Below, one piece after another: positions 1 to 64,000 of a DNA stretch of 64,000 bases. The position numbers and the translations under genes are program-made. The notes beneath the pieces are model-generated. The model searched no databases and was not told the DNA's origin. It saw nothing but the letters and a program-made list of their open reading frames with translations. Position 1 is the first letter of the stretch. Each line of letters begins with the position of its first letter. The DNA comes from Fusobacterium sp. JB019 (GTDB taxonomy: Bacteria; Fusobacteriota; Fusobacteriia; Fusobacteriales; Fusobacteriaceae), in NCBI GenBank assembly GCA_030673965.1, contig JAUTCN010000007.1, positions 62,001 to 126,000 on the forward strand. Direction: 5' to 3'.

Positions 1-1711
1 CAACTCCTTTTATTTTTAACATTTCCCATCTGTTTTTAGGTTTTTTTTCAGCCATTTCCATAAGAGTAAAATCAGAAAAAATTATATAGGGGGCTACATT
101 TTCGTGAATACTTATTTCTTTTCTTATATTATTTAAACTTTTAAATAGAGGATCATTATAAAAATTTAAATAAACTGTCTCATTTATTTTTCTATAAATT
201 TTCTTTTTGTCTTTTATTATATCAAAAGATATTTTATTAAGTTTAAGTACAGGAAAACTTCCAGCAGTTAATTCAATAAAACTTTCTGAAATTAAGAAAT
301 TTAAAAATTCTTCCAACCAATTTTGGTCTTTATTTTTCATTAAACCAAAAGTGCTTATTTTATTTAAACCTTTTCTTTCTATTTTTGAATCAGCTTTTCC
401 TAAAAGGATATTAACTAAAGTAGAGGTTCCTATTTTTTCTTTAGCTCTTCCAATACAAGAAATAACAATTTTACCATCAATAGTTAAATTTTCAATATCT
501 TTAGCATTTTTACAGTTTCCACAATTACCGCAGTAATTTTTTATTCGTTTATCACCAAAATATTTTAAAATATATTCTCGATAACATGTTTCTAAATAGG
601 CATAATTTACCATATCATCTAATTTACTTCTTTTTATCTTTATAAATGTATCACTTGCTACATCGTTGGAATTTATAAAAAATTCTTGAGTAGCTACATC
701 TTCTTCGAAGAAAAGTAAGATAGCTTCACTTGGAAGACCATCTCTTCCTGCTCTACCAGCCTCTTGATAATAACTTTCTAAATCCTTAGGAATATTTCTG
801 TGAATAACATAACGAACATTAGATTTATCAATACCCATTCCAAATGCATTTGTTGCAATCATAACTTTTATATTGTCTTTTAAAAAGTTTTCCTGGGATA
901 TTGTTCTTTCTTTTTTTGACATTCCAGCATGGTATTTACCAACATTTAATTGTTTTATATCTTTAAAATACTGATAAAGATTATCTACCTCTTTTCTAGT
1001 TGAGGCATAAATTATTCCAGACATCTCTTTATGACTTTTGATATATCTAATAATATAAGCTTCAGGGTTAATATTTTTTTCAACCTTAAAAAAAATATTT
1101 TTTCTATCAAAGCCATCAATATATTTTATAGGATTTTTTAATTTCAAAAGAGCTTCTATATCTTTAACAACTCTTGGAGTAGCAGTAGCAGTAAGAGCAA
1201 GAATTGGTATATTTTTTTCTAAAATTTCAATAAAGTTAGGGATTTTTAAATAACTTGTCCTAAAATCATGACCCCATTGAGAAATACAATGGGCTTCATC
1301 AATTGCAATCATTGAGATATCTAAAGATTTTAAAAAATTTATAAATTTTTTATTTTCTAATTTTTCAGGAGAAAGATAAAGTAATTTTATTTTTTTAGTT
1401 TTTAATTTTGAACAAGATTCAAAAAATTCTTCTTTAGACAAAGTGGAATTAATAGAAATTGCAGGTATTCCAAGAATTTTTAAACTATCTACTTGATCTT
1501 TCATAAGAGATATAAGTGGTGAAATAACAATGGTTAATCCTGGGAAAATTAAAGATGGTATTTGGAAACAAATAGATTTTCCTCCTCCTGTAGCCATAAT
1601 TCCAATAATATTTTTTTTATTAAGTATATTTTTAATTATGTTAGCTTGTCCTTTTCTAAAAGCGGTGTAACCATATTTTTGTTTTAAAATTTGCAGAGCT
1701 TTTTTTTCCAT
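1..1711 (-). CDS. recQ: ATP-dependent DNA helicase RecQ (3' end outside window)
   Basis: This is a 3'-to-5' DNA helicase of recombination and replication-fork repair. The reading frame starts at ATG 1711 behind an AAAGGAA ribosome site and stays open to the window edge (570 residues seen). Visible motifs are Walker A ATGGGKS (residues 40-46), DEAH (138-141), TATAT (about 174-178) and the QEAGRAGRDG motif VI (about 316-325). The RecQ zinc-binding cysteines C376, C394, C397 and C400 follow, then a winged-helix region, and near the left edge the start of an HRDC domain (YIIFSDFTLMEMA). E. coli RecQ has about 609 residues, so only about 40 are missing. It does not look like part of an operon with the rightward ferredoxin gene next to it. 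Confidence 0.96.
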   Translation of the reverse strand, partial: MEKKALQILKQKYGYTAFRKGQANIIKNILNKKNIIGIMATGGGKSICFQIPSLIFPGLTIVISPLISLMKDQVDSLKILGIPAISINSTLSKEEFFESCSKLKTKKIKLLYLSPEKLENKKFINFLKSLDISMIAIDEAHCISQWGHDFRTSYLKIPNFIEILEKNIPILALTATATPRVVKDIEALLKLKNPIKYIDGFDRKNIFFKVEKNINPEAYIIRYIKSHKEMSGIIYASTRKEVDNLYQYFKDIKQLNVGKYHAGMSKKERTISQENFLKDNIKVMIATNAFGMGIDKSNVRYVIHRNIPKDLESYYQEAGRAGRDGLPSEAILLFFEEDVATQEFFINSNDVASDTFIKIKRSKLDDMVNYAYLETCYREYILKYFGDKRIKNYCGNCGNCKNAKDIENLTIDGKIVISCIGRAKEKIGTSTLVNILLGKADSKIERKGLNKISTFGLMKNKDQNWLEEFLNFLISESFIELTAGSFPVLKLNKISFDIIKDKKKIYRKINETVYLNFYNDPLFKSLNNIRKEISIHENVAPYIIFSDFTLMEMAEKKPKNRWEMLKIKGV

Positions 1712-1829
1712 AAAATAATTATTCCTTTCGTTAAAATTGTTTATTAACTTTATAATATATTATACTACAATATATAAAAAAATATATTTAAAAATCAGGT
1801 GTAACATGTTAATATATATTGTACTAAAA

Positions 1830-1880
1830 TTAACTGTAGTTAAAAAATATCTTGACTTTTATATGGATATAATGTATATT
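1830..1880 (+). promoter_or_regulatory. Promoter of ferredoxin 1 with upstream palindrome
   Basis: TTGACT (1852-1857) and TATATT (1875-1880) are 17 bases apart and precede the ferredoxin gene at 1928. Just upstream lies a perfect inverted repeat, TTAACT-GT-AGTTAA (1830-1843), placed where an activator or an upstream repressor could bind. The binding protein is unknown. Confidence 0.55.
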
Positions 1881-1927
1881 AAAATTATCACCAAAACAAA
1901 GATTTAAAGTTTAATAGGAGGTAGAAG

Positions 1928-2098
1928 ATGCACGTAATAGATCAAGATACTTGTATAGGATGTGGAGCTTGTGAAGGAACTTGTCCAGTAGGAGCTATAG
2001 CAGCAAATGACGAAGGAAAGTTCTCTATCAATGACACATGTATTGATTGTGGAGCATGTGCTGGAGGATGTCCAGTAGGAGCTATCGCAGGAGAATAA
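1928..2098 (+). CDS. 2[4Fe-4S] ferredoxin, copy 1
   Basis: This small clostridial-type ferredoxin has 56 residues. It carries one electron per cluster between oxidoreductases in the anaerobic cytoplasm. Two complete CxxCxxCxxxCP motifs are present, C9/C12/C15/C19 and C38/C41/C44/C48. The start ATG at 1928 follows AGGAGG (1917-1922). A second gene at 4219 encodes almost the same protein (differences at residues 2, 4, 26 and 39 and in the tail), so this is a recent duplicate or a gene-converted pair. It is a single-gene transcription unit with its own promoter and terminator. The specific redox partner cannot be read from the sequence. Confidence 0.95.
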   Translation: MHVIDQDTCIGCGACEGTCPVGAIAANDEGKFSINDTCIDCGACAGGCPVGAIAGE

Positions 2099-2116
2099 TT
2101 TAAGTGAATTAATCTC

Positions 2117-2150
2117 AAAAAAGGAGCTACATTGGTAACTCCTTTTTTTT
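2117..2150 (+). terminator. Rho-independent terminator of ferredoxin 1
   Basis: The arms AAAAAAGGAGCTAC (2117-2130) and GTAACTCCTTTTTT (2135-2148) pair with one mismatch around a 4-base loop and run into a T tract. The hairpin core is the same as in the terminator at 3081-3122. Confidence 0.85.
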
Positions 2151-2160
2151 ATATTTAAAA

Positions 2161-2526
2161 TTATTTCAGATTAAAATATTTTCTAATACATTCGAAGGTT
2201 TCATCACTTATACAATGTTCAACTTTACAGGCATCAGTTTCTGCAGTGCTTTCAGAAACTCCTATAGATATAAAGAGTTTTTTTAAATAATTGTGTTTGT
2301 CATAAATTTTTTTGGCTAAAATTTTTCCTGAGTTAGTTAATAATATAAAACCATTTTCATCCATAGTTATATAGTTAGCTTCTCTTAATTTTTTCATAGC
2401 AATACTTATACTGGATTTCTTATACCCAGTTTCGTTAACTATATCAATTGATCTAACATTGCCTATTTTATTTTTTAAAAGTAATATAGTTTCTAAGTAA
2501 TCTTCAGATGATTTATTTGTTTTCAT
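2161..2526 (-). CDS. DtxR/MntR-family metal-dependent repressor
   Basis: This 121-residue protein is a short DtxR-type regulator that senses Fe(II) or Mn(II). The N-terminal winged helix starts with SSEDYLETILLL, and the recognition region is NETGYKKSSISIAMKKL. The metal and dimerisation domain follows, with the family signature IYDKHNYLKKL, then DACKVEHCISDETFE, which holds likely ligand residues Cys, Glu and His. It lacks the C-terminal SH3-like domain of long DtxR, so it is closer to MntR/TroR in size. The GTG at 2532 lies directly against the Shine-Dalgarno AGGAGA (2534-2539), while the ATG at 2526 has a normal 6-7 base spacing, so 2526 was chosen. It diverges from feoA, whose promoter carries a DtxR-like palindrome, making feoA its most likely target. 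Confidence 0.88.
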   Translation of the reverse strand: MKTNKSSEDYLETILLLKNKIGNVRSIDIVNETGYKKSSISIAMKKLREANYITMDENGFILLTNSGKILAKKIYDKHNYLKKLFISIGVSESTAETDACKVEHCISDETFECIRKYFNLK

Positions 2527-2595
2527 GATCACTCTCCTAAATAGATATTTTAATTAAATGTTAACATAGAGAAAAATAAATATCAAATATTTTAA

Positions 2596-2624
2596 TTGAC
2601 TTTAAATTAAGCTTGTGGTAAAAT
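2596..2624 (+). promoter_or_regulatory. Promoter of feoA
   Basis: TTGACT (2596-2601) and TAAAAT (2619-2624) are separated by 17 bases, a near-consensus sigma-70 promoter. The palindrome at 2629-2652 covers the expected transcription start. Confidence 0.75.
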
Positions 2625-2628
2625 TCTC

Positions 2629-2652
2629 TTAAGTTAGATTAGACTAACTTAA
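2629..2652 (+). promoter_or_regulatory. Palindromic operator overlapping the feoA transcription start
   Basis: TTAAGTTAG (2629-2637) and CTAACTTAA (2644-2652) form a perfect 9-base inverted repeat with a 6-base spacer. The half site resembles the DtxR/IdeR half site (TTAGGTTAG), although the classical spacer is one base. A metal-bound DtxR protein from the neighbouring gene would block transcription here. The spacing difference leaves room for another regulator. Confidence 0.65.
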
Positions 2653-2696
2653 GATTTGACTGACAAATTAAAAATTGACATTTAAGGAGTGAAGTT

Positions 2697-2909
2697 ATGG
2701 AACCTTTAAGTTTTTCAAAAATAGGGGATAGAAAAAAAATACTAAAAATAACTGGAAAAGATGAAGTAAGACAACATTTAGCTGAGTTAGGTTTTGTTGT
2801 TGGAGCAGAAATATTTATTGTTTCAAAAATAGGTAAAAATATGATTTTATCTATAAAAGAATCGAGAATTGGTTTGGATATGAGCATGGTGAATAGAATA
2901 ATGGTTTAA
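2697..2909 (+). CDS. feoA: FeoA-domain protein, ferrous iron transport accessory
   Basis: This 70-residue protein is a single SH3-like FeoA domain. The family pattern is clear: MEPLSFSKIGDRKKILKI, then HLAELGFVVGAEIFIVSK, and the end SRIGLDMSMVNRIMV. FeoA binds the cytosolic part of the FeoB ferrous iron channel. The ATG follows AAGGAG (2684-2689) at good spacing. The next gene is the small Cys-rich membrane protein that usually follows feoB, yet feoB itself is not in the locus or elsewhere in the window. The unit may therefore have lost feoB, or it may serve a distant feoB. Confidence 0.9.
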   Translation: MEPLSFSKIGDRKKILKITGKDEVRQHLAELGFVVGAEIFIVSKIGKNMILSIKESRIGLDMSMVNRIMV

Positions 2910-2924
2910 TATAAAGGAGAAATT

Positions 2925-3104
2925 ATGAATATAGCTACAATAATAGTAGGGATGATTGTATTTATTATATTTGTTTTAGTTTTAAGAAAAATAATAAAAG
3001 ATAAAAAAAATCACAAGTGTTCATGTGGATGTTCTACTTGTGGATGCTCAGATGTTTGCCATCCTAATAAAAATGATAAAGATAATAAAAAGGAGTTACG
3101 TTAG
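2925..3104 (+). CDS. FeoB-associated Cys-rich membrane protein (FeoC-like)
   Basis: This 59-residue protein has one N-terminal membrane helix (residues 3-20, very Ile/Val/Phe rich), a basic stretch RKIIKDKKNHK, and a Cys-rich tail with C32, C34, C36, C39, C41 and C45 that could bind iron or zinc. It matches the family of small proteins found downstream of feoB in clostridia and fusobacteria. The start ATG at 2925 has AAGGAG upstream. Unusually, the last codons lie inside the terminator hairpin (3081-3122), so the tail NDKDNKKELR is shaped by RNA structure. It is only 15 bases from feoA, so the two are co-transcribed. Confidence 0.85.
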   Translation: MNIATIIVGMIVFIIFVLVLRKIIKDKKNHKCSCGCSTCGCSDVCHPNKNDKDNKKELR

Positions 3105-3122
3105 TAACTCCTTTTTATTATC
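3081..3122. terminator. Bidirectional terminator shared by the feoA operon and the flavodoxin gene
   Basis: A perfect 19-base stem (3081-3099 with 3104-3122) surrounds a 4-base loop, with A and T runs on both sides. It contains the stop codon of the rightward gene and abuts the stop of the leftward gene. Confidence 0.9.
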
Positions 3123-3123
3123 T

Positions 3124-3945
3124 TTATATGAATAATTCAGGTTCAGCTCTACGTGTAAATTGATTTTCTAATTCGTGTTGATGATATAAATAATTTGCAT
3201 CATCATAATATTTTGCTCCAACAGGGCATTCTTTAACACAAGCGCAGCATTTAATACAAATACCATTAATTTCACTTACGTTTTTAGGGTTGATAGATTC
3301 CATAGGACAAATACTAGCACATAAACCACAGTTAATACAATTGTCATTAGTTAAAGGTTTAACTTTTCTTATATCAACAGCAACACCTTTAGAGTCTCTA
3401 GGTTTATAATAATATCTATATGGATATGGGGTACCATTAACCTCAATTAATTTATTAGCATCAAAACTAGAAGCTGAAATTTTATTAAAAATATCATCAG
3501 CAAATTTTGTAGCAATAGCTAAATCTTTTTCATCAGGTCTATTTTTTCCAAGAGTTTTAGAAAAAGAATGTTCTCCAATAAAAGCTCCTGCAGCAATAGG
3601 ATTAAATCCATCTTTTTTTAAGATATCTCTTAATTCAATTAAAGCATCATCATAATTTCTATTTCCATATAAAACAACAGGAATAGCTAATGCTCCGTTA
3701 CCAATTATTGTATCTAAATATTTTAAAAGTACATTAGGTACTCTTCCTGCAATAACAGGAACTCCAAAAATAACAATATCATTTTTATTGAATTTTTTTT
3801 CTAGAGATCTTACTTTTTTAAAAGTAAAATTATATTCTTCAAAATCAACATCAAACTTATCAGATAAAACTTTTCCTAGGTGAGTGACAATTCTTTTTGT
3901 TGTCCCAGTTCCTGAAAAGTACATTCCCCAAACTTTTTTTTTCAT
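3124..3945 (-). CDS. EFR1-type flavodoxin/ferredoxin fusion protein
   Basis: This 273-residue protein joins an N-terminal flavodoxin-like domain with a C-terminal pair of [4Fe-4S] motifs. The FMN phosphate loop reads SGTGTTKR (about residues 11-18). The Fe-S motifs are CINCGLCASICP and CIKCCACVKECP in the last 80 residues. Family members (EFR1) act as soluble internal electron relays, with an unknown substrate. ATG 3957 is embedded in the Shine-Dalgarno GGAGGG that serves ATG 3945, so the shorter start is used. It is convergent with the feoA operon. An electron relay between two ferredoxin genes suggests a shared redox role, which is inference. Confidence 0.9.
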   Translation of the reverse strand: MKKKVWGMYFSGTGTTKRIVTHLGKVLSDKFDVDFEEYNFTFKKVRSLEKKFNKNDIVIFGVPVIAGRVPNVLLKYLDTIIGNGALAIPVVLYGNRNYDDALIELRDILKKDGFNPIAAGAFIGEHSFSKTLGKNRPDEKDLAIATKFADDIFNKISASSFDANKLIEVNGTPYPYRYYYKPRDSKGVAVDIRKVKPLTNDNCINCGLCASICPMESINPKNVSEINGICIKCCACVKECPVGAKYYDDANYLYHQHELENQFTRRAEPELFI

Positions 3946-4150
3946 AAATCCCTCCATTTAGCATATAAATTAGTTAATAATTTTAAAGTTTCATATCATT
4001 ATACAACAGTTTAACTTTTTTTACTACATTTAATTGAATTGTAAGACTATAAACCATAAGTTTAATTTGTCTTTCAAACTATTCTTGTTAGAGTATTTAA
4101 ATCATCAAAAATAATCTGTTTCAAAAAAAAACATATTTTTCAGAAAACGA

Positions 4151-4179
4151 TTGACAAAAAAAATAAGATATATTATAAT
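4151..4179 (+). promoter_or_regulatory. Consensus promoter of ferredoxin 2
   Basis: TTGACA (4151-4156) and TATAAT (4174-4179) are 17 bases apart, both perfect matches to the sigma-70 consensus. This predicts strong constitutive expression, stronger than for copy 1. Confidence 0.85.
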
Positions 4180-4218
4180 TATTTAGTAGAAAAACAATAA
4201 AACTTTAGGAGGTAGGAA

Positions 4219-4392
4219 ATGTACGTAGTAGATCAAGATACTTGTATAGGATGTGGAGCATGTGAAGGAACTTGTCCAGTAGGAGCAATAGCTGGAAACG
4301 ATGAAGGGAAATTCTCAATAAACGATACATGCGTTGATTGTGGAGCATGTGCTGGTGGATGTCCAGTAGGAGCTATCGTAGCAGGAGAGTAG
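4219..4392 (+). CDS. 2[4Fe-4S] ferredoxin, copy 2
   Basis: This 57-residue ferredoxin carries the same eight cysteines as the copy at 1928, C9/C12/C15/C19 and C38/C41/C44/C48. It is probably the main low-potential electron carrier for hydrogenase, pyruvate:ferredoxin oxidoreductase or 2-hydroxyglutaryl-CoA dehydratase activation. That list is general knowledge of fermenting anaerobes and is not read from this locus. The ATG follows AGGAGG (4207-4212). The consensus promoter and clean terminator make it a single-gene unit. The DNA of the two ferredoxin genes is nearly the same over about 160 bases, forming direct repeats. Confidence 0.95.
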   Translation: MYVVDQDTCIGCGACEGTCPVGAIAGNDEGKFSINDTCVDCGACAGGCPVGAIVAGE

Positions 4393-4411
4393 TATTAAAT
4401 ATACTTAATAT

Positions 4412-4445
4412 AAAAGGACCTAATATATTAGGTCCTTTTATATTT
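4412..4445 (+). terminator. Rho-independent terminator of ferredoxin 2
   Basis: The arms AAAAGGACCTAA and TTAGGTCCTTTT pair perfectly around a 4-base loop, followed by a T-rich stretch. Confidence 0.9.
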
Positions 4446-4482
4446 TTTGTATTTTATCTTTATAGAATTTATGAAATTGATT

Positions 4483-5271
4483 TTATTTTTTATATAAGTC
4501 TATTCTAAAATTATTATAGACAATAGGTTTAAATTTTGTAAATAAAGGATTTTTTTCAAAAAAATTCCATCTATCTTTTAATTCTTCCATTATTTTATGG
4601 CCTTTTATGTATTTTAATCCATTTTTTTCTAATAACAAAGGGTTATTATTTCCCCATTTAAACATAATATTTTCATTTATAGATTTTATAGATGGATTTA
4701 AACAAGGTTGATTTACAAATTCGTTAGGACACGACTCTATTATATAATGACAATTGTTAAAGTATTTTGTTAATTTACTAATAATAAAATTTACATTTCT
4801 TTCAGAAAAATACATCAAAAGACCCTCGAAAATAAAAATTCCTTTTCCTTTTGGCAATTTATTAAGAAAATCAAATTTTAAAATATCCCCCACAATATTA
4901 TGTTCTCTTAAAACAGGAGCAGTATTATTTTTTCTAAAATCAATTACCTCTTTTAAGTCAATATTAAACCAGTCGATGTTTTTTATTTGTAAACGTCTAT
5001 TTCTAAAATCTAATCCACATCCAATATTCACAATAAAATTAATTTCATTTTTAGAGATTAATTTTAGTAAAATTTTATCGATGATTAAAGTACGGGCAAT
5101 AGTTCCTGTAAAAGAAGCTATATCTTTATCTATTTCTGAAAAATTTAATATATTTTTGTTATTTTCAAAAAATTTAATAGCATTTTCATCATAAATAGTT
5201 TTTTCTCCTAAGGATTCTTTATATTTAAAATATAAAGGAATAAATAAAGTTTTTGATATATTATTAGTCAT
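4483..5271 (-). CDS. Class I SAM-dependent methyltransferase, LCM/PPM1-like
   Basis: This 262-residue protein belongs to the leucine carboxyl methyltransferase-like group of SAM-dependent methyltransferases. Motif I is FIVNIGCGLDFR, the acidic ribose-binding turn is FNIDLKEVIDFRK, and the family-typical segment IFEGLLMYFS follows. A basic segment near residue 61, GTIARTLIID, fits the LCM N-terminal SAM clamp. In bacteria these enzymes are often annotated as O-methyltransferases of secondary metabolites, and the substrate is not known here. The gene follows the AraC regulator on the same strand (103 bases away), so it may belong to the heme uptake regulon. The ATG has AGGAGG at good spacing. 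Confidence 0.82.
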   Translation of the reverse strand: MTNNISKTLFIPLYFKYKESLGEKTIYDENAIKFFENNKNILNFSEIDKDIASFTGTIARTLIIDKILLKLISKNEINFIVNIGCGLDFRNRRLQIKNIDWFNIDLKEVIDFRKNNTAPVLREHNIVGDILKFDFLNKLPKGKGIFIFEGLLMYFSERNVNFIISKLTKYFNNCHYIIESCPNEFVNQPCLNPSIKSINENIMFKWGNNNPLLLEKNGLKYIKGHKIMEELKDRWNFFEKNPLFTKFKPIVYNNFRIDLYKK

Positions 5272-5374
5272 AAAGACCTCCTCTTAATAATTAAATATTA
5301 TTTAAATACTAAAATTATTATATTAAAATAAAAAGCAGTTATCTACTCTAAAAAGTTTAAAGTAATCCGAAAAG

Positions 5375-6337
5375 TTAAAGGAATTTTTTTCTAAAATTTG
5401 AAGGAGAAATAGTCATATGTTGTTTAAAAGCAGCAGAAAATTTACTAGGGTTATCGTAACCTACAGTAGATGCAATTTCAGCGATAGTTTTATTTGTTGT
5501 TTTAATTAAAGAAACAGCATACAAAATTCTACATTCTTTAAAATAAGAATATACAGATTTTCCATAGATATTTTTAAAACATGCTTTTAAAGCAGTTAAG
5601 CTGATATTATGTTCTTTGGCTAAATCTTGTAGAGTTATATGTCTTGTTAAATCTTTAGTAATATGATTTCGAATATGTTTTACTTTTTCAACTTGTTCTT
5701 TTGAATAGTATTTTGGATAATTTAAAGATTTATTTAAAGATAAATTATTTATAAAAATTAAAATTTCAAGAGTTTTGATTTTTATAAGATTATATTTGTT
5801 ATTAATCAAAAGATTATATAGTTCTTGGAAAAGTAAAACTATTTTTTTATTAGAGTTTATTAAAAAAAACCATTCTTTACAAAGAAATTTATCAATAATA
5901 TCCTTAGTGTTTATAGAAAACTCTTTAAGGATATTTGATATTGAGAAGTTAAATTCTAAAGGATTAATACAAATGGAAATTCCTTCATAATATCCCATTG
6001 GGAAAAGAGAAAATTTAAATTTTGGGTTGCTTAAATTTATAGATAAATCTTTTTCTTTTAAATAGATATATTTGTTATCATTCATTTTACATTCAAATCT
6101 TCCTTTAAAACAATAATTTATTTCAATCAATTTTTTATTTTTTTTCTTATATTCAGGACAGTTGTAAGTATAAAATTTATTATAAATAACTGTAATTCCA
6201 GGAAAAATACTATAAAAAATCATTTCTCCTTTTCCTTTTAAAAATAAAAAATTTAAAGCTGTTTTTTTTTCTGAAAAATAAACTTCTTTTATAGAATATT
6301 TATCTTCAATAAAATTTTTTAAAAAATAGTTTTTCAT
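5375..6337 (-). CDS. AraC-family transcriptional regulator of the heme locus
   Basis: This 320-residue protein has a variable N-terminal sensing part and a C-terminal double helix-turn-helix of about 100 residues (RHITLQDLAKEHNIS, then TIAEIASTVGYDNPSKFSAAFK). The order and ending SPSNFRKKFL resemble PchR-type siderophore and heme regulators. An open frame reaches TTG 6412, but those bases form a perfect promoter (TTGACT, 17 bases, TATAAT). ATG 6337 is preceded by GGAGG and is the real start. It is divergent from hutW, with promoters about 30 bases apart, which suggests control of the heme operon. Confidence 0.9.
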   Translation of the reverse strand: MKNYFLKNFIEDKYSIKEVYFSEKKTALNFLFLKGKGEMIFYSIFPGITVIYNKFYTYNCPEYKKKNKKLIEINYCFKGRFECKMNDNKYIYLKEKDLSINLSNPKFKFSLFPMGYYEGISICINPLEFNFSISNILKEFSINTKDIIDKFLCKEWFFLINSNKKIVLLFQELYNLLINNKYNLIKIKTLEILIFINNLSLNKSLNYPKYYSKEQVEKVKHIRNHITKDLTRHITLQDLAKEHNISLTALKACFKNIYGKSVYSYFKECRILYAVSLIKTTNKTIAEIASTVGYDNPSKFSAAFKQHMTISPSNFRKKFL

Positions 6338-6383
6338 ACCATCCTCCAAGTATAATAAAGAATTGGATTCTTTGTCTTCAAAT

Positions 6384-6412
6384 ATTATACTTTCAAAAAG
6401 TTTGAAAGTCAA
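6384..6412 (-). promoter_or_regulatory. Promoter of the AraC regulator with an inverted repeat in its spacer
   Basis: On the minus strand TTGACT (6412-6407) and TATAAT (6389-6384) are 17 bases apart. The spacer region holds a perfect inverted repeat CTTTCAAA-CTT-TTTGAAAG (6408-6390). A protein bound there would block RNA polymerase directly, as expected for an iron- or heme-responsive repressor or for autoregulation. Confidence 0.8.
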
Positions 6413-6419
6413 ATATTTC

Positions 6420-6448
6420 TTGACAAAAAGGTTGGTCCCGTGTACAAT
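6420..6448 (+). promoter_or_regulatory. Promoter of the heme operon
   Basis: TTGACA (6420-6425) and TACAAT (6443-6448) are 17 bases apart. The spacer is GC-rich for this genome (GGTTGGTCCCGTG), which makes it a candidate binding sequence. The next gene starts at 6501. Confidence 0.8.
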
Positions 6449-6500
6449 TTTAATGTTTTATATGAAAAAAGGTATTTAAGATAAGAAAAGGAGTAGATAG

Positions 6501-7751
6501 ATGTTTAAAGAAAGAATTAAATCCCATCATGATTTAGGAAAAAAAATAAATAATTATATTGAAAGAAAAGAGATAAATGAAGAAAGTTTTTTTAAAGTTT
6601 TAGAACAGGATATAGAAGATGTTCCAAGAGCAATATATGTTCATACACCTTATTGTGATAAAATTTGTTCTTTTTGTAATTTAAACAGAAAAAAATTAGA
6701 TGGTAAATTAGAGGAATATGCAGAATATATATCTAGTGAATTTGAAAAATATGGGAAAACTAAATACTTTAGGAAAAGATTTTTTGAAGTTATATATTTT
6801 GGAGGGGGGACTCCAACAGTTTATAATCTAAAAGAATTAGAAATAATACTTAAAAGTATAAAAAATAATGTTAAATTAGCTGAAGATTATGAATTTACAT
6901 TTGAAAGCACTTTACATAATTTGAATAAAAAAAAGTTAGAATTAATGATGAAATATGGAGTAAATAGAATTAGTGTTGGAATTCAAACTTTTTCTGAAGA
7001 AGGAAGAAAATTTTATAATAGAACTTTTGGTAAAAAACAGACTATAGAAAAATTAAAAGAAATAAAAGAATGTTTTAAAGGGGATATTTGTATTGATATT
7101 ATTTATAATTATCCAGGTCAAAAAGAAGAAGATATAATAGAAGATGCAAAATTAATAAAAGAAATAGAAATTAGTAGTTCAAGTTTCTATTCTTTAATGG
7201 TACACGAAGGATCAAATTTATCTAAAGATATTCAAGAAAAAAAGATTAAAATGGATAATAATTTAAATAATGAAAAAAAATTACATGATTTGTTTATAAA
7301 AGAATTATGTCAGGATGGGGAATATTATCCTTTGGAATTAACTAAATTAGCTAAAAAAGATGGAGATAATTATCAATATATAAAAGTTAGAAATACAGGA
7401 GGAGATACATTTCCTATAGGAGTTGGAGCTGGAGGGAATGTAGGAAATATAGGTATTTATAGAATGAACAAAGAAAAAATATTTTTTTCTTATAGGGATA
7501 ATTTATATAAAAAATATTCAATATTATCAGGATTAATGCAATTTCCTAAAATAGAGTTAGAACATATAAAAAAATTATTATCAGAAGAAGAATATAGATA
7601 TTTTATAGAAAAAATTTCAGAATATAGAAAAAAAAATTTAGTGAAATTTAATGCAGGAAAGTTAGAGTTAACTAATGATGGGATATTTTGGGGAAATAAT
7701 ATTTCTAGTGGAGTAATTGATTACATAGTAGAATCTTTTTTTAAAGATTAA
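6501..7751 (+). CDS. hutW: Radical SAM heme-degrading methyltransferase, ChuW/HutW/HmuW type (anaerobilin synthase)
   Basis: This 416-residue protein opens the tetrapyrrole ring of heme without oxygen, releasing iron and forming anaerobilin. It is a HemN-like class C radical SAM methyltransferase. The cluster motif is CDKICSFC (C52, C56, C59), and the SAM-binding GGGTP lies in YFGGGTPTVY. Its position as first gene of a TonB receptor and heme-type ABC operon separates it from coproporphyrinogen dehydrogenase HemN. The related F. nucleatum enzyme is known as HmuW. No flavodoxin reductase partner (HmuF-like) is inside the operon. The ATG follows AAAGGAG. It is transcribed from the promoter at 6420. 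Confidence 0.9.
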   Translation: MFKERIKSHHDLGKKINNYIERKEINEESFFKVLEQDIEDVPRAIYVHTPYCDKICSFCNLNRKKLDGKLEEYAEYISSEFEKYGKTKYFRKRFFEVIYFGGGTPTVYNLKELEIILKSIKNNVKLAEDYEFTFESTLHNLNKKKLELMMKYGVNRISVGIQTFSEEGRKFYNRTFGKKQTIEKLKEIKECFKGDICIDIIYNYPGQKEEDIIEDAKLIKEIEISSSSFYSLMVHEGSNLSKDIQEKKIKMDNNLNNEKKLHDLFIKELCQDGEYYPLELTKLAKKDGDNYQYIKVRNTGGDTFPIGVGAGGNVGNIGIYRMNKEKIFFSYRDNLYKKYSILSGLMQFPKIELEHIKKLLSEEEYRYFIEKISEYRKKNLVKFNAGKLELTNDGIFWGNNISSGVIDYIVESFFKD

Positions 7752-7805
7752 TTTTTTTTACAGTTTAATTTTGATTTTCAAATATTTTTATTGCAAGGGG
7801 GAGAA

Positions 7806-9893
7806 ATGAAAAAGAAAATAATTATGTTAGGTTTTGTTATATCTGCTTTAGCTTATGCTAATGAAAAGGAGATAAATTTAGGAGAAAGTGTTATAACTTC
7901 AACAACAGGATTTGAAACTTCAATGAGAAAAATAGCGGCTAATCCCACTATTATAACTTCAAAAGATATTCAAGAAAAAAATTATAAAACAGTTTCAGAG
8001 GCTTTGAGAGATATACCTTCTGTAAATATTATGAGAAATTCTTTTGGGACGATGATTGATTTAAGGGGGCAAGGTGGAATAGACGGAAGTTCATCAGGAG
8101 CTAAAAAAAATCTCCAAATTTTAGTGGATGGTATAGCTGTAAATTCTTTAGAATCATCAATGACGAGCACACCAATAGATACTATTTCAGTGGATACTAT
8201 AGAAAAAATAGAGGTTATTCCAGGAGGAGGATCTATAATTTATGGAAGCGGAACAGCTGGAGGGGTTGTTAATATAATAACTAAAAAAGGAGAAGGATTT
8301 AGAGGAGGAGCTACAGTTGATTATACAAGTTTTGATGGTACTAAAGAAAGTGTTTTATTAGGAGAAACTTTTGGAAAATTTGATTTTGATTTAGCTTATA
8401 CTAATAATAAAGCTAAAGGATATAGAGAAGATTCTAAAGATAATTCTGAATATTTTCAAGGCAAAATAAGATATAATATATCAGAAAAACAAAATTTAGA
8501 GTTTAAATATGCAAAATATAATAATAAAAGAAATATATTGGATGATTTAACAAAAGAAGAATTAAATAAGGATAGAAATCAAGGGGATAATGATGGTTTT
8601 ATAGATACTATAAATACTGATAAAAATGATTATATTTTAACATACAATAATAAACTATCAGAGAAATTAGATTTGAATTTACTAGCATATCATCAGCAAA
8701 CATCTATGAAAATAAATATGCCTAGTAAAGATAGCAAAGCAGATTGGAATTTTGAAGATAAGAAAAAGGGAAGTAAATTAAAATTAAAATATTTATATGG
8801 AGAAGATAATTCAATACTAGCAGGAATAGATTATGTAGATAATAAAGGTGGAAGATATGGGGATATTGAAAATATAATTAGAATGGGACCAATGACAAGA
8901 GAAATGAAAGTTAAAACAGATATGGATTTAAATAAAAAAACTTTAGCTGGATTTGTAATGAATAATTATAAATATAATAAATTTCAATTTAATCAAGGGA
9001 TAAGATATGAAAAATCAGACTATGATATTAAAAGAAAAAGTATAGTGCAACTACCAATGGGTCCTAGTAAAGTTAGTTCAAGTTCTTTTGATAAAAAAAT
9101 GGATAATGTAGCTTGGGAATTATCAGGAAATTATCTATATTCAGACACAGGAAAAGGTTATATAAGATATGAAAAAGGATTTACAACTCCTCAACCAGCT
9201 TTATTAACAAATAAATACAATAAAAACTATTATTTAAATGATTTAAATGAAGAAACTTATAACAGCGTAGAGATAGGAGTTAGTGATTATTATAAAAATA
9301 CATTAGTAACTGGTTCAGTTTTTTATAGTTTAATGGAAGATGAAATTTATACTTATATGAGCGGTGGAATGTCAAATAGTAATATATTAAATTATAATTT
9401 AGATAAGACAGAAAGGTATGGAGTTGAATTTAAGTTAGAGCATTATTTAGGGAAATTAATAGTATCTGAAGGTTATCAATATATGCGCGCAGAAATAAAA
9501 GATGGAAAAGAGAAAAGTTTTGATAGTTCAGGAAATTTAATTTCAGGAGAAAAATTATCAGGAAATAGAATAGCGGGAGTTCCAGAGCATAAACTTAATA
9601 TAGGAGCAAGTTATAAATTTAATGATAAATTTAATATAAATGGAGAATTAGTATATAATGGATCTTCTTATATTGACAATAAAAATAAATATGGAAAGAA
9701 AAAAGATTATATTATAGCGAATATAAGAGCTAATTATAAATTAAATACAAGTTTAAAATTATATGCAGGAATAAATAATTTGTTTGATGAAAAATATAAT
9801 AATTCAGCTTCCTATGATACAAAGAAAAATGAGAAAATTTATGATCCAGCAGCAGAAAGAAATTATTATATGGGATTTAGTTATACTTTTTAA
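7806..9893 (+). CDS. TonB-dependent outer membrane receptor, probable heme/hemoprotein receptor
   Basis: This 695-residue protein imports a large ligand across the outer membrane using TonB energy. A signal peptide MKKKIIMLGFVISALAYA is followed by a TonB-box-like stretch, a plug domain (about residues 35-150, with DIPSVNIM, LVDGIAVNS and GGVVNIITKK), and a 22-strand-type beta barrel ending in the aromatic residue of GFSYTF needed for barrel assembly. The frame is open from TTG 7791, but AAGGGGGAG there is the ribosome site for ATG 7806. Heme is the inferred ligand from the hutW and ABC neighbours. It is unusually rich in Asn and Lys loops. HmuR would be the matching name. Confidence 0.9.
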   Translation: MKKKIIMLGFVISALAYANEKEINLGESVITSTTGFETSMRKIAANPTIITSKDIQEKNYKTVSEALRDIPSVNIMRNSFGTMIDLRGQGGIDGSSSGAKKNLQILVDGIAVNSLESSMTSTPIDTISVDTIEKIEVIPGGGSIIYGSGTAGGVVNIITKKGEGFRGGATVDYTSFDGTKESVLLGETFGKFDFDLAYTNNKAKGYREDSKDNSEYFQGKIRYNISEKQNLEFKYAKYNNKRNILDDLTKEELNKDRNQGDNDGFIDTINTDKNDYILTYNNKLSEKLDLNLLAYHQQTSMKINMPSKDSKADWNFEDKKKGSKLKLKYLYGEDNSILAGIDYVDNKGGRYGDIENIIRMGPMTREMKVKTDMDLNKKTLAGFVMNNYKYNKFQFNQGIRYEKSDYDIKRKSIVQLPMGPSKVSSSSFDKKMDNVAWELSGNYLYSDTGKGYIRYEKGFTTPQPALLTNKYNKNYYLNDLNEETYNSVEIGVSDYYKNTLVTGSVFYSLMEDEIYTYMSGGMSNSNILNYNLDKTERYGVEFKLEHYLGKLIVSEGYQYMRAEIKDGKEKSFDSSGNLISGEKLSGNRIAGVPEHKLNIGASYKFNDKFNINGELVYNGSSYIDNKNKYGKKKDYIIANIRANYKLNTSLKLYAGINNLFDEKYNNSASYDTKKNEKIYDPAAERNYYMGFSYTF

Positions 9894-9944
9894 GTAAGGA
9901 GAAAAGTTATGCTATAATGAAAATAAAAAGGAGTTAATTATACA

Positions 9945-10916
9945 ATGAAGAAATTGTTACCATTTATGTTAATTTTAGGAACAATATTATTAGGAATATT
10001 TTCAGTTACTATGGGTAGTGTAAAAATTCCTTTGGAAAATTTATATCATTTAAATGATGCACCAAAATACATGCAAACAATAGTCTATGATTTAAGATTA
10101 CCAAGGATATTGATGGCTATTTTAGTAGGGATGATGTTATCTTCAAGTGGTGTTGTTGTTCAAACTGTTTTTCAAAATCCATTGGCTGATCCTTATATTA
10201 TAGGGATAGCAGCCAGTGCAACGTTTGGATCTGTAATTGCTTATATTTTTAATATGCCAGATTTTATGTATGGTGTTTTTGCTTTTGTGATGTCTTTAGT
10301 GAGTACATTTATCATATTTAAATTAGCAAAACAGGGGAGTTCAGTTAATGTAACAACTCTTCTTATAATTGGAATAGCAGTTTCTTCATTTTTAGGATCG
10401 TTTACTTCATTTTCCATGTACTTGATAGGAGAGGATTCTTTTAAGATAACAATGTGGATGATGGGATATTTAGGGAATGCTACATGGGAGAAAGTATTTT
10501 TAATTTGTCCACCCTTGATATTTTCTTTATGGTATTTTTATATGAATAGAAATAATTTAGATGCGTTACTTTCAGGTGATGAAGAAGCTTATTCTTTAGG
10601 AGTTGACGTAAATAAATTAAAAGTAAAAATGCTATCTGTATCAGCTTTAATAGTTGCATTTTCTGTTGCTTTTTCAGGAATGATAGGTTTTGTAGGTTTA
10701 ATTATACCGCATACAATAAGAATGATAACAGGACCTTCAAATAGTAAATTAATACCTAGTGGGGCACTGGCAGGAGCAATATTTCTTTTAGCTTGTGACA
10801 CTTTTGGTAGAACAATATTATCTCCAGTTGAAATTCCAATTGGAGTTGTAACTTCTTTCTTTGGAGCACCATTTTTTCTTTATTTAGCTCTTAAAAGTAA
10901 AAGAGGTGGTAAATAA
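9945..10916 (+). CDS. FecCD-family ABC permease, HmuU type
   Basis: This 323-residue inner membrane permease has about ten membrane helices. It carries the FecCD signature segments LRLPRILMAILVGMML, VQTVFQNPLADPYIIGIA and GLIIPHTIRM. The last is the coupling region that touches the ATPase. It moves heme or a ferric chelate from the periplasmic binding protein into the cytoplasm as a homodimer. The gene starts at ATG 9945 after AAAAGGAG, and its stop overlaps the start of the ATPase gene (TAATG), so the two are translationally coupled. Heme is preferred over siderophore as substrate because of the neighbouring heme-degrading enzyme. Confidence 0.92.
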   Translation: MKKLLPFMLILGTILLGIFSVTMGSVKIPLENLYHLNDAPKYMQTIVYDLRLPRILMAILVGMMLSSSGVVVQTVFQNPLADPYIIGIAASATFGSVIAYIFNMPDFMYGVFAFVMSLVSTFIIFKLAKQGSSVNVTTLLIIGIAVSSFLGSFTSFSMYLIGEDSFKITMWMMGYLGNATWEKVFLICPPLIFSLWYFYMNRNNLDALLSGDEEAYSLGVDVNKLKVKMLSVSALIVAFSVAFSGMIGFVGLIIPHTIRMITGPSNSKLIPSGALAGAIFLLACDTFGRTILSPVEIPIGVVTSFFGAPFFLYLALKSKRGGK

Positions 10917-11704
10917 TGGCAATAAAAATAGATAATCTAAATTTTTCTTATGGGGATAGAAAAATATTAAAAAATATAAAAATAGAAATAAAAAGAGGAA
11001 AATTAACAGGGATTTTAGGACCTAATGGTTGCGGGAAATCAACTTTGCTAAAAAATATTTTAGGATATATAGGAAAAGAAAATCAAAATAATATTGAAAT
11101 TTTAGGGAAAAAGTCAAGAAATTACAAGAAAAAAGAAAAAGCAAGGGTAATGGCTTTGGTTCCTCAGAAATCAAATTTGATGAGTCCAATGAATGTATTA
11201 GACTTTGTAACTATTGGAAGATTACCACATTTAAAAAATAGTTGGGAAGGATATAGTAAAAAAGATAGGGATTTTGTAAATGAAGTTTTGGATAAATTAG
11301 GATTAAAATCATTTTCTGATAGAATAGCTTTAAGTTTATCAGGTGGAGAATTTCAAAGAGTTCTTTTAGCAAGAGCTCTAATTCAAGAACCTAAAATATT
11401 ACTTTTAGATGAACCTACATCAGCTTTAGATTTAAATCACGCAATGGATTTAATGGTTAGAGTAAAAAAATTAGTTGATAATCATGACATAACTGGAGTT
11501 GTTGTTTTGCATGATTTAAATTTAGCTTCTATATTTTGTGATGAGATTATTTTAATGAAAAATGGGGAAATATTTTATAAGGGAACTCCTAAGGAAGTTT
11601 TAACACGAGAAAATTTAAAAGAGATATATGATTTAGACTGTGAAATAATTTATGAAAAGGATAAACCTTATATTATTCCCTTTATAAAAGGAGAAAAAAT
11701 TTGA
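10916..11704 (+). CDS. ABC transporter ATPase, FecE/HmuV type
   Basis: This 262-residue ATPase powers the FecCD-type permease. It has Walker A GPNGCGKST (about residues 34-42), signature LSGGEFQR, Walker B ILLLDEPTSALD and the H-loop VVLHDLN. All catalytic residues are present, in contrast to the variant signature of the exporter three genes on. It overlaps the upstream stop by one base and the downstream TTG start by four bases, showing tight coupling in the order permease, ATPase, binding protein. Confidence 0.93.
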   Translation: MAIKIDNLNFSYGDRKILKNIKIEIKRGKLTGILGPNGCGKSTLLKNILGYIGKENQNNIEILGKKSRNYKKKEKARVMALVPQKSNLMSPMNVLDFVTIGRLPHLKNSWEGYSKKDRDFVNEVLDKLGLKSFSDRIALSLSGGEFQRVLLARALIQEPKILLLDEPTSALDLNHAMDLMVRVKKLVDNHDITGVVVLHDLNLASIFCDEIILMKNGEIFYKGTPKEVLTRENLKEIYDLDCEIIYEKDKPYIIPFIKGEKI

Positions 11705-12588
11705 AAAAAATAAATTTATTTATAATGAGTTGTTTAATAAGTATTTGTTCTTTTTCTTTAGAGATTAAGAATAATCAAATTTATGACTCTAGTGGAAATA
11801 GTATAGAAATTAAAAATTATAAAAGAATAGTAGTAGCGGATCCTGCTGTTGTAGAAACAATATATATGTTAAAGGCACAAGATAAAATAGTGGGAATAAC
11901 AACCTCAGCAAGGAGTAAAATTTGGCCAGAAGAAAAGACAGCAAAACTTAATTCTGTAGGAAATATTGCAAAACCTTCTTTTGAAAAAATAATAGAATTA
12001 CAGCCAGATTTAGTAATAATAAATAAGATGTCTTCAGGAGTGAGTGCTTCTTTAAAAAAAATAGGAATACCAGTTTTAGTGGACGATTTATCTGAAAATG
12101 TAGAAAATATTTTGAAAAGTATAAAAATATTTGGAAAGCTTTTAGATAAAGAAAAGGAAGCGGATTTATTGTATAATAAATCTTTATTAAAATTAAAAAA
12201 TATAAAAAAATTAAAAGAAAGGGAAGTTAAAGGACTAGTTTTGTATTCAGCTTCTCCAATGATGGCTTTTAATGAGAAATCTTTACCGGGACAAGTTTTA
12301 GATATAATAGGAATTAAAAATATAGCTAAGAATCTTTCAGGATCAAGACCTATAATATCTTCTGAATATTTATTAGAAGAAAATCCAGACATAATTATGG
12401 GAGCAATGAGTTTTAAATCTAAAAATCAGATATTAAATTCTAATCCAATAATACTTAAAACAAAATCTGGAATTAATGGCAATATATTTATTGTTGATTC
12501 TAGCAAAATATTAAGAGGTTCTCCAAGAATATTTGATACTATAAATAATTTATACGAGGAAGTAGTGAAATGTCAAAATTTAAAATAA
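11701..12588 (+). CDS. Periplasmic heme/iron-chelate binding protein, HmuT type
   Basis: This 295-residue class III binding protein (BtuF/HmuT fold) delivers ligand to the FecCD permease. It begins with TTG overlapping the ATPase stop codon and has AAAGGAG about seven bases upstream. The signal peptide is MKKINLFIMSCLISICSFS. The Cys at the end of LISIC does not sit in a good lipobox, so a soluble form is more likely. Family segments are KRIVVADPAVVETIYML, KPSFEKIIELQPDLVI and LPGQVLDIIGIKNIA. Heme-binding members use a single Tyr or His, which I cannot fix here without alignment. Confidence 0.88.
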   Translation: MKKINLFIMSCLISICSFSLEIKNNQIYDSSGNSIEIKNYKRIVVADPAVVETIYMLKAQDKIVGITTSARSKIWPEEKTAKLNSVGNIAKPSFEKIIELQPDLVIINKMSSGVSASLKKIGIPVLVDDLSENVENILKSIKIFGKLLDKEKEADLLYNKSLLKLKNIKKLKEREVKGLVLYSASPMMAFNEKSLPGQVLDIIGIKNIAKNLSGSRPIISSEYLLEENPDIIMGAMSFKSKNQILNSNPIILKTKSGINGNIFIVDSSKILRGSPRIFDTINNLYEEVVKCQNLK

Positions 12589-14282
12589 TATTAAAATATT
12601 ATTTTCTAGAAAAAAAATTATTATCAATTTTTTTAATAACTAGTTTAGGGGTTACATTATTAGATTTGAGTAGCCCAATTATTGTAAAAAAAATAATAGA
12701 CCATTCCTTGCCAAATAAAAATTTAGAGGAACTTTTTTATCTTTCAGGGTTAGTTTTATTTATTTATATATGCAGAGGAATAAGTTTAATTTATTCTTCT
12801 AGTCGTGGTCAATTGTTAGGAAATAAATTAAAATTTCATATGAGAAATGATTTAATCTCTCATTTTTTAAAACAATCTTTTGAATTTTTCTATAAGAAAA
12901 ATAGCGGAGAATTGATTTCAAGAATTATAGGAGATTTAGAAAATGTATCTACTTTATTATATAAAGGATTAGAAAGTTTTTTATCTTCACTCTTAGTGTT
13001 AATAGGATCTTTTTTATTAATGCTTAAATTTAGTCCTATTTTAGCAGGGGTTACTTTTATTCCATTACCTTTTGCTTTTATTTTTGTTTATTTAATTAAT
13101 GGAAAACTAAAAAAAGGATATTTTAAAATAAGAAAAGAAAATAGTAACTTAACCAGTTTTATAAATGATATATTTAGACTTGTTTTTTTCATTAAAGATA
13201 ATAGTTTAGAGGAAGATCATAAAAAAAAATTTATTGAAACTAATGTTAAACTATTAAAATCAGAAAAAGATAATTTTTTAAATTCTGCTTATTTAATGGG
13301 AGGCATAGTTTTTTATAATCAATTTTTACAATTATTATTAATTTTTATTGGAGGAATTTTATTTATAAACAATAAAATAAGTTTAGGAATAATCATTTCT
13401 TTTTTACTCTTAGTTGATAGATTTAAAGTTTCTTTGATGAGATTTATTGGACTTATTGATTTGTATCAAAGAGGTATGGTTGGAATTTCAAGATTTCAAG
13501 AAGGAATAACAACAAAAAATTATTTTATAGATGGAAATATAGAATTAAAAGAGGAATTAGAATGTATAGAATTTAAAAATGTGAGTTTTTCTTATGATGG
13601 AAAAGTTGATATTTTGAAAAATATTAATTTTAAAATATTAAAAGGTAAAAAAATTGCAATAGGTGGTCAAAGTGGAGTTGGAAAGTCTACAATATTTAAT
13701 TTAATTAAAAAAAGTTATTTGCCAACTGAAGGCAACATATATATTAATGGTATTGATATAAGAAAAATAAAAACAGCATCTTTATTGGAAAAGATAGGAA
13801 TTATAAATAGAGAAGAAAATTTATTTAATGATACTGTTTTAGAAAATATAAGAATAGTAAATAGAGAAAAATATACTGTTGAAGAAGTTATGGATGCAAC
13901 AAAAAAAGCATGTATTCATGATAAAATAATGAATTTAAAAAAGAAATATAAAACTTTATTAGGTACAGATGGTATTAATTTGAGCAATGGTGAAGGGCAA
14001 AGGATTTCAATAGCGAGGATATTTTTAAAGAAAGCAAGATTAATAATGCTGGATGAAGCTACTTCAGGTTTAGATAATATTATAGAATCTGAAATAATAG
14101 AAAATATATATGAATTTTTTAAAGAGGAAACTATTTTGGTGATTACTCATAAATTAGAGTTATTAAAGGAGTATGATGAGATAATATTAATTGAAAATGG
14201 TGAAATTATTGAAAAAGGAACCTATGAAGAACTAATTAGATTAAAAAATAAATTTTATAAAATATTAAAGAAAACATCTTAA
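12570..14282 (+). CDS. Exporter-type ABC protein (membrane plus ATPase half transporter) at the end of the heme operon
   Basis: This 570-residue half transporter has six predicted membrane helices (residues about 15-300) and an ATPase domain with Walker A GGQSGVGKST (about 365-374) and Walker B LIMLDE (491-496). The signature motif is LSNGE (471-475) instead of LSGGQ, a change at two of five positions that often marks a weak or degenerate ATP site. It presumably works as a homodimer, since no second half transporter is adjacent. It overlaps the binding-protein gene by 19 bases, so it belongs to the heme operon. Its cargo is unknown. Export of a heme breakdown product, heme detoxification or an unrelated peptide are all possible. 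Confidence 0.85.
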   Translation: MSKFKIILKYYFLEKKLLSIFLITSLGVTLLDLSSPIIVKKIIDHSLPNKNLEELFYLSGLVLFIYICRGISLIYSSSRGQLLGNKLKFHMRNDLISHFLKQSFEFFYKKNSGELISRIIGDLENVSTLLYKGLESFLSSLLVLIGSFLLMLKFSPILAGVTFIPLPFAFIFVYLINGKLKKGYFKIRKENSNLTSFINDIFRLVFFIKDNSLEEDHKKKFIETNVKLLKSEKDNFLNSAYLMGGIVFYNQFLQLLLIFIGGILFINNKISLGIIISFLLLVDRFKVSLMRFIGLIDLYQRGMVGISRFQEGITTKNYFIDGNIELKEELECIEFKNVSFSYDGKVDILKNINFKILKGKKIAIGGQSGVGKSTIFNLIKKSYLPTEGNIYINGIDIRKIKTASLLEKIGIINREENLFNDTVLENIRIVNREKYTVEEVMDATKKACIHDKIMNLKKKYKTLLGTDGINLSNGEGQRISIARIFLKKARLIMLDEATSGLDNIIESEIIENIYEFFKEETILVITHKLELLKEYDEIILIENGEIIEKGTYEELIRLKNKFYKILKKTS

Positions 14283-14306
14283 TTAAAAATTAAGATGTTT
14301 TCTTTT
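14267..14306. terminator. Bidirectional terminator between the heme operon and aminopeptidase P
   Basis: An 18-base perfect stem (14267-14284 with 14288-14305) has a 3-base loop and contains the stop codons of both convergent genes. Confidence 0.92.
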
Positions 14307-16086
14307 GAATTTCTTTAGTTTGAGTTTTCAACCATTGAATTTCCTCGCTATTTAAGAAAGGAGATATTTTTTCAAAAACTATTTTATGATAATTATTTAA
14401 CCACTTTATTTCATCATTATTTAAGAATGATGGGTCAATAGCATCAATATCTATAGGAACGAAAGTAAGAGTTTTAAATTCTAAAAATAAACCATATTCA
14501 TTTTTAAAACTTTTAGTAGTTAAAGTTTCATTTTCAAGTCGAATTCCATGGGAGTTATCTATATAAATACCAGGTTCTATAGTAGTAACCATATCAGGAT
14601 GTATTATACAGCTAGCAGAGGGCCTTAAGATGTTAGGCCCTTCATGAACATTAAGGAAATGACCAACTCCGTGTCCAGTAGCACACCTGTAGTCTAATCC
14701 TATTTCCCAAATAAGATTTCTAGCGATAGCATCTAAATTACCTCCAAAAGTACGATGTGGAAACTTGCTTTTAGAAAGGGCTATTAATGATTTTAAAACA
14801 TAAGTATAATGTTTTTTTATTTTAGGATCAACCTCTCCTAAAGAAATAGTTCTAGTAATATCAGTTGTTCCTTCTAAATATTGACCTCCTGAATCAATTA
14901 AAATTAAATTATGAGGTTCTAAATATGAATAATGTTTATTGCTTGGTAAATAATGCATCATAGCAGCATTTTTACCATAAGCCGCAATTGTTTCAAAGCT
15001 AGGTTCTATAAAACCTTCTTGTTTTTTTCTTAAAGATTCGATTTTATTAACTATATCTAATTCGCTAATTTTATTTTTTGAAATATTATTTTTTAACCAA
15101 AAAATAAATTTAGTCATTGCTATTCCATCTTTTAGATGGGCTATATAATTATTTTTAATTTCAACTATATTTTTTATAGATTTCATATTATTTTCAGGAT
15201 TAGGTTCGTTTATTATTTTTATTTCTTTAGGTAATGCTTCATAGATTGAAGAATTTATTTTGTTATAATCTAAAAGAATGGTTAAAGATTTATCTAATGT
15301 ACACAGATACTTATAAAAATTATTATAATCATGAATTTCAATATTTATGTTTTCAAGGTAAAGGTTAATTTCTTTAGAAAGTTTAGATTTATCTATGAAT
15401 AGCAATACCTTATCTAAAAATATAACAGCGTAAGATAATACTACAGGATTATATTTAATATCTTTTCCTCTTAAATTAAGTAACCAACAAATATCATCTA
15501 GAGAGGATAAAATATGACATGTTGTTTTTTTAGTTTTCATAATATATCTTAATTTTTTTATTTTAAGATTAGCTTTTTCTCCAGAATATTTCTCTTCTAA
15601 AATAAAAGCTTTTTCTTTAGAAAGAAGAGGCCTATCTTTCCAAACTTCATTAATAAGATCTAGGTTTATTTTTAATTTGAAAAACTTTTCTTTAGAAGCT
15701 TTAATGAAATCTAGCATTAAATTATAGCTAACAGTTCTACCATCAAAGCCAAGGGTATCATTAATGTTTAAAGTATTTTTTATAAATTCTTGAACAGTTG
15801 GGGTATCTTTTAATCCTACTTTGAAAAGTTGAAATTCACTTCCTGAAAGTTCTTTTTCAGCCTGTAAAAAATATCTCCCATCAGTCCATAGATATGCATC
15901 ATTTAATGTTATTAAAGCAGTTCCACTAGATCCTGAAAAATTCGAAATATATTCTCTTGTTTTGAAAAAATCTCCAATGTATTCACTTTGATGAAAATCA
16001 GAAGAAGTTACTAAATAGGCAGTAACTTTATTTTTTATCATTAATTCTCTAAGTAATTTTATTTTATCATTTGTAGAAAGTTTCAT
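14290..16086 (-). CDS. Xaa-Pro aminopeptidase, M24B family (aminopeptidase P, eukaryote-like long form)
   Basis: This 598-residue protein removes an N-terminal residue that precedes proline. Two creatinase N-terminal domains (about residues 1-310) precede the pita-bread metallopeptidase domain. Metal ligands are visible in LILIDSGGQYLEGTTDITRT (two Asp), GVGHFLNVHEG (His), TIEPGIYI (Glu) and RLENETL (Glu). The C-terminal tail is typical of the 600-residue class also found in eukaryotes. A longer frame begins at TTG 16092, but AAGGAG is best spaced for ATG 16086. It is convergent with the heme operon and shares its terminator. Confidence 0.93.
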   Translation of the reverse strand: MKLSTNDKIKLLRELMIKNKVTAYLVTSSDFHQSEYIGDFFKTREYISNFSGSSGTALITLNDAYLWTDGRYFLQAEKELSGSEFQLFKVGLKDTPTVQEFIKNTLNINDTLGFDGRTVSYNLMLDFIKASKEKFFKLKINLDLINEVWKDRPLLSKEKAFILEEKYSGEKANLKIKKLRYIMKTKKTTCHILSSLDDICWLLNLRGKDIKYNPVVLSYAVIFLDKVLLFIDKSKLSKEINLYLENINIEIHDYNNFYKYLCTLDKSLTILLDYNKINSSIYEALPKEIKIINEPNPENNMKSIKNIVEIKNNYIAHLKDGIAMTKFIFWLKNNISKNKISELDIVNKIESLRKKQEGFIEPSFETIAAYGKNAAMMHYLPSNKHYSYLEPHNLILIDSGGQYLEGTTDITRTISLGEVDPKIKKHYTYVLKSLIALSKSKFPHRTFGGNLDAIARNLIWEIGLDYRCATGHGVGHFLNVHEGPNILRPSASCIIHPDMVTTIEPGIYIDNSHGIRLENETLTTKSFKNEYGLFLEFKTLTFVPIDIDAIDPSFLNNDEIKWLNNYHKIVFEKISPFLNSEEIQWLKTQTKEIQKKTS

Positions 16087-16238
16087 AATCAATCTCCTTC
16101 TATAATTTTTAATGAATTATTATAAGGGTATTTTATCATCAAAAGAGATACTTTAAAAGAAGATATTTCCATAGACTTTTAATTTAAGATGTTGTAAACT
16201 TAATTATAGGGAAAAATTATAAAACTAGAGGAGGAAAA

Positions 16239-16763
16239 ATGATTTATAAATTAGGAAAAAATATTCCTAAAATAGGAGAAGAAAATTATATAGCTCCAAC
16301 AGCTTCTCTGATTGGAAAAGTAACTACAGGAAAAGATGTTTCAATATGGTTTAATGCTGTTTTAAGAGGGGATAATGGGGAAATAAATATAGGAAACGGA
16401 AGTAATGTTCAAGATAATGTTATTATTCATTCAAATGAAGGAGGAAAAGTTATTGTAGGTAATAATGTAACTTTAGGTCATGGATGTATGATACATGGAT
16501 GTGAAATAGGTGATAATAGTTTAATTGGAATGAATGCTTTGATAACAGATCATGTTAAGATTCCAAAAAATTGTTTTGTATATGCAGGATCAGTTATAAC
16601 TAGTAGAATAGGGAAATTGGAAGAGGGTAGTTTTATAAAAGGAAATCCTGCAAAATGTATAGGTGAAATTTCTGAAAAACAGAGAAATTCTATGCTTTCA
16701 GCTTCAGAAGAATATAGAAAATCAAGAGAAAAATATTTAAAAGAATTTATTAAATGTGAATAG
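16239..16763 (+). CDS. Gamma-class carbonic anhydrase family protein (YrdA/PaaY-like)
   Basis: This 174-residue protein forms a left-handed beta helix of hexapeptide repeats that trimerises around metal. The metal ligands H64 (NVIIHSN), H81 (LGHGC) and H86 (MIHGC) are present in the family spacing. True carbonic anhydrase activity varies in this group, so CO2 hydration is likely but not certain. The ATG follows AGGAGG (16230-16235). It lies 11 bases before the DUF1904 gene and is co-transcribed with it. The window also holds an unrelated beta-class carbonic anhydrase at 46293. Confidence 0.9.
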   Translation: MIYKLGKNIPKIGEENYIAPTASLIGKVTTGKDVSIWFNAVLRGDNGEINIGNGSNVQDNVIIHSNEGGKVIVGNNVTLGHGCMIHGCEIGDNSLIGMNALITDHVKIPKNCFVYAGSVITSRIGKLEEGSFIKGNPAKCIGEISEKQRNSMLSASEEYRKSREKYLKEFIKCE

Positions 16764-16774
16764 GAGATGGTATT

Positions 16775-17086
16775 ATGCCTTATATAAAAGTATCTGGATT
16801 AACAAAGGAAAAAATTTGTGAAGTTAGTGATGATTTGATTGAAATAGTTTCAAAGGTAACAAAAACAGATAAACAAAAAATAAGAGTATTTTATAATCCA
16901 ATGTTAGAAATATTAGATTCTAAAGTTTGTGAAAATCGATTGAATATAGATATTGATTGGATGCCAAGGCCTCAAAAAATGTGTGATAAGGTGGCTAATG
17001 AATTTAAAGAATATTTTAAAAATTATAATTTTGAGATTGTTAAAGTATATTTTACAGAGCTTGTTAAAGAAAAATATTATATGTAA
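16775..17086 (+). CDS. DUF1904 family protein, tautomerase-like fold
   Basis: This 103-residue protein of unknown function matches the DUF1904 pattern, with an N-terminal MPYIKVSGL and the segment KQKIRVFYNPM. The Pro at position 2 is suggestive, because tautomerases of the MIF/4-OT superfamily use an N-terminal Pro as catalytic base, and DUF1904 is thought to share that fold. No substrate can be named. It is translated from its own GGAGATGG ribosome site directly after the gamma carbonic anhydrase gene and ends at a strong terminator. Confidence 0.78.
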   Translation: MPYIKVSGLTKEKICEVSDDLIEIVSKVTKTDKQKIRVFYNPMLEILDSKVCENRLNIDIDWMPRPQKMCDKVANEFKEYFKNYNFEIVKVYFTELVKEKYYM

Positions 17087-17116
17087 AAAAAACTAGCCTT
17101 GGCTAGTTTTTTTTTA
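17085..17116. terminator. Terminator after the DUF1904 gene, also usable by the asparaginase gene
   Basis: The arms AACTAGC and GCTAGTT surround a CTTG loop and are flanked by A and T runs. It overlaps the end of the convergent asparaginase gene. Confidence 0.85.
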
Positions 17117-18538
17117 AATAGTTTCAGAATAAATAGAAAAAACTAATGATTTCCATAATATTTTATAATTTGATTTTATTGTTATTTTGATAGTATCTGT
17201 ATTTTGAAATATTTTGTTTACAGAATAATTGAAATTAGTATGGCAATAATTTTTATCTTCATTAATGATTTTTTTTATTTTATTATTTATTTTGATACCC
17301 TCATTTATTGGGGATTTATCGTTTTCTATAATAGTAGTAACTTCTAAATTTTTGTTTTTAACAATATTTCTAATTGAAATATCATTTATTCTAGCTACAG
17401 CTTTTATTAAATCTTCTTCTTTTAATTTTTTAGGAACAGGTATTTCTAATTGAAACTCATTTTTAAAAGTTTGATCTTTATTTTCAAATTTTAAATTATA
17501 GTTACTAATAGTTTGTTCTCCTCTCATATCAATTTGCATTTTTCTTTTAATTTTTTCAATATCGTTAGGATAGGTTCCAAGCAAATACATAAGTTTAGTT
17601 ACAGCTGCTTCAGGAGTAAGGTCGACTCCGCTTAGAACACCTGCATCAATTAATTTAGCACTAGCTTCATAAAGCCCCATTTTAACCATTCCAGTGGTAC
17701 ATTGAGTTATATCTACAATTATTATTCCTTTAGAAGACAGATAATTAATTATTTCTATGAACTTTTTATTTGTAGGAGCGTTTCCATTTCCAAATGTTTT
17801 TAGTATAACCCCTTTAATATTGTTATTGCCTTTAAATATATTTTTTAAATAATCAAAATTAAGACTAGGGAATAATTCTAAAATAATAACTTTATTACAT
17901 AAATTTTTATTTACATAAAATTTATTTTTATTTGTTTTAAGTATACGATCTTTAATTATTTTAATATCACTTCCAATTTCTCCTATTGGAGGATAATTTG
18001 GAGAAGAAAAACCAAAATAATTTGTAGCATCTATTTTTCTAGCTCTATTTCCTCTAAGTAAGGTATCTCTAAAAAAGATAGCTACTTCAGGAATTAATTT
18101 AATTCCATACATTTCGTTTCCAGCTATCTGTATAGCTGTTATTAAATTTTGAAGAGCATCACTTCTTGGAAATTGTAAAGGAACTTGAGAACCAGTGAAA
18201 ATAATAGGTTTATTCAAATTTTTAAGCATAAATGAAAGAGCAGAAGCTGAAAAAGCCATAGTATCTGTTCCATGTAAAATAACAAACCCTCTATAAAGAT
18301 TATAATTTTTTTCAATTATTTCTGCAATTTGAACCCAAACTTCAATAGACATATCAGAAGAGTCAATTAAAGGGTTAAATTGATAGTAATCAGTTGGAAA
18401 ATTATTTAAAATAGGGTGTTCTTTAATAATTTCATTCCAATTTGTTGCAGGTCTTAAAGGACTAGTACAATCATTTTTGTTATCGTGAACCATTCCAATA
18501 GTACCACCAGTATTGATAATTAAAACTTTATTAAGCAT
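17114..18538 (-). CDS. ansA: Type I (cytosolic) L-asparaginase with an extra C-terminal domain
   Basis: This 474-residue protein hydrolyses asparagine to aspartate and ammonia. The N-terminal 340 residues match AnsA, with nucleophile T13 in INTGGTIG, the second catalytic Thr/Asp in ILHGTDT (T91, D92), and the LRGNRARK segment. No signal peptide is present. E. coli AnsA is about 338 residues, so roughly 130 C-terminal residues (343-474) are extra. They are Lys/Asn/Ile rich and I do not recognise them. The ATG has AGGAGG upstream. The gene stands alone. It would feed amino acid fermentation together with the glutamate genes that follow. Confidence 0.9.
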   Translation of the reverse strand: MLNKVLIINTGGTIGMVHDNKNDCTSPLRPATNWNEIIKEHPILNNFPTDYYQFNPLIDSSDMSIEVWVQIAEIIEKNYNLYRGFVILHGTDTMAFSASALSFMLKNLNKPIIFTGSQVPLQFPRSDALQNLITAIQIAGNEMYGIKLIPEVAIFFRDTLLRGNRARKIDATNYFGFSSPNYPPIGEIGSDIKIIKDRILKTNKNKFYVNKNLCNKVIILELFPSLNFDYLKNIFKGNNNIKGVILKTFGNGNAPTNKKFIEIINYLSSKGIIIVDITQCTTGMVKMGLYEASAKLIDAGVLSGVDLTPEAAVTKLMYLLGTYPNDIEKIKRKMQIDMRGEQTISNYNLKFENKDQTFKNEFQLEIPVPKKLKEEDLIKAVARINDISIRNIVKNKNLEVTTIIENDKSPINEGIKINNKIKKIINEDKNYCHTNFNYSVNKIFQNTDTIKITIKSNYKILWKSLVFSIYSETI

Positions 18539-18699
18539 AATTTCCTCCTTGAAGTAAATTTTTTTCTAGAGTTAATTATAACATAAAATAAAGAAAAAAT
18601 TATGAAGAATATCATGCAAAAAAATATAAAAATAGAAAAAAATCAGAAGAAAACAAAAAAAATAATAAGATTTTCATCTTTTTTTTTGCAAGTTTTTTT

Positions 18700-18760
18700 T
18701 GGCGTAAATAAGTATATTGTGATGTAAATACAATCACTTTGACGTAAATGGAGTTATTTT
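18700..18760 (+). repeat. Three direct repeats at exact 20-base spacing upstream of hgdH
   Basis: GGCGTAAATA (18701), GATGTAAATA (18721) and GACGTAAATG (18741) share the core GRYGTAAATR and are phased by exactly 20 bases, about two helical turns. All are preceded by T. The middle copy also lies in an inverted repeat GTGAT-9-ATCAC (18719-18737). The array is centred about 100 bases upstream of the predicted transcription start, a position suited to an activator. Confidence 0.65.
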
Positions 18761-18796
18761 TTTTTGATGTTATTTTAAAAATAAAAAAAAAATAAC

Positions 18797-18824
18797 TTGA
18801 TTTTAAAAAAAAAAAAGGTATAAT
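18797..18824 (+). promoter_or_regulatory. Promoter of hgdH
   Basis: TTGATT (18797-18802) and TATAAT (18819-18824) are 16 bases apart, with an A tract as spacer. Confidence 0.75.
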
Positions 18825-18840
18825 AAAGTGTAAACATTGG

Positions 18841-18883
18841 TTGGATAAATGCGTTATATATATTGAATAAATGATTTATCCAA
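18841..18883 (+). promoter_or_regulatory. Inverted repeat in the hgdH leader
   Basis: TTGGATAAAT (18841-18850) and ATTTATCCAA (18874-18883) pair perfectly over 10 bases around a 23-base AU-rich loop. It lies in the 5' untranslated RNA, close to the ribosome site AAAGGGGG, and could affect translation or RNA stability or be a protein site. Confidence 0.6.
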
Positions 18884-18920
18884 AAATATTTTACTTGATA
18901 TATTTTAAAGGGGGCTTGAT

Positions 18921-19919
18921 ATGAAAGTACTTTGTTATGGTGTTAGAGATGTTGAAAGACCATTTTTTGAAAAATTGGCAAAAGAGTACAATCTTGAAGT
19001 TACATGTACTAGTAACTTTTTAAACACAAAAGAAACAGCTGAATTAGCAAAAGGATTTGACTGTGTTGTTTTAAGAGCAAATTGTTTTGCAAACAAAGAA
19101 AATTTAGATTTATATAAAGAATACGGAGTAGAATACGTTTTAACTAGAACAGTTGGAACTAATCATATAGATATTCCTTATGCTAAGGAATTAGGTTTTA
19201 AAATGGCGTTTGTTCCATTTTATTCACCAAACGCAATATCTGAATTAGCAGTTACACATGCGATGATGTTATTAAGACATATGTCTTATACAACTTATAA
19301 AACAGGTGTTAAAAAAGACTTTACAGTTGATGCTAATATGTTCTCAAAAGAAATTAGAAATTGTACAGTAGGTGTAGTTGGACTTGGAAGAATAGGAATG
19401 ACTACAGCAAAATTATTTAAAGGATTAGGAGCTAATGTTTTAGGACAAGATTTATTCCCTAAAACAGGAGTAGAAGATATAGTTACTCAAGTTGAGTTAG
19501 ATGAACTTCTTGCTAAAAGTGATATAGTATGTCTACACTGTCCATTCATACCAGAAAATGGAAAAGTTGTTACTAAAGAATTCTTAGCTAAAATGAAAGA
19601 AGGAGCAATCTTAATAAATGCAGCTAGAGGAGAATTACAAGACGTACCTGCATTAGTTGAAGCTTTAGAAAGCGGACACTTAGCTGGTCTAGGAATAGAT
19701 GTTTTAGAAAATGAATCTACAGTATTCTTCAAAGATTTCAAAGGTGGAGATATTGAAGATCCAACAATAAACAAATTAATAAATATGTATCCTAGAGTAT
19801 TAGTTTCACCTCATATGGGTTCTTACACTGATGAAGCTGTAACAAATATGATTGAAACTAGTTTCCAAAACTTAACTGAATTTGTGGAAACAGGAGATTG
19901 TAAAAATAAAATTAAATAG
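18921..19919 (+). CDS. hgdH: (R)-2-hydroxyglutarate dehydrogenase, D-2-hydroxyacid dehydrogenase family
   Basis: This 332-residue NAD-dependent enzyme reduces 2-oxoglutarate to (R)-2-hydroxyglutarate. The NAD motif is GLGRIG (154-159), and the catalytic triad is R236 (NAARGELQ), E265 and H298 ([12 protein letters not shown]). From memory it closely matches Acidaminococcus HgdH, including the start [12 protein letters not shown] and the end TGDCKNKIK, more than it does D-lactate dehydrogenase, the main alternative. The next gene is glutamate dehydrogenase, so the pair performs the first two steps of the hydroxyglutarate pathway of glutamate fermentation. The gene has better codon choice than its neighbours, fitting high expression. 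Confidence 0.85.
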
Positions 19920-19962
19920 TTAGAATTTTTTAATATTTAAACGGCGTGTAATAAAAGTTTTT

Positions 19963-19968
19963 TATAAT
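19963..19968 (+). promoter_or_regulatory. Possible -10 element of gdhA
   Basis: TATAAT lies 40 bases upstream of gdhA without a clear -35 box. GGCGTGTAATAA (19943-19954), just upstream, resembles the GGCGTAAATAAG repeat before hgdH and may bind the same protein. This is a weak call. Confidence 0.4.
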
Positions 19969-20007
19969 ATAAGTATAAAATCAAAAAAAAATTTATGGAG
20001 GTTAGAA

Positions 20008-21264
20008 ATGGCTAAAAATGTTTTTGAAATGGCTCAAGCTCAAGTAAAAACAGCTTGTGATAAGTTAGGAATGGAAGCAAATGTGTATGAATTATTAAAG
20101 GAACCAAGAAGAGTAATCGAAGTTAATATTCCAGTTAAAATGGATGACGGTTCTATAAGAATATTCAAAGGATATAGATCTCAACATAATGATGCAGTTG
20201 GTCCTACTAAAGGAGGAATCAGATTCCACCAAAACGTTTCATTAGAAGAAGTTAAAGCATTATCTATTTGGATGACATTCAAATGTTCTGTAACAGGAAT
20301 CCCTTACGGTGGAGGTAAAGGTGGAATAATCGTAGATCCATCTGAATTATCTAAAGGAGAATTAGAAAGATTATCAAGAGGATATATCGAAGGAATCTAT
20401 AAATTAATCGGAGAAAAAGTTGACGTTCCAGCTCCAGACGTAAATACTAACGGACAAATTATGTCTTGGATGGTAGACGAATATAATAAATTAACTGGTA
20501 CATCTGCAATTGGTACTTTAACTGGTAAACCATTAGAATTTGGTGGATCAAAAGGAAGAAACGAAGCTACTGGATTTGGTGTTGCAGTAACAGCTAGAGA
20601 AGCAGCTAAAAAATTAGGAATCGAAATGAAAGAAGCTAAATTAGCAGTTCAAGGATTCGGAAATGTTGGAGCATACACTGTTAAAAACATTGAAAAACTT
20701 GGTGGAACTGTAGCAGTAGTAGCTGAGTGGTCTAAAGCAGACGGAGCTTACGCTATATATAAAGAAGACGGATTAGATTTCCAAGCTATGATGGATTATA
20801 AAGCAGCAAATGGAACTTTAGTAGGATTCCCTGGTTCTAAAAAAATAACTATGGAAGAATTCTGGGCAAGCGATGTTGATATCGTAATACCTGCAGCTCT
20901 TGAAAATGCAATAGATGCAGCTCAAGCTGAATTAATCAAAGCTAAATTAGTTTGTGAAGCAGCTAATGGACCAATAACTGAAGCTGGAGACGAAGTATTA
21001 AATAGAAAAGGTATCACAGTTACTCCTGATATCCTAACTAATGCTGGTGGAGTTACAGTTTCTTACTTCGAATGGGTACAAAACTTATACGGATACTATT
21101 GGGAAGAAGCAGAAGTTGAAGAAAAAGAAGAAGTTGCTATGGTTAGAGCATTTGAAGCTTTATGGGCAATCAAAGAAGAATATAATGTTACAATGAGAGA
21201 ATCTGCTTACATGCATTCAGTTAAGAGAGTTGCTGAAGCTATGAAAGTTAGAGGATGGTACTAA
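20008..21264 (+). CDS. gdhA: NAD(P)-dependent glutamate dehydrogenase
   Basis: This 418-residue hexameric enzyme oxidises glutamate to 2-oxoglutarate and ammonia. The catalytic segment PYGGGKGGI (about residues 107-115), the substrate segment GPTKGGIRFH, PAPDVNTNGQIMSWMVDEY, and the nucleotide-binding VQGFGNVGAYT are all present. Its length fits the 420-residue catabolic class. Codons such as ATC and TAC are used more often than in neighbouring genes, as in highly expressed genes. It lies 88 bases after hgdH and ends at a strong terminator. The two genes link glutamate to 2-hydroxyglutarate. The later CoA transferase and dehydratase genes of the pathway are not in this window. Confidence 0.95.
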   Translation: MAKNVFEMAQAQVKTACDKLGMEANVYELLKEPRRVIEVNIPVKMDDGSIRIFKGYRSQHNDAVGPTKGGIRFHQNVSLEEVKALSIWMTFKCSVTGIPYGGGKGGIIVDPSELSKGELERLSRGYIEGIYKLIGEKVDVPAPDVNTNGQIMSWMVDEYNKLTGTSAIGTLTGKPLEFGGSKGRNEATGFGVAVTAREAAKKLGIEMKEAKLAVQGFGNVGAYTVKNIEKLGGTVAVVAEWSKADGAYAIYKEDGLDFQAMMDYKAANGTLVGFPGSKKITMEEFWASDVDIVIPAALENAIDAAQAELIKAKLVCEAANGPITEAGDEVLNRKGITVTPDILTNAGGVTVSYFEWVQNLYGYYWEEAEVEEKEEVAMVRAFEALWAIKEEYNVTMRESAYMHSVKRVAEAMKVRGWY

Positions 21265-21317
21265 GATCTGTATTAATACAGAAAAGTATTAAACTTATAG
21301 TGATGTAAGGATAAATT

Positions 21318-21353
21318 AATTCCTTCAGTTAATTCTGAAGGAATTTTTTTTTA
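21318..21353 (+). terminator. Rho-independent terminator of hgdH-gdhA
   Basis: AATTCCTTCAG and CTGAAGGAATT pair perfectly over 11 bases around a 6-base loop, followed by nine T. Confidence 0.93.
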
Positions 21354-21429
21354 TTAAATAATAATGGAAAAAAAATCAATTAAGATATATAATTTAGTTT
21401 GGAGATAAGTTGAAAGGGAGGCGTAGTAA

Positions 21430-22950
21430 GTGATTACGAAAGTTAAAAGTTCAAGTTATTTTGGTATAGATTCATTTTTGGTTGAGGTAGAGGTGGATAT
21501 TTCTAGAGGATTACCTTCTTTTAATATAGTTGGGTTAGGAGATACAGCAGTTATAGAAAGTAAGGAAAGAATAAGAGCAGCAATTAGAAACAGTGGTTAT
21601 AAAATGCAATATAATAAAATAATAATCAATTTAACTCCAGCAGGAAAAAGAAAAATAGGGACACATTTTGATTTACCAATAGCAATAGGAATCATGTGTT
21701 GTCAGAATTTAATAACTTTTAAGAAAGAACTTTTAAAAAATTATATTTTTATGGGAGAATTATCATTAAATGGTGATTTAAAAAGGACGCAAGGAATTGT
21801 AAGTGGAGCTATATTAGCTAAAGAGTTAGGATATAAAGGAATAGTTATCCCATATGAAAATAAAGATGAAGGAAGTTTAATAAAAAATATAAATGTTATC
21901 GTAGTTAAAAATTTAAAAGAAGTACAATATTTTTTAGAAAATAATAAACAAATTCAAGAAGAAAAAATAAAAAATAACTCTTTAGAAATACAAGAAAAAT
22001 TTAATATAGATTTTAGTGATGTAAAGGGTCAAGAGGTTGCAAAGAGGGCATTAGAAATTTGTGCAGCAGGTGGTCATAATTTAATTATGATAGGAACTCC
22101 AGGATGTGGGAAAACAATGTTGGCTAAAAGAATTATGACAATATTACCACCTTTAACAGAGGAAGAAAAAATAGAAATAACTAAAATCTATAGCATTGCA
22201 GGAAAATTAAGTGAAAAAAATCCTATAGTTAATAATAGGCCTTTCAGATCTCCCCATCATACAAGTAGTGGAGTAGCTATGATTGGGGGAGGAAGAATTC
22301 CTAAAGTGGGGGAAATTTCTTTAGCGAATAGAGGAGTTTTATTTTTAGATGAACTTGTTGAGTTTAAAAAAGAAATATTGGAGAATTTAAGAGAGCCATT
22401 GGAAGAAAAAAAAGTATTCATAACAAGGGCTAATTATAAAGTAGAATTTCCCTGTAAATTTTTATTTTTAAGTGCTACAAATCCTTGTAATTGTGGGAAT
22501 TATTTTGAACAAGATGGTAGCTGTACTTGTAGTGCATCTGAAGTTTCTAAATATTTAAAAAAATTATCAGGACCTCTTATAGATAGAATTGATTTAAAAG
22601 TAGAAATGAGAAGATTATCGGAAAATGAACTGTTAGAAAATATTCCAAGAGAAAGATCAAAGAATATAAGAAAAAGAGTATTACTTGCAAGAAAAATTCA
22701 GAAAAAAAGATTTAAAAGTGATAAATTAAATGGAGATATGCTAAGCAAAGATTTAGAAAAATATTGCTTTTTAAATAAAGAAAATAAAAATATTATGAAA
22801 AAAGCAATAGAAGTTTTAAAATTATCAGCAAGAGGATTCGATAGAGTTTTAAAAGTGTCTCGTACAATTGCAGATTTAGATAATAGTAAAGAAATAAAAA
22901 AAGAACATATTTTAGAAGCTTTATCTTACAGAATAAGCGATAACAAGTAA
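21430..22950 (+). CDS. YifB/ComM-like AAA+ ATPase (magnesium-chelatase-like)
   Basis: This 506-residue protein has an N-terminal Lon-protease-like ChlI domain (about 1-180), a central AAA+ domain with Walker A GTPGCGKT (222-229) and Walker B VLFLDEL (303-309), and a C-terminal Mg-chelatase lid. Proteins of this family act as hexameric branch-migration helicases in DNA uptake (ComM), though the role in most bacteria is not proven. A Cys-rich insert, NPCNCGNY and CTCS, sits after Walker B, as in relatives. The start is GTG 21430 behind AAGGGAGG. It is co-transcribed with the hydrolase that follows 18 bases later. Confidence 0.92.
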   Translation: MITKVKSSSYFGIDSFLVEVEVDISRGLPSFNIVGLGDTAVIESKERIRAAIRNSGYKMQYNKIIINLTPAGKRKIGTHFDLPIAIGIMCCQNLITFKKELLKNYIFMGELSLNGDLKRTQGIVSGAILAKELGYKGIVIPYENKDEGSLIKNINVIVVKNLKEVQYFLENNKQIQEEKIKNNSLEIQEKFNIDFSDVKGQEVAKRALEICAAGGHNLIMIGTPGCGKTMLAKRIMTILPPLTEEEKIEITKIYSIAGKLSEKNPIVNNRPFRSPHHTSSGVAMIGGGRIPKVGEISLANRGVLFLDELVEFKKEILENLREPLEEKKVFITRANYKVEFPCKFLFLSATNPCNCGNYFEQDGSCTCSASEVSKYLKKLSGPLIDRIDLKVEMRRLSENELLENIPRERSKNIRKRVLLARKIQKKRFKSDKLNGDMLSKDLEKYCFLNKENKNIMKKAIEVLKLSARGFDRVLKVSRTIADLDNSKEIKKEHILEALSYRISDNK

Positions 22951-22968
22951 AATAAAAAAGGAGTGGAA

Positions 22969-23916
22969 ATGTTAGAATATAAACCTAAATTTTTCTTCAG
23001 AAACAAGCATATAAACACCTGTTTTCCAACTGTTTTCAGAAAAATTGATATTAATTATAAAAGAGAAAGAATTGACACTTATGATGGAGATTTTATTGAT
23101 ATTGACTGGGTAAAAAATAAAAGTGATAATTTAGTAATTTTATGTCATGGATTAGAAGGAAGTTCAAATAGTAAATATATAAAAGCGAACGCAAAATATT
23201 TTTCACAGCAAGGATGGGATGTTTTAGCTATAAATTATAGAGGATGTAGTGGAGAAGAAAATAAAAAGATATATTCATATAATTCTATTCTAACAGATGA
23301 TTTAAAATTAGTTGTTGAAAAAAAAGGAAAATATTATAAAAATATTGTAACAGTGGGATTTAGTTTAGGAGCTAATTTGATATTGAAGTATTTAGGTTGT
23401 GAAAAAGATATCCCTAAAAATCTAATTTGTGCAGTTACAGTTTCTCCCCCATGCAATTTTTTTGCAACAAGTGAAAAATTAAAAAAGAAAGAAAATATAA
23501 TATATAAACTTAAGTTTTTAAATAAATTAAAAATAAAAATCAAAGAAAAGTATAAAAATAATCCTGATTATAGAAAAAAAATAAATTTAGAAGCTATTTT
23601 AAAAACAAAAAATTTAGAAGAGTTTGATGAAGAATTTACAGCTAAATATTTTGGATTTAAAGGAGTTAAGGATTATTATGAAAAAGCAAATACTGTTAAA
23701 ACTTTGAAGAATATAAAGATTCCTACATATATACTAACTCCATTAGATGATCCTATAATGGGAAAAGAATGCTATCCTTATAAAGAAACAAGGGAAAATA
23801 AAAATATTTTGTTTGAAACTCCTAAATATGGGGGTCATGTAGGTTTTTCTTCATTAAATCATTATCCTTATGTATTAGAAAAAGCAATATATTCATATGT
23901 AAATAGTATTTTGTAG
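22969..23916 (+). CDS. YheT-family alpha/beta hydrolase
   Basis: This 315-residue protein is an esterase-like hydrolase. The oxyanion segment is CHGLEGSSNSKY, the nucleophile elbow is VGFSLGANL (Ser), and the catalytic His is in KYGGHVGF. An acidic residue in TPLDDPIM completes the triad. The substrate is unknown in all bacteria I recall. GTG 22963 overlaps the ribosome site AAAAAGGAG, so ATG 22969 is chosen. It follows the yifB gene closely and has no separate promoter that I can see. Confidence 0.88.
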   Translation: MLEYKPKFFFRNKHINTCFPTVFRKIDINYKRERIDTYDGDFIDIDWVKNKSDNLVILCHGLEGSSNSKYIKANAKYFSQQGWDVLAINYRGCSGEENKKIYSYNSILTDDLKLVVEKKGKYYKNIVTVGFSLGANLILKYLGCEKDIPKNLICAVTVSPPCNFFATSEKLKKKENIIYKLKFLNKLKIKIKEKYKNNPDYRKKINLEAILKTKNLEEFDEEFTAKYFGFKGVKDYYEKANTVKTLKNIKIPTYILTPLDDPIMGKECYPYKETRENKNILFETPKYGGHVGFSSLNHYPYVLEKAIYSYVNSIL

Positions 23917-24032
23917 GGGATAATTAAATTTTAAAAATAAGTTATACAAAAATATAAAATAAATTAGTGTATATTGTAATAAATTGATGTATAATATAGA
24001 CTAATAAAAAAATAAAATGTTGGAGGTAGAAG

Positions 24033-25046
24033 ATGGCAGTTTTAGTTACTGGTGGTGCAGGATATATAGGGAGTCATACTGTAATTCAACTTTTAGATTC
24101 AGGAGAAGATGTTATTGTAGTTGATGATTTAAGCAATAGTTCTATAAAAGTAGTGGACAGAATAGAGGAACTCTCTGGAAAAAGACCTAAATTTTATAAA
24201 GTAAATATTTTAGATGAAGAAAATTTTGAAAAAATATTTAAAGAAAATGAAATAGAATCAATAATACATTTTGCAGGATTTAAAGCTGTAGGAGAATCAG
24301 TTGAAAAACCTTTAGCTTATTATACAAATAATTTAATATCGACATTAATAATTTTAAATATAATGAAAAAATATAATATAAAGAATTTTGTATTTAGTTC
24401 TTCAGCTACTGTTTATGGAGATCCAAAATCATGTCCAATATTAGAAAATTTTCCTTTAAGTACTACAAATCCTTATGGAACTACAAAATTAATGATAGAA
24501 AATATGTTAAGGGATATTTGTAAGACAGATAAAAATTTAAATGTAGGGATACTTAGATATTTTAATCCCGTAGGAGCTCATAAGAGTGGTAGAATAGGAG
24601 AAGAACCTAATGGAATACCTAATAATTTAATGCCTTACATTACTAAGGTTGCAATTGGAAAATTAGAAAAATTAAGTGTTTTTGGAGATGATTATTCAAC
24701 TCACGATGGTACTGGCGTGAGAGATTATATTCATGTTGAAGATTTAGCTAGTGGACATTTAAAAGCTTTGGTAAAGCTTAGAACTAATTCAGGATTAGTT
24801 ACTTATAATCTTGGAACAGGAAAAGGATATAGCGTACTGGATATGGTAAAAGCCTTTGGTAAAGCTTGTGGAAAAGAAATTCCTTATAAAATAGTAGGAA
24901 GAAGAGCTGGAGATATTGCAATGTGTTATGCTGATTCTACTAAAGCAAAAAATGAGTTAGGATGGGAAGCTAAATTTGATCTAGATAGAATGTGTGAAGA
25001 TTCTTGGAGATGGCAAAAAAATAATCCAAATGGATATGAAGATTAG
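24033..25046 (+). CDS. galE: UDP-glucose 4-epimerase
   Basis: This 337-residue short-chain dehydrogenase interconverts UDP-glucose and UDP-galactose with bound NAD. The NAD loop is GGAGYIGSH (residues 7-15), the catalytic Ser is in SSSATVYG, and the YxxxK motif is YGTTK. Length and the C-terminal GRRAGDIAMCYAD fit GalE very well. The enzyme supplies galactose units for LPS or capsule. The ATG follows GGAGG (24022-24026). A TATAAT at 23990 is the probable -10 element. The gene is alone before the tRNA pair. Confidence 0.96.
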   Translation: MAVLVTGGAGYIGSHTVIQLLDSGEDVIVVDDLSNSSIKVVDRIEELSGKRPKFYKVNILDEENFEKIFKENEIESIIHFAGFKAVGESVEKPLAYYTNNLISTLIILNIMKKYNIKNFVFSSSATVYGDPKSCPILENFPLSTTNPYGTTKLMIENMLRDICKTDKNLNVGILRYFNPVGAHKSGRIGEEPNGIPNNLMPYITKVAIGKLEKLSVFGDDYSTHDGTGVRDYIHVEDLASGHLKALVKLRTNSGLVTYNLGTGKGYSVLDMVKAFGKACGKEIPYKIVGRRAGDIAMCYADSTKAKNELGWEAKFDLDRMCEDSWRWQKNNPNGYED

Positions 25047-25079
25047 TCAAAAAATATTTCAATTATATTGGAAAAAATA

Positions 25080-25108
25080 TTGACAAAGTAATAGGCAAGT
25101 GCTATAAT
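25080..25108 (+). promoter_or_regulatory. Promoter of the tRNA-Gly/tRNA-Lys unit
   Basis: TTGACA (25080-25085) and TATAAT (25103-25108) match the consensus perfectly with a 17-base spacer, starting RNA a few bases before tRNA-Gly. Confidence 0.9.
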
Positions 25109-25119
25109 TTAACTTGTCT

Positions 25120-25195
<76 letters not shown>

Positions 25196-25198
25196 ACT

Positions 25199-25274
25199 GC
25201 ATCATTAGCTCAGTTGGTAGAGCATACGACTCTTAATCGTACGGTCGCCGGTTCGAATCCAGCATGGTGCACCA
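25199..25274 (+). tRNA. tRNA-Lys (anticodon CTT)
   Basis: The 76-base cloverleaf has acceptor arms GCATCAT and ATGGTGC (one G-T pair), anticodon stem TACGA/TCGTA with loop CTCTTAA (anticodon CTT), T loop GGTTCGAATCC and an encoded CCA end. It reads AAG, a rare codon in this AT-rich genome. It is three bases after tRNA-Gly. Confidence 0.95.
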
Positions 25275-25295
25275 GAACGAAATATTTAACATTAT

Positions 25296-25324
25296 AAGCT
25301 GCTTATTTATAAGCAGCTTTTTTA
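25296..25324 (+). terminator. Terminator of the tRNA unit
   Basis: AAGCTGCTTA and TAAGCAGCTT pair perfectly over 10 bases with a 4-base loop and are followed by T residues. Confidence 0.9.
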
Positions 25325-25336
25325 TTGGGGAACGCC

Positions 25337-25365
25337 TGGACACCTGTCGATGTAAAGGGTATAAT
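25337..25365 (+). promoter_or_regulatory. Promoter of the split permease operon
   Basis: TGGACA (25337-25342) and TATAAT (25360-25365) are 17 bases apart, leading into the permease gene at 25398. Confidence 0.75.
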
Positions 25366-25397
25366 CAAAGCATATTTTAATTAATTAAGGAGGAAAA

Positions 25398-25874
25398 ATG
25401 TTTATCTTCATATTATATATAATGGCAATTTTTGGACTTACTTATTCTTTTTTTAAAAGCAAAATTAGAACAAAAATGGCTATAAAAAAAGCTTTAAAAT
25501 CATTTGAAAATTTATTGCCACAATTTTTAGGAATATTAATACTTATAGGTATAGTATTATCAGTAATGGATAAGAATATGATATCTTCATTAATAGGAGA
25601 AAGATCAGGAATAATAGGGTTTATAATATCAGGAATAATAGGTTCAATAACATTGATTCCAGGATTTGTAGCAATGCCATTAATTGCTTCTTTATTAAAA
25701 GTAGGAGCAGGATATACTCAAATGACTATGTTTTTAAGTACTCTTATGATGGTGGGTATAGTTACATTACCCATGGAGATAGAATATTTTGGAAAAAAAA
25801 TTACTTATATAAGAAATATAGCTTGTTTTATTGCTTCTATTTTTATAGCATTAATTATTGGGAAGGTGATTTAA
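25398..25874 (+). CDS. Permease half 1 (DUF318/ArsP-like)
   Basis: This 158-residue protein has about four or five membrane helices: one at the N-terminus, then hydrophobic segments near residues 43-58, 75-95, 103-123 and 138-157. I recognise it as half of the PF03773-type permease family, whose full-length members have two similar halves in about 300-350 residues. The conserved loop is GSITLIPGFVAMPLIASLL. It is translationally coupled with the next gene, whose ATG overlaps this stop. The two products probably form one transporter. The substrate is not known; ArsP relatives export organoarsenicals, and others act on metals or sulfur compounds. Confidence 0.75.
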   Translation: MFIFILYIMAIFGLTYSFFKSKIRTKMAIKKALKSFENLLPQFLGILILIGIVLSVMDKNMISSLIGERSGIIGFIISGIIGSITLIPGFVAMPLIASLLKVGAGYTQMTMFLSTLMMVGIVTLPMEIEYFGKKITYIRNIACFIASIFIALIIGKVI

Positions 25875-26419
25875 TGAAAAATATTAAGTTGATTATAAAA
25901 AGATATAAATTCTTTATAATTATGATTATAATTAATATTATATTAGGGGTTTATTACCCTAAATTAGGCTTAAAATCTATGAAAATAAATGAAAGTAATA
26001 TTTTAGAAATGTTAAAGGTTATTCCTCCTGTTTTTATTTTATTGGGTCTTTTAGATGTTTGGGTGGAAAAAGAAGTTATGATAAAATATATGGGGAAAAA
26101 TTCAGGTTTAAAAGGATTAATTTTAGCTTTTGTTATGGGGTCTTCAGCAGCGGGACCTTTATATATAGCATTTCCAATAGCAGGTGTTTTATTGAAAAAA
26201 AGAGCAAGTTTTTTCAATGTATTTATATTTATAGGAGCTTGGTCAACAACAAAAGTACCAATGCTTTTGTTTGAAGTAACTAATTTAGGTGGAAGATATG
26301 CTTTGCTTAGGTTAGGCTGTAGTATGATATCAATAATTATGATTTCTTTTATTTTAAATAAAATTTTAGCTAATAAAGAAAAGGAAAGATTATTAAAAAA
26401 AATAGATAAAAAAATATAA
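25874..26419 (+). CDS. Permease half 2 (DUF318/ArsP-like)
   Basis: This 181-residue membrane protein is the matching second half. It has about four or five helices, with the conserved loop GSSAAGPLYIAFPIAGVLL corresponding to the loop of half 1, and a basic cytoplasmic C-terminus. The frame is open upstream to 25823, but GGAAGGTGA (25861-25869) places the start at ATG 25874, overlapping the stop of half 1 by one base. AWSTTKVPMLLFE is another fusobacterial-type conserved segment. Two separate half genes in place of a fused gene is the notable feature. Confidence 0.75.
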   Translation: MKNIKLIIKRYKFFIIMIIINIILGVYYPKLGLKSMKINESNILEMLKVIPPVFILLGLLDVWVEKEVMIKYMGKNSGLKGLILAFVMGSSAAGPLYIAFPIAGVLLKKRASFFNVFIFIGAWSTTKVPMLLFEVTNLGGRYALLRLGCSMISIIMISFILNKILANKEKERLLKKIDKKI

Positions 26420-26453
26420 GAAAAATCAGAAATAAAATTTCTGATTTTTCTTT
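26420..26453. terminator. Bidirectional terminator after the permease operon
   Basis: GAAAAATCAGAAAT and ATTTCTGATTTTTC form a perfect 14-base stem with a 3-base loop. It serves the permease genes and is also downstream of the leftward membrane Fe-S gene. Confidence 0.9.
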
Positions 26454-26486
26454 TTAGTCAATATATATTAAGAATTAAGAGCAAGG

Positions 26487-27062
26487 TTATGATTTGTTTT
26501 TTATTTTACAAATCTCTTGAGTCATAGTTCCCATAGGACAAATTCCACACCAAGAACGAGGTTTATATAAAAGACTCATAATAATTCCAATTAGAGTAGA
26601 TGTTAGCATCATGCTGTAAAATCCTAGAGCAAACTGATAAGCCCACTTTGGAAATAAATTAAAATTATAATTTTGATTCCAAGGGATTTTAAAAGACCAA
26701 AATAGTTTGATAAAGTTTGAAAAATCTTTAGTTTCATTAAAAACTAAAAAAGTGAAAAAAATCATATTTATAAACATTCCCATAAAAAATATTAAAAAAA
26801 GATATCTAAAGGTTTTACTTCTAAGGAATTTTGGCATAGTCCTGTATTTTGAAAGTTTAAACTTATCTCCGATTAAATTAAGCAATTTACTTCGTTCACA
26901 ATAAAAATTACAATAATACTTTTCTCCTTTAAATAGGGCAATTCCTAATGGAACAAAGAAAAAAATAAGACCAAGCCAGGCAAAAAGTATATTAAAAAAT
27001 CCAAGAGAGAAATAAATTATAGATATTATCCAAAGATAATCATACCAATGTTTAGTTTTCAT
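26487..27062 (-). CDS. Membrane-bound 4Fe-4S protein, NapH/polyferredoxin-like
   Basis: This 191-residue protein has about four membrane helices (near residues 10-25, 28-44, 88-108 and 145-165). Two cytoplasmic Cys motifs occur, CNFYC (C51, C55) and WCGICPMGTMTQEIC (C172, C175, C185). The pattern CxxxC plus CxxCPxG resembles the N-terminal membrane part of NapH/NosR/CcoG proteins but lacks the usual ferredoxin tail. That part is encoded separately by the overlapping upstream ferredoxin gene. The true start is ATG 27062, behind AAGGAGG inside the end of the ferredoxin gene. It probably moves electrons between a soluble donor and the membrane. Its acceptor is unknown. Confidence 0.75.
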   Translation of the reverse strand: MKTKHWYDYLWIISIIYFSLGFFNILFAWLGLIFFFVPLGIALFKGEKYYCNFYCERSKLLNLIGDKFKLSKYRTMPKFLRSKTFRYLFLIFFMGMFINMIFFTFLVFNETKDFSNFIKLFWSFKIPWNQNYNFNLFPKWAYQFALGFYSMMLTSTLIGIIMSLLYKPRSWCGICPMGTMTQEICKIKNKS

Positions 27063-27258
27063 TTTTTTCCTCCTTAAATTCAATGATTGAAATAGGACAG
27101 ACTTTATAACATTTTTTACATCCTACACAATTTTTAGTATTAACTATAGCATAACTTCCATGGAAAATAGAAATAGACTCAGTAGGGCATGCTTCCATAC
27201 AACTTCCACAAGCTACACATTTTTCTTTTGGAATATAAGCTTTTAATTTAGTATTCAT
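27052..27258 (-). CDS. 2[4Fe-4S] ferredoxin-like protein paired with the membrane Fe-S protein
   Basis: This 68-residue protein has two complete clusters, C14/C17/C20/C24 and C44/C47/C50/C54. Unlike the ferredoxins at 1928 and 4219, it has basic ends and a longer loop (HGSYAIVNTKN) between clusters, as in Fe-S subunits of membrane complexes. It overlaps the next gene by 11 bases, so the two products are made together and likely form one complex. Its promoter has a good -10 (TAAAAT, 27288-27283) and no -35, and carries a Crp-like site about 40 bases upstream of the expected start. Confidence 0.9.
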   Translation of the reverse strand: MNTKLKAYIPKEKCVACGSCMEACPTESISIFHGSYAIVNTKNCVGCKKCYKVCPISIIEFKEEKNEN

Positions 27259-27282
27259 AATTAGCCTCCTTTATACATATAA

Positions 27283-27288
27283 ATTTTA
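27283..27288 (-). promoter_or_regulatory. -10 element of the ferredoxin/membrane Fe-S operon
   Basis: TAAAAT reads on the minus strand. At 17 bases upstream the hexamer is ACTGAA, a poor -35. The site GTGACATAGTTAC is centred about 40 bases upstream of the predicted start, the layout of a class II Crp/Fnr-activated promoter. Confidence 0.6.
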
Positions 27289-27309
27289 CCATAAAAAAAT
27301 AAAAATTCA

Positions 27310-27322
27310 GTGACATAGTTAC
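27310..27322. promoter_or_regulatory. Candidate Crp/Fnr-family binding site, copy 1
   Basis: GTGACATAGTTAC is a near-palindrome that shares ten of thirteen or more positions with GTGATATTGTTAC at 28045. It lies between the divergent ferredoxin and crp genes and could act on both. Confidence 0.6.
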
Positions 27323-27328
27323 ATAAAA

Positions 27329-27357
27329 TTGAAAAAATAAAAATTCGATGTTATAAT
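27329..27357 (+). promoter_or_regulatory. Promoter of the crp-like gene
   Basis: TTGAAA (27329-27334) and TATAAT (27352-27357) are 17 bases apart, and TG before the -10 adds an extended element. The candidate operator lies just upstream. Confidence 0.75.
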
Positions 27358-27386
27358 TATTAGATAAAGCATAGTGAGGAGAATTC

Positions 27387-28043
27387 ATGGAAAAAATACT
27401 AAAAGAAACTTTAAATTTTTGGGGAAATTTATCAAATGATGAAAAAAAACAAATAATAGAAAAAGTAGTAGTGGTAAGGTATAAAAAAGGGGAAATAATA
27501 TATCATAATAAAGATAAATGTACAGGAGTTTATATTATTTTTAGTGGAAGGGCAAGAGTGTTTATGTCTTCAGCTAATGGGGGAGAAATAACTTTATTTA
27601 GATTACATAAAAAAGATATTTCTATTTTAAGTGCTTCTTGTATGTTTAATAATTTAGATTTTGAGACAAATATGGAATTTGAAGAGGATACTGAAATTTA
27701 TGTTATTCCTAAAGGAATAATGAAAAAAATAAGTGATGAAAATTCTAAAGTTAAGGAGTTTATATTAGAAGCTGTTTCAGAAAAGTTTTCAAATGTCATG
27801 TGGATTTTTAATCAATATGTTTTTTCTAACATGGCTAGAAGGTTGGCAACCTCTTTATATGAGTATAGAAATATGTTTGATAGTGATATTTTAAAAATAA
27901 CTCATAATACTCTAGCTAAAGATTTAGGTACTGCAAGAGAGGTTATAACAAGATTATTAAAGCAATTTCAAATAGATGGAATTATAGAAATGTCTAGAGG
28001 AGAAATAAAAATATTAAATTTACAAAAATTAATGAAGTTATAA
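27387..28043 (+). CDS. Crp/Fnr-family transcriptional regulator
   Basis: This 218-residue protein has an N-terminal cyclic-nucleotide-type beta roll (about 15-120), a dimerisation helix and a C-terminal winged helix with recognition segment NTLAKDLGTAREVITRLLKQF. Only two Cys are present in the sensor part (C45, C85 in ILSASCMF). That rules out an FNR-type four-Cys cluster but leaves thiol, heme or other redox sensing open. The SASC segment recurs in anaerobe members of the family. It sits between a ferredoxin operon and a thioredoxin gene, and both promoters carry the same near-palindrome, so these are its likely targets. The ATG follows GAGGAG. Confidence 0.9.
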   Translation: MEKILKETLNFWGNLSNDEKKQIIEKVVVVRYKKGEIIYHNKDKCTGVYIIFSGRARVFMSSANGGEITLFRLHKKDISILSASCMFNNLDFETNMEFEEDTEIYVIPKGIMKKISDENSKVKEFILEAVSEKFSNVMWIFNQYVFSNMARRLATSLYEYRNMFDSDILKITHNTLAKDLGTAREVITRLLKQFQIDGIIEMSRGEIKILNLQKLMKL

Positions 28044-28044
28044 T

Positions 28045-28085
28045 GTGATATTGTTACTGAAAAAATAAAATAAAAGGAATATAAT
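28045..28085 (+). promoter_or_regulatory. Thioredoxin promoter with Crp/Fnr-type site, copy 2
   Basis: GTGATATTGTTAC (28045-28057) is followed by TATAAT (28080-28085) with no -35 at the normal distance. The predicted start near 28092 puts the site centre at about -41, the class II activator position. Confidence 0.6.
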
Positions 28086-28115
28086 CAATTATAAATTATT
28101 TTATAGGAGGTACAT

Positions 28116-28424
28116 ATGGCAGTTTTAAAAATAACAAAAGATAATTATGAGAAAGAAGTTTTAAATTCTAAAACACCTGTGTTAATAGATTTTTGGGCAA
28201 ATTGGTGTATGCCTTGTAGGATGTTGGGTCCAATTATAGAGGAAATATCAGAAAAAAACATAGATGTAAAAATTTGTAAAATAGATATAGATGAAGAGAT
28301 GGAATTAGCACAAAAATTTCAAGTGATGAGTATTCCTACTTTGGTTTATGTTAAAGAGGGAAAAGAAGAAAAAAGAACAGTAGGAGTAAGACCAAAGGAA
28401 GAAATAGAAGAAATGATAAAATAA
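28116..28424 (+). CDS. Thioredoxin with CMPC active site
   Basis: This 102-residue thioredoxin reduces protein disulfides in the cytoplasm. The fold is complete, with the active site WANWCMPCRM (C31-M32-P33-C34), cis-Pro in MSIPTLVYVK and the C-terminal helix. The active-site dipeptide is Met-Pro in place of the normal Gly-Pro, which would alter redox potential or partner choice. It follows the crp-like gene by 72 bases but has its own activator-type promoter, and it ends at a clear terminator. A housekeeping trxA may exist elsewhere; this copy looks pathway-specific. Confidence 0.93.
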   Translation: MAVLKITKDNYEKEVLNSKTPVLIDFWANWCMPCRMLGPIIEEISEKNIDVKICKIDIDEEMELAQKFQVMSIPTLVYVKEGKEEKRTVGVRPKEEIEEMIK

Positions 28425-28429
28425 AAATA

Positions 28430-28464
28430 AAAAGAACAAATATTTAATTATATTTGTTCTTTTA
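28430..28464 (+). terminator. Terminator of the thioredoxin gene
   Basis: AAAAGAACAAATA and TATTTGTTCTTTT pair over 13 bases around an 8-base loop. Confidence 0.85.
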
Positions 28465-28540
28465 TTTTTATCTAAAATATAATAAAATATAGGGTATAAG
28501 ATATTTATTTAATATATTTTTAATAAAGGAGGAATCTAAC

Positions 28541-31306
28541 TTGGATAAATTTAATGAAAATCAAAAAAAGGTTATAAAAACTATAGATGTTCCTCTTTTA
28601 GTAATAGCAGGTCCAGGTTCTGGAAAAACAAGAACTCTTGTTGAAAGAGTAAGTTATTTAATAAATGAAAAAAATATAAAGGCAGAGAATATTCTTTTAG
28701 CTACATTTACAGAAAAAGCTTCTAGAGAATTAATAACAAGAATTTCTATGAATATATCACTAAATAAAGATATTAGTGATATGTATATAGGAACAATTCA
28801 CTCTATTTGTTTGAGAATTATAGATGAAAATATTGAATATTCTTATTTGAAAAGAAATTATAGAGTTTTAGATGACTTAGAACAAAAATTTTTTATTTAT
28901 AAAAAAATGAAATATTTTCTTAATTTGGATGGTAGTTTGGAATTTTTTAAATTTTTAGAAAAGGCTAAATATTGGGATAGAGCAATAGAATTAAAAAAAT
29001 GGATAGATAGAATAAATGAAGAGGGAATAGATGTAGCTAAAGAAATTGGAGATGAAAGATTAGAATACTTAAAAAAAGTAAACGAGTTATATAAAAAAAT
29101 GCTTTTCAAAGAAAATCTTGTGGATTTTTCAAATATTCAACTGGAATGTTATAGAATATTAATTGAAAATTTAGAAGTTTTAAAAAAAATAAGAGAAAAA
29201 ATTAATTATATAATGATTGATGAATATCAGGATACTAATTTAATTCAAGAAAAAATATTTTTACTAATTACAGGAGAAAAAAACAATATTTGTGTAGTTG
29301 GAGATGACGATCAAGGTATATATAGATTTAGAGGTGCTACTGTAAAAAATATTCTTAAGTTTGAAAGAAATTTTGAAAAAGGTATATGTGAAAAAATAGA
29401 TTTAAATATAAATTATAGATCAAATAAAGATATAGTTGAGTTTTGCAATAAATGGAACGATAGTCTTTATTGGGATGGGTGGAGATATGGTAAAGAACTT
29501 GTATCAGGAAAAGAATCTAAAAATAAAACTTTAGGTGTTGTAAAAATTTCAGTTAAAACATCTGAAAATGAATGGAAAGAAAAAATATATAAGTTTATAA
29601 AAAAATTAAAAACGACTAATAAAATTCAAGATTATAATCAAATAGCTTTTTTATTTAGATCAGTTAGAAATAAAAAGGTTTTAAGATTAATGGAATATTT
29701 AGAAAGTAAAGAAATAAATGTTTATTCTCCTCGTTCAAATATGTTTTTTTATAGAGAAGAAATAAAATTTTGTATAGGATTATTTTTATGTATATTTTAT
29801 CAAAGTAAAATGTACATAAAAAATACTTATTATAAAGAATGTTATAATAAAGTTATTAATGAAATGGAAATAGATATAGAATTAAGAGAGTATATAAAAA
29901 AATTAAGAACTGAAAGTAAAATATTAGATTGTAGTATGAATAATTTTTTTAATATATTATATTCTTTTATTGGATTTAAAGGTTTTAGAAAATATTTAGA
30001 TTTAGAAAAAGATCATATATTGGAAAATAGAGAAACTTACAATATAGGAATTTTTTTCAAACTGGTGAATAAATTTGATAGAATATGTGAATTAGAAAAA
30101 ATAGATAAAAATAATATAGAAAAAGTTATACATTATTTCTTTGGAAAACATTTAATATATTTAAAAAATAGCGGAATTTCTGAGTATGAAGATATAAAAG
30201 AGTATGCTCCTAAAAATTCGATTTCTTTTTTAACATTTCATCAATCTAAAGGTCTTGAATTTCCAATAGTAATAGTAGGTTCACTAGAATCAGGACCACG
30301 TTTTATAATGAATGAAAAACAAGAAAAATTAGAGTTTGAAATAATGGAAGAATTTGAACCTAAAGAAAGGATAAAAGAATTTGATTTTTGGAGAGTTTAC
30401 TATACTGCTTTTTCAAGAGCTCAAAATTTGTTGGCTTTAACTTGTGTAGAATATCCCAAAATTCCAGTCCCAAATTTTGCATTTCAAAAAGTTTATAATG
30501 GATTAAAAGATATTTCTAGTGATGAATTTCAATTGTCAAAATTAAGCTTAGATGATTACAAAGAAAAAAATATAAAGGAAAATTTATCTTTTACAAAGCA
30601 TATAAATATTTATAATAGATGTCCAAGACTATATAAATTAATAAATAAATATAAATTTCCAGAATTAGTGACAAAAGAATTAATTTACGGGGAATTAATG
30701 CATATATGTTTAGAAGAAATAAATAAAATTAAAATAAACAACGAGAAGATGGACATTAAAAATTTAAAAAATAAATATATGGAATTTTATAAATCTTTAT
30801 ATAAAAAATACAATATAATATTAGAAAAAGAAATTTTAAAAGAAGGACTATATAATATAATAGATTACTTAGAAAATGATATTGATAATCTAGGGAGTAT
30901 AAAAGGTGTAGAAGAGAAGATTATTTTAGCAAGCGAGAATTATATAATAGAAGGAGTAGTAGATTTAGTAGTTGAAAAAAATGGGCAGTTAGAAATAATA
31001 GATTTTAAAACAGGTAAATTTCAAAATGAAATAAAAGAATATAAAGAGCAGATTCAAGTATATGCTTATTTATTAGAAAAAAAATATTCTAAAAAAATAA
31101 TTAAAGGAAAAATATTTTATATAAATGAAGAAAAAAATAAAAAAGTTATAGAGGTTGATTTAAATGAAAAAGCTATTTTAAAAACAATGAATAATTTTAA
31201 AATAACAGCAAACAGTATTGTAAATAAAGAATATCAAACAGGATATATGGATAAGGAAGAATGTAAATATTGTAGTTTTAGAGGTTATTGTAAAAGTTAT
31301 TTGTAA
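28541..31306 (+). CDS. UvrD/PcrA-type helicase fused to an Fe-S PD-(D/E)XK nuclease
   Basis: This 921-residue protein starts at TTG 28541 behind AAAGGAGG. Superfamily 1 helicase motifs are Walker A AGPGSGKT (23-30), motif II in MIDEYQDTN, motif III GDDDQGIYRFRGA, motif V HQSKGLEFPIVIVG and motif VI YYTAFSRAQ. The C-terminal 220 residues form a RecB-family nuclease with D808 (GVVDLVV), D821 and K823 (IIDFKTGK) and the QIQVYAYLL helix. Cysteines C694, C908, C911 and C917 have the spacing of the Fe-S staple of AddB and Cas4 nucleases. It resembles half of an AddAB-like end-processing enzyme in one chain. No partner gene is adjacent. Confidence 0.88.
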   Translation: MDKFNENQKKVIKTIDVPLLVIAGPGSGKTRTLVERVSYLINEKNIKAENILLATFTEKASRELITRISMNISLNKDISDMYIGTIHSICLRIIDENIEYSYLKRNYRVLDDLEQKFFIYKKMKYFLNLDGSLEFFKFLEKAKYWDRAIELKKWIDRINEEGIDVAKEIGDERLEYLKKVNELYKKMLFKENLVDFSNIQLECYRILIENLEVLKKIREKINYIMIDEYQDTNLIQEKIFLLITGEKNNICVVGDDDQGIYRFRGATVKNILKFERNFEKGICEKIDLNINYRSNKDIVEFCNKWNDSLYWDGWRYGKELVSGKESKNKTLGVVKISVKTSENEWKEKIYKFIKKLKTTNKIQDYNQIAFLFRSVRNKKVLRLMEYLESKEINVYSPRSNMFFYREEIKFCIGLFLCIFYQSKMYIKNTYYKECYNKVINEMEIDIELREYIKKLRTESKILDCSMNNFFNILYSFIGFKGFRKYLDLEKDHILENRETYNIGIFFKLVNKFDRICELEKIDKNNIEKVIHYFFGKHLIYLKNSGISEYEDIKEYAPKNSISFLTFHQSKGLEFPIVIVGSLESGPRFIMNEKQEKLEFEIMEEFEPKERIKEFDFWRVYYTAFSRAQNLLALTCVEYPKIPVPNFAFQKVYNGLKDISSDEFQLSKLSLDDYKEKNIKENLSFTKHINIYNRCPRLYKLINKYKFPELVTKELIYGELMHICLEEINKIKINNEKMDIKNLKNKYMEFYKSLYKKYNIILEKEILKEGLYNIIDYLENDIDNLGSIKGVEEKIILASENYIIEGVVDLVVEKNGQLEIIDFKTGKFQNEIKEYKEQIQVYAYLLEKKYSKKIIKGKIFYINEEKNKKVIEVDLNEKAILKTMNNFKITANSIVNKEYQTGYMDKEECKYCSFRGYCKSYL

Positions 31307-31370
31307 GTTTACAAGAAAGTAAAAAAAGGATATAATAAACAATAATTATAAAGTAAGAGAAAGGAAAATT

Positions 31371-32384
31371 ATGTATTTAGAAATTAGGGATAATGTTTCT
31401 AGAAATGAAATAGAAACTTTAAAAGAAAGAATAAAAGAAGCTGGTTATGGAATATTAGAGGTAACAGATTTAGGGGTAATAAAAATAGCTGTTATTGGAA
31501 ATAATGATAAAGATTTTAAAATATTAGATTTAGATAAAGATAAAATTATAGAAAAGGCTAAAGTAATAGATGTTCCATATAGATTTACTAGCAGAGATTT
31601 TAAAAAAGAAGATACAATTATAGAAATTAATGGAATAAAAATAGGAGGATCAAAATTTTCATTATTTGCAGGTCCTTGTTCTATAGAAAATAGAGAAATG
31701 ATTATGAAAATAGCTGAAGAAGTGAAAAAAAATGGAGGCAAAATTTTAAGAGGTGGAGCATTTAAACCTAGAACTTCCCCTTATGATTTCCAAGGATTAG
31801 AAGAAGAGGGGCTTATTTATATGAGAGAAGCTTGTGATAAATATGGGCTTCTTATGTGTACAGAGGTTATGGATACTAAAAACATAGAGAATATATGTAA
31901 ATATGCAGATATACTACAAGTAGGTACAAGAAATATGCAAAATTTTTCTTTATTAAAGGAATTAGGACAAATTGATAAGCCCATACTTTTAAAAAGAGGA
32001 ATGAGTGCAACTATAAAAGAATTTTTAATGGCTGCTGAATACTTAGTAGCTTATGGAAATTCAAAGATAATATTGTGTGAAAGAGGAATAAGAACTTTTG
32101 AGACAATGACTAGAAATACTGTAGATATAAATGCGATTGCTTATATTAGAAGAATTTCTCATTTGCCATTAATAATAGATGCGAGCCATGGAACAGGTGT
32201 TAAAGAACTAGTTGAGCCAGTAACATTAGCAGGAATTATGGCAGGTGTTAATGGAGGAATGATAGAGATACATGAAAATCCTGAAGAGGCTTTATCTGAT
32301 AAGGAACAGACATTAAATTTTGTTCAGTTTGAAAGTTTATGTAAAAAAATATTTAAAACTTTTGAATTTAGAAAAAATATTTAA
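31371..32384 (+). CDS. aroF: 3-deoxy-7-phosphoheptulonate (DAHP) synthase, type I beta
   Basis: This 337-residue enzyme condenses phosphoenolpyruvate and erythrose 4-phosphate in the first step of aromatic amino acid synthesis. An N-terminal ferredoxin-like regulatory domain (about 1-75) precedes the barrel, as in Thermotoga-type enzymes, so tyrosine or phenylalanine feedback is likely. Catalytic segments are FAGPCSIENREM, GGAFKPRTSPYDFQG, QVGTRNMQNF, LLKRGMSATIKEF and DASHGTG. The metal ligands Cys, His, Glu and Asp are inside these segments. No other aromatic pathway gene is adjacent. The ATG follows GAAAGGAA. Confidence 0.95.
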   Translation: MYLEIRDNVSRNEIETLKERIKEAGYGILEVTDLGVIKIAVIGNNDKDFKILDLDKDKIIEKAKVIDVPYRFTSRDFKKEDTIIEINGIKIGGSKFSLFAGPCSIENREMIMKIAEEVKKNGGKILRGGAFKPRTSPYDFQGLEEEGLIYMREACDKYGLLMCTEVMDTKNIENICKYADILQVGTRNMQNFSLLKELGQIDKPILLKRGMSATIKEFLMAAEYLVAYGNSKIILCERGIRTFETMTRNTVDINAIAYIRRISHLPLIIDASHGTGVKELVEPVTLAGIMAGVNGGMIEIHENPEEALSDKEQTLNFVQFESLCKKIFKTFEFRKNI

Positions 32385-32399
32385 GAATAGAGGAGAAAT

Positions 32400-33095
32400 A
32401 TGTTCATAAAAAAGAAAAGTTATTTCAAAATTCAGGAATTTGAGAAAAATAATGTAACAGCTTTTTTTACAACTAAAAGTTTTTTGAAAGAAAATAAATT
32501 AAAAGAATTATTACCTAAAGATAAAATTTTAGTAAGTGCTTATCAAAAACATACGGATATTGTTAAAGATATATCCATATTAGAAGAAAATAATTATTTT
32601 GAAGGGGTAGATGGTTTTATAACAAAAAGAGATAATGTAGTTTTAGTTACAAAACATGCAGATTGTTTACCTATATTCTTTTATGATAAAAAAGAAAAAG
32701 TAATAGGGATGGTTCATTCAGGATGGAAGGGTAGTTTTCAAGAAATAGGTTTAAAAACATTGAAATTAATGGAAGAAAAATATAATTCTCTTAAGAAAAA
32801 TATTATAATTGGATTGGGAATAGGGATTTCTTGTAAACAATATGAAGTTGGAGAAGAATTTTATGAAAATTTTAAAAATAAATTTTCAGGAGAAATTATA
32901 AAAAAATCTTTTAAAGATTACAATGGGAAAAAACATTTTGATAATTATGAGTTTAATAAATTAAATTTTATAAAGAATGGAATTTTAAAAGAAAATATAA
33001 TTGTTTCAAATGAATGTACATTTACAGGAGATTTTTTTTCATTTAGAAGAGATAAGAATAAAGAAAGAAATTATGCAGTAATTTATTTTAATTAA
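32400..33095 (+). CDS. pgeF: Peptidoglycan editing factor PgeF (YfiH/YlmD, laccase domain)
   Basis: This 231-residue protein removes misincorporated residues such as L-Ser from peptidoglycan precursors in E. coli, and family members also have adenosine-processing and phenol-oxidase activities. The zinc-site residues are in QKHTD, THADC (written TKHADCLPIF here) and VHSGWKG. The last segment has the family Gly-Trp-Lys-Gly. The start ATG is 15 bases after aroF with AGAGGAG. It ends at a bidirectional terminator. Confidence 0.93.
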   Translation: MFIKKKSYFKIQEFEKNNVTAFFTTKSFLKENKLKELLPKDKILVSAYQKHTDIVKDISILEENNYFEGVDGFITKRDNVVLVTKHADCLPIFFYDKKEKVIGMVHSGWKGSFQEIGLKTLKLMEEKYNSLKKNIIIGLGIGISCKQYEVGEEFYENFKNKFSGEIIKKSFKDYNGKKHFDNYEFNKLNFIKNGILKENIIVSNECTFTGDFFSFRRDKNKERNYAVIYFN

Positions 33096-33097
33096 AA

Positions 33098-33134
33098 AAC
33101 CCCTTAGTAATTTTAGATTACTAAGGGGTTATAT
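33098..33134. terminator. Bidirectional terminator between pgeF and the AEC transporter
   Basis: AACCCCTTAGTAAT and ATTACTAAGGGGTT pair perfectly over 14 bases around a 5-base loop. Confidence 0.92.
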
Positions 33135-33139
33135 TTTAT

Positions 33140-34087
33140 TTATATAAAGTTATAAGTTCTTAAAAAATATACCCATAAAAATAAAGTAAGAATAGATACA
33201 ACAGAAGAGGAAGCAACAACTTCTGCAGCTAATTTACTATCTCCACCAATCTCTTTTACTGTGTTAAAAGATGTAACAGATGTTGGAGAAGCGGTTACTC
33301 CTAAAAGAGCAACAATATATTCATTACGAAATCCTAAATATAGGGCTATAGACAAGGTAATTACAGGAAAGATAACAAGTTTCATAAAATTTGTAACGGC
33401 TATAAATTTTATATTGTGTATCATATTATCAAATTTCAAAGTAGCTCCTAAGACTACAAAAGCTAAAGGAGTTGCAACTTTTGACATTGTAACCATAGTA
33501 TTTAGAACTATTTTAGGAATTGTTATCTTAAGAATTAAACAAAATAATCCTAAAATAAAAGCAACTATAAGTGGATTTTTTAAAACAGAAATAAATAATT
33601 TTTTATAACTTCTTTCTTTTGCTTGATAAGTTTCAAGAAGAATAACTCCCATTATATTTAGTAATGGAACTACAGGGGTAATAATAAGTAAAACTATTCC
33701 TAGTTTAGATTCATCATAAACAGATAATATTAAAGGAATACCAAACAATATTAGATTACTTCGATAAGTTGCCTGTATTAAAACTCCTAATTTATCCTTA
33801 TCCTTTGTCATAAGATTATAAACTAAGTAAGCTAAAATAAACATAGCAAATATACTAGATGTAGTAAGTACCATTAGTTTAAGATTAGCTGGATTGAAAA
33901 GTTCATTAATATCAATATTATAGATATTAAGAAAAAGCAATAATGACATAAAAACTCTAAAAACAACTCTATTCATAACAGTTAAAGAGGGTTCATCTAC
34001 CATTTTAACTTTTCTTATAATTACACCAACTGACATCATTAAAAATGTGGGAAAAACCACATTTAAAGCCATTAAAATATTATCCAT
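33140..34087 (-). CDS. AEC-family (auxin efflux carrier) transporter
   Basis: This 315-residue inner membrane protein has about ten helices in two halves. The N-terminal segment MDNILMALNVVFPTFLMMSVGVIIRK and the C-terminal ASPTSVTSFNTVKEIGGD with its conserved Pro and Thr match the family. Bacterial members move malate, other dicarboxylates or amino-acid-derived acids, and the substrate cannot be assigned here. The ATG follows AAGGATGG. It is convergent with pgeF and downstream of the LexA-like regulator on the same strand, with a 71-base gap. Confidence 0.9.
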   Translation of the reverse strand: MDNILMALNVVFPTFLMMSVGVIIRKVKMVDEPSLTVMNRVVFRVFMSLLLFLNIYNIDINELFNPANLKLMVLTTSSIFAMFILAYLVYNLMTKDKDKLGVLIQATYRSNLILFGIPLILSVYDESKLGIVLLIITPVVPLLNIMGVILLETYQAKERSYKKLFISVLKNPLIVAFILGLFCLILKITIPKIVLNTMVTMSKVATPLAFVVLGATLKFDNMIHNIKFIAVTNFMKLVIFPVITLSIALYLGFRNEYIVALLGVTASPTSVTSFNTVKEIGGDSKLAAEVVASSSVVSILTLFLWVYFLRTYNFI

Positions 34088-34158
34088 ATAACCATCCTTG
34101 TAGTAAAGTATTGATTTTATTATACCTTATATAATAAAATAATTCAATTAATATTTAA

Positions 34159-34851
34159 TTATATATCACTTAGAACTTTTATTACTTTACCAACAGCATG
34201 AAAATTTTCTCCAGGGCCAATATAAATAGGTGTATAATTTGGATTATCACTAATTAAGGCAATATAGTTTTGAGTTATCTTTAATCTTTTTACATAAGCC
34301 TGATCATCAATAAAAAAAGCACCAATTTCTCCATTTTTAATTTCCATATTTTTTTTACAAATAATAACAGAATTATCCTTAATAGTAGGTTCCATAGAAT
34401 CTCCAACTACATTAACAGCAAATATATCATTATTGTTATTATTGATACCAGGTAATAAAATATAATCTTCAATTTCTTCGTTTCCAAAGGCTCCAGGGCC
34501 AGCAGATATTCTTTCAAAAAGCGGAATAGAATGGAAAGAAAAATTTTCAGAACTAGATATTAGATTATTTTCCTTTGAATTTAATTTGTTTTTAAGATCA
34601 TCCATCATATTAATAATAAGTTTAGGAGTTCTTTCAATTGCAGCTAAATAAAATAAATAATTTTTATCTTGTTTACTAAGATTTAAACCATCAGCAATTT
34701 TTTCTAATATTTCTTCACTAGGTGGATTTTTTACTTCACCTCTTTCTATTGAATTAAAATATGATTGAGTTATATTTATAAGTTTTGAAAATTTATTCTG
34801 ACTTAAACCAAGTTTAAGTCTTTTTTCTTTTAAAAATTTAACGAAAGTCAT
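34159..34851 (-). CDS. LexA/CI-like regulator (XRE helix-turn-helix plus S24 peptidase)
   Basis: This 230-residue protein has an XRE-type DNA-binding domain (residues 5-60, with LGLSQNKFSKLINITQSYFNSIERGE) and a C-terminal S24 self-cleavage domain. The catalytic dyad S152 (VVGDSMEPT) and K188 (YVKRL) is intact. A likely cleavage bond is A117-G118 in ISAGPG. This is the architecture of phage CI and of stress regulators such as HdiR, which respond to DNA damage through RecA. It diverges from a small unknown gene with several ATAGATA motifs between them. No phage genes are near, so a host stress role is inferred. The ATG follows GGAGG. Confidence 0.92.
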   Translation of the reverse strand: MTFVKFLKEKRLKLGLSQNKFSKLINITQSYFNSIERGEVKNPPSEEILEKIADGLNLSKQDKNYLFYLAAIERTPKLIINMMDDLKNKLNSKENNLISSSENFSFHSIPLFERISAGPGAFGNEEIEDYILLPGINNNNNDIFAVNVVGDSMEPTIKDNSVIICKKNMEIKNGEIGAFFIDDQAYVKRLKITQNYIALISDNPNYTPIYIGPGENFHAVGKVIKVLSDI

Positions 34852-34879
34852 ACTAACCTCCTATCTATAATTATAGTTA

Positions 34880-34908
34880 ATTATACTATAGAAGCAGCTT
34901 TTTTTCAA
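34880..34908 (-). promoter_or_regulatory. Promoter of the LexA-like regulator
   Basis: On the minus strand TTGAAA (34908-34903) and TATAAT (34885-34880) are 17 bases apart. A perfect palindrome CTATAATTATAG (34865-34876) lies between the -10 and the ribosome site and fits autoregulation. Confidence 0.75.
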
Positions 34909-34925
34909 GGTTTTATATAAAACTA

Positions 34926-34954
34926 TTGACAAAAATAGATAAAAATTGTAAAAT
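34926..34954 (+). promoter_or_regulatory. Promoter of the small gene facing the LexA-like regulator
   Basis: TTGACA (34926-34931) and TAAAAT (34949-34954) are 17 bases apart. ATAGATA at 34935 lies in the spacer, so a repressor bound there would block the promoter. Confidence 0.78.
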
Positions 34955-35021
34955 ACTTACAGATAGATATAGATAAGTTAAATCTGTTTATAGATAACAT
35001 TGTTAGGATGGAGGAAAAATT

Positions 35022-35234
35022 ATGAAAATACTTATAAAAAATAGAAAGTGGAATATATTTTTTGAAACGAAAGTTTTAGTTTGCGATATTACAGAAAAAA
35101 ATGGTATTTTTAATATTTCTTTTCAATATAAAGATAATAATATAACTATAAAAAGTGAGAATATAGATAATACTTTAAAGTATTTAGATGAAGTTTTTAA
35201 AAAAGAGAAAAAAAGAGCAGAAGAAAGTTATTAA
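35022..35234 (+). CDS. Small protein of unknown function under LexA-like control
   Basis: I do not recognise this 70-residue protein. It begins MKILIKNRKWNIFF, has alternating polar and hydrophobic residues suggesting a beta-rich N-terminal half, then a charged helix (LKYLDEVFKKEKKRAEE). No signal peptide, membrane helix or Cys is present. The ribosome site GGAGG is good, and promoter and terminator are clean, so it is a real gene. Divergence from a self-cleaving S24 regulator suggests induction by stress, as for SOS-type small inhibitors, but nothing in the sequence proves it. Confidence 0.7.
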   Translation: MKILIKNRKWNIFFETKVLVCDITEKNGIFNISFQYKDNNITIKSENIDNTLKYLDEVFKKEKKRAEESY

Positions 35235-35241
35235 AGAGTAA

Positions 35242-35272
35242 AAAAGAAGTTATTAAAAAATAACTTCTTTTG
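35242..35272 (+). terminator. Terminator of the small unknown gene
   Basis: AAAAGAAGTTATT and AATAACTTCTTTT pair perfectly over 13 bases around a 4-base loop. Confidence 0.9.
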
Positions 35273-35291
35273 TTTATTTATAAGTGCTTAA

Positions 35292-36788
35292 TTATTTTAA
35301 AATTTTATAAATAGCTTCCATATCTAAATGACTTCTCATAACTCTAGCAAGTCTTCTATATTCTTTTTCTTTAAAAGATTCAAGACTCATAAAGTCATAA
35401 ATAGGTTCAAGTCCTTTTTTAATTCTTATTTTATTTAGCAACTTTCTTGTAAACTTAGCAGAATCAAATATTCCATGAATGTAAGTTCCAATAATATTAC
35501 CTTTACAAAGAATACTAAAATCTTTTTCAGGAACAACAGAAGAAGAATTATCTCCAGTTGTAATTCCTTGATGAAGTTCATATCCACTAACTTTTAGTCC
35601 ATCAAATCCCTCAAGAATTCCAGTGCAATTAGATAGAGTTCTAGATACTTGTTTGGTGTATTTATCAGTTTCCATTTTAGTTTTTACATCAAAGAATCCA
35701 AGGCATTCAATTTTTAAGTAACTACTTTCAACTTGAGATAAGTCCTTGATACTTTTACCTAACATTTGAAATCCACTATGAATCCCAACAATAACCTTTC
35801 CTTTTTCAGCAAGATTTGTTATTTTTTTAGTTATTTGCCTTTCTTTTATTATGCTGTAATCATAAATAGCATTTTTGCTTCCAGGTAATATAATCATATC
35901 AAAATCATCATTTAAATCTTCAGCCTTACTTACATAAACTAAATTAACATCATCATACATTAAAAATGAATTAAAATCAGTTGAATTAGATAATTTTCCA
36001 AATTGAACAACTGCGATATTAATATCTTTAACTTCTTTTTTTTCTTTAGCATTAAAGATATAGCTATCTTCATCTTCTATATTAATATCAAAATAAGGAA
36101 TAACTCCTAAACAAGGAACAGAAATATTTTCTTTCTTTAAAACCTCATCTAACATTTTAATTCCTTTTTCAAGAAGAGAAATATCTCCTCTAAATTTATT
36201 TATAATATAGCCTTTTATTTTTTTTCTATCTGATTTTCTAAGAAGCATGATAGTTCCATAAATAGATGCAAAAACTCCTCCTCTTTCAACATCAGCAATA
36301 AGTACAACAGGAGCTTTTACTGCAGAAGCAATTCCCATATTGGCAATATCCATTGTTCTTAAATTAATTTCAGCTGGACTACCAGCACCTTCTAAAACTC
36401 CTATTTCATATTCTTGTTGAATTTTAGAATAATTTGTTATAGCTATTTCTCTAAATTTTTTATAATGTTTATAATATTCTGCTGCATTCATATTTTTAAA
36501 AGGTTTTCCTTCTAAAATAACTTGAGAACAATCATCTTCTCCAGTTGGTTTTAAAAGAATAGGATTCATAAAGGCTTTAGGAGTTGTATTAGCAGCTTCA
36601 GCTTGTACAACTTGGGCTCTACTCATTTCATAACCGTCAATATCAACATATGAATTTAAAGCCATATTTTGAGATTTAAATGGAGCAACTTTATATCCAT
36701 CTTGAGAAAAAATTCTACATAATCCAGCAGTAAGAATAGATTTACCCACCGAGGATCCAGTTCCTTGTAACATTATTTTTTTATGCAT
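35292..36788 (-). CDS. cobQ: Cobyric acid synthase CobQ/CbiP with His in place of the catalytic Cys
   Basis: This 498-residue enzyme amidates four carboxylates of adenosylcobyrinic acid diamide using ATP and glutamine. The N-terminal dethiobiotin-synthetase-like domain has the P-loop GTGSSVGKS. The C-terminal class I glutaminase domain should read GICGG(Y/F)QMLG but here reads GIHSGFQMLG, with H337 replacing the nucleophile Cys. The partner His remains (H438 in TYIHG). Glutamine use should be lost, so the enzyme may take free ammonia, or the gene may be decaying. ATG 36800 overlaps the ribosome site GAGGTG, so ATG 36788 is used. No other cobalamin gene and no cobalamin riboswitch is near. Confidence 0.92.
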   Translation of the reverse strand: MHKKIMLQGTGSSVGKSILTAGLCRIFSQDGYKVAPFKSQNMALNSYVDIDGYEMSRAQVVQAEAANTTPKAFMNPILLKPTGEDDCSQVILEGKPFKNMNAAEYYKHYKKFREIAITNYSKIQQEYEIGVLEGAGSPAEINLRTMDIANMGIASAVKAPVVLIADVERGGVFASIYGTIMLLRKSDRKKIKGYIINKFRGDISLLEKGIKMLDEVLKKENISVPCLGVIPYFDINIEDEDSYIFNAKEKKEVKDINIAVVQFGKLSNSTDFNSFLMYDDVNLVYVSKAEDLNDDFDMIILPGSKNAIYDYSIIKERQITKKITNLAEKGKVIVGIHSGFQMLGKSIKDLSQVESSYLKIECLGFFDVKTKMETDKYTKQVSRTLSNCTGILEGFDGLKVSGYELHQGITTGDNSSSVVPEKDFSILCKGNIIGTYIHGIFDSAKFTRKLLNKIRIKKGLEPIYDFMSLESFKEKEYRRLARVMRSHLDMEAIYKILK

Positions 36789-36874
36789 AAAACACCTCAT
36801 CTTAATACTTATTTTCTATATATTATTATAATATATATTTCATAAAAAATAAAACATAATTTGAAAAAAATAAA

Positions 36875-36901
36875 AAAATAGGAGATAACATCTCCTATTT
36901 T
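36875..36901 (-). terminator. Terminator of ptsI
   Basis: AAAATAGGAGA and TCTCCTATTTT pair over 11 bases with a 5-base loop; the T run follows on the minus strand. Confidence 0.87.
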
Positions 36902-36916
36902 TAGATATTTTAAATT

Positions 36917-38647
36917 TTATTTTCCATAATGAAGTTCATTGAATTTTCCAATTTCTTCTAAAATTTCTTCAGGTGTAGCCATAGCAAGAACTCTATCAAC
37001 TAATTCTTCACAAGATTTTTTATCAAGTGACATTATATTTTTCTTAATTCTAGGAACAGAGATAGCAGACATAGAGAATGAGTCTAATCCCATACCAAAT
37101 AATATAGCTGTAGCATTTTCATCCCCTGCAAATTCTCCACACATTGAAATACTTATATTTCCAGAGTGAGCTCCTTCAATAGCATATTTAATAGCTTGTA
37201 AAACAGCTGGGTTATAAGAATTATAAAGAGCAGAAATTTTTTCATTTCCTCTATCAACTGCAAGAGTATATTGAGTTAAATCATTAGTTCCAATAGAGAA
37301 GAAATCACATTCTTTAGCAAAAGAAGCCGCTCTTAAGCAAACAGCAGGAGTTTCTACCATTATACCAAGTTGAATATTTTCATCAAAAGCTATTCCTTCC
37401 TTTCTTAATTCTTCTTTACATTCTTCTAAAAGTGCTCTAGATTTTCTAACTTCAGTAAGAGAGATAATCATAGGAAGCATAATTTTAATATATCCAAAAG
37501 CAGAAGCTCTTAGTAAAGCTCTAAATTGAGTTTTTAAAATTTCAGGTCTATCAAGGCAAATTCTTAAAGCTCTCCATCCAAGGAAAGGATTTTCTTCTTT
37601 AGGAAGCTCCATATAAGAAAGATTTTTATCCCCACCTATATCCATTGTTCTAATAGTTACAGGTTTTCCTTCTAAAGCAGAAGCAACTTCTTTGTATGCT
37701 TCAAATTGTTCTTCTTCTGTTGGGAAAGAATCATTATTCATAAATAAAAATTCAGTTCTATAAAGTCCAATTCCTTGAGCTCCATTTTTAAGTAATCCAG
37801 GTACATCTTTAGGAGATCCTATATTAGCCCAAGCTCCAACTTTAATTCCATCTTTAGAAATTGCATCCTTATCTTTTAATTGTTTTAAAAGTTCTTTTTC
37901 TTTTAAAAATTCTTTTTGTTTTTCAGTATATATTTTAGTTTCATCTTCTGTAGGGTCAATTATAACGATTCCTTCTAAAGCATCAACAATAATAGGAGTA
38001 CCTACTTTACAGTCTGAACAAATAGATCCAGTACCAACAACAGCAGGTAATTCTAGAGATCTAGCCATTATAGAAGAATGTGCTGTTTTTCCTCCAATTT
38101 CAGTAACAAAAGCAATAACGTTATCTAAATCAAGTTGAGCAGTATCTGATGGTGTAAGGTCTTTAGTTATAACTACAGAATCCTTAGGTAAAGTAGATAA
38201 ATCAATTATTTCAGTTCCTGTAACATTAAATAACCATCTTTTTCCAATATCTCTTAAATCTGCAGCTCTTTCTCTTAAATATGGATCTTCTAGGTTGCTT
38301 AACATTTCACAATAACCTTCAATTCCTTGTTCTAAAGCATTTTCTGCAGAAATATTATCATCTTCAATTAACTCAATAACTTCATCAAAAAGATCCTCAT
38401 CTTCTAATAATGTAATATGTCCGTCAAATATTGCTGCTTTATCTTCACCTAATTTTTTAGCAGTTTTTTCTCTTATTAAAAGTAATTGTTCTTTAGAAGT
38501 ATTTCTTCCATTTAATAATTTTGCTTTTTCAGCTTCAATATCTTCAATAGAGTTTTTATTGATAACTAACTCATTTTCAAGATATAAAAATATTTTTCCT
38601 ATTGAAACCCCAGGAGAAGCTGGAATTCCTTTTATAAGTTTACTCAT
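36917..38647 (-). CDS. ptsI: PTS enzyme I (phosphoenolpyruvate-protein phosphotransferase)
   Basis: This 576-residue enzyme passes the phosphoryl group from phosphoenolpyruvate to HPr, starting all PTS sugar uptake. The phosphorylated His is H190 in GGKTAHSSIMARS. The C-terminal barrel has the PEP-binding segments TEFLFMN, MDIGGDKNLSYM, IMVETPAVCL and FSIGTNDLTQYTLAVDR. Length is normal. It lies 67 bases downstream of ptsH, with a terminator between them, so read-through sets its level below HPr. Confidence 0.97.
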   Translation of the reverse strand: MSKLIKGIPASPGVSIGKIFLYLENELVINKNSIEDIEAEKAKLLNGRNTSKEQLLLIREKTAKKLGEDKAAIFDGHITLLEDEDLFDEVIELIEDDNISAENALEQGIEGYCEMLSNLEDPYLRERAADLRDIGKRWLFNVTGTEIIDLSTLPKDSVVITKDLTPSDTAQLDLDNVIAFVTEIGGKTAHSSIMARSLELPAVVGTGSICSDCKVGTPIIVDALEGIVIIDPTEDETKIYTEKQKEFLKEKELLKQLKDKDAISKDGIKVGAWANIGSPKDVPGLLKNGAQGIGLYRTEFLFMNNDSFPTEEEQFEAYKEVASALEGKPVTIRTMDIGGDKNLSYMELPKEENPFLGWRALRICLDRPEILKTQFRALLRASAFGYIKIMLPMIISLTEVRKSRALLEECKEELRKEGIAFDENIQLGIMVETPAVCLRAASFAKECDFFSIGTNDLTQYTLAVDRGNEKISALYNSYNPAVLQAIKYAIEGAHSGNISISMCGEFAGDENATAILFGMGLDSFSMSAISVPRIKKNIMSLDKKSCEELVDRVLAMATPEEILEEIGKFNELHYGK

Positions 38648-38680
38648 TTTATAAATACCGTCCTTTGAAATAGAATAAAA

Positions 38681-38707
38681 AAAGAGGGGAAACCCAAATC
38701 CCCTCTC
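38681..38707 (-). terminator. Attenuating terminator between ptsH and ptsI
   Basis: GAGGGGA (38684-38690) and TCCCCTC (38699-38705) form a GC-rich stem with an 8-base loop, and seven T follow on the minus strand. Being inside the operon, it should lower ptsI relative to ptsH. Confidence 0.82.
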
Positions 38708-38714
38708 ACTTAAA

Positions 38715-38981
38715 TTAGTCTTTTAAATTAGCAAGAAGTTCAGCTAATTTTTCAACAGCTTCTTGTTCATCTGAACCATCAGCATAAACAGTTACTTTAG
38801 TTCCTTTTTTAATACCAAGAGAAAGAAGTTTTAATAAAGAAGTTCCTTTTACTTTTTTCCCAGTTTCATTTTCAATTTGTACAGTTGAATCAAAAGTTTT
38901 AGCCAAACTAACAAATTCATTTCCAGGTCTAGTATGAAGACCAGTTTCGTTTGTAATCTCAATAGTTTTACTACATGCCAT
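38715..38981 (-). CDS. ptsH: PTS phosphocarrier protein HPr
   Basis: This 88-residue protein carries the phosphoryl group from enzyme I to the EII proteins. The active site is H16 in ETGLHTRPGNEF. The regulatory serine region reads KGTSLLKLLSLGI, with S48 aligned to Ser46 of Bacillus HPr, so HPr kinase control is possible, although the surrounding residues differ. The frame is open to GTG 38990, but AGGAAGGTG there is the ribosome site for ATG 38981. The EIICB at 50771 is a likely user. Confidence 0.96.
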   Translation of the reverse strand: MACSKTIEITNETGLHTRPGNEFVSLAKTFDSTVQIENETGKKVKGTSLLKLLSLGIKKGTKVTVYADGSDEQEAVEKLAELLANLKD

Positions 38982-39057
38982 ATTTTTCACCTTCCTAAAA
39001 AAATATTAAATTATTACCCATTATATTTATAAATAAATCTCTTTAAACAGTACTAAT

Positions 39058-39086
39058 AGCATATATTATTTTTAAAAGTTTGTCAA
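39058..39086 (-). promoter_or_regulatory. Promoter of ptsHI
   Basis: On the minus strand TTGACA (39086-39081) and TATGCT (39063-39058) are 17 bases apart. The 5' untranslated RNA is about 70 bases. Confidence 0.7.
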
Positions 39087-39158
39087 TAAAATAAAAATAG
39101 TATAATTTTGAAAGAACTAAAAGTCACCGATGAACGCTCAAAAAAAGCACAGATTTAA

Positions 39159-40967
39159 TTATTTTTTAAAGTTTGCTCTTCTTTCTTTTATAGATAAATA
39201 TTTTTTTCTTAGTCTAACAAAATTAGGTGTTACTTCAACATATTCGTCGTCAGTGATATAATCTAAAGCTTGTTCTAAGCTTAAAATTCTAGGTGGAGCT
39301 AGTTTAACAGCATCATCACTTCCAGCAGCTCTTGTATTAGTAAGTTTTTTAGTTTTACATGCATTAACAACTAAATCATTTTCTTTACTATGTTCTCCAA
39401 TAACCATTCCAGCATAAATTTCTACACCAGGAGCAATAAATAATTCTCCTCTTTCTTGAATTGCATTTAATGCATAAGCAATAGAAGTTCCAGATTCAGT
39501 TGCAATTAATACACCTTTTTTTCTTCCATTAATAGGTCCTTTGAATGGTTCGAAGTCATAGAAAGAATGATTCATTATTCCAGATCCTTTAGTATCAGTT
39601 AAAAATTCATTTCTATATCCAATAATTCCTCTTGCAGGAATTTTAAATTCTAAACGAGTATATCCATCTTGTCCAGGAGTCATACTTACAAGTTCACCTT
39701 TTCTAGAACCTAATTTTTCAATAACTACTCCTGTAAATGCTTCATCAATATCTATAACAGCTAATTCTATTGGCTCATGTTTTTTACCATTAATTTCTTT
39801 AAAGATAACTTTAGGCTTAGAAACTTGAATTTCATAACCTTCTCTTCTCATATTTTCTAAAAGAATAGATAATTGAAGTTCTCCTCTACCTTTTACAATA
39901 AATGAATCAGGAGAATCAGTAGTCTCAACTCTAATACTTACATTATTTTGTAATTCTTTTTGAAGTCTATCCCAAATATTTCTAGAAGTTATATATTTAC
40001 CATCTTTTCCTGCGAAAGGAGAGTTATTTACCATAAAAGTCATAGATAGAGTAGGCTCATCTATATCAATAAGAGGTAAAGCTACAGGATTTAAAGCATC
40101 AGCAATAGTTTCTCCTATATCAAGATTAGAAAGACCAGCAATGGAAATAATTTCTCCAGCTACAGCTTCTTCAACTTCAACTTTTTTAAGCCCTTCATAA
40201 CCATAAATTACAGAAACTTTTCCTTTAACTTTAGTTCCATCTCTTTTAATAAGTATTATTTCTTGATTTCTTTTAACTTTTCCGTTGTGAATTTTTCCAA
40301 CAGCTAATTGTCCAACATAGTTATCATACTCAATGTTAGTAACTAAAAATTGTAAAGGAGCGTTAATATCTCCATCAGGATCATCAACATTTTTTAAAAT
40401 AGATTCAAATAGAGGTTTCATGTCTACTTCTTCATCTTCTACTTCATTTTTAGCAAATCCACCTTTTCCAGATGCATAAAGAACTGGGAATTCAAGTTGG
40501 TAGTCATTAGCATTTAATTCAATAAATAAGTCATAAACCATATATAGAACTTCTTCAGGTCTAGCATTAGGTTTGTCTATTTTATTAACTACAACAATTG
40601 GTCTGTGACCTTGTTCTAAAGCTTTCTTTAAAACATATTTAGTTTGAGGCATAGGTCCTTCAAATGCATCAACTAATAAAATAACAGAATCAACCATTTT
40701 CATAATTCTTTGTACTTCTCCACCAAAATCAGCATGGCCTGGAGTATCAACTATATTTATTTTATAGTCATTATACTTTACAGAGGCATTCTTAGAAAAG
40801 ATTGTAATTCCTCTTTCACGTTCAATGTCATTAGAGTCCATAACTCTTTCGTTAACTTTTTCAAGCTCGTGACTTCCAAATACTCCAGCTTGTTTTAACA
40901 TACAGTCAACAAGAGTAGTTTTACCATGGTCAACATGGGCAATAATTGCAATGTTTTTAATTTTCAT
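39159..40967 (-). CDS. typA: Ribosome-associated GTPase TypA/BipA
   Basis: This 602-residue translational GTPase assists 50S ribosome assembly and stress adaptation. G motifs are [11 protein letters not shown] (G1, residues 10-20), RGIT (G2), [12 protein letters not shown] (G3) and [11 protein letters not shown] (G4). EF-G-like domains follow with the BipA-specific C-terminal region, including [16 protein letters not shown] and [13 protein letters not shown]-like [13 protein letters not shown]. The ATG has AAGGAAG upstream. It appears co-transcribed with truB, which lies 25 bases upstream. The 3' flank shows no clear hairpin. Confidence 0.97.
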
Positions 40968-40992
40968 AAATTTCCTTCCTTGTAATATTTAA

Positions 40993-41859
40993 TTAATAAT
41001 ATTTATACGCTTTTAATCTTTCTGAAACAACATGGGCAAGTCCCAAAAAATAATTTGTTTCAGAGTCATATACTCTATAGAACCCATTTTTTAAATTAGG
41101 GGTAACTAAAGTATTTCCATTTAAAAATAATGTTTTATTTTTTTCTCCTGTAATAGAAAAATTAGGATAATCAAAATATGATTCTATATCATATAGAAAA
41201 GAAAAATCATTATTTTCTTTTAATTGTTGAATTTTTTCCAAAGAAAAACTATTTTCAACAGTTTCTTTTCCAACTTTTGTTCTAACTAAAGAAGTCATAG
41301 TTGCAAAAGTTTTTAAATCTTCTCCTATATCATAAATAAGAGAACGAATATAAGTTCCCTTGGAAACAACACATTTAATTTTTACTTTTTTTCCATCGAA
41401 TTCTAATAGTTCTAAAGAAAATATAGAAATGTCTCTAGCTTTTCTTTCAATAGTCTCTCCTTTACGAGCAAGCTCATAAAGTTTTTTCCCATTTACTTTA
41501 ATAGCAGAATACATTGGAGGAACTTGTTTTATATCTCCAATATAATTTTTTAAAACATTTTCTAATTGTTCTTGTGTAATAGAAAAATCATCAACCCTAT
41601 TCAAGATTTTTCCTTCAGTATCATAGGTATCAGTTTTATATCCTAAATCAAATTCAGCTATATATTCTTTTTCTTTCTTTTCAATATCTTGTACTAGTTT
41701 AGTAGCTTTTCCAACGCATACAATAAGAACCCCTGTAGCAAGTGGATCTAAAGTTCCAGTATGTCCTATCTTTCTAATAGATAATATTTTACGAAGTTTT
41801 CTGATAACATCAAAGGATGTAATTCCTTGAGGTTTGTTAATATTTATAATTCCATTCAA
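40993..41859 (-). CDS. truB: tRNA pseudouridine-55 synthase TruB
   Basis: This 288-residue enzyme makes the universal pseudouridine 55 in the T loop of tRNAs. The catalytic Asp is D38 in GHTGTLDPLATGVL. Family segments GIININKPQGITSFDVI, VPPMYSAIKVNGKKLYELARKG and CSKGTYIRSL-like VVSKGTYIRSLIYDIG are all present. The start codon is TTG at 41859 behind GGAG with a spacing of about ten bases; an out-of-frame ATG just after it must be ignored. A PUA-like tail completes the protein. Confidence 0.96.
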   Translation of the reverse strand: MNGIININKPQGITSFDVIRKLRKILSIRKIGHTGTLDPLATGVLIVCVGKATKLVQDIEKKEKEYIAEFDLGYKTDTYDTEGKILNRVDDFSITQEQLENVLKNYIGDIKQVPPMYSAIKVNGKKLYELARKGETIERKARDISIFSLELLEFDGKKVKIKCVVSKGTYIRSLIYDIGEDLKTFATMTSLVRTKVGKETVENSFSLEKIQQLKENNDFSFLYDIESYFDYPNFSITGEKNKTLFLNGNTLVTPNLKNGFYRVYDSETNYFLGLAHVVSERLKAYKYY

Positions 41860-41922
41860 AAAAAATCAACTCCATTTTTCAAGTTACAGATGATTATACC
41901 ATAAAATCAAGCATAATAAAAT

Positions 41923-41950
41923 AAAAATAGAGAATTTATTCTCTATTTTT
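41923..41950 (-). terminator. Terminator of the glycosidase-like gene
   Basis: AAAAATAGAGAA and TTCTCTATTTTT pair over 12 bases around a 4-base loop, between the glycosidase-like gene and truB. Confidence 0.87.
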
Positions 41951-41973
41951 AAGTTAATGTGTAGTTTATTTTA

Positions 41974-43392
41974 TTAATGTTTTATTTTTGGGGGATGATA
42001 TCTGTTAGCAGGATTCCATAAAAGATATTGATTAATTCCCAAATCTTTTAAAGCATCAACTTGCAACTGAACTTCCTTATGTCCGTAAGGAATGTATCCT
42101 TTAACCCATTTTGCAGTAAAATCTTGAATCCAAGGTCTTATATAAGCAGGATTATTAATATTGTTGTTTCTATTAATTGAGTCTAATGTACAATGATAAA
42201 TTATTTTATAAGGATTAGCATCAGGAATCTGAACTCCATAAGAATATCTAGCATAATGGCTAGGGTACATCATAGGAGAAAGATAATCAGTGTATCCACT
42301 CATTCCTTCCCAGTATTGTCCAAGTCCCATATCATCTTTAAATGTACCTATTTGTCCGTAAATGTCAGCACTTAAATAAATTCCAATTTTAGAAAGCTCA
42401 GTTTTAGAATATTTAAGATATCGTTGTATAGTAACAGGTTTTCCTTCATTTTTTTTGTTAGGATAAATGACTTTTTTATCAAGTCTTCCTCCATTAGATG
42501 CAGGGAATCTAACATAATCAAATTGAATTTCATTAAATCCAACTTTAGCAGCTTCTTTTGCTACAGCTACATTATATTTCCACATATTTTCGTCATAAGG
42601 AGAGATCCAAACTATTTTATCACTATTAGTGTAAGGAGTATTATCTTTACGTTTTCTAATAACTTTTTCAGGATGTGCCTTTCCATAAGAAGGATCTTTA
42701 AAAGAAACTATTCTAGCTATAGTATAAATATTATTATCCTTTAGTTTTTTCATAACTTTAGTGATATCTTTAACATAATAACGATCTAAAGCGTAAGGAT
42801 TATATTCTAGAAGAGATTCATTCATTTTCCATGATAAATGTCCAAAATCATTTTTAACATCAATAACAAAAGCATTTATTTCAGTTTCATTTGCTAATTT
42901 TATTAGAGAATCTAACTTTCTCGTAGATGCAAAAGAGTTAAAACTAACATAAATTCCTTTTACATCAATTTTTTTATTAGATTTATAAATTTCTTTTTCA
43001 GGAAAATCTTTATATTCTATATTTTTCCAGTTTTCAGGAAGAAGACTTGTATAATTAGGAGTTAAGTATTTAGTTTTAACCCATCCAATTTTAGTTTTTA
43101 AATTATGGTTATACTTAACTTTTGTCCATAATTCGGTAGTCACAGTTTTTTTTATAATTTCCTTATTATCTTTTATAATTTTTTTAGTATTAATAATTTC
43201 AACTTTTTTATCTCCTAAGACTTCTAATCTAGTTTTAGATGAAATTTTTCCAATTGATTTTTTATCATTTAGAGAATTCACTAAATTAATATTAGAACCA
43301 GTGGTATATAGATAGTATTTTTTTCCAAATATAGATGTAGAAAATAAAACTAATAAAGACAAAACAAACAAAAATTTAAAATTTTTTTTCAA
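41974..43392 (-). CDS. Secreted putative glycoside hydrolase, DUF4015 family
   Basis: This 472-residue exported protein starts at TTG 43392 behind GGAGGG. A signal peptide (residues 1-22, ending STSIFG) is followed by a short SH3-like region (about 25-110, with the Lys-rich segment TTELWTKVKYN) and a TIM-barrel domain (about 145-472). The barrel resembles glycosidases of the GH13/GH66 fold grouped as DUF4015, with VKGIYVSFNSFAS, VIDVKNDFGH, EIQFDYVRFPASNGG (probable catalytic Asp/Glu) and YLSPMMYPSHYA. The substrate is unknown; cell wall or surface polysaccharide are plausible. It is transcribed alone. Confidence 0.83.
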   Translation of the reverse strand: MKKNFKFLFVLSLLVLFSTSIFGKKYYLYTTGSNINLVNSLNDKKSIGKISSKTRLEVLGDKKVEIINTKKIIKDNKEIIKKTVTTELWTKVKYNHNLKTKIGWVKTKYLTPNYTSLLPENWKNIEYKDFPEKEIYKSNKKIDVKGIYVSFNSFASTRKLDSLIKLANETEINAFVIDVKNDFGHLSWKMNESLLEYNPYALDRYYVKDITKVMKKLKDNNIYTIARIVSFKDPSYGKAHPEKVIRKRKDNTPYTNSDKIVWISPYDENMWKYNVAVAKEAAKVGFNEIQFDYVRFPASNGGRLDKKVIYPNKKNEGKPVTIQRYLKYSKTELSKIGIYLSADIYGQIGTFKDDMGLGQYWEGMSGYTDYLSPMMYPSHYARYSYGVQIPDANPYKIIYHCTLDSINRNNNINNPAYIRPWIQDFTAKWVKGYIPYGHKEVQLQVDALKDLGINQYLLWNPANRYHPPKIKH

Positions 43393-43512
43393 AGTAACCC
43401 TCCGTAAAATAAAATGATATTCTTAGATTATATCATAAATAAATATTTTTAATAGAGATTTTATGATAAAATATAAAGTAGAAACTCATAAAAATAATAA
43501 AAAGGAGAAAAG

Positions 43513-46278
43513 ATGTTAAAAAAGATAGTTATTATTATGACGCTAATTTTAAGTGCTACTTGTTTTTCAAAAAATACAAGTAATTCAAAAAAATTAATAG
43601 TAAAAAAATTAGATAATGGTATGACTTATTATTTTTATAAAAATAGTAAGCCTAAAAATAGAGCTTCAGTTAATGTGATTGTAAATGCAGGTTCTTTGCA
43701 AGAAGAAGAAAATCAATTGGGGTTAGCTCATTTTTTAGAGCATATGTGTTTTAATGGCACTGAAAATTATAAAAAAAATAGTATAATTAAATATTTTGAA
43801 TCTATAGGTCTTAGTTTTGGAGGAGATTTAAATGCGCATACTAGTTTTAACGAAACTGTTTATAAATTGAAATTACCTACAAACAACAAAAAAAAGTTTG
43901 AAAAAGGAATAGAAATATTATTTGAAATGACTTTCAAGGCTACCTTAACCCAAGAAGACATAGATTTAGAGAAACAAGTAATAATAGAAGAATGGAGACT
44001 AGGTCAGGGAATTTCAGAAAGATTATATAAAAATGTGTATGAAAAAGCAATATTTGAAAATTCAATGTATAAAAAAAGAAGAGTTATAGGAGATATGGAT
44101 ATTATAAAGAATGCGAAAAAAGAAAATTTAGAAGCTTTCTATAAAAAATGGTATCGCCCTGAAAATATGGCTATAGTTGTTGTGGGAGATTTAAATGAAG
44201 AATATGTGGAAAAAACAATAACTAAATATTTTGGAAAGGCAGAAAAAAAAGAAAAAATTATTCCTAGAAAATATTCTTTAAAAGAATTAGAAGATAATTT
44301 TATAATTTTTAGAGATGAAGAAATTAAAGTTCCTGAGTTCCAGATGATATCTAGAAAGGATAGAAATTTAATATATAATGAAAAATATTTTAAGGATTCT
44401 ATAGGAAAGATATTATTGAAAAATATTTTAAAAAATAAATATATTATGGAAATTAATTTAGGAAATGAAAGCTTATTAAGTGGAGGTCTTTCTTGGAATA
44501 ATTATATAAAAGATACTACACAATCAGTTTATGGGACACTAGTACAGGGGAAAGAAAAGAAGGGAATAAAAACAGTGTACGAAAATTTAAAATATTTAGG
44601 AGAAAAAGAAATTTCTAAAGAAGAATTAGATTTAGAAAAAAAAGAAATTCTAAATACTTTAGAAATGATAGTTAAAAACAAAGATTCAATTCATAATAAA
44701 CAAATTATAAAAGATATAAATGGAATTTTTATAAAAAATGATTTGTTCTTATCTCCAGAAGAAACATTAGAAATTTATTTAAAATATGTAAATGAAATAA
44801 ATCCTTTATATATAAAAAAATTAGCAAAAGATATTTATATTGATAAAGCTGCTTATATTTTATATTTACCTAAAAATGAGAATAAAGTTTTTGAAAATAA
44901 AGATGATTTTAAAAATTTTATAGGAAAGTTGAGAAAGGAAAAAATAGAAAAAAGTAATTTAGAAATAAAAGAAATAAAATTAAATATTATGAATTTAAAA
45001 GAGGGTAAAATTAATTCGATTGTAAAAAAAAATGGATATGAAGAATTAAAATTATCTAATGGTATAGATACTTTTTATAAGAAAACAGATTTTAAAAAAG
45101 ATGAAATAATTATTTCATTGATTAAGGAAGAAGGAAATTCAAATGAGAGTGATATAAATTATTTAAATAGTTTGATGGCTAGCTCAATGATAAATGGTTC
45201 AGGTGCTGGAAATGTATTAGCAAAAGATTTAAATATGTATATGAAGGGTAAAAAATTTAAAGTTATTCCTTTTATAGATGAATATATTCAAGGAGTAAAA
45301 ATAATTTCAACCAAAAAAGATTTAGAAGAGTCATTAAATTATTTTTTAAATATAGTATTAAACCCTAAGATAGATAATCAGATATATAATATAAATATGA
45401 AAGGATTAAAAGAATTAATTCAGAATAGAAAAAATTCTTCAAAAGATGTTTTTAAAGATAAAATTATAGAAATTTTATATAATAATAATTTTAGAAAAAG
45501 AGCATTAACTATTAAAGATTTAGAGAAAATAGAAAAAAACAAAATGCTTGAAGTTTATAAAAATAAATTTAGTAATTTTAATAATTATAAATTAATTATA
45601 GTTGGATCTTTAGAGGAAGAAAAATTGCAAAATATTTTAAAAAAATATTTTGCATCACTTCCAGTTGATAGTTCTATAAATAAAGAATATAAAAAAAACA
45701 ATCTAATTTATCCAGTAGGGAAAATTGAAGATGAAGTTATAAAAGGAAGAGATAAAAAAATAAAAGTAAACATTTTTTATCCTATTAAAGTCAAATATAA
45801 TCAAGAGAATAAATATTTAGTAAATACTTTATCTAAAATATTAAAAATAAATTTAATAGAAGAGATTCGTGAAAAAATGGGTGGAATTTACGGGGTATCA
45901 GTTAGAAGTGAATTGGATAAATATGAGCCAGGGTTATTAGAAATTAAATTTTCAACAGATCCTAAAAAGCAAGAAAAAGTAACAAATGCTATATTAGAAG
46001 AAATAAAAAAAATCAATGAAGGAAAAATTAATATAGAAACTTTAAAGAGTGTTAAAGAAAATTATAAGAATATTTATGAAGATAATCAAAATGAAAATTA
46101 TTATTGGGTTAATTTTTTAACAAATAAACTAATAGAAAAAGAGGATTATAAAAAAATAACTCCTGAAAAATATAATGAAATAGTTGAAAAAAATAAATTA
46201 TCAAAATTTGCAGAAGAATTTATAGATGCAAATAATTATATAAAAGTTATTTTAAAACCAAAACAAGTAAAGAAATAA
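43513..46278 (+). CDS. M16-family zinc metallopeptidase (PqqL/pitrilysin-like), exported
   Basis: This 921-residue protein has four M16 domains. The inverted zinc motif HFLEH (H73, E76, H77) sits in LGLAHFLEHMCFNGTENY, and the third ligand Glu is expected in EKQVIIEEWR. A signal peptide covers residues 1-20 (MLKKIVIIMTLILSATCFSK); the Cys is not in a good lipobox. Length matches PqqL-like periplasmic peptidases, which in E. coli process imported iron-carrying proteins. A nutritional or quality-control role is inferred. The C-terminal half carries the R/Y pair region (REKMGGIYGVSV). The ATG follows AAAGGAG. Confidence 0.92.
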   Translation: MLKKIVIIMTLILSATCFSKNTSNSKKLIVKKLDNGMTYYFYKNSKPKNRASVNVIVNAGSLQEEENQLGLAHFLEHMCFNGTENYKKNSIIKYFESIGLSFGGDLNAHTSFNETVYKLKLPTNNKKKFEKGIEILFEMTFKATLTQEDIDLEKQVIIEEWRLGQGISERLYKNVYEKAIFENSMYKKRRVIGDMDIIKNAKKENLEAFYKKWYRPENMAIVVVGDLNEEYVEKTITKYFGKAEKKEKIIPRKYSLKELEDNFIIFRDEEIKVPEFQMISRKDRNLIYNEKYFKDSIGKILLKNILKNKYIMEINLGNESLLSGGLSWNNYIKDTTQSVYGTLVQGKEKKGIKTVYENLKYLGEKEISKEELDLEKKEILNTLEMIVKNKDSIHNKQIIKDINGIFIKNDLFLSPEETLEIYLKYVNEINPLYIKKLAKDIYIDKAAYILYLPKNENKVFENKDDFKNFIGKLRKEKIEKSNLEIKEIKLNIMNLKEGKINSIVKKNGYEELKLSNGIDTFYKKTDFKKDEIIISLIKEEGNSNESDINYLNSLMASSMINGSGAGNVLAKDLNMYMKGKKFKVIPFIDEYIQGVKIISTKKDLEESLNYFLNIVLNPKIDNQIYNINMKGLKELIQNRKNSSKDVFKDKIIEILYNNNFRKRALTIKDLEKIEKNKMLEVYKNKFSNFNNYKLIIVGSLEEEKLQNILKKYFASLPVDSSINKEYKKNNLIYPVGKIEDEVIKGRDKKIKVNIFYPIKVKYNQENKYLVNTLSKILKINLIEEIREKMGGIYGVSVRSELDKYEPGLLEIKFSTDPKKQEKVTNAILEEIKKINEGKINIETLKSVKENYKNIYEDNQNENYYWVNFLTNKLIEKEDYKKITPEKYNEIVEKNKLSKFAEEFIDANNYIKVILKPKQVKK

Positions 46279-46292
46279 ACGGAGGTAAAAAA

Positions 46293-46883
46293 ATGGAAAT
46301 TAAAAATGAAAAGGGACATTTAAAAAGTATAATGGATTTTAATAATGGGTTTGTAGAAAATAAAGATTATGAAAAATTTAAAACTACAAAATATCCAGAT
46401 AAAGAAATAGTAGTATTATCATGTATGGATACAAGACTTACAGAATTATTACCAAAAGCAATGAATTTAAAAAATGGAGATGCTAAATTTATAAAAAATG
46501 CAGGAGGAGTTGTAGTTCATCCTTTTGGCAGTGTAATGAGAAGCATTTTAGTTTGTGTTTATGAATTTGAAGTAAAGGAAGTTTATGTAGTAGCTCACTT
46601 ACACTGTGGAATGAGTAATATAAATACAGAAGCATTAGTTGATAAAATGATAAATAGAGGAATAGGGGAAGATACTATGAGTTTACTTTCTAACGCAGGA
46701 ATAAAAGTAAAAGAATGGTTAACAGGGTTTGAATCAGTTGAAAGTTCTTTAGAGGAAACAGTATCAGAAGTTAAAAATCATCCTTTAATGCCAAAAGATG
46801 TTGCTGTTCATGGGCTTATAATGGATCCTGAAACTGGAAAACTTGACTTAAGAATTAATGGATGGGATGAATTAGGAAGATAA
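46293..46883 (+). CDS. Beta-class carbonic anhydrase
   Basis: This 196-residue enzyme converts CO2 and bicarbonate. Zinc ligands are C44 (with the D46/R48 dyad in VLSCMDTRL), H102 and C105 in VVAHLHCGMSN. Both motifs fit the small bacterial beta class. The gene starts 14 bases after the M16 peptidase gene with GGAGG and is probably co-transcribed with it. The genome thus has beta and gamma carbonic anhydrases, which would help bicarbonate-dependent growth. Confidence 0.93.
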   Translation: MEIKNEKGHLKSIMDFNNGFVENKDYEKFKTTKYPDKEIVVLSCMDTRLTELLPKAMNLKNGDAKFIKNAGGVVVHPFGSVMRSILVCVYEFEVKEVYVVAHLHCGMSNINTEALVDKMINRGIGEDTMSLLSNAGIKVKEWLTGFESVESSLEETVSEVKNHPLMPKDVAVHGLIMDPETGKLDLRINGWDELGR

Positions 46884-46901
46884 TTTTTGATTGGAGTAGA
46901 G

Positions 46902-48065
46902 ATGTTTGAATTTTTTATAGCAAAAAAGCATATATTTCAAAAGAAAAAGCAAAGTTTAATAGGGATTCTAGGAGTGACAATAGGGATAACTGTATTGATA
47001 GTTTCTTTAGGAATATCAAATGGCTTAGATAAAAATATGATTAACAGTATATTGTCTTTAGGTAGCCATATCAGCGTTGTTGATACAAGAGTCAGAAAGT
47101 CTTATAACACTTTAGAAAAAGAGATTAAGAGGATAAATGAAATAAAAGGTATTGTTCCAAAAATATCTTCTCAAGGATTATTGAAATATAAAAATGAATA
47201 TGGAGATTATGTTTCTGGAGTTAAAATAGATGGGTTTGATATTGAAAAAGCTGATAAAGCTATGGATTTAAACAAAAGAATAGTAGAAGGGAAGATTGAT
47301 TTAAACAAAAAAAATGGAATTTATATTGGAAAAGAATTATATAAAGATATGATGGCTAATATAGGGGATAAGTTAACATTAGTTTCTTCAGAAAATCAAG
47401 AAATCCCGTTAATTATAACTGGAGTTTTTGAGAGTGGCTATTATGAGTATGACATGAATATGGTAATAATCCCCTTAAAAACTGCTCAATATATGCTTTA
47501 TTTAGATGATGAAGTTTCTAGTTTGGAAATAAATTTAAAGAATCCTTACCATGCTAAAAAAGTATCTAATATTTTATTTGAAAAATATAATTTATTTAAT
47601 AGAACTTGGGGAGATCAAAATAGAAACTTGTTATCAGCTTTATCACTTGAAAAAACAGTTATGGTGGTTGTTTTTTCTTTGATTATTTTAATAGCAGCCT
47701 TTGTTATTTGGGTAATTATGAATATGCTAGTAAGAGAAAAAATAAAAGATATAGGAATAATGAGAGCTATGGGAATTTCTAATAAAAGTGTTATGAAAAT
47801 ATTTTTATTAGAAGGAATGATGATAGGATTGACAGGTATTATTATTGGTATTTTCATGTCTTTAGGAATACTTTGGATTTTGGAAAATTATACTCTTAGT
47901 GGGATAACTTCAATATATTATATAAGTAAAGTTCCTGTGGAAATTTCATATAAAGAAATTTCAGTAATAATTTTATTAAATTTAATAGTAGTTTTTATAT
48001 CAAGTGTATTTCCAGCTTATAAAGCAGGAAAGCTAGAAACAATGGAGGCTTTAAGGCATGAGTAA
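46902..48065 (+). CDS. LolC/LolE-type ABC permease (lipoprotein release)
   Basis: This 387-residue inner membrane protein has one N-terminal helix, a large periplasmic domain (about 50-255), and three C-terminal helices with the FtsX-type segment [26 protein letters not shown]. It would extract lipoproteins from the inner membrane for the Lol pathway together with the ATPase that follows. Only one permease gene is present, so it would act as a homodimer (LolF-like). The frame is open from TTG 46887, but GGAG is best placed for ATG 46902. The stop overlaps the next start by 8 bases. Confidence 0.9.
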
Positions 48066-48741
48066 TATTTTAGAATTAAAAAATATAAATAAAACATATA
48101 AAGGGAAAACTGAAAATTTACATATTTTAAAAGATTTAAATTTAGAAGTTGAAGAAGGAGATTTCATATCAATTTTAGGTAAATCTGGATCAGGAAAATC
48201 AACATTATTAGGAATAATAGGACTGTTAGATAATTTTGATAGTGGAGAAATATATATAAATAATAACAAAATTGACAAATTTGAGTCTAACAATATAGAT
48301 AGGTTAAAAAATAAAGATTTGGGATTTGTTTTTCAATTTCATTATTTACTTCCAGAATTTACAGCTTTAGAAAATGTTATGATTCCATGTCTAGTTCAAA
48401 ATTTTTCAGATAAAAAAAACATAGAAAATAAAGCTAAAGATCTTTTAAAAAAAGTAGGATTAGAAGAAAGATATAATCATAAGCCAAGCGAATTATCTGG
48501 AGGAGAAAAACAAAGAGTAGCTATAGCTAGAGCTCTTGTAAATAATCCTAAAATTATTTTGGCGGATGAGCCTACAGGAAACTTAGATGAGGAAACTAGT
48601 GAGGATATTCACAATTTATTAAAAAAAATAAATAAAGAAAATAATCAAACAATAATAGTAGTTACCCATTCTAAAGAGCTTGCAAATATTACAAATAAGC
48701 AATACTTTGTAAAACAGGGGAAATTAATTTTAGAAAAATAA
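48058..48741 (+). CDS. lolD: LolD-type ABC ATPase
   Basis: This 227-residue ATPase has Walker [10 protein letters not shown] (about residues 41-49), Q-loop [20 protein letters not shown] (typical LolD wording), signature LSGGEKQR, Walker [13 protein letters not shown] and H-loop VTHS. It forms an exporter with the preceding permease. The [13 protein letters not shown] segment separates LolD from MacB and FtsE, which are the alternatives. Overlapping reading frames show translational coupling. Presence of this system agrees with an outer membrane. Confidence 0.92.
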
Positions 48742-48795
48742 AAAATAAAAAAAAGGAAATATTAAGTTTATGTAGAATAATATTATAACAACAGA

Positions 48796-48825
48796 GGGTG
48801 ATGACACCCGGAGGAGTGATGATGT
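48796..48825 (+). promoter_or_regulatory. Small hairpin directly before the HPF ribosome site
   Basis: GGGTG-ATGA-CACCC (48796-48809) is a GC-rich hairpin, rare in this genome. It ends exactly where the Shine-Dalgarno GGAGGAG (48810-48816) begins, so it may affect translation of the hibernation factor. Confidence 0.55.
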
Positions 48826-49374
48826 ATGAAAATTTCTATAGTAGGAAGACACTTGTTAATAACTGATGCGATTAATGATTATGCTGAAAAAAGAGTAGTA
48901 AAATTGGAAAAATATTTTAATCGTATAGGAGATGTTGTAGTAACTTTATCAGCAGTTAAATTAAAAACAGGACCATCACATACAGCTGAGATGATTGCCA
49001 ATGTTAATGGAAACATATTAAAATCTGTTTCAACAGAAAAAGATTTATATGTGGCTATAGATAAAGCGGCATCAATTTTAGAGGGACAGGTTAGAAAATA
49101 TAAATCTAAGTTGAGAGATGATAATGTGACTTCATCTGCCAGAACATTTAAATTTAATATGGAATCAAATGAGGTATCAACTAATTGGACTAAAAAAATA
49201 GTTAAGGTTGAAATAGAAGCTAAACCTATGAACTTAGAGGAAGCAATACTTCAAATGGAGACAATGGGTAAAGATTTCTATGTTTTCTTTAATGGAGATA
49301 CAGAAGAAATGAATGTAGTTTATAAGAAAAGAAATGGAAACTATGCTCATATAGAACCTAGAATAGAGAAATAA
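48826..49374 (+). CDS. hpf: Long-form ribosome hibernation promoting factor (HPF/YfiA/RaiA)
   Basis: This 182-residue protein binds the 30S decoding region in starvation and joins two ribosomes into 100S dimers. The N-terminal S30AE domain (1-100) begins MKISIVGRHLLITDAINDYAEKR. A linker precedes the C-terminal dimerisation domain (about 125-180) with LEEAILQMETMGKDFYVFFN and VVYKKRNGNYAHIEP. The start ATG at 48826 is nine bases after GGAGGAG; ATG 48822 is out of frame. It is convergent with the transposase-like gene and ends at a strong terminator. Confidence 0.96.
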   Translation: MKISIVGRHLLITDAINDYAEKRVVKLEKYFNRIGDVVVTLSAVKLKTGPSHTAEMIANVNGNILKSVSTEKDLYVAIDKAASILEGQVRKYKSKLRDDNVTSSARTFKFNMESNEVSTNWTKKIVKVEIEAKPMNLEEAILQMETMGKDFYVFFNGDTEEMNVVYKKRNGNYAHIEPRIEK

Positions 49375-49390
49375 AAATCAAAGTTTAAAT

Positions 49391-49425
49391 AAAAATAGTG
49401 CAATTAAGTTGCACTATTTTTTATT
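49391..49425. terminator. Terminator of hpf, also downstream of the transposase-like gene
   Basis: AAAAATAGTGCAA and TTGCACTATTTTT form a 13-base stem with a 5-base loop, T-rich on both strands. Confidence 0.9.
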
Positions 49426-49434
49426 TTTTGCTTT

Positions 49435-50550
49435 TCAGAACTCTACCATACCAATAAATTTTCCATTTGAAAATAAATGTAAAAAATTATAATCTAAAGG
49501 ATTTGATTTAATTTCAATTTCTTTCCCCTCTAAATTTTTTAGAAATTCATCTTTATACAATAAATTTTTAAATCTAATAGCAGATGAATAAATTTTTCTA
49601 GTGGAAGATTGTAAGAAAACATCTAGTATTCTGAAATGAAATTGTTTTTCTAATAACTTAGGTTCAATAATATAATTGTATTTTGTTGAATCTAAATATA
49701 TATAAGAATTTAAAAAAGTGATTAATTCATCAGAAGTGATGTTTTTATTTTTTAATTTAAATTCTTTATATAAATCTTCTTTTAAAAAATTTAAAAATCT
49801 TAACAATTCATCATTATGATAATTATAAGAATATTCAGAAACCTTTATTGTAGTTACATCAAATATTGATTTTGCAACATTTCTAGGAATAGAATTTTTA
49901 GTATCTATTAAAATTTCTTTAGGCATTTTCAGTTTACCATTTAAAGAGGAAACTTTTAAAATACTTTGCCTTATAAATCCAAGTAATGAATAAATATTTG
50001 AAGTTTCAAAAGCAATAGAAAAATTTATTACTTCAAGATTAGAGGCATCAAACATAATAATTAAATTTGGAACTTTTTTAATTTTAGCATCTAAATTTAC
50101 TAGAATATATGTTGGAATCTCTATAACAACATATATTTCATTTTCTTTTTTTATTTTTTTCAAATGAAAATCAGATGATTTTTTGAAAAAATGATCTATG
50201 TTATTGACTATTCTATAGAATGTTGGATAACTTATATTATATTTTTTATTTTTAAAAAAAGAAGTGTATTTGTTGTATAATTTAGAAATATTTCCATCAT
50301 CACTGTTTTTACATAGTTTTTTTATTAAATTAATTTCTTCTTTATCTACAGATTTAAAAGAATTTTTATCTTCTCTTCTTTTTTTGTCTAAGCCTATTAT
50401 TCCATTTTCTTTATAGGCTTTAGTCCATCTTTTTAAAGTGGCGTAGGATATTCCAGATTCAAGTTCTATTTCTCTAAGCTTTTTTTCTTTTCTTAAAAAA
50501 GGCTCAATTATCTTAAATCTTTTTATTTGAATATCATTTTTTTCATCCAT
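49435..50550 (-). CDS. Orphan MuA/TnsB-like transposase relative (probably domesticated)
   Basis: This 371-residue protein has an N-terminal helix-turn-helix (residues 10-55, LREIELESGISYATLKRW) as in TnsB and IS481 transposases, a central RNase-H-like domain (about 138-265) and a C-terminal Mu-type beta barrel (about 315-371, with AIRFKNLLYKDEFLKNLEGKEIEI and NPLDYNFLHLFSNGKFIGM). Candidate DDE positions are E144 (where Asp is expected), D216 (ILIDTKN) and E248 (HNDELLRF), so the first residue seems changed. No TnsC/MuB-type gene, target gene or terminal repeats occur beside it. A host role in regulation is possible. The ATG follows AGGAGG. Confidence 0.7.
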   Translation of the reverse strand: MDEKNDIQIKRFKIIEPFLRKEKKLREIELESGISYATLKRWTKAYKENGIIGLDKKRREDKNSFKSVDKEEINLIKKLCKNSDDGNISKLYNKYTSFFKNKKYNISYPTFYRIVNNIDHFFKKSSDFHLKKIKKENEIYVVIEIPTYILVNLDAKIKKVPNLIIMFDASNLEVINFSIAFETSNIYSLLGFIRQSILKVSSLNGKLKMPKEILIDTKNSIPRNVAKSIFDVTTIKVSEYSYNYHNDELLRFLNFLKEDLYKEFKLKNKNITSDELITFLNSYIYLDSTKYNYIIEPKLLEKQFHFRILDVFLQSSTRKIYSSAIRFKNLLYKDEFLKNLEGKEIEIKSNPLDYNFLHLFSNGKFIGMVEF

Positions 50551-50669
50551 GCCGAAAAACCTCCTTTTCTTTGAAAATATTTGTTAATTTTATATTACTA
50601 TATAAGACGTATAAAATCAAATTAAAAGTGAGATAAAATAAAAAAAGCTCAAAAAAAATGAAAAAAAAC

Positions 50670-50698
50670 TTGACAATTTTAAAATAAAAAGTTATCAT
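50670..50698 (+). promoter_or_regulatory. Promoter of the PTS EIICB gene
   Basis: TTGACA (50670-50675) and TATCAT (50693-50698) are 17 bases apart. I see no copy of the GntR operator in this region. Confidence 0.72.
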
Positions 50699-50770
50699 TT
50701 TCTTACATAAACAAAAAAAACAATACATAAAGTGAAACGAAAAACAAAATATTAAAGGGGGAATGTGAAA

Positions 50771-52249
50771 GTGAAAGTTTTTGCAGAAGTACAAAAAATA
50801 GGTAAAGCTTTAATGACACCAGTTGCTATTTTACCAGCAGCAGGATTATTTTTAGCATTTGGTAACAAATTAGGTATTCCATTAATGGAGCAAGCTGGGG
50901 GAGTAATATTCGCTAACTTACCATTATTATTTGCAGTAGGTGTTGCAATTGGTCTTGTTGGAGGAGACGGAGTTGCAGCTTTAGCATCAGTAGTAGCAAT
51001 ATTAGTAATGAACATGACAATGGGAATTGTTTCAGGGGCACAAGCGGGAATAGATGCAGGTAATCCAGCTTATGCAATGGTAATGGGAATTCCTACATTA
51101 CAAACAGGAGTATTTGGTGGATTAATCGCAGGTATTATCGCAGCAGTTTGTTATAAAAAATTCTATAAAACTGAGTTACCACCATTTTTAGGGTTCTTCG
51201 CAGGAAAAAGATTAGTTCCAATAGTAACAGCAGTTGTTGCTTTCTTAATTGGTCTTGCAATGCCAGCAGTTTGGAGACCAGTTCAAATAGGTCTTGCTAA
51301 ACTTAGTTATTTAGCAAACGGAACTAATACAAACATATCAACTTTTATATTCGGAGTAATAGAAAGATCTTTAATTCCTTTTGGATTACATCATATCTTC
51401 TATGCACCTTTCTGGTTCCAATTTGGAGATTATACAAATCATGCAGGTCAAGTAATAAATGGAGACCAAGCAATTTGGTTTGCAATGCTTAAAGATGGAG
51501 TAACAAACTTCTCATCAGCTTCTTATCAAGGTGCAGGTAAATTTATGACTGGTAAGTTCCCATTCATGATGTTTGGACTTCCAGCAGCAGCATTAGCTAT
51601 GTATCATGAAGCAAAATCTGATAAGAAAAAAGTTGCAGCAGGTATTTTATTCTCAGCAGCTTTAACAGCTTTCTTAACTGGAATAACAGAGCCAATTGAA
51701 TTCGCTTTCTTATTTGTTGCACCAGTATTATACGGATTCCACTGTATATTTGCAGGATTATCATTTATGCTAATGAATATGTTAAAAGTTAGAATAGGAA
51801 TGACATTCTCAGGAGGATTAATTGACTATGTAGTATTTGGTGTATTACCAGGAACTTCAGGATTCCAAACTCGTTGGTACCTTGTAATAGTAGTAGGATT
51901 AATCTTAGCAGTAATTTACTACTTTGGATTTAGATTTGCAATAAGAAAATGGAATCTAATGACTCCAGGAAGAGAAGAAACAACTGAAGAAGCTTCTTTG
52001 GTAGAAGGAAATGAATTAGCAGTATCTGTATTAGAAGCTTTAGGTGGAAAAGAAAACTTAGTTTCTTTAGATGCTTGTATAACAAGATTAAGAGTTGAAG
52101 TTAAAGACACATCTTCAGTAAAAGATTCTGAGCTTAAAAAATTAGGAGCATCAGGAGTTTTAAAAGTAGGATCAAATGGAGTTCAAGCAATATTTGGAGC
52201 AAAAGCTCAATTTATTTGTAATGACTTAAAAGAAATGACAGGAATGTAA
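50771..52249 (+). CDS. PTS EIICB transporter, glucose/N-acetylglucosamine family
   Basis: This 492-residue protein imports and phosphorylates a hexose-type sugar. The membrane EIIC domain (about 1-380, starting [19 protein letters not shown]) holds the conserved [12 protein letters not shown] and [13 protein letters not shown]. The C-terminal EIIB domain has the phosphorylated C436 in LDACITRLR. No EIIA domain is fused and none is in the window, so one must come from elsewhere. GTG 50765 is only two bases from AGGGGGA, so GTG 50771 is the better start. Glucose and N-acetylglucosamine cannot be told apart by eye; the nearby NagR-like regulator favours an amino sugar. Confidence 0.9.
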
Positions 52250-52291
52250 AATAAATTTTTCACAAAATAAACACAACACACAACACGCAAT

Positions 52292-52323
52292 AAAAAAGCT
52301 CACATTTAATGTGAGCTTTTTTA
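52292..52323. terminator. Bidirectional terminator between EIICB and the GntR regulator
   Basis: AAAAAAGCTCACAT and ATGTGAGCTTTTTT form a perfect 14-base stem with a 3-base loop. Confidence 0.92.
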
Positions 52324-53037
52324 ATTATTAATAGACATAATGATTGAATAGATGTCTCCTTTATAATAATTTATAGAATATTGTATAGGCGTTTCTTTAG
52401 AAAAAGTTAATCTAGTATTTTTTAGAACAGCTTCATTTAAAGATATTTTTAAGTATTTGCTAAGTTCTTCGTCTGAAAGAATAGCTTTAATTTCTTGAGT
52501 TGCTTTAGAAGGTTTATAACCTTTTTTACTTAGTTCTTTATAAATAGAATGAGTAGATAAATCAATATTAAATAAATTTTCACATAATTTTAAAGGAATA
52601 TATGATTTTTCTAAATTGATTATTTGATTATTAGCTAGTCTAATTCTTTCAGTAAACATGACCTTATCTGTTTTAGAAATTTTTAATTTTTCACATAAAA
52701 ACTTATCAGGATTTATAATTTTTTTTAAAATAACTTTACTAGAAGGTATCATATTTTTATTTTTTATTATTTCAGTAAATCCTAAGAGTCCAGGAAAAAA
52801 TTCAACTTTAGAACTGTTAATAAAAGTTCCTTGTCCTCTTTTTCTAGTTAAAAATCCATCTTCAATTAAAAGGTTAATGGCTTTATTCACAGTAACTCGA
52901 CTAATTTTAAATTTTTCTTTTAAATCCCTTTCTGATGGAATTTTATCTCCTTCTTTATATAATCCTTGTTCAATTTCTTTTCTTATTAAATTAGCTAATT
53001 GATAATACAAAGGGAGTGGATTGTTATGGTCTATCAA
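52321..53037 (-). CDS. GntR-family regulator, HutC/NagR (UTRA) type
   Basis: This 238-residue repressor has an N-terminal winged helix (YYQLANLIRKEIEQG, then SERDLKEKFKISRVTVNKAINLL) and a C-terminal UTRA effector domain (about 90-238) that in NagR/DasR binds GlcNAc-6-phosphate or GlcN-6-phosphate. Its frame is open to GTG 53070, but those bases form a perfect operator. TTG 53037 behind GGAGG with 7-base spacing is the real start. It is convergent with the PTS gene. The operator and family point to amino sugar control. Confidence 0.9.
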   Translation of the reverse strand: MIDHNNPLPLYYQLANLIRKEIEQGLYKEGDKIPSERDLKEKFKISRVTVNKAINLLIEDGFLTRKRGQGTFINSSKVEFFPGLLGFTEIIKNKNMIPSSKVILKKIINPDKFLCEKLKISKTDKVMFTERIRLANNQIINLEKSYIPLKLCENLFNIDLSTHSIYKELSKKGYKPSKATQEIKAILSDEELSKYLKISLNEAVLKNTRLTFSKETPIQYSINYYKGDIYSIIMSINN

Positions 53038-53055
53038 AATTATACCTCCTGCATT

Positions 53056-53071
53056 AGTGGTATATACCACT
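53056..53071. promoter_or_regulatory. Perfect GntR/NagR-type operator in the regulator's own leader
   Basis: AGTGGTATATACCACT is a 16-base perfect palindrome. It matches the DasR/NagR consensus AGTGGTCTAGACCACT except for the central four bases. It lies just downstream of the predicted start (about 53074), so the regulator represses itself. Confidence 0.82.
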
Positions 53072-53080
53072 TTTTAATTT

Positions 53081-53109
53081 AGTTTAACATAAACAAATGA
53101 TTTTTTCAA
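53081..53109 (-). promoter_or_regulatory. Promoter of the GntR regulator
   Basis: On the minus strand TTGAAA (53109-53104) and TAAACT (53086-53081) are 17 bases apart. Confidence 0.65.
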
Positions 53110-53148
53110 CAAAAACAATAAAAAAAAATATCTATAAGGAATAAAAAA

Positions 53149-53157
53149 TGTTATAAT
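53149..53157 (+). promoter_or_regulatory. Extended -10 promoter of obg
   Basis: TGTTATAAT is a TG-extended -10 box without a good -35. It is 55 bases before the obg start and likely drives the obg-miaA unit. Confidence 0.6.
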
Positions 53158-53187
53158 ATAGTGAATAAATATGATTATTTTAAATAA

Positions 53188-54498
<1,311 letters not shown>

Positions 54499-54514
54499 AA
54501 ATAAGGAGCGATAA

Positions 54515-55429
54515 ATGATAGGAATAGTTATAGCTGGTCCTACTGGAGTAGGAAAAACAGAGTTGTCTTTAAAAATAGCTAAATTATTACAAGGAGACAT
54601 AATTTCTGCAGATTCAGCCCAAGTATACAAAGGAATGAATGTAGGTACTGCTAAAATAACAGAAGAAGAAAAGCAGGGAATTAAGCATTATATGCTTGAT
54701 ATAGTAGAACCTATTGAAAAATATAGCGTTGGAGATTATCAAAAAGAAGTTGATAAAATTTTAAAAGAAAAAGAAGAAAAAAATGAAGATATAGTATTAA
54801 CTGGAGGAACTGGTCTTTATATAAAATCTATAACTGAAGGGTTAGCTGATTTACCTAAGGCAGATAAAAAATTAAGAGAAGAAATGAAAAAATATTCTGA
54901 TTCAGAACTTTTAGAAAAATTAAAATCATTAGATGAGGAAGCTGCTAATAATATCCATGAAAATAATAGAAAAAGAGTGGAGAGAGCTTTGGAAGTTTGT
55001 ATTTTAACCGGGAATAAATTCTCAGAAATTTCTAAAAAGAATATAAAAAATAATAATTATAAATTTTTAAAGTTATATCTAACAAGAGATAGAAAAAATT
55101 TATACGAAAGAATAAATAAAAGAGTAGACATAATGATGGACCAAGGTCTTTTAGAAGAAGTAAAATCTTTGTATGATAAATACACTGGAGAAATTTTAAA
55201 AAAGATAAATATAATTGGATATAACGAACTTATAGATTATTTAGAAAATAAATTAACTCTAGATGAAGCTGTAAATGCTATTAAAAAAAATTCAAGAAGG
55301 TATGCTAAAAGACAGATAACTTGGTTTAAAAAAGAAGAAGAGTACATATCTATAGATGTTGAAAAATTGTCTGAAGATGAGATAATATCAAAGATTCAAA
55401 AGCTTTATTCATCAAAGATAGACGAATAA
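54515..55429 (+). CDS. miaA: tRNA dimethylallyltransferase MiaA
   Basis: This 304-residue enzyme adds an isopentenyl group to A37 of tRNAs that read U-starting codons. The P-loop is GPTGVGKTELS (residues 8-18), the catalytic Asp is in SADSAQVYKGMNVGTAK, and TGGTGLYIKS and the C-terminal RYAKRQITWFKKE are family signatures. It is co-transcribed with obg. The ATG follows AAGGAG. After it, the intergenic 62 bases hold the palindrome and -10 box of the next operon. Confidence 0.97.
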   Translation: MIGIVIAGPTGVGKTELSLKIAKLLQGDIISADSAQVYKGMNVGTAKITEEEKQGIKHYMLDIVEPIEKYSVGDYQKEVDKILKEKEEKNEDIVLTGGTGLYIKSITEGLADLPKADKKLREEMKKYSDSELLEKLKSLDEEAANNIHENNRKRVERALEVCILTGNKFSEISKKNIKNNNYKFLKLYLTRDRKNLYERINKRVDIMMDQGLLEEVKSLYDKYTGEILKKINIIGYNELIDYLENKLTLDEAVNAIKKNSRRYAKRQITWFKKEEEYISIDVEKLSEDEIISKIQKLYSSKIDE

Positions 55430-55451
55430 TTAACTTGATAAATGTAACTAG

Positions 55452-55478
55452 TTATGATATCATAAAATAGTGTATAAT
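55452..55478 (+). promoter_or_regulatory. Palindrome and -10 box before the lipoprotein/RsbW/RsbV operon
   Basis: TTATGATATCATAA (55452-55465) is a perfect 14-base palindrome. It lies just upstream of TATAAT (55473-55478), where a -35 box should be, and no good -35 is present. This suggests activator or repressor control. Confidence 0.5.
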
Positions 55479-55491
55479 AGGAGTTATAATT

Positions 55492-55878
55492 ATGAAAAAA
55501 GTAGTGTTTTTCCTTGGGTTAGTTTTTTTATTTATATCGTGCTCTAACAATCAAATAAAAGTTGCAGATGAAGATATTAATATTTTCTTTAAACATATAA
55601 AAACTAATATAAAAAAAAATAATATCTCAGCTATAGAAAGTGATTTTAAAAAGAGTATTTACAACAGAAAAACTATTGAAGAATTAAAAAAATATAATTT
55701 TGAAAATATAAAAATTGTTTTTAGTAAGGCTGAAATTCAAGGGAATAATGCAAGAAATATTATAGGTTTAATTTTTTCAGAAGAAGTAATTTATTTGCAT
55801 GGAGAATATAAGCTTACAAAAGGAAAATGGAAAATAGAGAGGGTGGAAAATGGAAGAAAAGGTATTGAAAAAAAATGA
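55492..55878 (+). CDS. Small lipoprotein of unknown function
   Basis: This 128-residue protein has a lipoprotein signal, MKKVVFFLGLVFLFISCSNN, with Cys17 in the lipobox FISC. The mature part looks like a small alpha/beta domain of the NTF2-like kind (DINIFFKHIKTNIKKNNIS, then a strand-rich C-terminal half ending GEYKLTKGKWKIERV), but I cannot name a family. It overlaps the RsbW-like gene by 29 bases, so it is tied to that switch. It may be the envelope sensor or output of the system, which is inference. Its start ATG has GGAG upstream. Confidence 0.8.
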   Translation: MKKVVFFLGLVFLFISCSNNQIKVADEDINIFFKHIKTNIKKNNISAIESDFKKSIYNRKTIEELKKYNFENIKIVFSKAEIQGNNARNIIGLIFSEEVIYLHGEYKLTKGKWKIERVENGRKGIEKK

Positions 55879-56260
55879 GATAAAACTTCTTGTTTCCTCA
55901 GCTTTGGAAAATCTTTCCGTTATTAGATCATTAATAAAAACTTATTTAAATCTTCATAGTATAGAAAAGAGAAATATTATGGAAATTTTAACAATAGTAG
56001 ACGAATTAGCTACCAATGTTGTGGAACATGGTTATCAATATCAGCCAGGAGAACTAATTATAACAGTTGAAAAAGATGGAAATATTGTTAAATTAGTAGT
56101 AGAAGATAATGGTGTAGGTTTTGATGATGAAAAAATCAGCAAAGAAGAAGGCGGAATGGGTCTTAAAATAGCTAAAAAAATGTCTGATAACTTTAAAATT
56201 GAGAAGAAGTCAAATGGAACAAAGTTTAAAGTTGAAAAGAAAATCAAGGAGGGGAAATAA
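55850..56260 (+). CDS. RsbW/SpoIIAB-like anti-sigma-type serine kinase
   Basis: This 136-residue GHKL ATPase has the N box IVDELATNVVEHGY (Glu and Asn for Mg-ATP), G1 box VEDNGVGFD and G2 box GGMGLKIAKKM. Such proteins phosphorylate a STAS partner and in Firmicutes hold a sigma factor. The next gene is the STAS partner, but no sigma factor gene is near, so its target may be another protein. It starts at ATG 55850 inside the lipoprotein gene, behind GAGGGTGG. Confidence 0.88.
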   Translation: MEEKVLKKNEIKLLVSSALENLSVIRSLIKTYLNLHSIEKRNIMEILTIVDELATNVVEHGYQYQPGELIITVEKDGNIVKLVVEDNGVGFDDEKISKEEGGMGLKIAKKMSDNFKIEKKSNGTKFKVEKKIKEGK

Positions 56261-56264
56261 TAGT

Positions 56265-56615
56265 ATGGATGCGAATTTTAATATAGTAGACAGGAAAGAA
56301 GGAGATGTAACTATAATAGAAGTTACAGGAGAATTAGATGCTTTAGTGGCACCAAAATTAAAAGAAAAAATTTCAAAAGAAATGGAAAATGGTGAAAGTA
56401 AATTTATCATAAATTTCAAAGAATTAGTTCATATTAATAGTTTAGCAATGGGGATATTAAGAGGAAAATTAAAATCAGCAAAAGAGATGGGTGGAGATAT
56501 TAAACTTTCAAACTTAAACGATCATATTGCATCTATATTTGAAATGATTGGTTTGGATGAAATATTTGAAATATTTGAAAATGAAAAAGAGGCTTTAGAT
56601 AGCTTTAAAAAATAA
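56265..56615 (+). CDS. RsbV/SpoIIAA-like anti-anti-sigma STAS protein
   Basis: This 116-residue STAS protein pairs with the RsbW-like kinase. The phosphorylation-loop segment reads VHINSLAMGILRGKLK, where S59 fills the position of Ser58 of SpoIIAA, although the surrounding DSSG is NSLA. The upstream open frame starts at 56199, but AAGGAGGGG (56247-56255) and ATG 56265 give the proper family N-terminus. It is four bases after the kinase gene and 16 bases before rny, so all may be read through. Confidence 0.88.
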   Translation: MDANFNIVDRKEGDVTIIEVTGELDALVAPKLKEKISKEMENGESKFIINFKELVHINSLAMGILRGKLKSAKEMGGDIKLSNLNDHIASIFEMIGLDEIFEIFENEKEALDSFKK

Positions 56616-56631
56616 ATAAGGAAGTGAAAAT

Positions 56632-58197
56632 ATGGGTTATATGCTAGGGATAGGGACAGGGATACTAGGATTCGCGATAATTTTTGCAGTAGTATACAAA
56701 AAATCCTCAATAGATAAAAAAATATTAGAATTAAGAGATATGGAAGATGAACAATTAAAAGCTCAAATAAAATCAAAAGAAATATTAAAAAATGCTGAAG
56801 CTGAAGCTAACATCTTAAGAAAAGATGTAGAACTTAAAGCTAAAGAAACAGTTTATCATTTAAAAGAGGAAGCAGATAAAGAGATAAAAATAGCTAAAAA
56901 TGAAATAGCTCAAAAAGAATTAAGATTAACAAAAAAAGAAGAGAATTTAGATAATAAATTAGAAAAAATAGAAGAAAAAACAGTTGTTTTAGAAGATAAA
57001 ACAAAGGAATTAGAAAATAAAAAAGTAGAAATACAAGAATTAATAGAAAAAGAAGAAAATGAATTAGAAAGAATATCTGGTCTTTCAAAAGAAGAAGCAA
57101 AGGAATTATTGATAGTTAAGTTAAAGGATAATTTAGCTCATGAATCTGCAGTAGCAATTAAAGAATACGAAGCGAGATTAAAAGAAACAAAGGATGATAT
57201 TTCTAAAAGAATTCTTTCAACTGTTATAGGAAAGGCAGCATCAGAATATGTTGTTGATTCAACTGTATCAGTAGTAAATCTTCCAAATGATGAGATGAAA
57301 GGAAGAATTATAGGAAGAGAAGGAAGAAATATTAGAACTATTGAAACTTTAACAGGAGTAGATATAATAATTGATGATACTCCAGAAGCAGTTGTACTTT
57401 CAAGTTATGATGGTGTTAAGAGAGAAATTGCCAAGAGAGCAATAGATAAATTAATAGCAGATGGAAGAATACACCCAGGAAAAATAGAAGAACTAGTTAA
57501 TAAATCTAGAAAAGAAATTGAAAAAGATATATTAGAAGCAGGGGAACAAGCTTTAATAGAAGTAGGAGTACAAGGAGTTCATCCTGAAATTGTTAAAGTA
57601 TTAGGAAGATTAAAATATAGAACAAGTTACGGACAAAATGTTTTAGTACATTCAATAGAAGTTGCTAAATTAGCAGCTAACTTAGCAGCTGAATTAGGAG
57701 CAAATACAAAACTAGCTAAAAGAGCAGGTTTATTACATGATATAGGTAAAGTATTGACTCATGAAACAGAATCTTCTCATGCTATTATAGGTGCAGAATT
57801 CTTAAAGAAATTCGGAGAAAAAGAAGCTGTTATAAATGCAGTTAAAGCACATCATAATGAAGTAGAAGCAAAAACAGTAGAGGCAGTTTTAGTTCAAGCT
57901 GGGGATGCCGTTTCAGCATCTAGACCAGGAGCTAGAATGGAAACTTTATCTTCTTATTTAAAAAGACTATCTGATTTAGAAGAAATAGCAAAATCATTTA
58001 AAGGAGTAGAATCATCTTATGCAATTCAAGCTGGTAGAGAGATTAGAATTATAATCAATCCAGATGTTGTAAGTGATGATGAAGCAACTGTTATGGCAAG
58101 AGATATGGCTAAAAAAATAGAAGAAACAATGCAGTATCCAGGACAAATAAAAGTTACTATTTTAAGAGAAACTAGAGCAACAGAATACGCAAAGTAA
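56632..58197 (+). CDS. rny: Ribonuclease Y
   Basis: This 521-residue membrane-anchored endoribonuclease starts mRNA decay. An N-terminal helix (residues 3-23) is followed by a long coiled coil (about 25-190, rich in Glu and Lys), a KH domain (about 205-270, [15 protein letters not shown]), and the HD domain with the metal motif LLHDIGK and a second His in KAHHNE. Length fits the Bacillus enzyme. The ATG follows AAGGAAG. It ends at a terminator before the YmdB-type gene. Confidence 0.97.
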
Positions 58198-58207
58198 ATA
58201 AGAAAAA

Positions 58208-58239
58208 AATAGAGAGTATTAAGGTACTCTCTTTTTTTA
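58208..58239 (+). terminator. Terminator of rny
   Basis: AGAGAGTA and TACTCTCT pair around a 6-base loop and are followed by T residues. Confidence 0.87.
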
Positions 58240-58257
58240 TGTAAAAGATTTTAAATT

Positions 58258-58285
58258 TTGATTTTAGTATAAAAAATGTTATAAT
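58258..58285 (+). promoter_or_regulatory. Promoter of the ymdB operon
   Basis: TTGATT (58258-58263) and TATAAT (58280-58285), 16 bases apart, with TG before the -10 giving an extended element. Confidence 0.72.
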
Positions 58286-58327
58286 TATTAGGTATAATAT
58301 AAAATTTTAAAATAGAAAGAAGGAAGT

Positions 58328-59119
58328 ATGAGAGTATTAGTAGTTGGAGATATTGTAGGAAGACCAGGGAGAAAAACATTCGAAGAGTATGTTAAGAAAT
58401 TTAAAGAAAAATATGATTTTATAATAGCCAATGGAGAAAATTCAGCAGCAGGATTTGGAATTACATCAAAAATAGCAGAAGAATTCTATGCTTTAGGAGT
58501 AGATGTTATTACAAGTGGAAACCATATTTGGGATAAAAAAGATATATATACATATTTAGAAGGAAATAATAGATTACTTAGACCATTAAATTATCCAAAA
58601 GGAGTGCCAGGAAAAGGATATACAGTAGTAAAAAGTAAATCAGGAATAAATGTAGGAGTAGTATCTTTACAAGGAAGAGTTTTCATGCCACCTACTGATT
58701 GTCCTTTTACAAGATTTTCAGAAGTAATAGATGAGATAAGAGAAAAATGTAAGATAATTATAGTTGATTTTCATGCAGAGGCAACATCAGAAAAAATAGC
58801 TATGAGTAGATATTTTGATGGTAAAATTTCTGTTTTATATGGGACACATACTCATGTTCAAACAGCAGATGAAAAAATTCTATTAGAGGGAACTGGTTAC
58901 ATATCAGATGTTGGAATGACAGGATCAGATAATGGAGTTATAGGGATGGATGCAAAATCAATCATTCCTAAATTTCTAGAGTGTCTTCCTCAAAGATTTG
59001 AGATAGCTACTGGAAAAGAAAGATTAAATGGATTAGAAATTGAAATAGATGAAGAAACAGGAGAATGTACTAGTATAGAGAGAATAAACATGTCTTTATC
59101 CCAAATAGAAATATTTTAA
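58328..59119 (+). CDS. ymdB: YmdB-family metallophosphoesterase (2',3'-cAMP phosphodiesterase)
   Basis: This 263-residue enzyme belongs to the TIGR00282 group. Metal-binding motifs are VVGDIVGRPGR, ANGENSAAGFG, TSGNHIWDKK and DFHAEATSEK, ending with GTHTHVQTADE and a conserved GMTGSDNGVIG. The Bacillus homologue follows rny and acts in biofilm and 2',3'-cyclic nucleotide turnover. The gene order here is the same, which supports the call. Its own promoter separates it from rny. It starts an operon with prmA, cmk, waaA and trmB, all spaced 2-16 bases apart. Confidence 0.94.
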   Translation: MRVLVVGDIVGRPGRKTFEEYVKKFKEKYDFIIANGENSAAGFGITSKIAEEFYALGVDVITSGNHIWDKKDIYTYLEGNNRLLRPLNYPKGVPGKGYTVVKSKSGINVGVVSLQGRVFMPPTDCPFTRFSEVIDEIREKCKIIIVDFHAEATSEKIAMSRYFDGKISVLYGTHTHVQTADEKILLEGTGYISDVGMTGSDNGVIGMDAKSIIPKFLECLPQRFEIATGKERLNGLEIEIDEETGECTSIERINMSLSQIEIF

Positions 59120-59128
59120 GGAGTTAAA

Positions 59129-60058
59129 ATGAAAGTTGAAGAAATAAAAGTTATTTTTGAAAGTGAAGATATAGAGAAATCTAAAAAAGAAATAGGAGAT
59201 ATATTTTATGATTTTGGAGCAACTGGTCTTAAAATAGAAGAACCTATGACTCATAGAAATGCACTAGATTTTTATAAAAATGAAAAGGATTTTCTTATGG
59301 TGGATCATGCAATTTCGGCATATTTTCCTTTAAATTTTTATGCTGAAAAAAGAAGAAAAGCAATAGTTAATGCTTTTGAAGAAAAATTTTCAGAGAGAGA
59401 AGATATTGTTTATACAATAGATTTTTATGATTATGATGAAGAGGATTATCAAAACAGTTGGAAAAAATATTTCTATACTCAAAAAATAAGTAATAGGTTT
59501 GTTGTAAAACCTACATGGAGAGATTATGAACCTTTAGAAAATGAATTGATAATAGAAATAGATCCTGGGAGAGCTTTTGGAACAGGGACACACCCTACAA
59601 CTTCTTTATGCATAAAGTTGATGGAAGAAAATATAAGTAAAGAGGATAGAGTAATAGATGTAGGAACAGGATCAGGAATTTTAATGGTTGCTGCTGAAAA
59701 ATTAGGAGCAAAGGAAATAATAGGAACAGATATTGATCCTATGGCAGTAGAAGTAGCTAAGGAAAATCTTGAGTTAAATAAGGTTTCTTTAGAAAAAGCT
59801 AAAGCTTATGCAGGGGATTTAATCTCAGTTGTAAAAGAAGATAAATTTGATGTAGTTGTAGCAAATATATTAGCAGATGTATTATTAATATTACTTAAAG
59901 ATATATCTAAGGTTGTTAAAAAAGATGGATTGATAATCTTCTCAGGAATAATAGAAGATAAATTAGAAGAAATGAAAAAAGCTATAGAAGAAGAAGGGTT
60001 AGAAATATTAGAAATAAAAGCAGATAAAGAATGGAGAGCAATTTTAATGAGAGCATAA
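59129..60058 (+). CDS. prmA: Ribosomal protein L11 methyltransferase PrmA
   Basis: This 309-residue SAM-dependent enzyme trimethylates L11. An N-terminal substrate-recognition domain (1-95) and linker precede the catalytic domain, with motif I VIDVGTGSGILMVAAEKLGA and NILADVLLILL containing the conserved Asn. DPGRAFGTGTHPTT (about 147-160) is the family signature. The ATG follows AAGGAG nine bases after ymdB. Confidence 0.96.
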   Translation: MKVEEIKVIFESEDIEKSKKEIGDIFYDFGATGLKIEEPMTHRNALDFYKNEKDFLMVDHAISAYFPLNFYAEKRRKAIVNAFEEKFSEREDIVYTIDFYDYDEEDYQNSWKKYFYTQKISNRFVVKPTWRDYEPLENELIIEIDPGRAFGTGTHPTTSLCIKLMEENISKEDRVIDVGTGSGILMVAAEKLGAKEIIGTDIDPMAVEVAKENLELNKVSLEKAKAYAGDLISVVKEDKFDVVVANILADVLLILLKDISKVVKKDGLIIFSGIIEDKLEEMKKAIEEEGLEILEIKADKEWRAILMRA

Positions 60059-60073
60059 AAGGGAGGAAATGAT

Positions 60074-60736
60074 ATGGGAAATTTTGTAATGGCTATAGAT
60101 GGTCCTGCTGGAAGTGGTAAAAGTACAATTGCTAAACTTTTATCAAAAGAGTTTAATTTAACTTATTTAGATACAGGAGCTATGTATAGAATGGTAGCTT
60201 TATACTTTTTAAACAATAATATAAATTTTGATGATATAGTTAAAATTAAAGAGATATTGCCGTTAATAAAAATAGATATAGTGGATGGAAAATTTATATT
60301 AAATGGAAAAGATGTTTCTTTGGATATAAGGACACCGAGAGTTACAGAAAAAGTATCGTTTGCTGCTAAAATAAAAGAAGTTAGAGAGAAATTAGTAGAT
60401 CTTCAAAGAGAAATTAGTTTTGGTAAAAATGTAGTTTTAGATGGAAGAGATATAGGAACAGTTGTATTTCCTAATGCAGATTTAAAAATATTTTTAATAG
60501 CTTCTCCAGAAGAAAGAGCTAGAAGAAGAGTTAAGGATTATGCAGAAAAAGGAATACAGGAAGATTATGATAAAGTTTTAAAAAGTATAAAAGAAAGAGA
60601 TTATATAGATTCTCATAGAGCTGAAAGTCCTTTGAAAAAAGCAGAAGATGCTATTGAATTAGATTCTAGTTCTATGGAAATAGATGAGACAGTTGAATTT
60701 TTAGGAAAATATATAAAAGAAAAAAAAGGTGAATAA
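60074..60736 (+). CDS. cmk: Cytidylate kinase
   Basis: This 220-residue enzyme phosphorylates CMP and dCMP. The P-loop is IDGPAGSGKSTIAK (residues 8-21), followed by YLDTGAMYRMVAL, the nucleotide-binding DGRDIGTVVFP and the lid RARRRVKDY. Family-specific DRDYIDSHRAESPL-like ERDYIDSHRAESPLKKA is present. It lies between prmA and waaA in a dense operon with GGAGG before ATG 60074. Confidence 0.96.
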   Translation: MGNFVMAIDGPAGSGKSTIAKLLSKEFNLTYLDTGAMYRMVALYFLNNNINFDDIVKIKEILPLIKIDIVDGKFILNGKDVSLDIRTPRVTEKVSFAAKIKEVREKLVDLQREISFGKNVVLDGRDIGTVVFPNADLKIFLIASPEERARRRVKDYAEKGIQEDYDKVLKSIKERDYIDSHRAESPLKKAEDAIELDSSSMEIDETVEFLGKYIKEKKGE

Positions 60737-60738
60737 TA

Positions 60739-61962
60739 ATGATATATAATTTTTTAAGGTTAATTTTATATATACCTTTGATTATAATAAGTTTATTTAG
60801 TAGAAAAAAAAGAAATTTTATAAAAAAAAGAATCTTTCAAGGATTTAGAAATTTAAAAAATGGAAAAGACTATATTTGGATTCATTGTTCTTCAGTAGGG
60901 GAAATAAATTTATCAGATTCTTTAATAAGAAAAATGTTATTAGAAAGAAAAGAAGAAATTTTAATAACAATGTTTACAGATACTGGCTATGCTACAGCTA
61001 AAAAAAAGTATAAAGCTGAAAGTAGAATAAATATTTGTTATTTTCCAATAGATGATTATTTTTTAATAAGAAAAATTTTATCTAAAATAAATGTAAAGTT
61101 ATTAGTTATTGTAGAAACAGAAATTTGGCCAAATTTAATAAAATTAAATTCAAAAAAAGGAAAAGTAATTTTAGTAAACGGTAGAATATCAGATAGAAGT
61201 TATAAGAAATATTTAAAGCTAAGATTTATAACTAAAGCTTTATTAACAGGAAGAATAGATAAATTCTATATGCAAACAGAAATAGATGCAGATAGAATAA
61301 AAAAAATAGGAGCTACTCCTTCTAAAGTTTCTGTAGTAGGAAATTTAAAATTTGATATTGAATTAGAAGATTATTCAAAAAAAGAAAAAGAGGAATTAAA
61401 AAATAAGATAAAGGCAGGAAATAGAAAAATATTTGTTGCAGGAAGCACTAGAACTGGAGAAGATGAGGTATTACTTGAAGTTTTTAAACATTTAGAAAAC
61501 TATCTTTTAGTTTTAGTTCCAAGACATTTAGAGAGAATTCCAAAATTAGAAAAATTAATAGAAGAAAATAAATTTTCGTTTGAAAAATTAAGTGAAATTA
61601 AAGAAAAAAAGGATATATTAATAGTTGATAAAATGGGAATATTAAGAAAATTCTATTCTATTAGTGATGTAGCTTTTGTAGGGGGAACTCTTGTAAATAT
61701 AGGAGGGCATAGTTTACTTGAACCTTTATATTATAGAAAAACTCCTATTTTTGGAAAATATCTTCAAAATGTAAAGGATATATCAAAGGAAATTTTGAAA
61801 AGAAATATAGGATTTAAAGTTGAGACATCTGAAGATATATTAAAAATAATAAAAAAAATAGAAAATCATGAAATTAAGAATGAAGAGATAGAAGATTTCT
61901 TCAATAAAAATAAAAATGTGGCAGATAAAATATTAAAAGAAATAAAAGAATTAATAAATTAA
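60739..61962 (+). CDS. waaA: Kdo transferase WaaA (KdtA)
   Basis: This 407-residue enzyme adds 3-deoxy-D-manno-octulosonic acid to lipid A precursor, proving an LPS-type outer membrane. A single N-terminal membrane anchor (residues 4-20) is followed by two Rossmann-like GT-B domains. Signatures are IHCSSVGEINLS (with the catalytic Glu), VETEIWPNLIKL, FVAGSTRTGEDE and GGTLVNIGGHSLLEP. The start is two bases after cmk with AAAGGTG as ribosome site. Mono- or bifunctional activity cannot be told by eye. Confidence 0.95.
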   Translation: MIYNFLRLILYIPLIIISLFSRKKRNFIKKRIFQGFRNLKNGKDYIWIHCSSVGEINLSDSLIRKMLLERKEEILITMFTDTGYATAKKKYKAESRINICYFPIDDYFLIRKILSKINVKLLVIVETEIWPNLIKLNSKKGKVILVNGRISDRSYKKYLKLRFITKALLTGRIDKFYMQTEIDADRIKKIGATPSKVSVVGNLKFDIELEDYSKKEKEELKNKIKAGNRKIFVAGSTRTGEDEVLLEVFKHLENYLLVLVPRHLERIPKLEKLIEENKFSFEKLSEIKEKKDILIVDKMGILRKFYSISDVAFVGGTLVNIGGHSLLEPLYYRKTPIFGKYLQNVKDISKEILKRNIGFKVETSEDILKIIKKIENHEIKNEEIEDFFNKNKNVADKILKEIKELIN

Positions 61963-61975
61963 AGTTGGAGGAATA

Positions 61976-62674
61976 ATGGGAGAACAAACAAAAAAAGAAT
62001 ACTGGAATCATTTTTTTAAGAGACCTAAAAAAAATTATAACCCTTATATGGAAAGATTAAAAGAATATCCAGAATATATAATGTATGATAGAGAAATAAT
62101 GGATTCATACAAAGGAAAATGGAAAGAATATTTTGGGAATGAAAATCCAATATATATAGAAATAGGATCAGGAAGTGGAAATTTTGCAATAGGTATGTGT
62201 GAGAAATATCCAGAAAGAAATCATATGGCAATAGAACTTAGATTTAAAAGACTTCATTCTTCTGGAAGAAAAGCAAAAAGAAGCAACCTTGAAAATGTTC
62301 TATTTATAAGAAGATATGGAGAAGAAATTCCTGAATTTGTAGGAGAAAATGAAATAACAGGAATGTACATAAATTTCCCAGATCCTTGGGAAGGAAATGA
62401 AAAAAATAGAATTATTCAACTTCCTTTATTTGAAACTTTAGATAAAGTATTAAAAGTAGGAGGAAAATTATTTTTTAAAACAGATCATGATGTTTATTAT
62501 GAAGATGTTCTTGAATTATCAAAAGAATTAAAAAATTATAAAGTTGTGTACAATACTCCAGATTTACATAATAGTGAAAAATCTGAAGATAATATTTTAA
62601 CAGAATTTGAACAATTATTTTTAAATAAATTTCAAAAAAATATTAATTATATAGAAATAGAAAAAATTAAATAA
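61976..62674 (+). CDS. trmB: tRNA (guanine-N7)-methyltransferase TrmB
   Basis: This 232-residue enzyme makes m7G46 in tRNA. Motif I is IYIEIGSGSGNFAIGM, the substrate segment is YINFPDPWEGN (PDPW is the family hallmark), and the C-terminal TEFEQLFLNKF is typical. The extended N-terminus (1-45) is rich in Tyr and Lys, with KKEYWNHFFKRPKKNYNPYM, as in other fusobacteria-like members. The stop codon is part of the following terminator. Confidence 0.94.
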   Translation: MGEQTKKEYWNHFFKRPKKNYNPYMERLKEYPEYIMYDREIMDSYKGKWKEYFGNENPIYIEIGSGSGNFAIGMCEKYPERNHMAIELRFKRLHSSGRKAKRSNLENVLFIRRYGEEIPEFVGENEITGMYINFPDPWEGNEKNRIIQLPLFETLDKVLKVGGKLFFKTDHDVYYEDVLELSKELKNYKVVYNTPDLHNSEKSEDNILTEFEQLFLNKFQKNINYIEIEKIK

Positions 62675-62703
62675 AAAAAGGATGCATAGCATCCTTTTTT
62701 TTT
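62673..62703. terminator. Bidirectional terminator between trmB and superoxide dismutase
   Basis: AAAAAAAGGATGC and GCATCCTTTTTTT pair perfectly over 13 bases with a 3-base loop. Confidence 0.92.
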
Positions 62704-62705
62704 GT

Positions 62706-63317
62706 TTACAAACGATTTGCAACTACATCCCAATCAATGATTTTAATGAAGTTATCAATATAACTACCTCTTAGGTTTTGATAGTCAAGATAATAAGCGT
62801 GTTCCCAAACATCAATAGTAAGAAGAGGTTTAAGATCATTTTTTAAAGGTGTTTCTTGATTAGAAGTGCTTACAATTTTAAGAGAATTGTCTTTATCTAA
62901 TACTAGCCAAGCCCATCCTGATCCAAAATGTGTAAGGGCGGTCTTTTTAAACTCTTCTAAAAATTTATCAACAGAACCAAAATTTTCTTCTAATTTTAAT
63001 TTTAATTTTTCAGGTATTTCTTTAGTTTCAGCCTTAGTTAAAGCTTCAAAATAAAATACATGATTAAAAACTCCACCACCATTATTAGTTATTGCTGTTC
63101 TAATATCTTCAGGAACTTTTTTCAAGTTGCTTAAAATATAATTAAGGGAATGTCCTTGCAATTCAGGAGCATTTTCTAAAGCTTTATTTAAATTATTAGT
63201 ATAACCAAGCAAATGCTTGTCATGATGAAATTCTAAAGTTCTTTTAGAAATGCAAGGTTCTAGCTCGGAATAATCAAAGTTTAGTGGTTGTAATTTAAAA
63301 GGATAATGTGTGTTCAT
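62706..63317 (-). CDS. Superoxide dismutase, Fe/Mn type
   Basis: This 203-residue enzyme removes superoxide in the cytoplasm. Metal ligands are H31 (LEFHHDKH), H86 (NHVFYF), D169 and H173 (TIDVWEHAYYLDYQ). The segment HFGSGWAWLVLDK is conserved. Iron or manganese use cannot be decided without closer comparison. There is no signal peptide. It would protect an anaerobe's Fe-S enzymes during air exposure. It lies 82 bases downstream of ruvC with its own AAGGAGG. The gap shows an AT-rich stretch but no certain promoter. Confidence 0.95.
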   Translation of the reverse strand: MNTHYPFKLQPLNFDYSELEPCISKRTLEFHHDKHLLGYTNNLNKALENAPELQGHSLNYILSNLKKVPEDIRTAITNNGGGVFNHVFYFEALTKAETKEIPEKLKLKLEENFGSVDKFLEEFKKTALTHFGSGWAWLVLDKDNSLKIVSTSNQETPLKNDLKPLLTIDVWEHAYYLDYQNLRGSYIDNFIKIIDWDVVANRL

Positions 63318-63399
63318 AAATACCTCCTTGGTTAGTAAAAAATATTGTACATACTATAATTATATTATATAAATAATAAAAATCAAATTTTAAATAAAT

Positions 63400-63972
63400 T
63401 TATTTTTTTAAGCAAAGTTCTCTAAATTCTTTAACTGACATTTTATTTTTTGTTATATTTTTAGTTGAAATATTAGAAGAAGAACTAATGCCATATTGCA
63501 TATTGTTTAAAGAATTAATATGAGTTATAGCAATAGCAATAGCATCAGCAGCATCATCTGGGGTAGGTATTTCTTTCATTTTTAAAATACTTTTGACCAT
63601 TAATTGCACTTGCTTTTTCTCAGCTCTACCATATCCAGTAATTCCAATCTTTACTTGAAGTGGAGTATAACTTTTAATTTTTAAACTATTTTTTTGACCA
63701 GCTAAAAGAATAACTCCCCTAGCTTCTCCAACTGAAATAACTGTTTTATTATTTTTGAAATAAAATAATTCTTCAACAGCCATATGTTCAGGTGAATATT
63801 TATCTATAATTTCTTCCAATTGATCAAATATTTGTAAAAGCCTTTCTTCCATAGGAAGACCTTTTTCAGTGAAGATACATCCATAATCAATTAATTTTAT
63901 TTTTTTATTTTCATAGTCTACTATTGAAAAACCTACAATAGCAGTACCAGGATCTATTCCTAGAATTCTCAT
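63400..63972 (-). CDS. ruvC: Holliday junction resolvase RuvC
   Basis: This 190-residue endonuclease cuts Holliday junctions. The catalytic acidic residues are D7 (LGIDPGTAIVG), E67/E68 (AVEELFYF) and D139/D140 and D143 (PTPDDAADAIA). The C-terminal 30 residues form a Ser/Asn-rich tail. It is shorter than RuvC plus RuvA operons found in other phyla, and no ruvA or ruvB is in view. The start ATG 63972 has GAAAGGAAA upstream. The right end of the window holds its promoter only in part. Confidence 0.95.
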   Translation of the reverse strand: MRILGIDPGTAIVGFSIVDYENKKIKLIDYGCIFTEKGLPMEERLLQIFDQLEEIIDKYSPEHMAVEELFYFKNNKTVISVGEARGVILLAGQKNSLKIKSYTPLQVKIGITGYGRAEKKQVQLMVKSILKMKEIPTPDDAADAIAIAITHINSLNNMQYGISSSSNISTKNITKNKMSVKEFRELCLKK

Positions 63973-64000
63973 TTTTATTTCCTTTCAAAAAGATTTATTA

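Follow-up and report, generated by a model that had tools for sequence, protein, structure and literature searches.

The gene that lies divergent to the glucose-type PTS EIICB gene (ptsG) in the window, the 64,000-nucleotide stretch of Fusobacterium sp. JB019 DNA analyzed here, very probably encodes a domesticated, catalytically dead transposase that serves as a PTS transcription factor. This assignment rests on the fold of the protein, the loss of its catalytic triad, a strict linkage to PTS genes, a promoter motif that depends on the presence of the gene, and an intragenic copy of that motif under synonymous constraint; judged from the sequence, the factor is most likely autoregulated. The features concerned are listed in Table 1.

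Table 1. Features of the regulator gene and of the divergent PTS gene (nucleotide positions refer to the window, residue numbers to the 371-aa protein).
Feature	Position	Strand	Basis or remark
Regulator gene, 371 aa	49435..50550	-	ORF list, Pfam, AF2, structure and profile alignment
HTH1	residues ~10-62
HTH2	residues ~63-125
Degenerate RNase-H/integrase core	residues ~132-290
Mu-type C-terminal barrel	residues ~305-371
Terminator hairpin between convergent regulator gene and hpf (48826-49374)	49391..49421
Putative intragenic operator copy TTTAAGATAATTGAGCCTTTTTTAA, codons 12-20	50493..50517	-	codons 14-18 free of synonymous change among Fusobacterium-type relatives
RBS AAGGAGG of regulator gene	50560..50566	-	direct sequence reading
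Tentative regulator-gene promoter	50592..50620	-	TTGATT 50620-50615, 17-bp spacer, TAATAT 50597-50592
Putative upstream operator AGCTCAAAAAAAATGAAAAAAAAC	50646..50669	+	abuts -35 box of PTS promoter
PTS gene promoter TTGACA-17-TATCAT	50670..50698	+	11/12 consensus matches
Divergent glucose-type PTS EIICB gene (ptsG), proposed target	50765..52249	+	TIGR02002

The Pfam scan of the 371-aa protein gave matches above the cut-off to HTH_28 (PF13518; residues 10–59, E 7.5e-10) and Mu-transpos_C (PF09299; residues 311–366, E 6.8e-8), and the rve domain was matched neither in this protein nor in any scanned member of the family. Despite the missing rve match, an RNase-H core is predicted by the AF2 model, built from an alignment of 41 homologues (pLDDT 83), whose top Foldseek match was TnsB of ShCAST (E 2.4e-17). 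Residues 134–371 of the predicted structure aligned with the TnsB core at Z 16.6 and an rmsd of 3.0 over 206 residues, and the model aligned with the MuA core (1bco) at Z 15.2. A divergent member from a genome matching Haliovirga abyssi gave, also as a predicted structure, Z 23.7 to TnsB and 18.2 to MuA, making two family members with matches to both folds. By hhalign, the family profile aligned with a Tn552-type transposase over 365 columns (probability 99.8, E 7.8e-29, 21% identity). An earlier note, made from the letters of the DNA, had placed a helix-turn-helix, an RNase-H-like core and a Mu-type barrel in this order; Pfam bears out the first and the last, and the AF2 model supplies the core, the predicted fold being that of RNase-H/TnsB. 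The normal ribosome site and the terminator common to the gene and hpf, which it had also described, were both found, the latter as a hairpin with a 14-bp stem, and hpf itself is supported by Pfam matches.

The regulator gene is the only Mu-transpos_C gene of the source genome, and nearly all Mu-transpos_C proteins in the phylum set belong to the regulator family. One exception is a fragment in G038; the other (L265, G029:C1 near 136399) is a 618-aa protein of the Mu/TnsB type whose gene is immediately followed by that of a 321-aa ATPase, the sole intact-looking Mu-type transposase gene pair in the phylum set, and possibly belongs to a Mu-like prophage. Homologues in the Cetobacterium somerae plasmid and Haliovirga abyssi records are annotated as “helix-turn-helix domain-containing protein”, so that present database annotation conceals the family under a generic HTH name.

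The gene was present in 45 of the 98 Fusobacteriota genomes, a count in which absences from incomplete genomes may be assembly gaps. The carriers comprised 10 genera of family f1, presumably Fusobacteriaceae, and a single f2 genome with a copy matching Haliovirga abyssi. All 33 genomes of family f4 lacked the gene. A single-sequence search of genome contigs yielded no matches, and the alignment-based search yielded 16 loci, all from Fusobacteriota, with Fusobacterium (including F. mortiferum), Cetobacterium, Propionigenium maris, Ilyobacter, Psychrilyobacter and other Fusobacteriaceae among the named ones.

The gene was divergent from a PTS gene in each of the 52 contexts that were examined, mostly a glucose-type EIICB gene and otherwise EIIA, EI or HPr, with 67 to ~500 bp between the mechanically called starts, while its remaining neighbours varied between genera. 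The PTS gene of the window is a TIGR02002 glucose equivalog (666 bits against a cut-off of 592). Three genomes (G039, G044, and G045) held two or three members each, located at EIICB operons and at EI/HPr operons, and the divergent arrangement also occurred in annotated plasmid records of C. somerae and H. abyssi. Homologues across 11 genera were found divergent beside PTS genes and not in transposons. A Cetobacterium-type genome carried a second PTS-regulator module in which EIICB and regulator are both broken (L082, G005:C4), several loci had EIIA inside the ptsG operon itself, and close EIICB genes without the regulator occurred in G036, G037, G048, G087, G088, and G090. The mirror-tree correlation between regulator and EIICB distances (r 0.64) was not counted as evidence, because common species history yields the same.

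Other genes in these surroundings were also recorded. In the window, a GntR/UTRA regulator gene (52321–53070, minus strand) lies just downstream of the PTS gene and convergent with it; it is not beside ptsG in the sister locus (L032), and could be a second ptsG regulator in the source species. In L252 and L253 (G088 and G090), where ptsG is without the transposase-like regulator, a different HTH regulator gene is located directly upstream of ptsG, and by eye it looks SorC-like, as if the regulator had been replaced. The g8 loci L055, L056, and L058 have a second EIIA-like gene on the far side of the regulator gene. In L038–L041, the other regulator neighbours look like Cas2 and Cas1 genes, together with a gap of ~0.8–1.8 kb that may hold a CRISPR array.

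The intergenic regions were otherwise divergent in sequence, and 49 of 52 contained TGAGCY within a longer A/T-rich motif, the exact motif being missing in L072, L074, and L077. Read on the PTS strand, the motif is RGCTCA-W7-TGA-A(n), its end meeting the −35 box TTGAC, with a start-to-start distance to this box of 24, 23, 25, and 22 bp in 31, 14, 2, and 1 of 48 loci, respectively. It was found at EIIA and HPr/EI promoters, too, where the regulator gene sits there. In contrast, it was found in none of seven ptsG promoters without an adjacent regulator gene, a comparison set drawn from six genomes (genomes or paralogues lacking the regulator; nine genes fetched, seven full-length at the promoter-proximal end), and the difference gave a Fisher value of 3.5e-7 with related genomes counted as independent. 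Two of the seven, L252 and L253, are those with another HTH regulator gene upstream. By these counts the conserved promoter motif, a putative operator, occurs only in the presence of the regulator gene. The tentative promoter of the regulator gene is weak in the window and clearer in relatives (TTGACT-17-TATTAT/TATCAT). The g8 loci L055, L056, and L058 hold three motif copies, ~141–143 and 164 bp apart.

We infer that the regulator binds RGCTCAWWWWWWWTGAAAAAA via both HTH domains and would control ptsG from a site just upstream of its −35 box (approximately −59 to −36). Control as a class II-like activator appears somewhat more likely than repression, given a spacing from the −35 box that hardly varies; the near-consensus ptsG promoter argues against the need for an activator. 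It is quite possible, if not the reading that we prefer, that the regulator is a ptsG repressor, acting as an Mlc-like switch that dephosphorylation of the transporter in the course of glucose uptake would release: the promoter (TTGACA-17-TATCAT) might fire unaided, members of the family also sit on EI/HPr operons, and in E. coli EIICB-Glc sequesters Mlc, the ptsG repressor (PMC3901232), but a motif just outside the −35 box at a near-fixed distance in 48 loci fits contact with RNA polymerase better than a steric block. Considerably less probable is a reading in which some other factor recognises the motif as a general element of ptsG promoters and the protein does other work, such as binding or protecting DNA ends. 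The binding of the motif by the regulator is read from sequence patterns, and the A-tracts of the motif could act as an UP element. Against this reading, the motif is missing from the seven ptsG promoters without the gene, appears at EIIA and HPr/EI promoters that have the gene beside them, and recurs in the coding sequence of the regulator.

Searching the source genome by pattern with the strict motif gave two exact matches, one being the ptsG operator and the other a site that precedes EIIA-Glc by 97 bp (L099 1507–1524; G000:C2:281447–281464) and lies outside the window, in the same orientation. The intragenic copy of the source genome matched the longer pattern at two mismatches and not the strict pattern. 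The EIIA-upstream site is kept in the sister genome G031, and among the EIIA upstream regions of 30 loci it was found only in the source and sister genomes, outside the two ptsG-EIIA operons L214 and L216; the remaining species that were read and have EIIA unlinked lacked it. Unlinked strict-motif matches in other genomes were mostly inside genes and look like chance, and a wider regulon is not claimed.

Within the regulator gene, codons 14–18 read ATA-ATT-GAG-CCT-TTT in all 19 Fusobacterium-type sequences, while GAG accounts for approximately a quarter of the Glu codons in Fusobacterium-type loci and the Ile and Pro codons are split; other conserved columns exhibited ordinary codon turnover (mean excess, 0.02). 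This freeze is confined to Fusobacterium-type genera, and the intragenic copy is partly lost in Cetobacterium. In L043, the two copies, one intergenic and one intragenic, are identical over at least 24 bases, and the two sites are 107–161 bp apart in most loci having both. A helical phase relation between them is no more than suggestive, with p 0.035, or 0.29 in a stricter set. Autorepression, in which the regulator would also bind the intragenic site, is favoured because of this copy, and the regulator would probably link the two sites by looping the DNA, much as the ends of a transposon are joined by its transposase. A programmed −1 frameshift signal (U UUU UUA in phase), in place of an operator, is a highly unlikely reason for the codon freeze: CCT TTT TTA does stand in slippery-heptamer phase, but the constraint reaches upstream into ATA ATT GAG and the identical string occurs in untranslated intergenic DNA, and this explanation was rejected on the −1 tail, which has 1 to 35 residues and is unconserved.

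The catalytic positions were assigned by reference to an intact Tn552-type transposase (WQADHT...YTDHG...KIERFF). In the window protein, Ile143 occupies the position of catalytic Asp1 and Glu144 that of the next His; Asp216 corresponds to Asp2 and Leu250 to the catalytic Glu. The first catalytic residue had been suspected to be Glu144 and not Asp; the second half of this claim stands, with Asp in 0 of 41 homologues, and the first half does not, because Asp1 falls on Ile143. Asp was present in the Asp2 column in 20 of 41 homologues, and Glu in the catalytic Glu column in 7 of 41, or in 28 of 41 when the alternative MAFFT column 248 is taken. Judged from this alignment, the triad of the family is degenerate across the 41 homologues, and the protein is not a working transposase. 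Mean pairwise identity across the family was 65% for HTH1, the best conserved region, 40% for HTH2, 29% for the RNase-H core, and 34% for the barrel, a pattern that at the sequence level is the reverse of what would be expected of an active transposase. The dN/dS was 0.125 against the nearest homologue and 0.05–0.10 in other pairs, values that indicate purifying selection on the regulator gene.

No TnsC/MuB ATPase gene adjoins the regulator gene in the window, and no partner gene of the AAA ATPase type (TnsC/MuB/TniB) is common to the neighbours of homologues across the contexts examined. Likewise, no paired ends flank the gene, the repeats of the window being imperfect A/T-rich inverted pairs scattered through the region. 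The family is mostly present in one copy per genome, sited at PTS genes, in the Fusobacteriota set. The earlier note had reported that partner and terminal repeats are absent and had considered the gene maintained, and both views agree with these data; its proposal of a domesticated DNA-binding protein regulating the divergent PTS gene gains support from the gene-dependent motif beside the PTS −35 box. A still-mobile or recently stranded transposase that lies near PTS genes by chance would account for a fold and domain order as in TnsB/MuA, but it is scarcely credible given the unconserved triad, the lack of an ATPase gene or end repeats, the mostly single copy per genome, the purifying selection, the constant divergent PTS neighbour across genera, and the existence of intact plasmid relatives in which an AAA ATPase gene follows immediately and a recombinase gene is close by.

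We return to the domesticated regulator and its possible history. The ancestral line of Fusobacteriaceae and Haliovirgaceae may have taken in a Tn552/Tn7/Mu-type DDE transposase, which would then have lost its catalytic triad and ATPase partner gene, kept the tandem-HTH DNA-binding half, and become a dedicated transcription factor of glucose-type PTS operons. The regulator may respond to either PTS activity or a sugar phosphate as its signal, sensed via contact with a PTS protein or via the remodelled integrase core. PRD-type histidine phosphorylation of the regulator is unlikely on the alignment, because no histidine is conserved, the best His column containing His in 14 of 41 homologues. More tentatively, the family might represent a lineage of bacterial transcription factors made from a whole dead DDE transposase, in which the core multimerises or senses, the intergenic operator and the one hidden in the reading frame of the gene itself are bridged in the former manner of transposon ends, and a relic transpososome autoregulates and reads PTS flux.

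Among known systems, domains in an identical order along almost the entire length were found in transposases of the Mu transposase C-terminal family encoded by Enterococcus avium and Candidatus Megaera plasmid copies, which we take to be Tn552-type from their gene order. These plasmid relatives (H3 and H4) have an intact DDE triad, an AAA ATPase gene immediately after the transposase gene, and a recombinase gene in the vicinity, whereas the regulator family has none of these; H3, the one scanned, matched Pfam rve, unlike the regulator family, and a basic C-terminal tail is found in the relatives, whereas only longer members of the regulator family keep a tail. TnsB (Tn7-like/CAST) and MuA share the RNase-H core and C-terminal barrel with the regulator, which differs from them in being without a triad, a TnsC/MuB partner, and ends. 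PRD-type (BglG/LevR) PTS regulators have conserved phosphorylatable histidines, and the regulator family has not. Mlc, a ROK-family protein unrelated to transposases, is the nearest functional parallel in view of the proposed specific control of glucose PTS genes; no ROK match was obtained in the Pfam scan.

Domesticated transposases are familiar as transcription factors in eukaryotes. The literature on domesticated transposases as bacterial regulators and on Fusobacterium PTS regulation gave no earlier description, within a coverage that leaves out most subscription journals. A domesticated mobile-element protein is of a known kind, and what appears to be new is a DDE transposase as an apparent bacterial sugar-uptake regulator. 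If true, this would show the passage from mobile element to sugar-uptake regulator in a whole bacterial family, and it offers a concrete candidate operator in an under-studied bacterial group. The clear bacterial parallel found among described cases is nuclease-derived, namely, the TldR proteins, which are nuclease-dead TnpB repressors (PMC13418256). Among dead transposon proteins taken into transcription, TldR comes closest by analogy, the likeness lying in a transposon-encoded dead catalytic site, a tie to new, non-transposon genes, and a role in transcription (PMC13418256). The two differ in that TnpB is an RNA-guided nuclease and TldR works with a guide RNA, whereas the regulator is of the DDE type and has HTH domains of its own together with a fixed DNA motif; its NCBIfam TnpB match reached 19.4 bits against a cut-off of 100, and its fold matches TnsB/MuA over residues 134–371.
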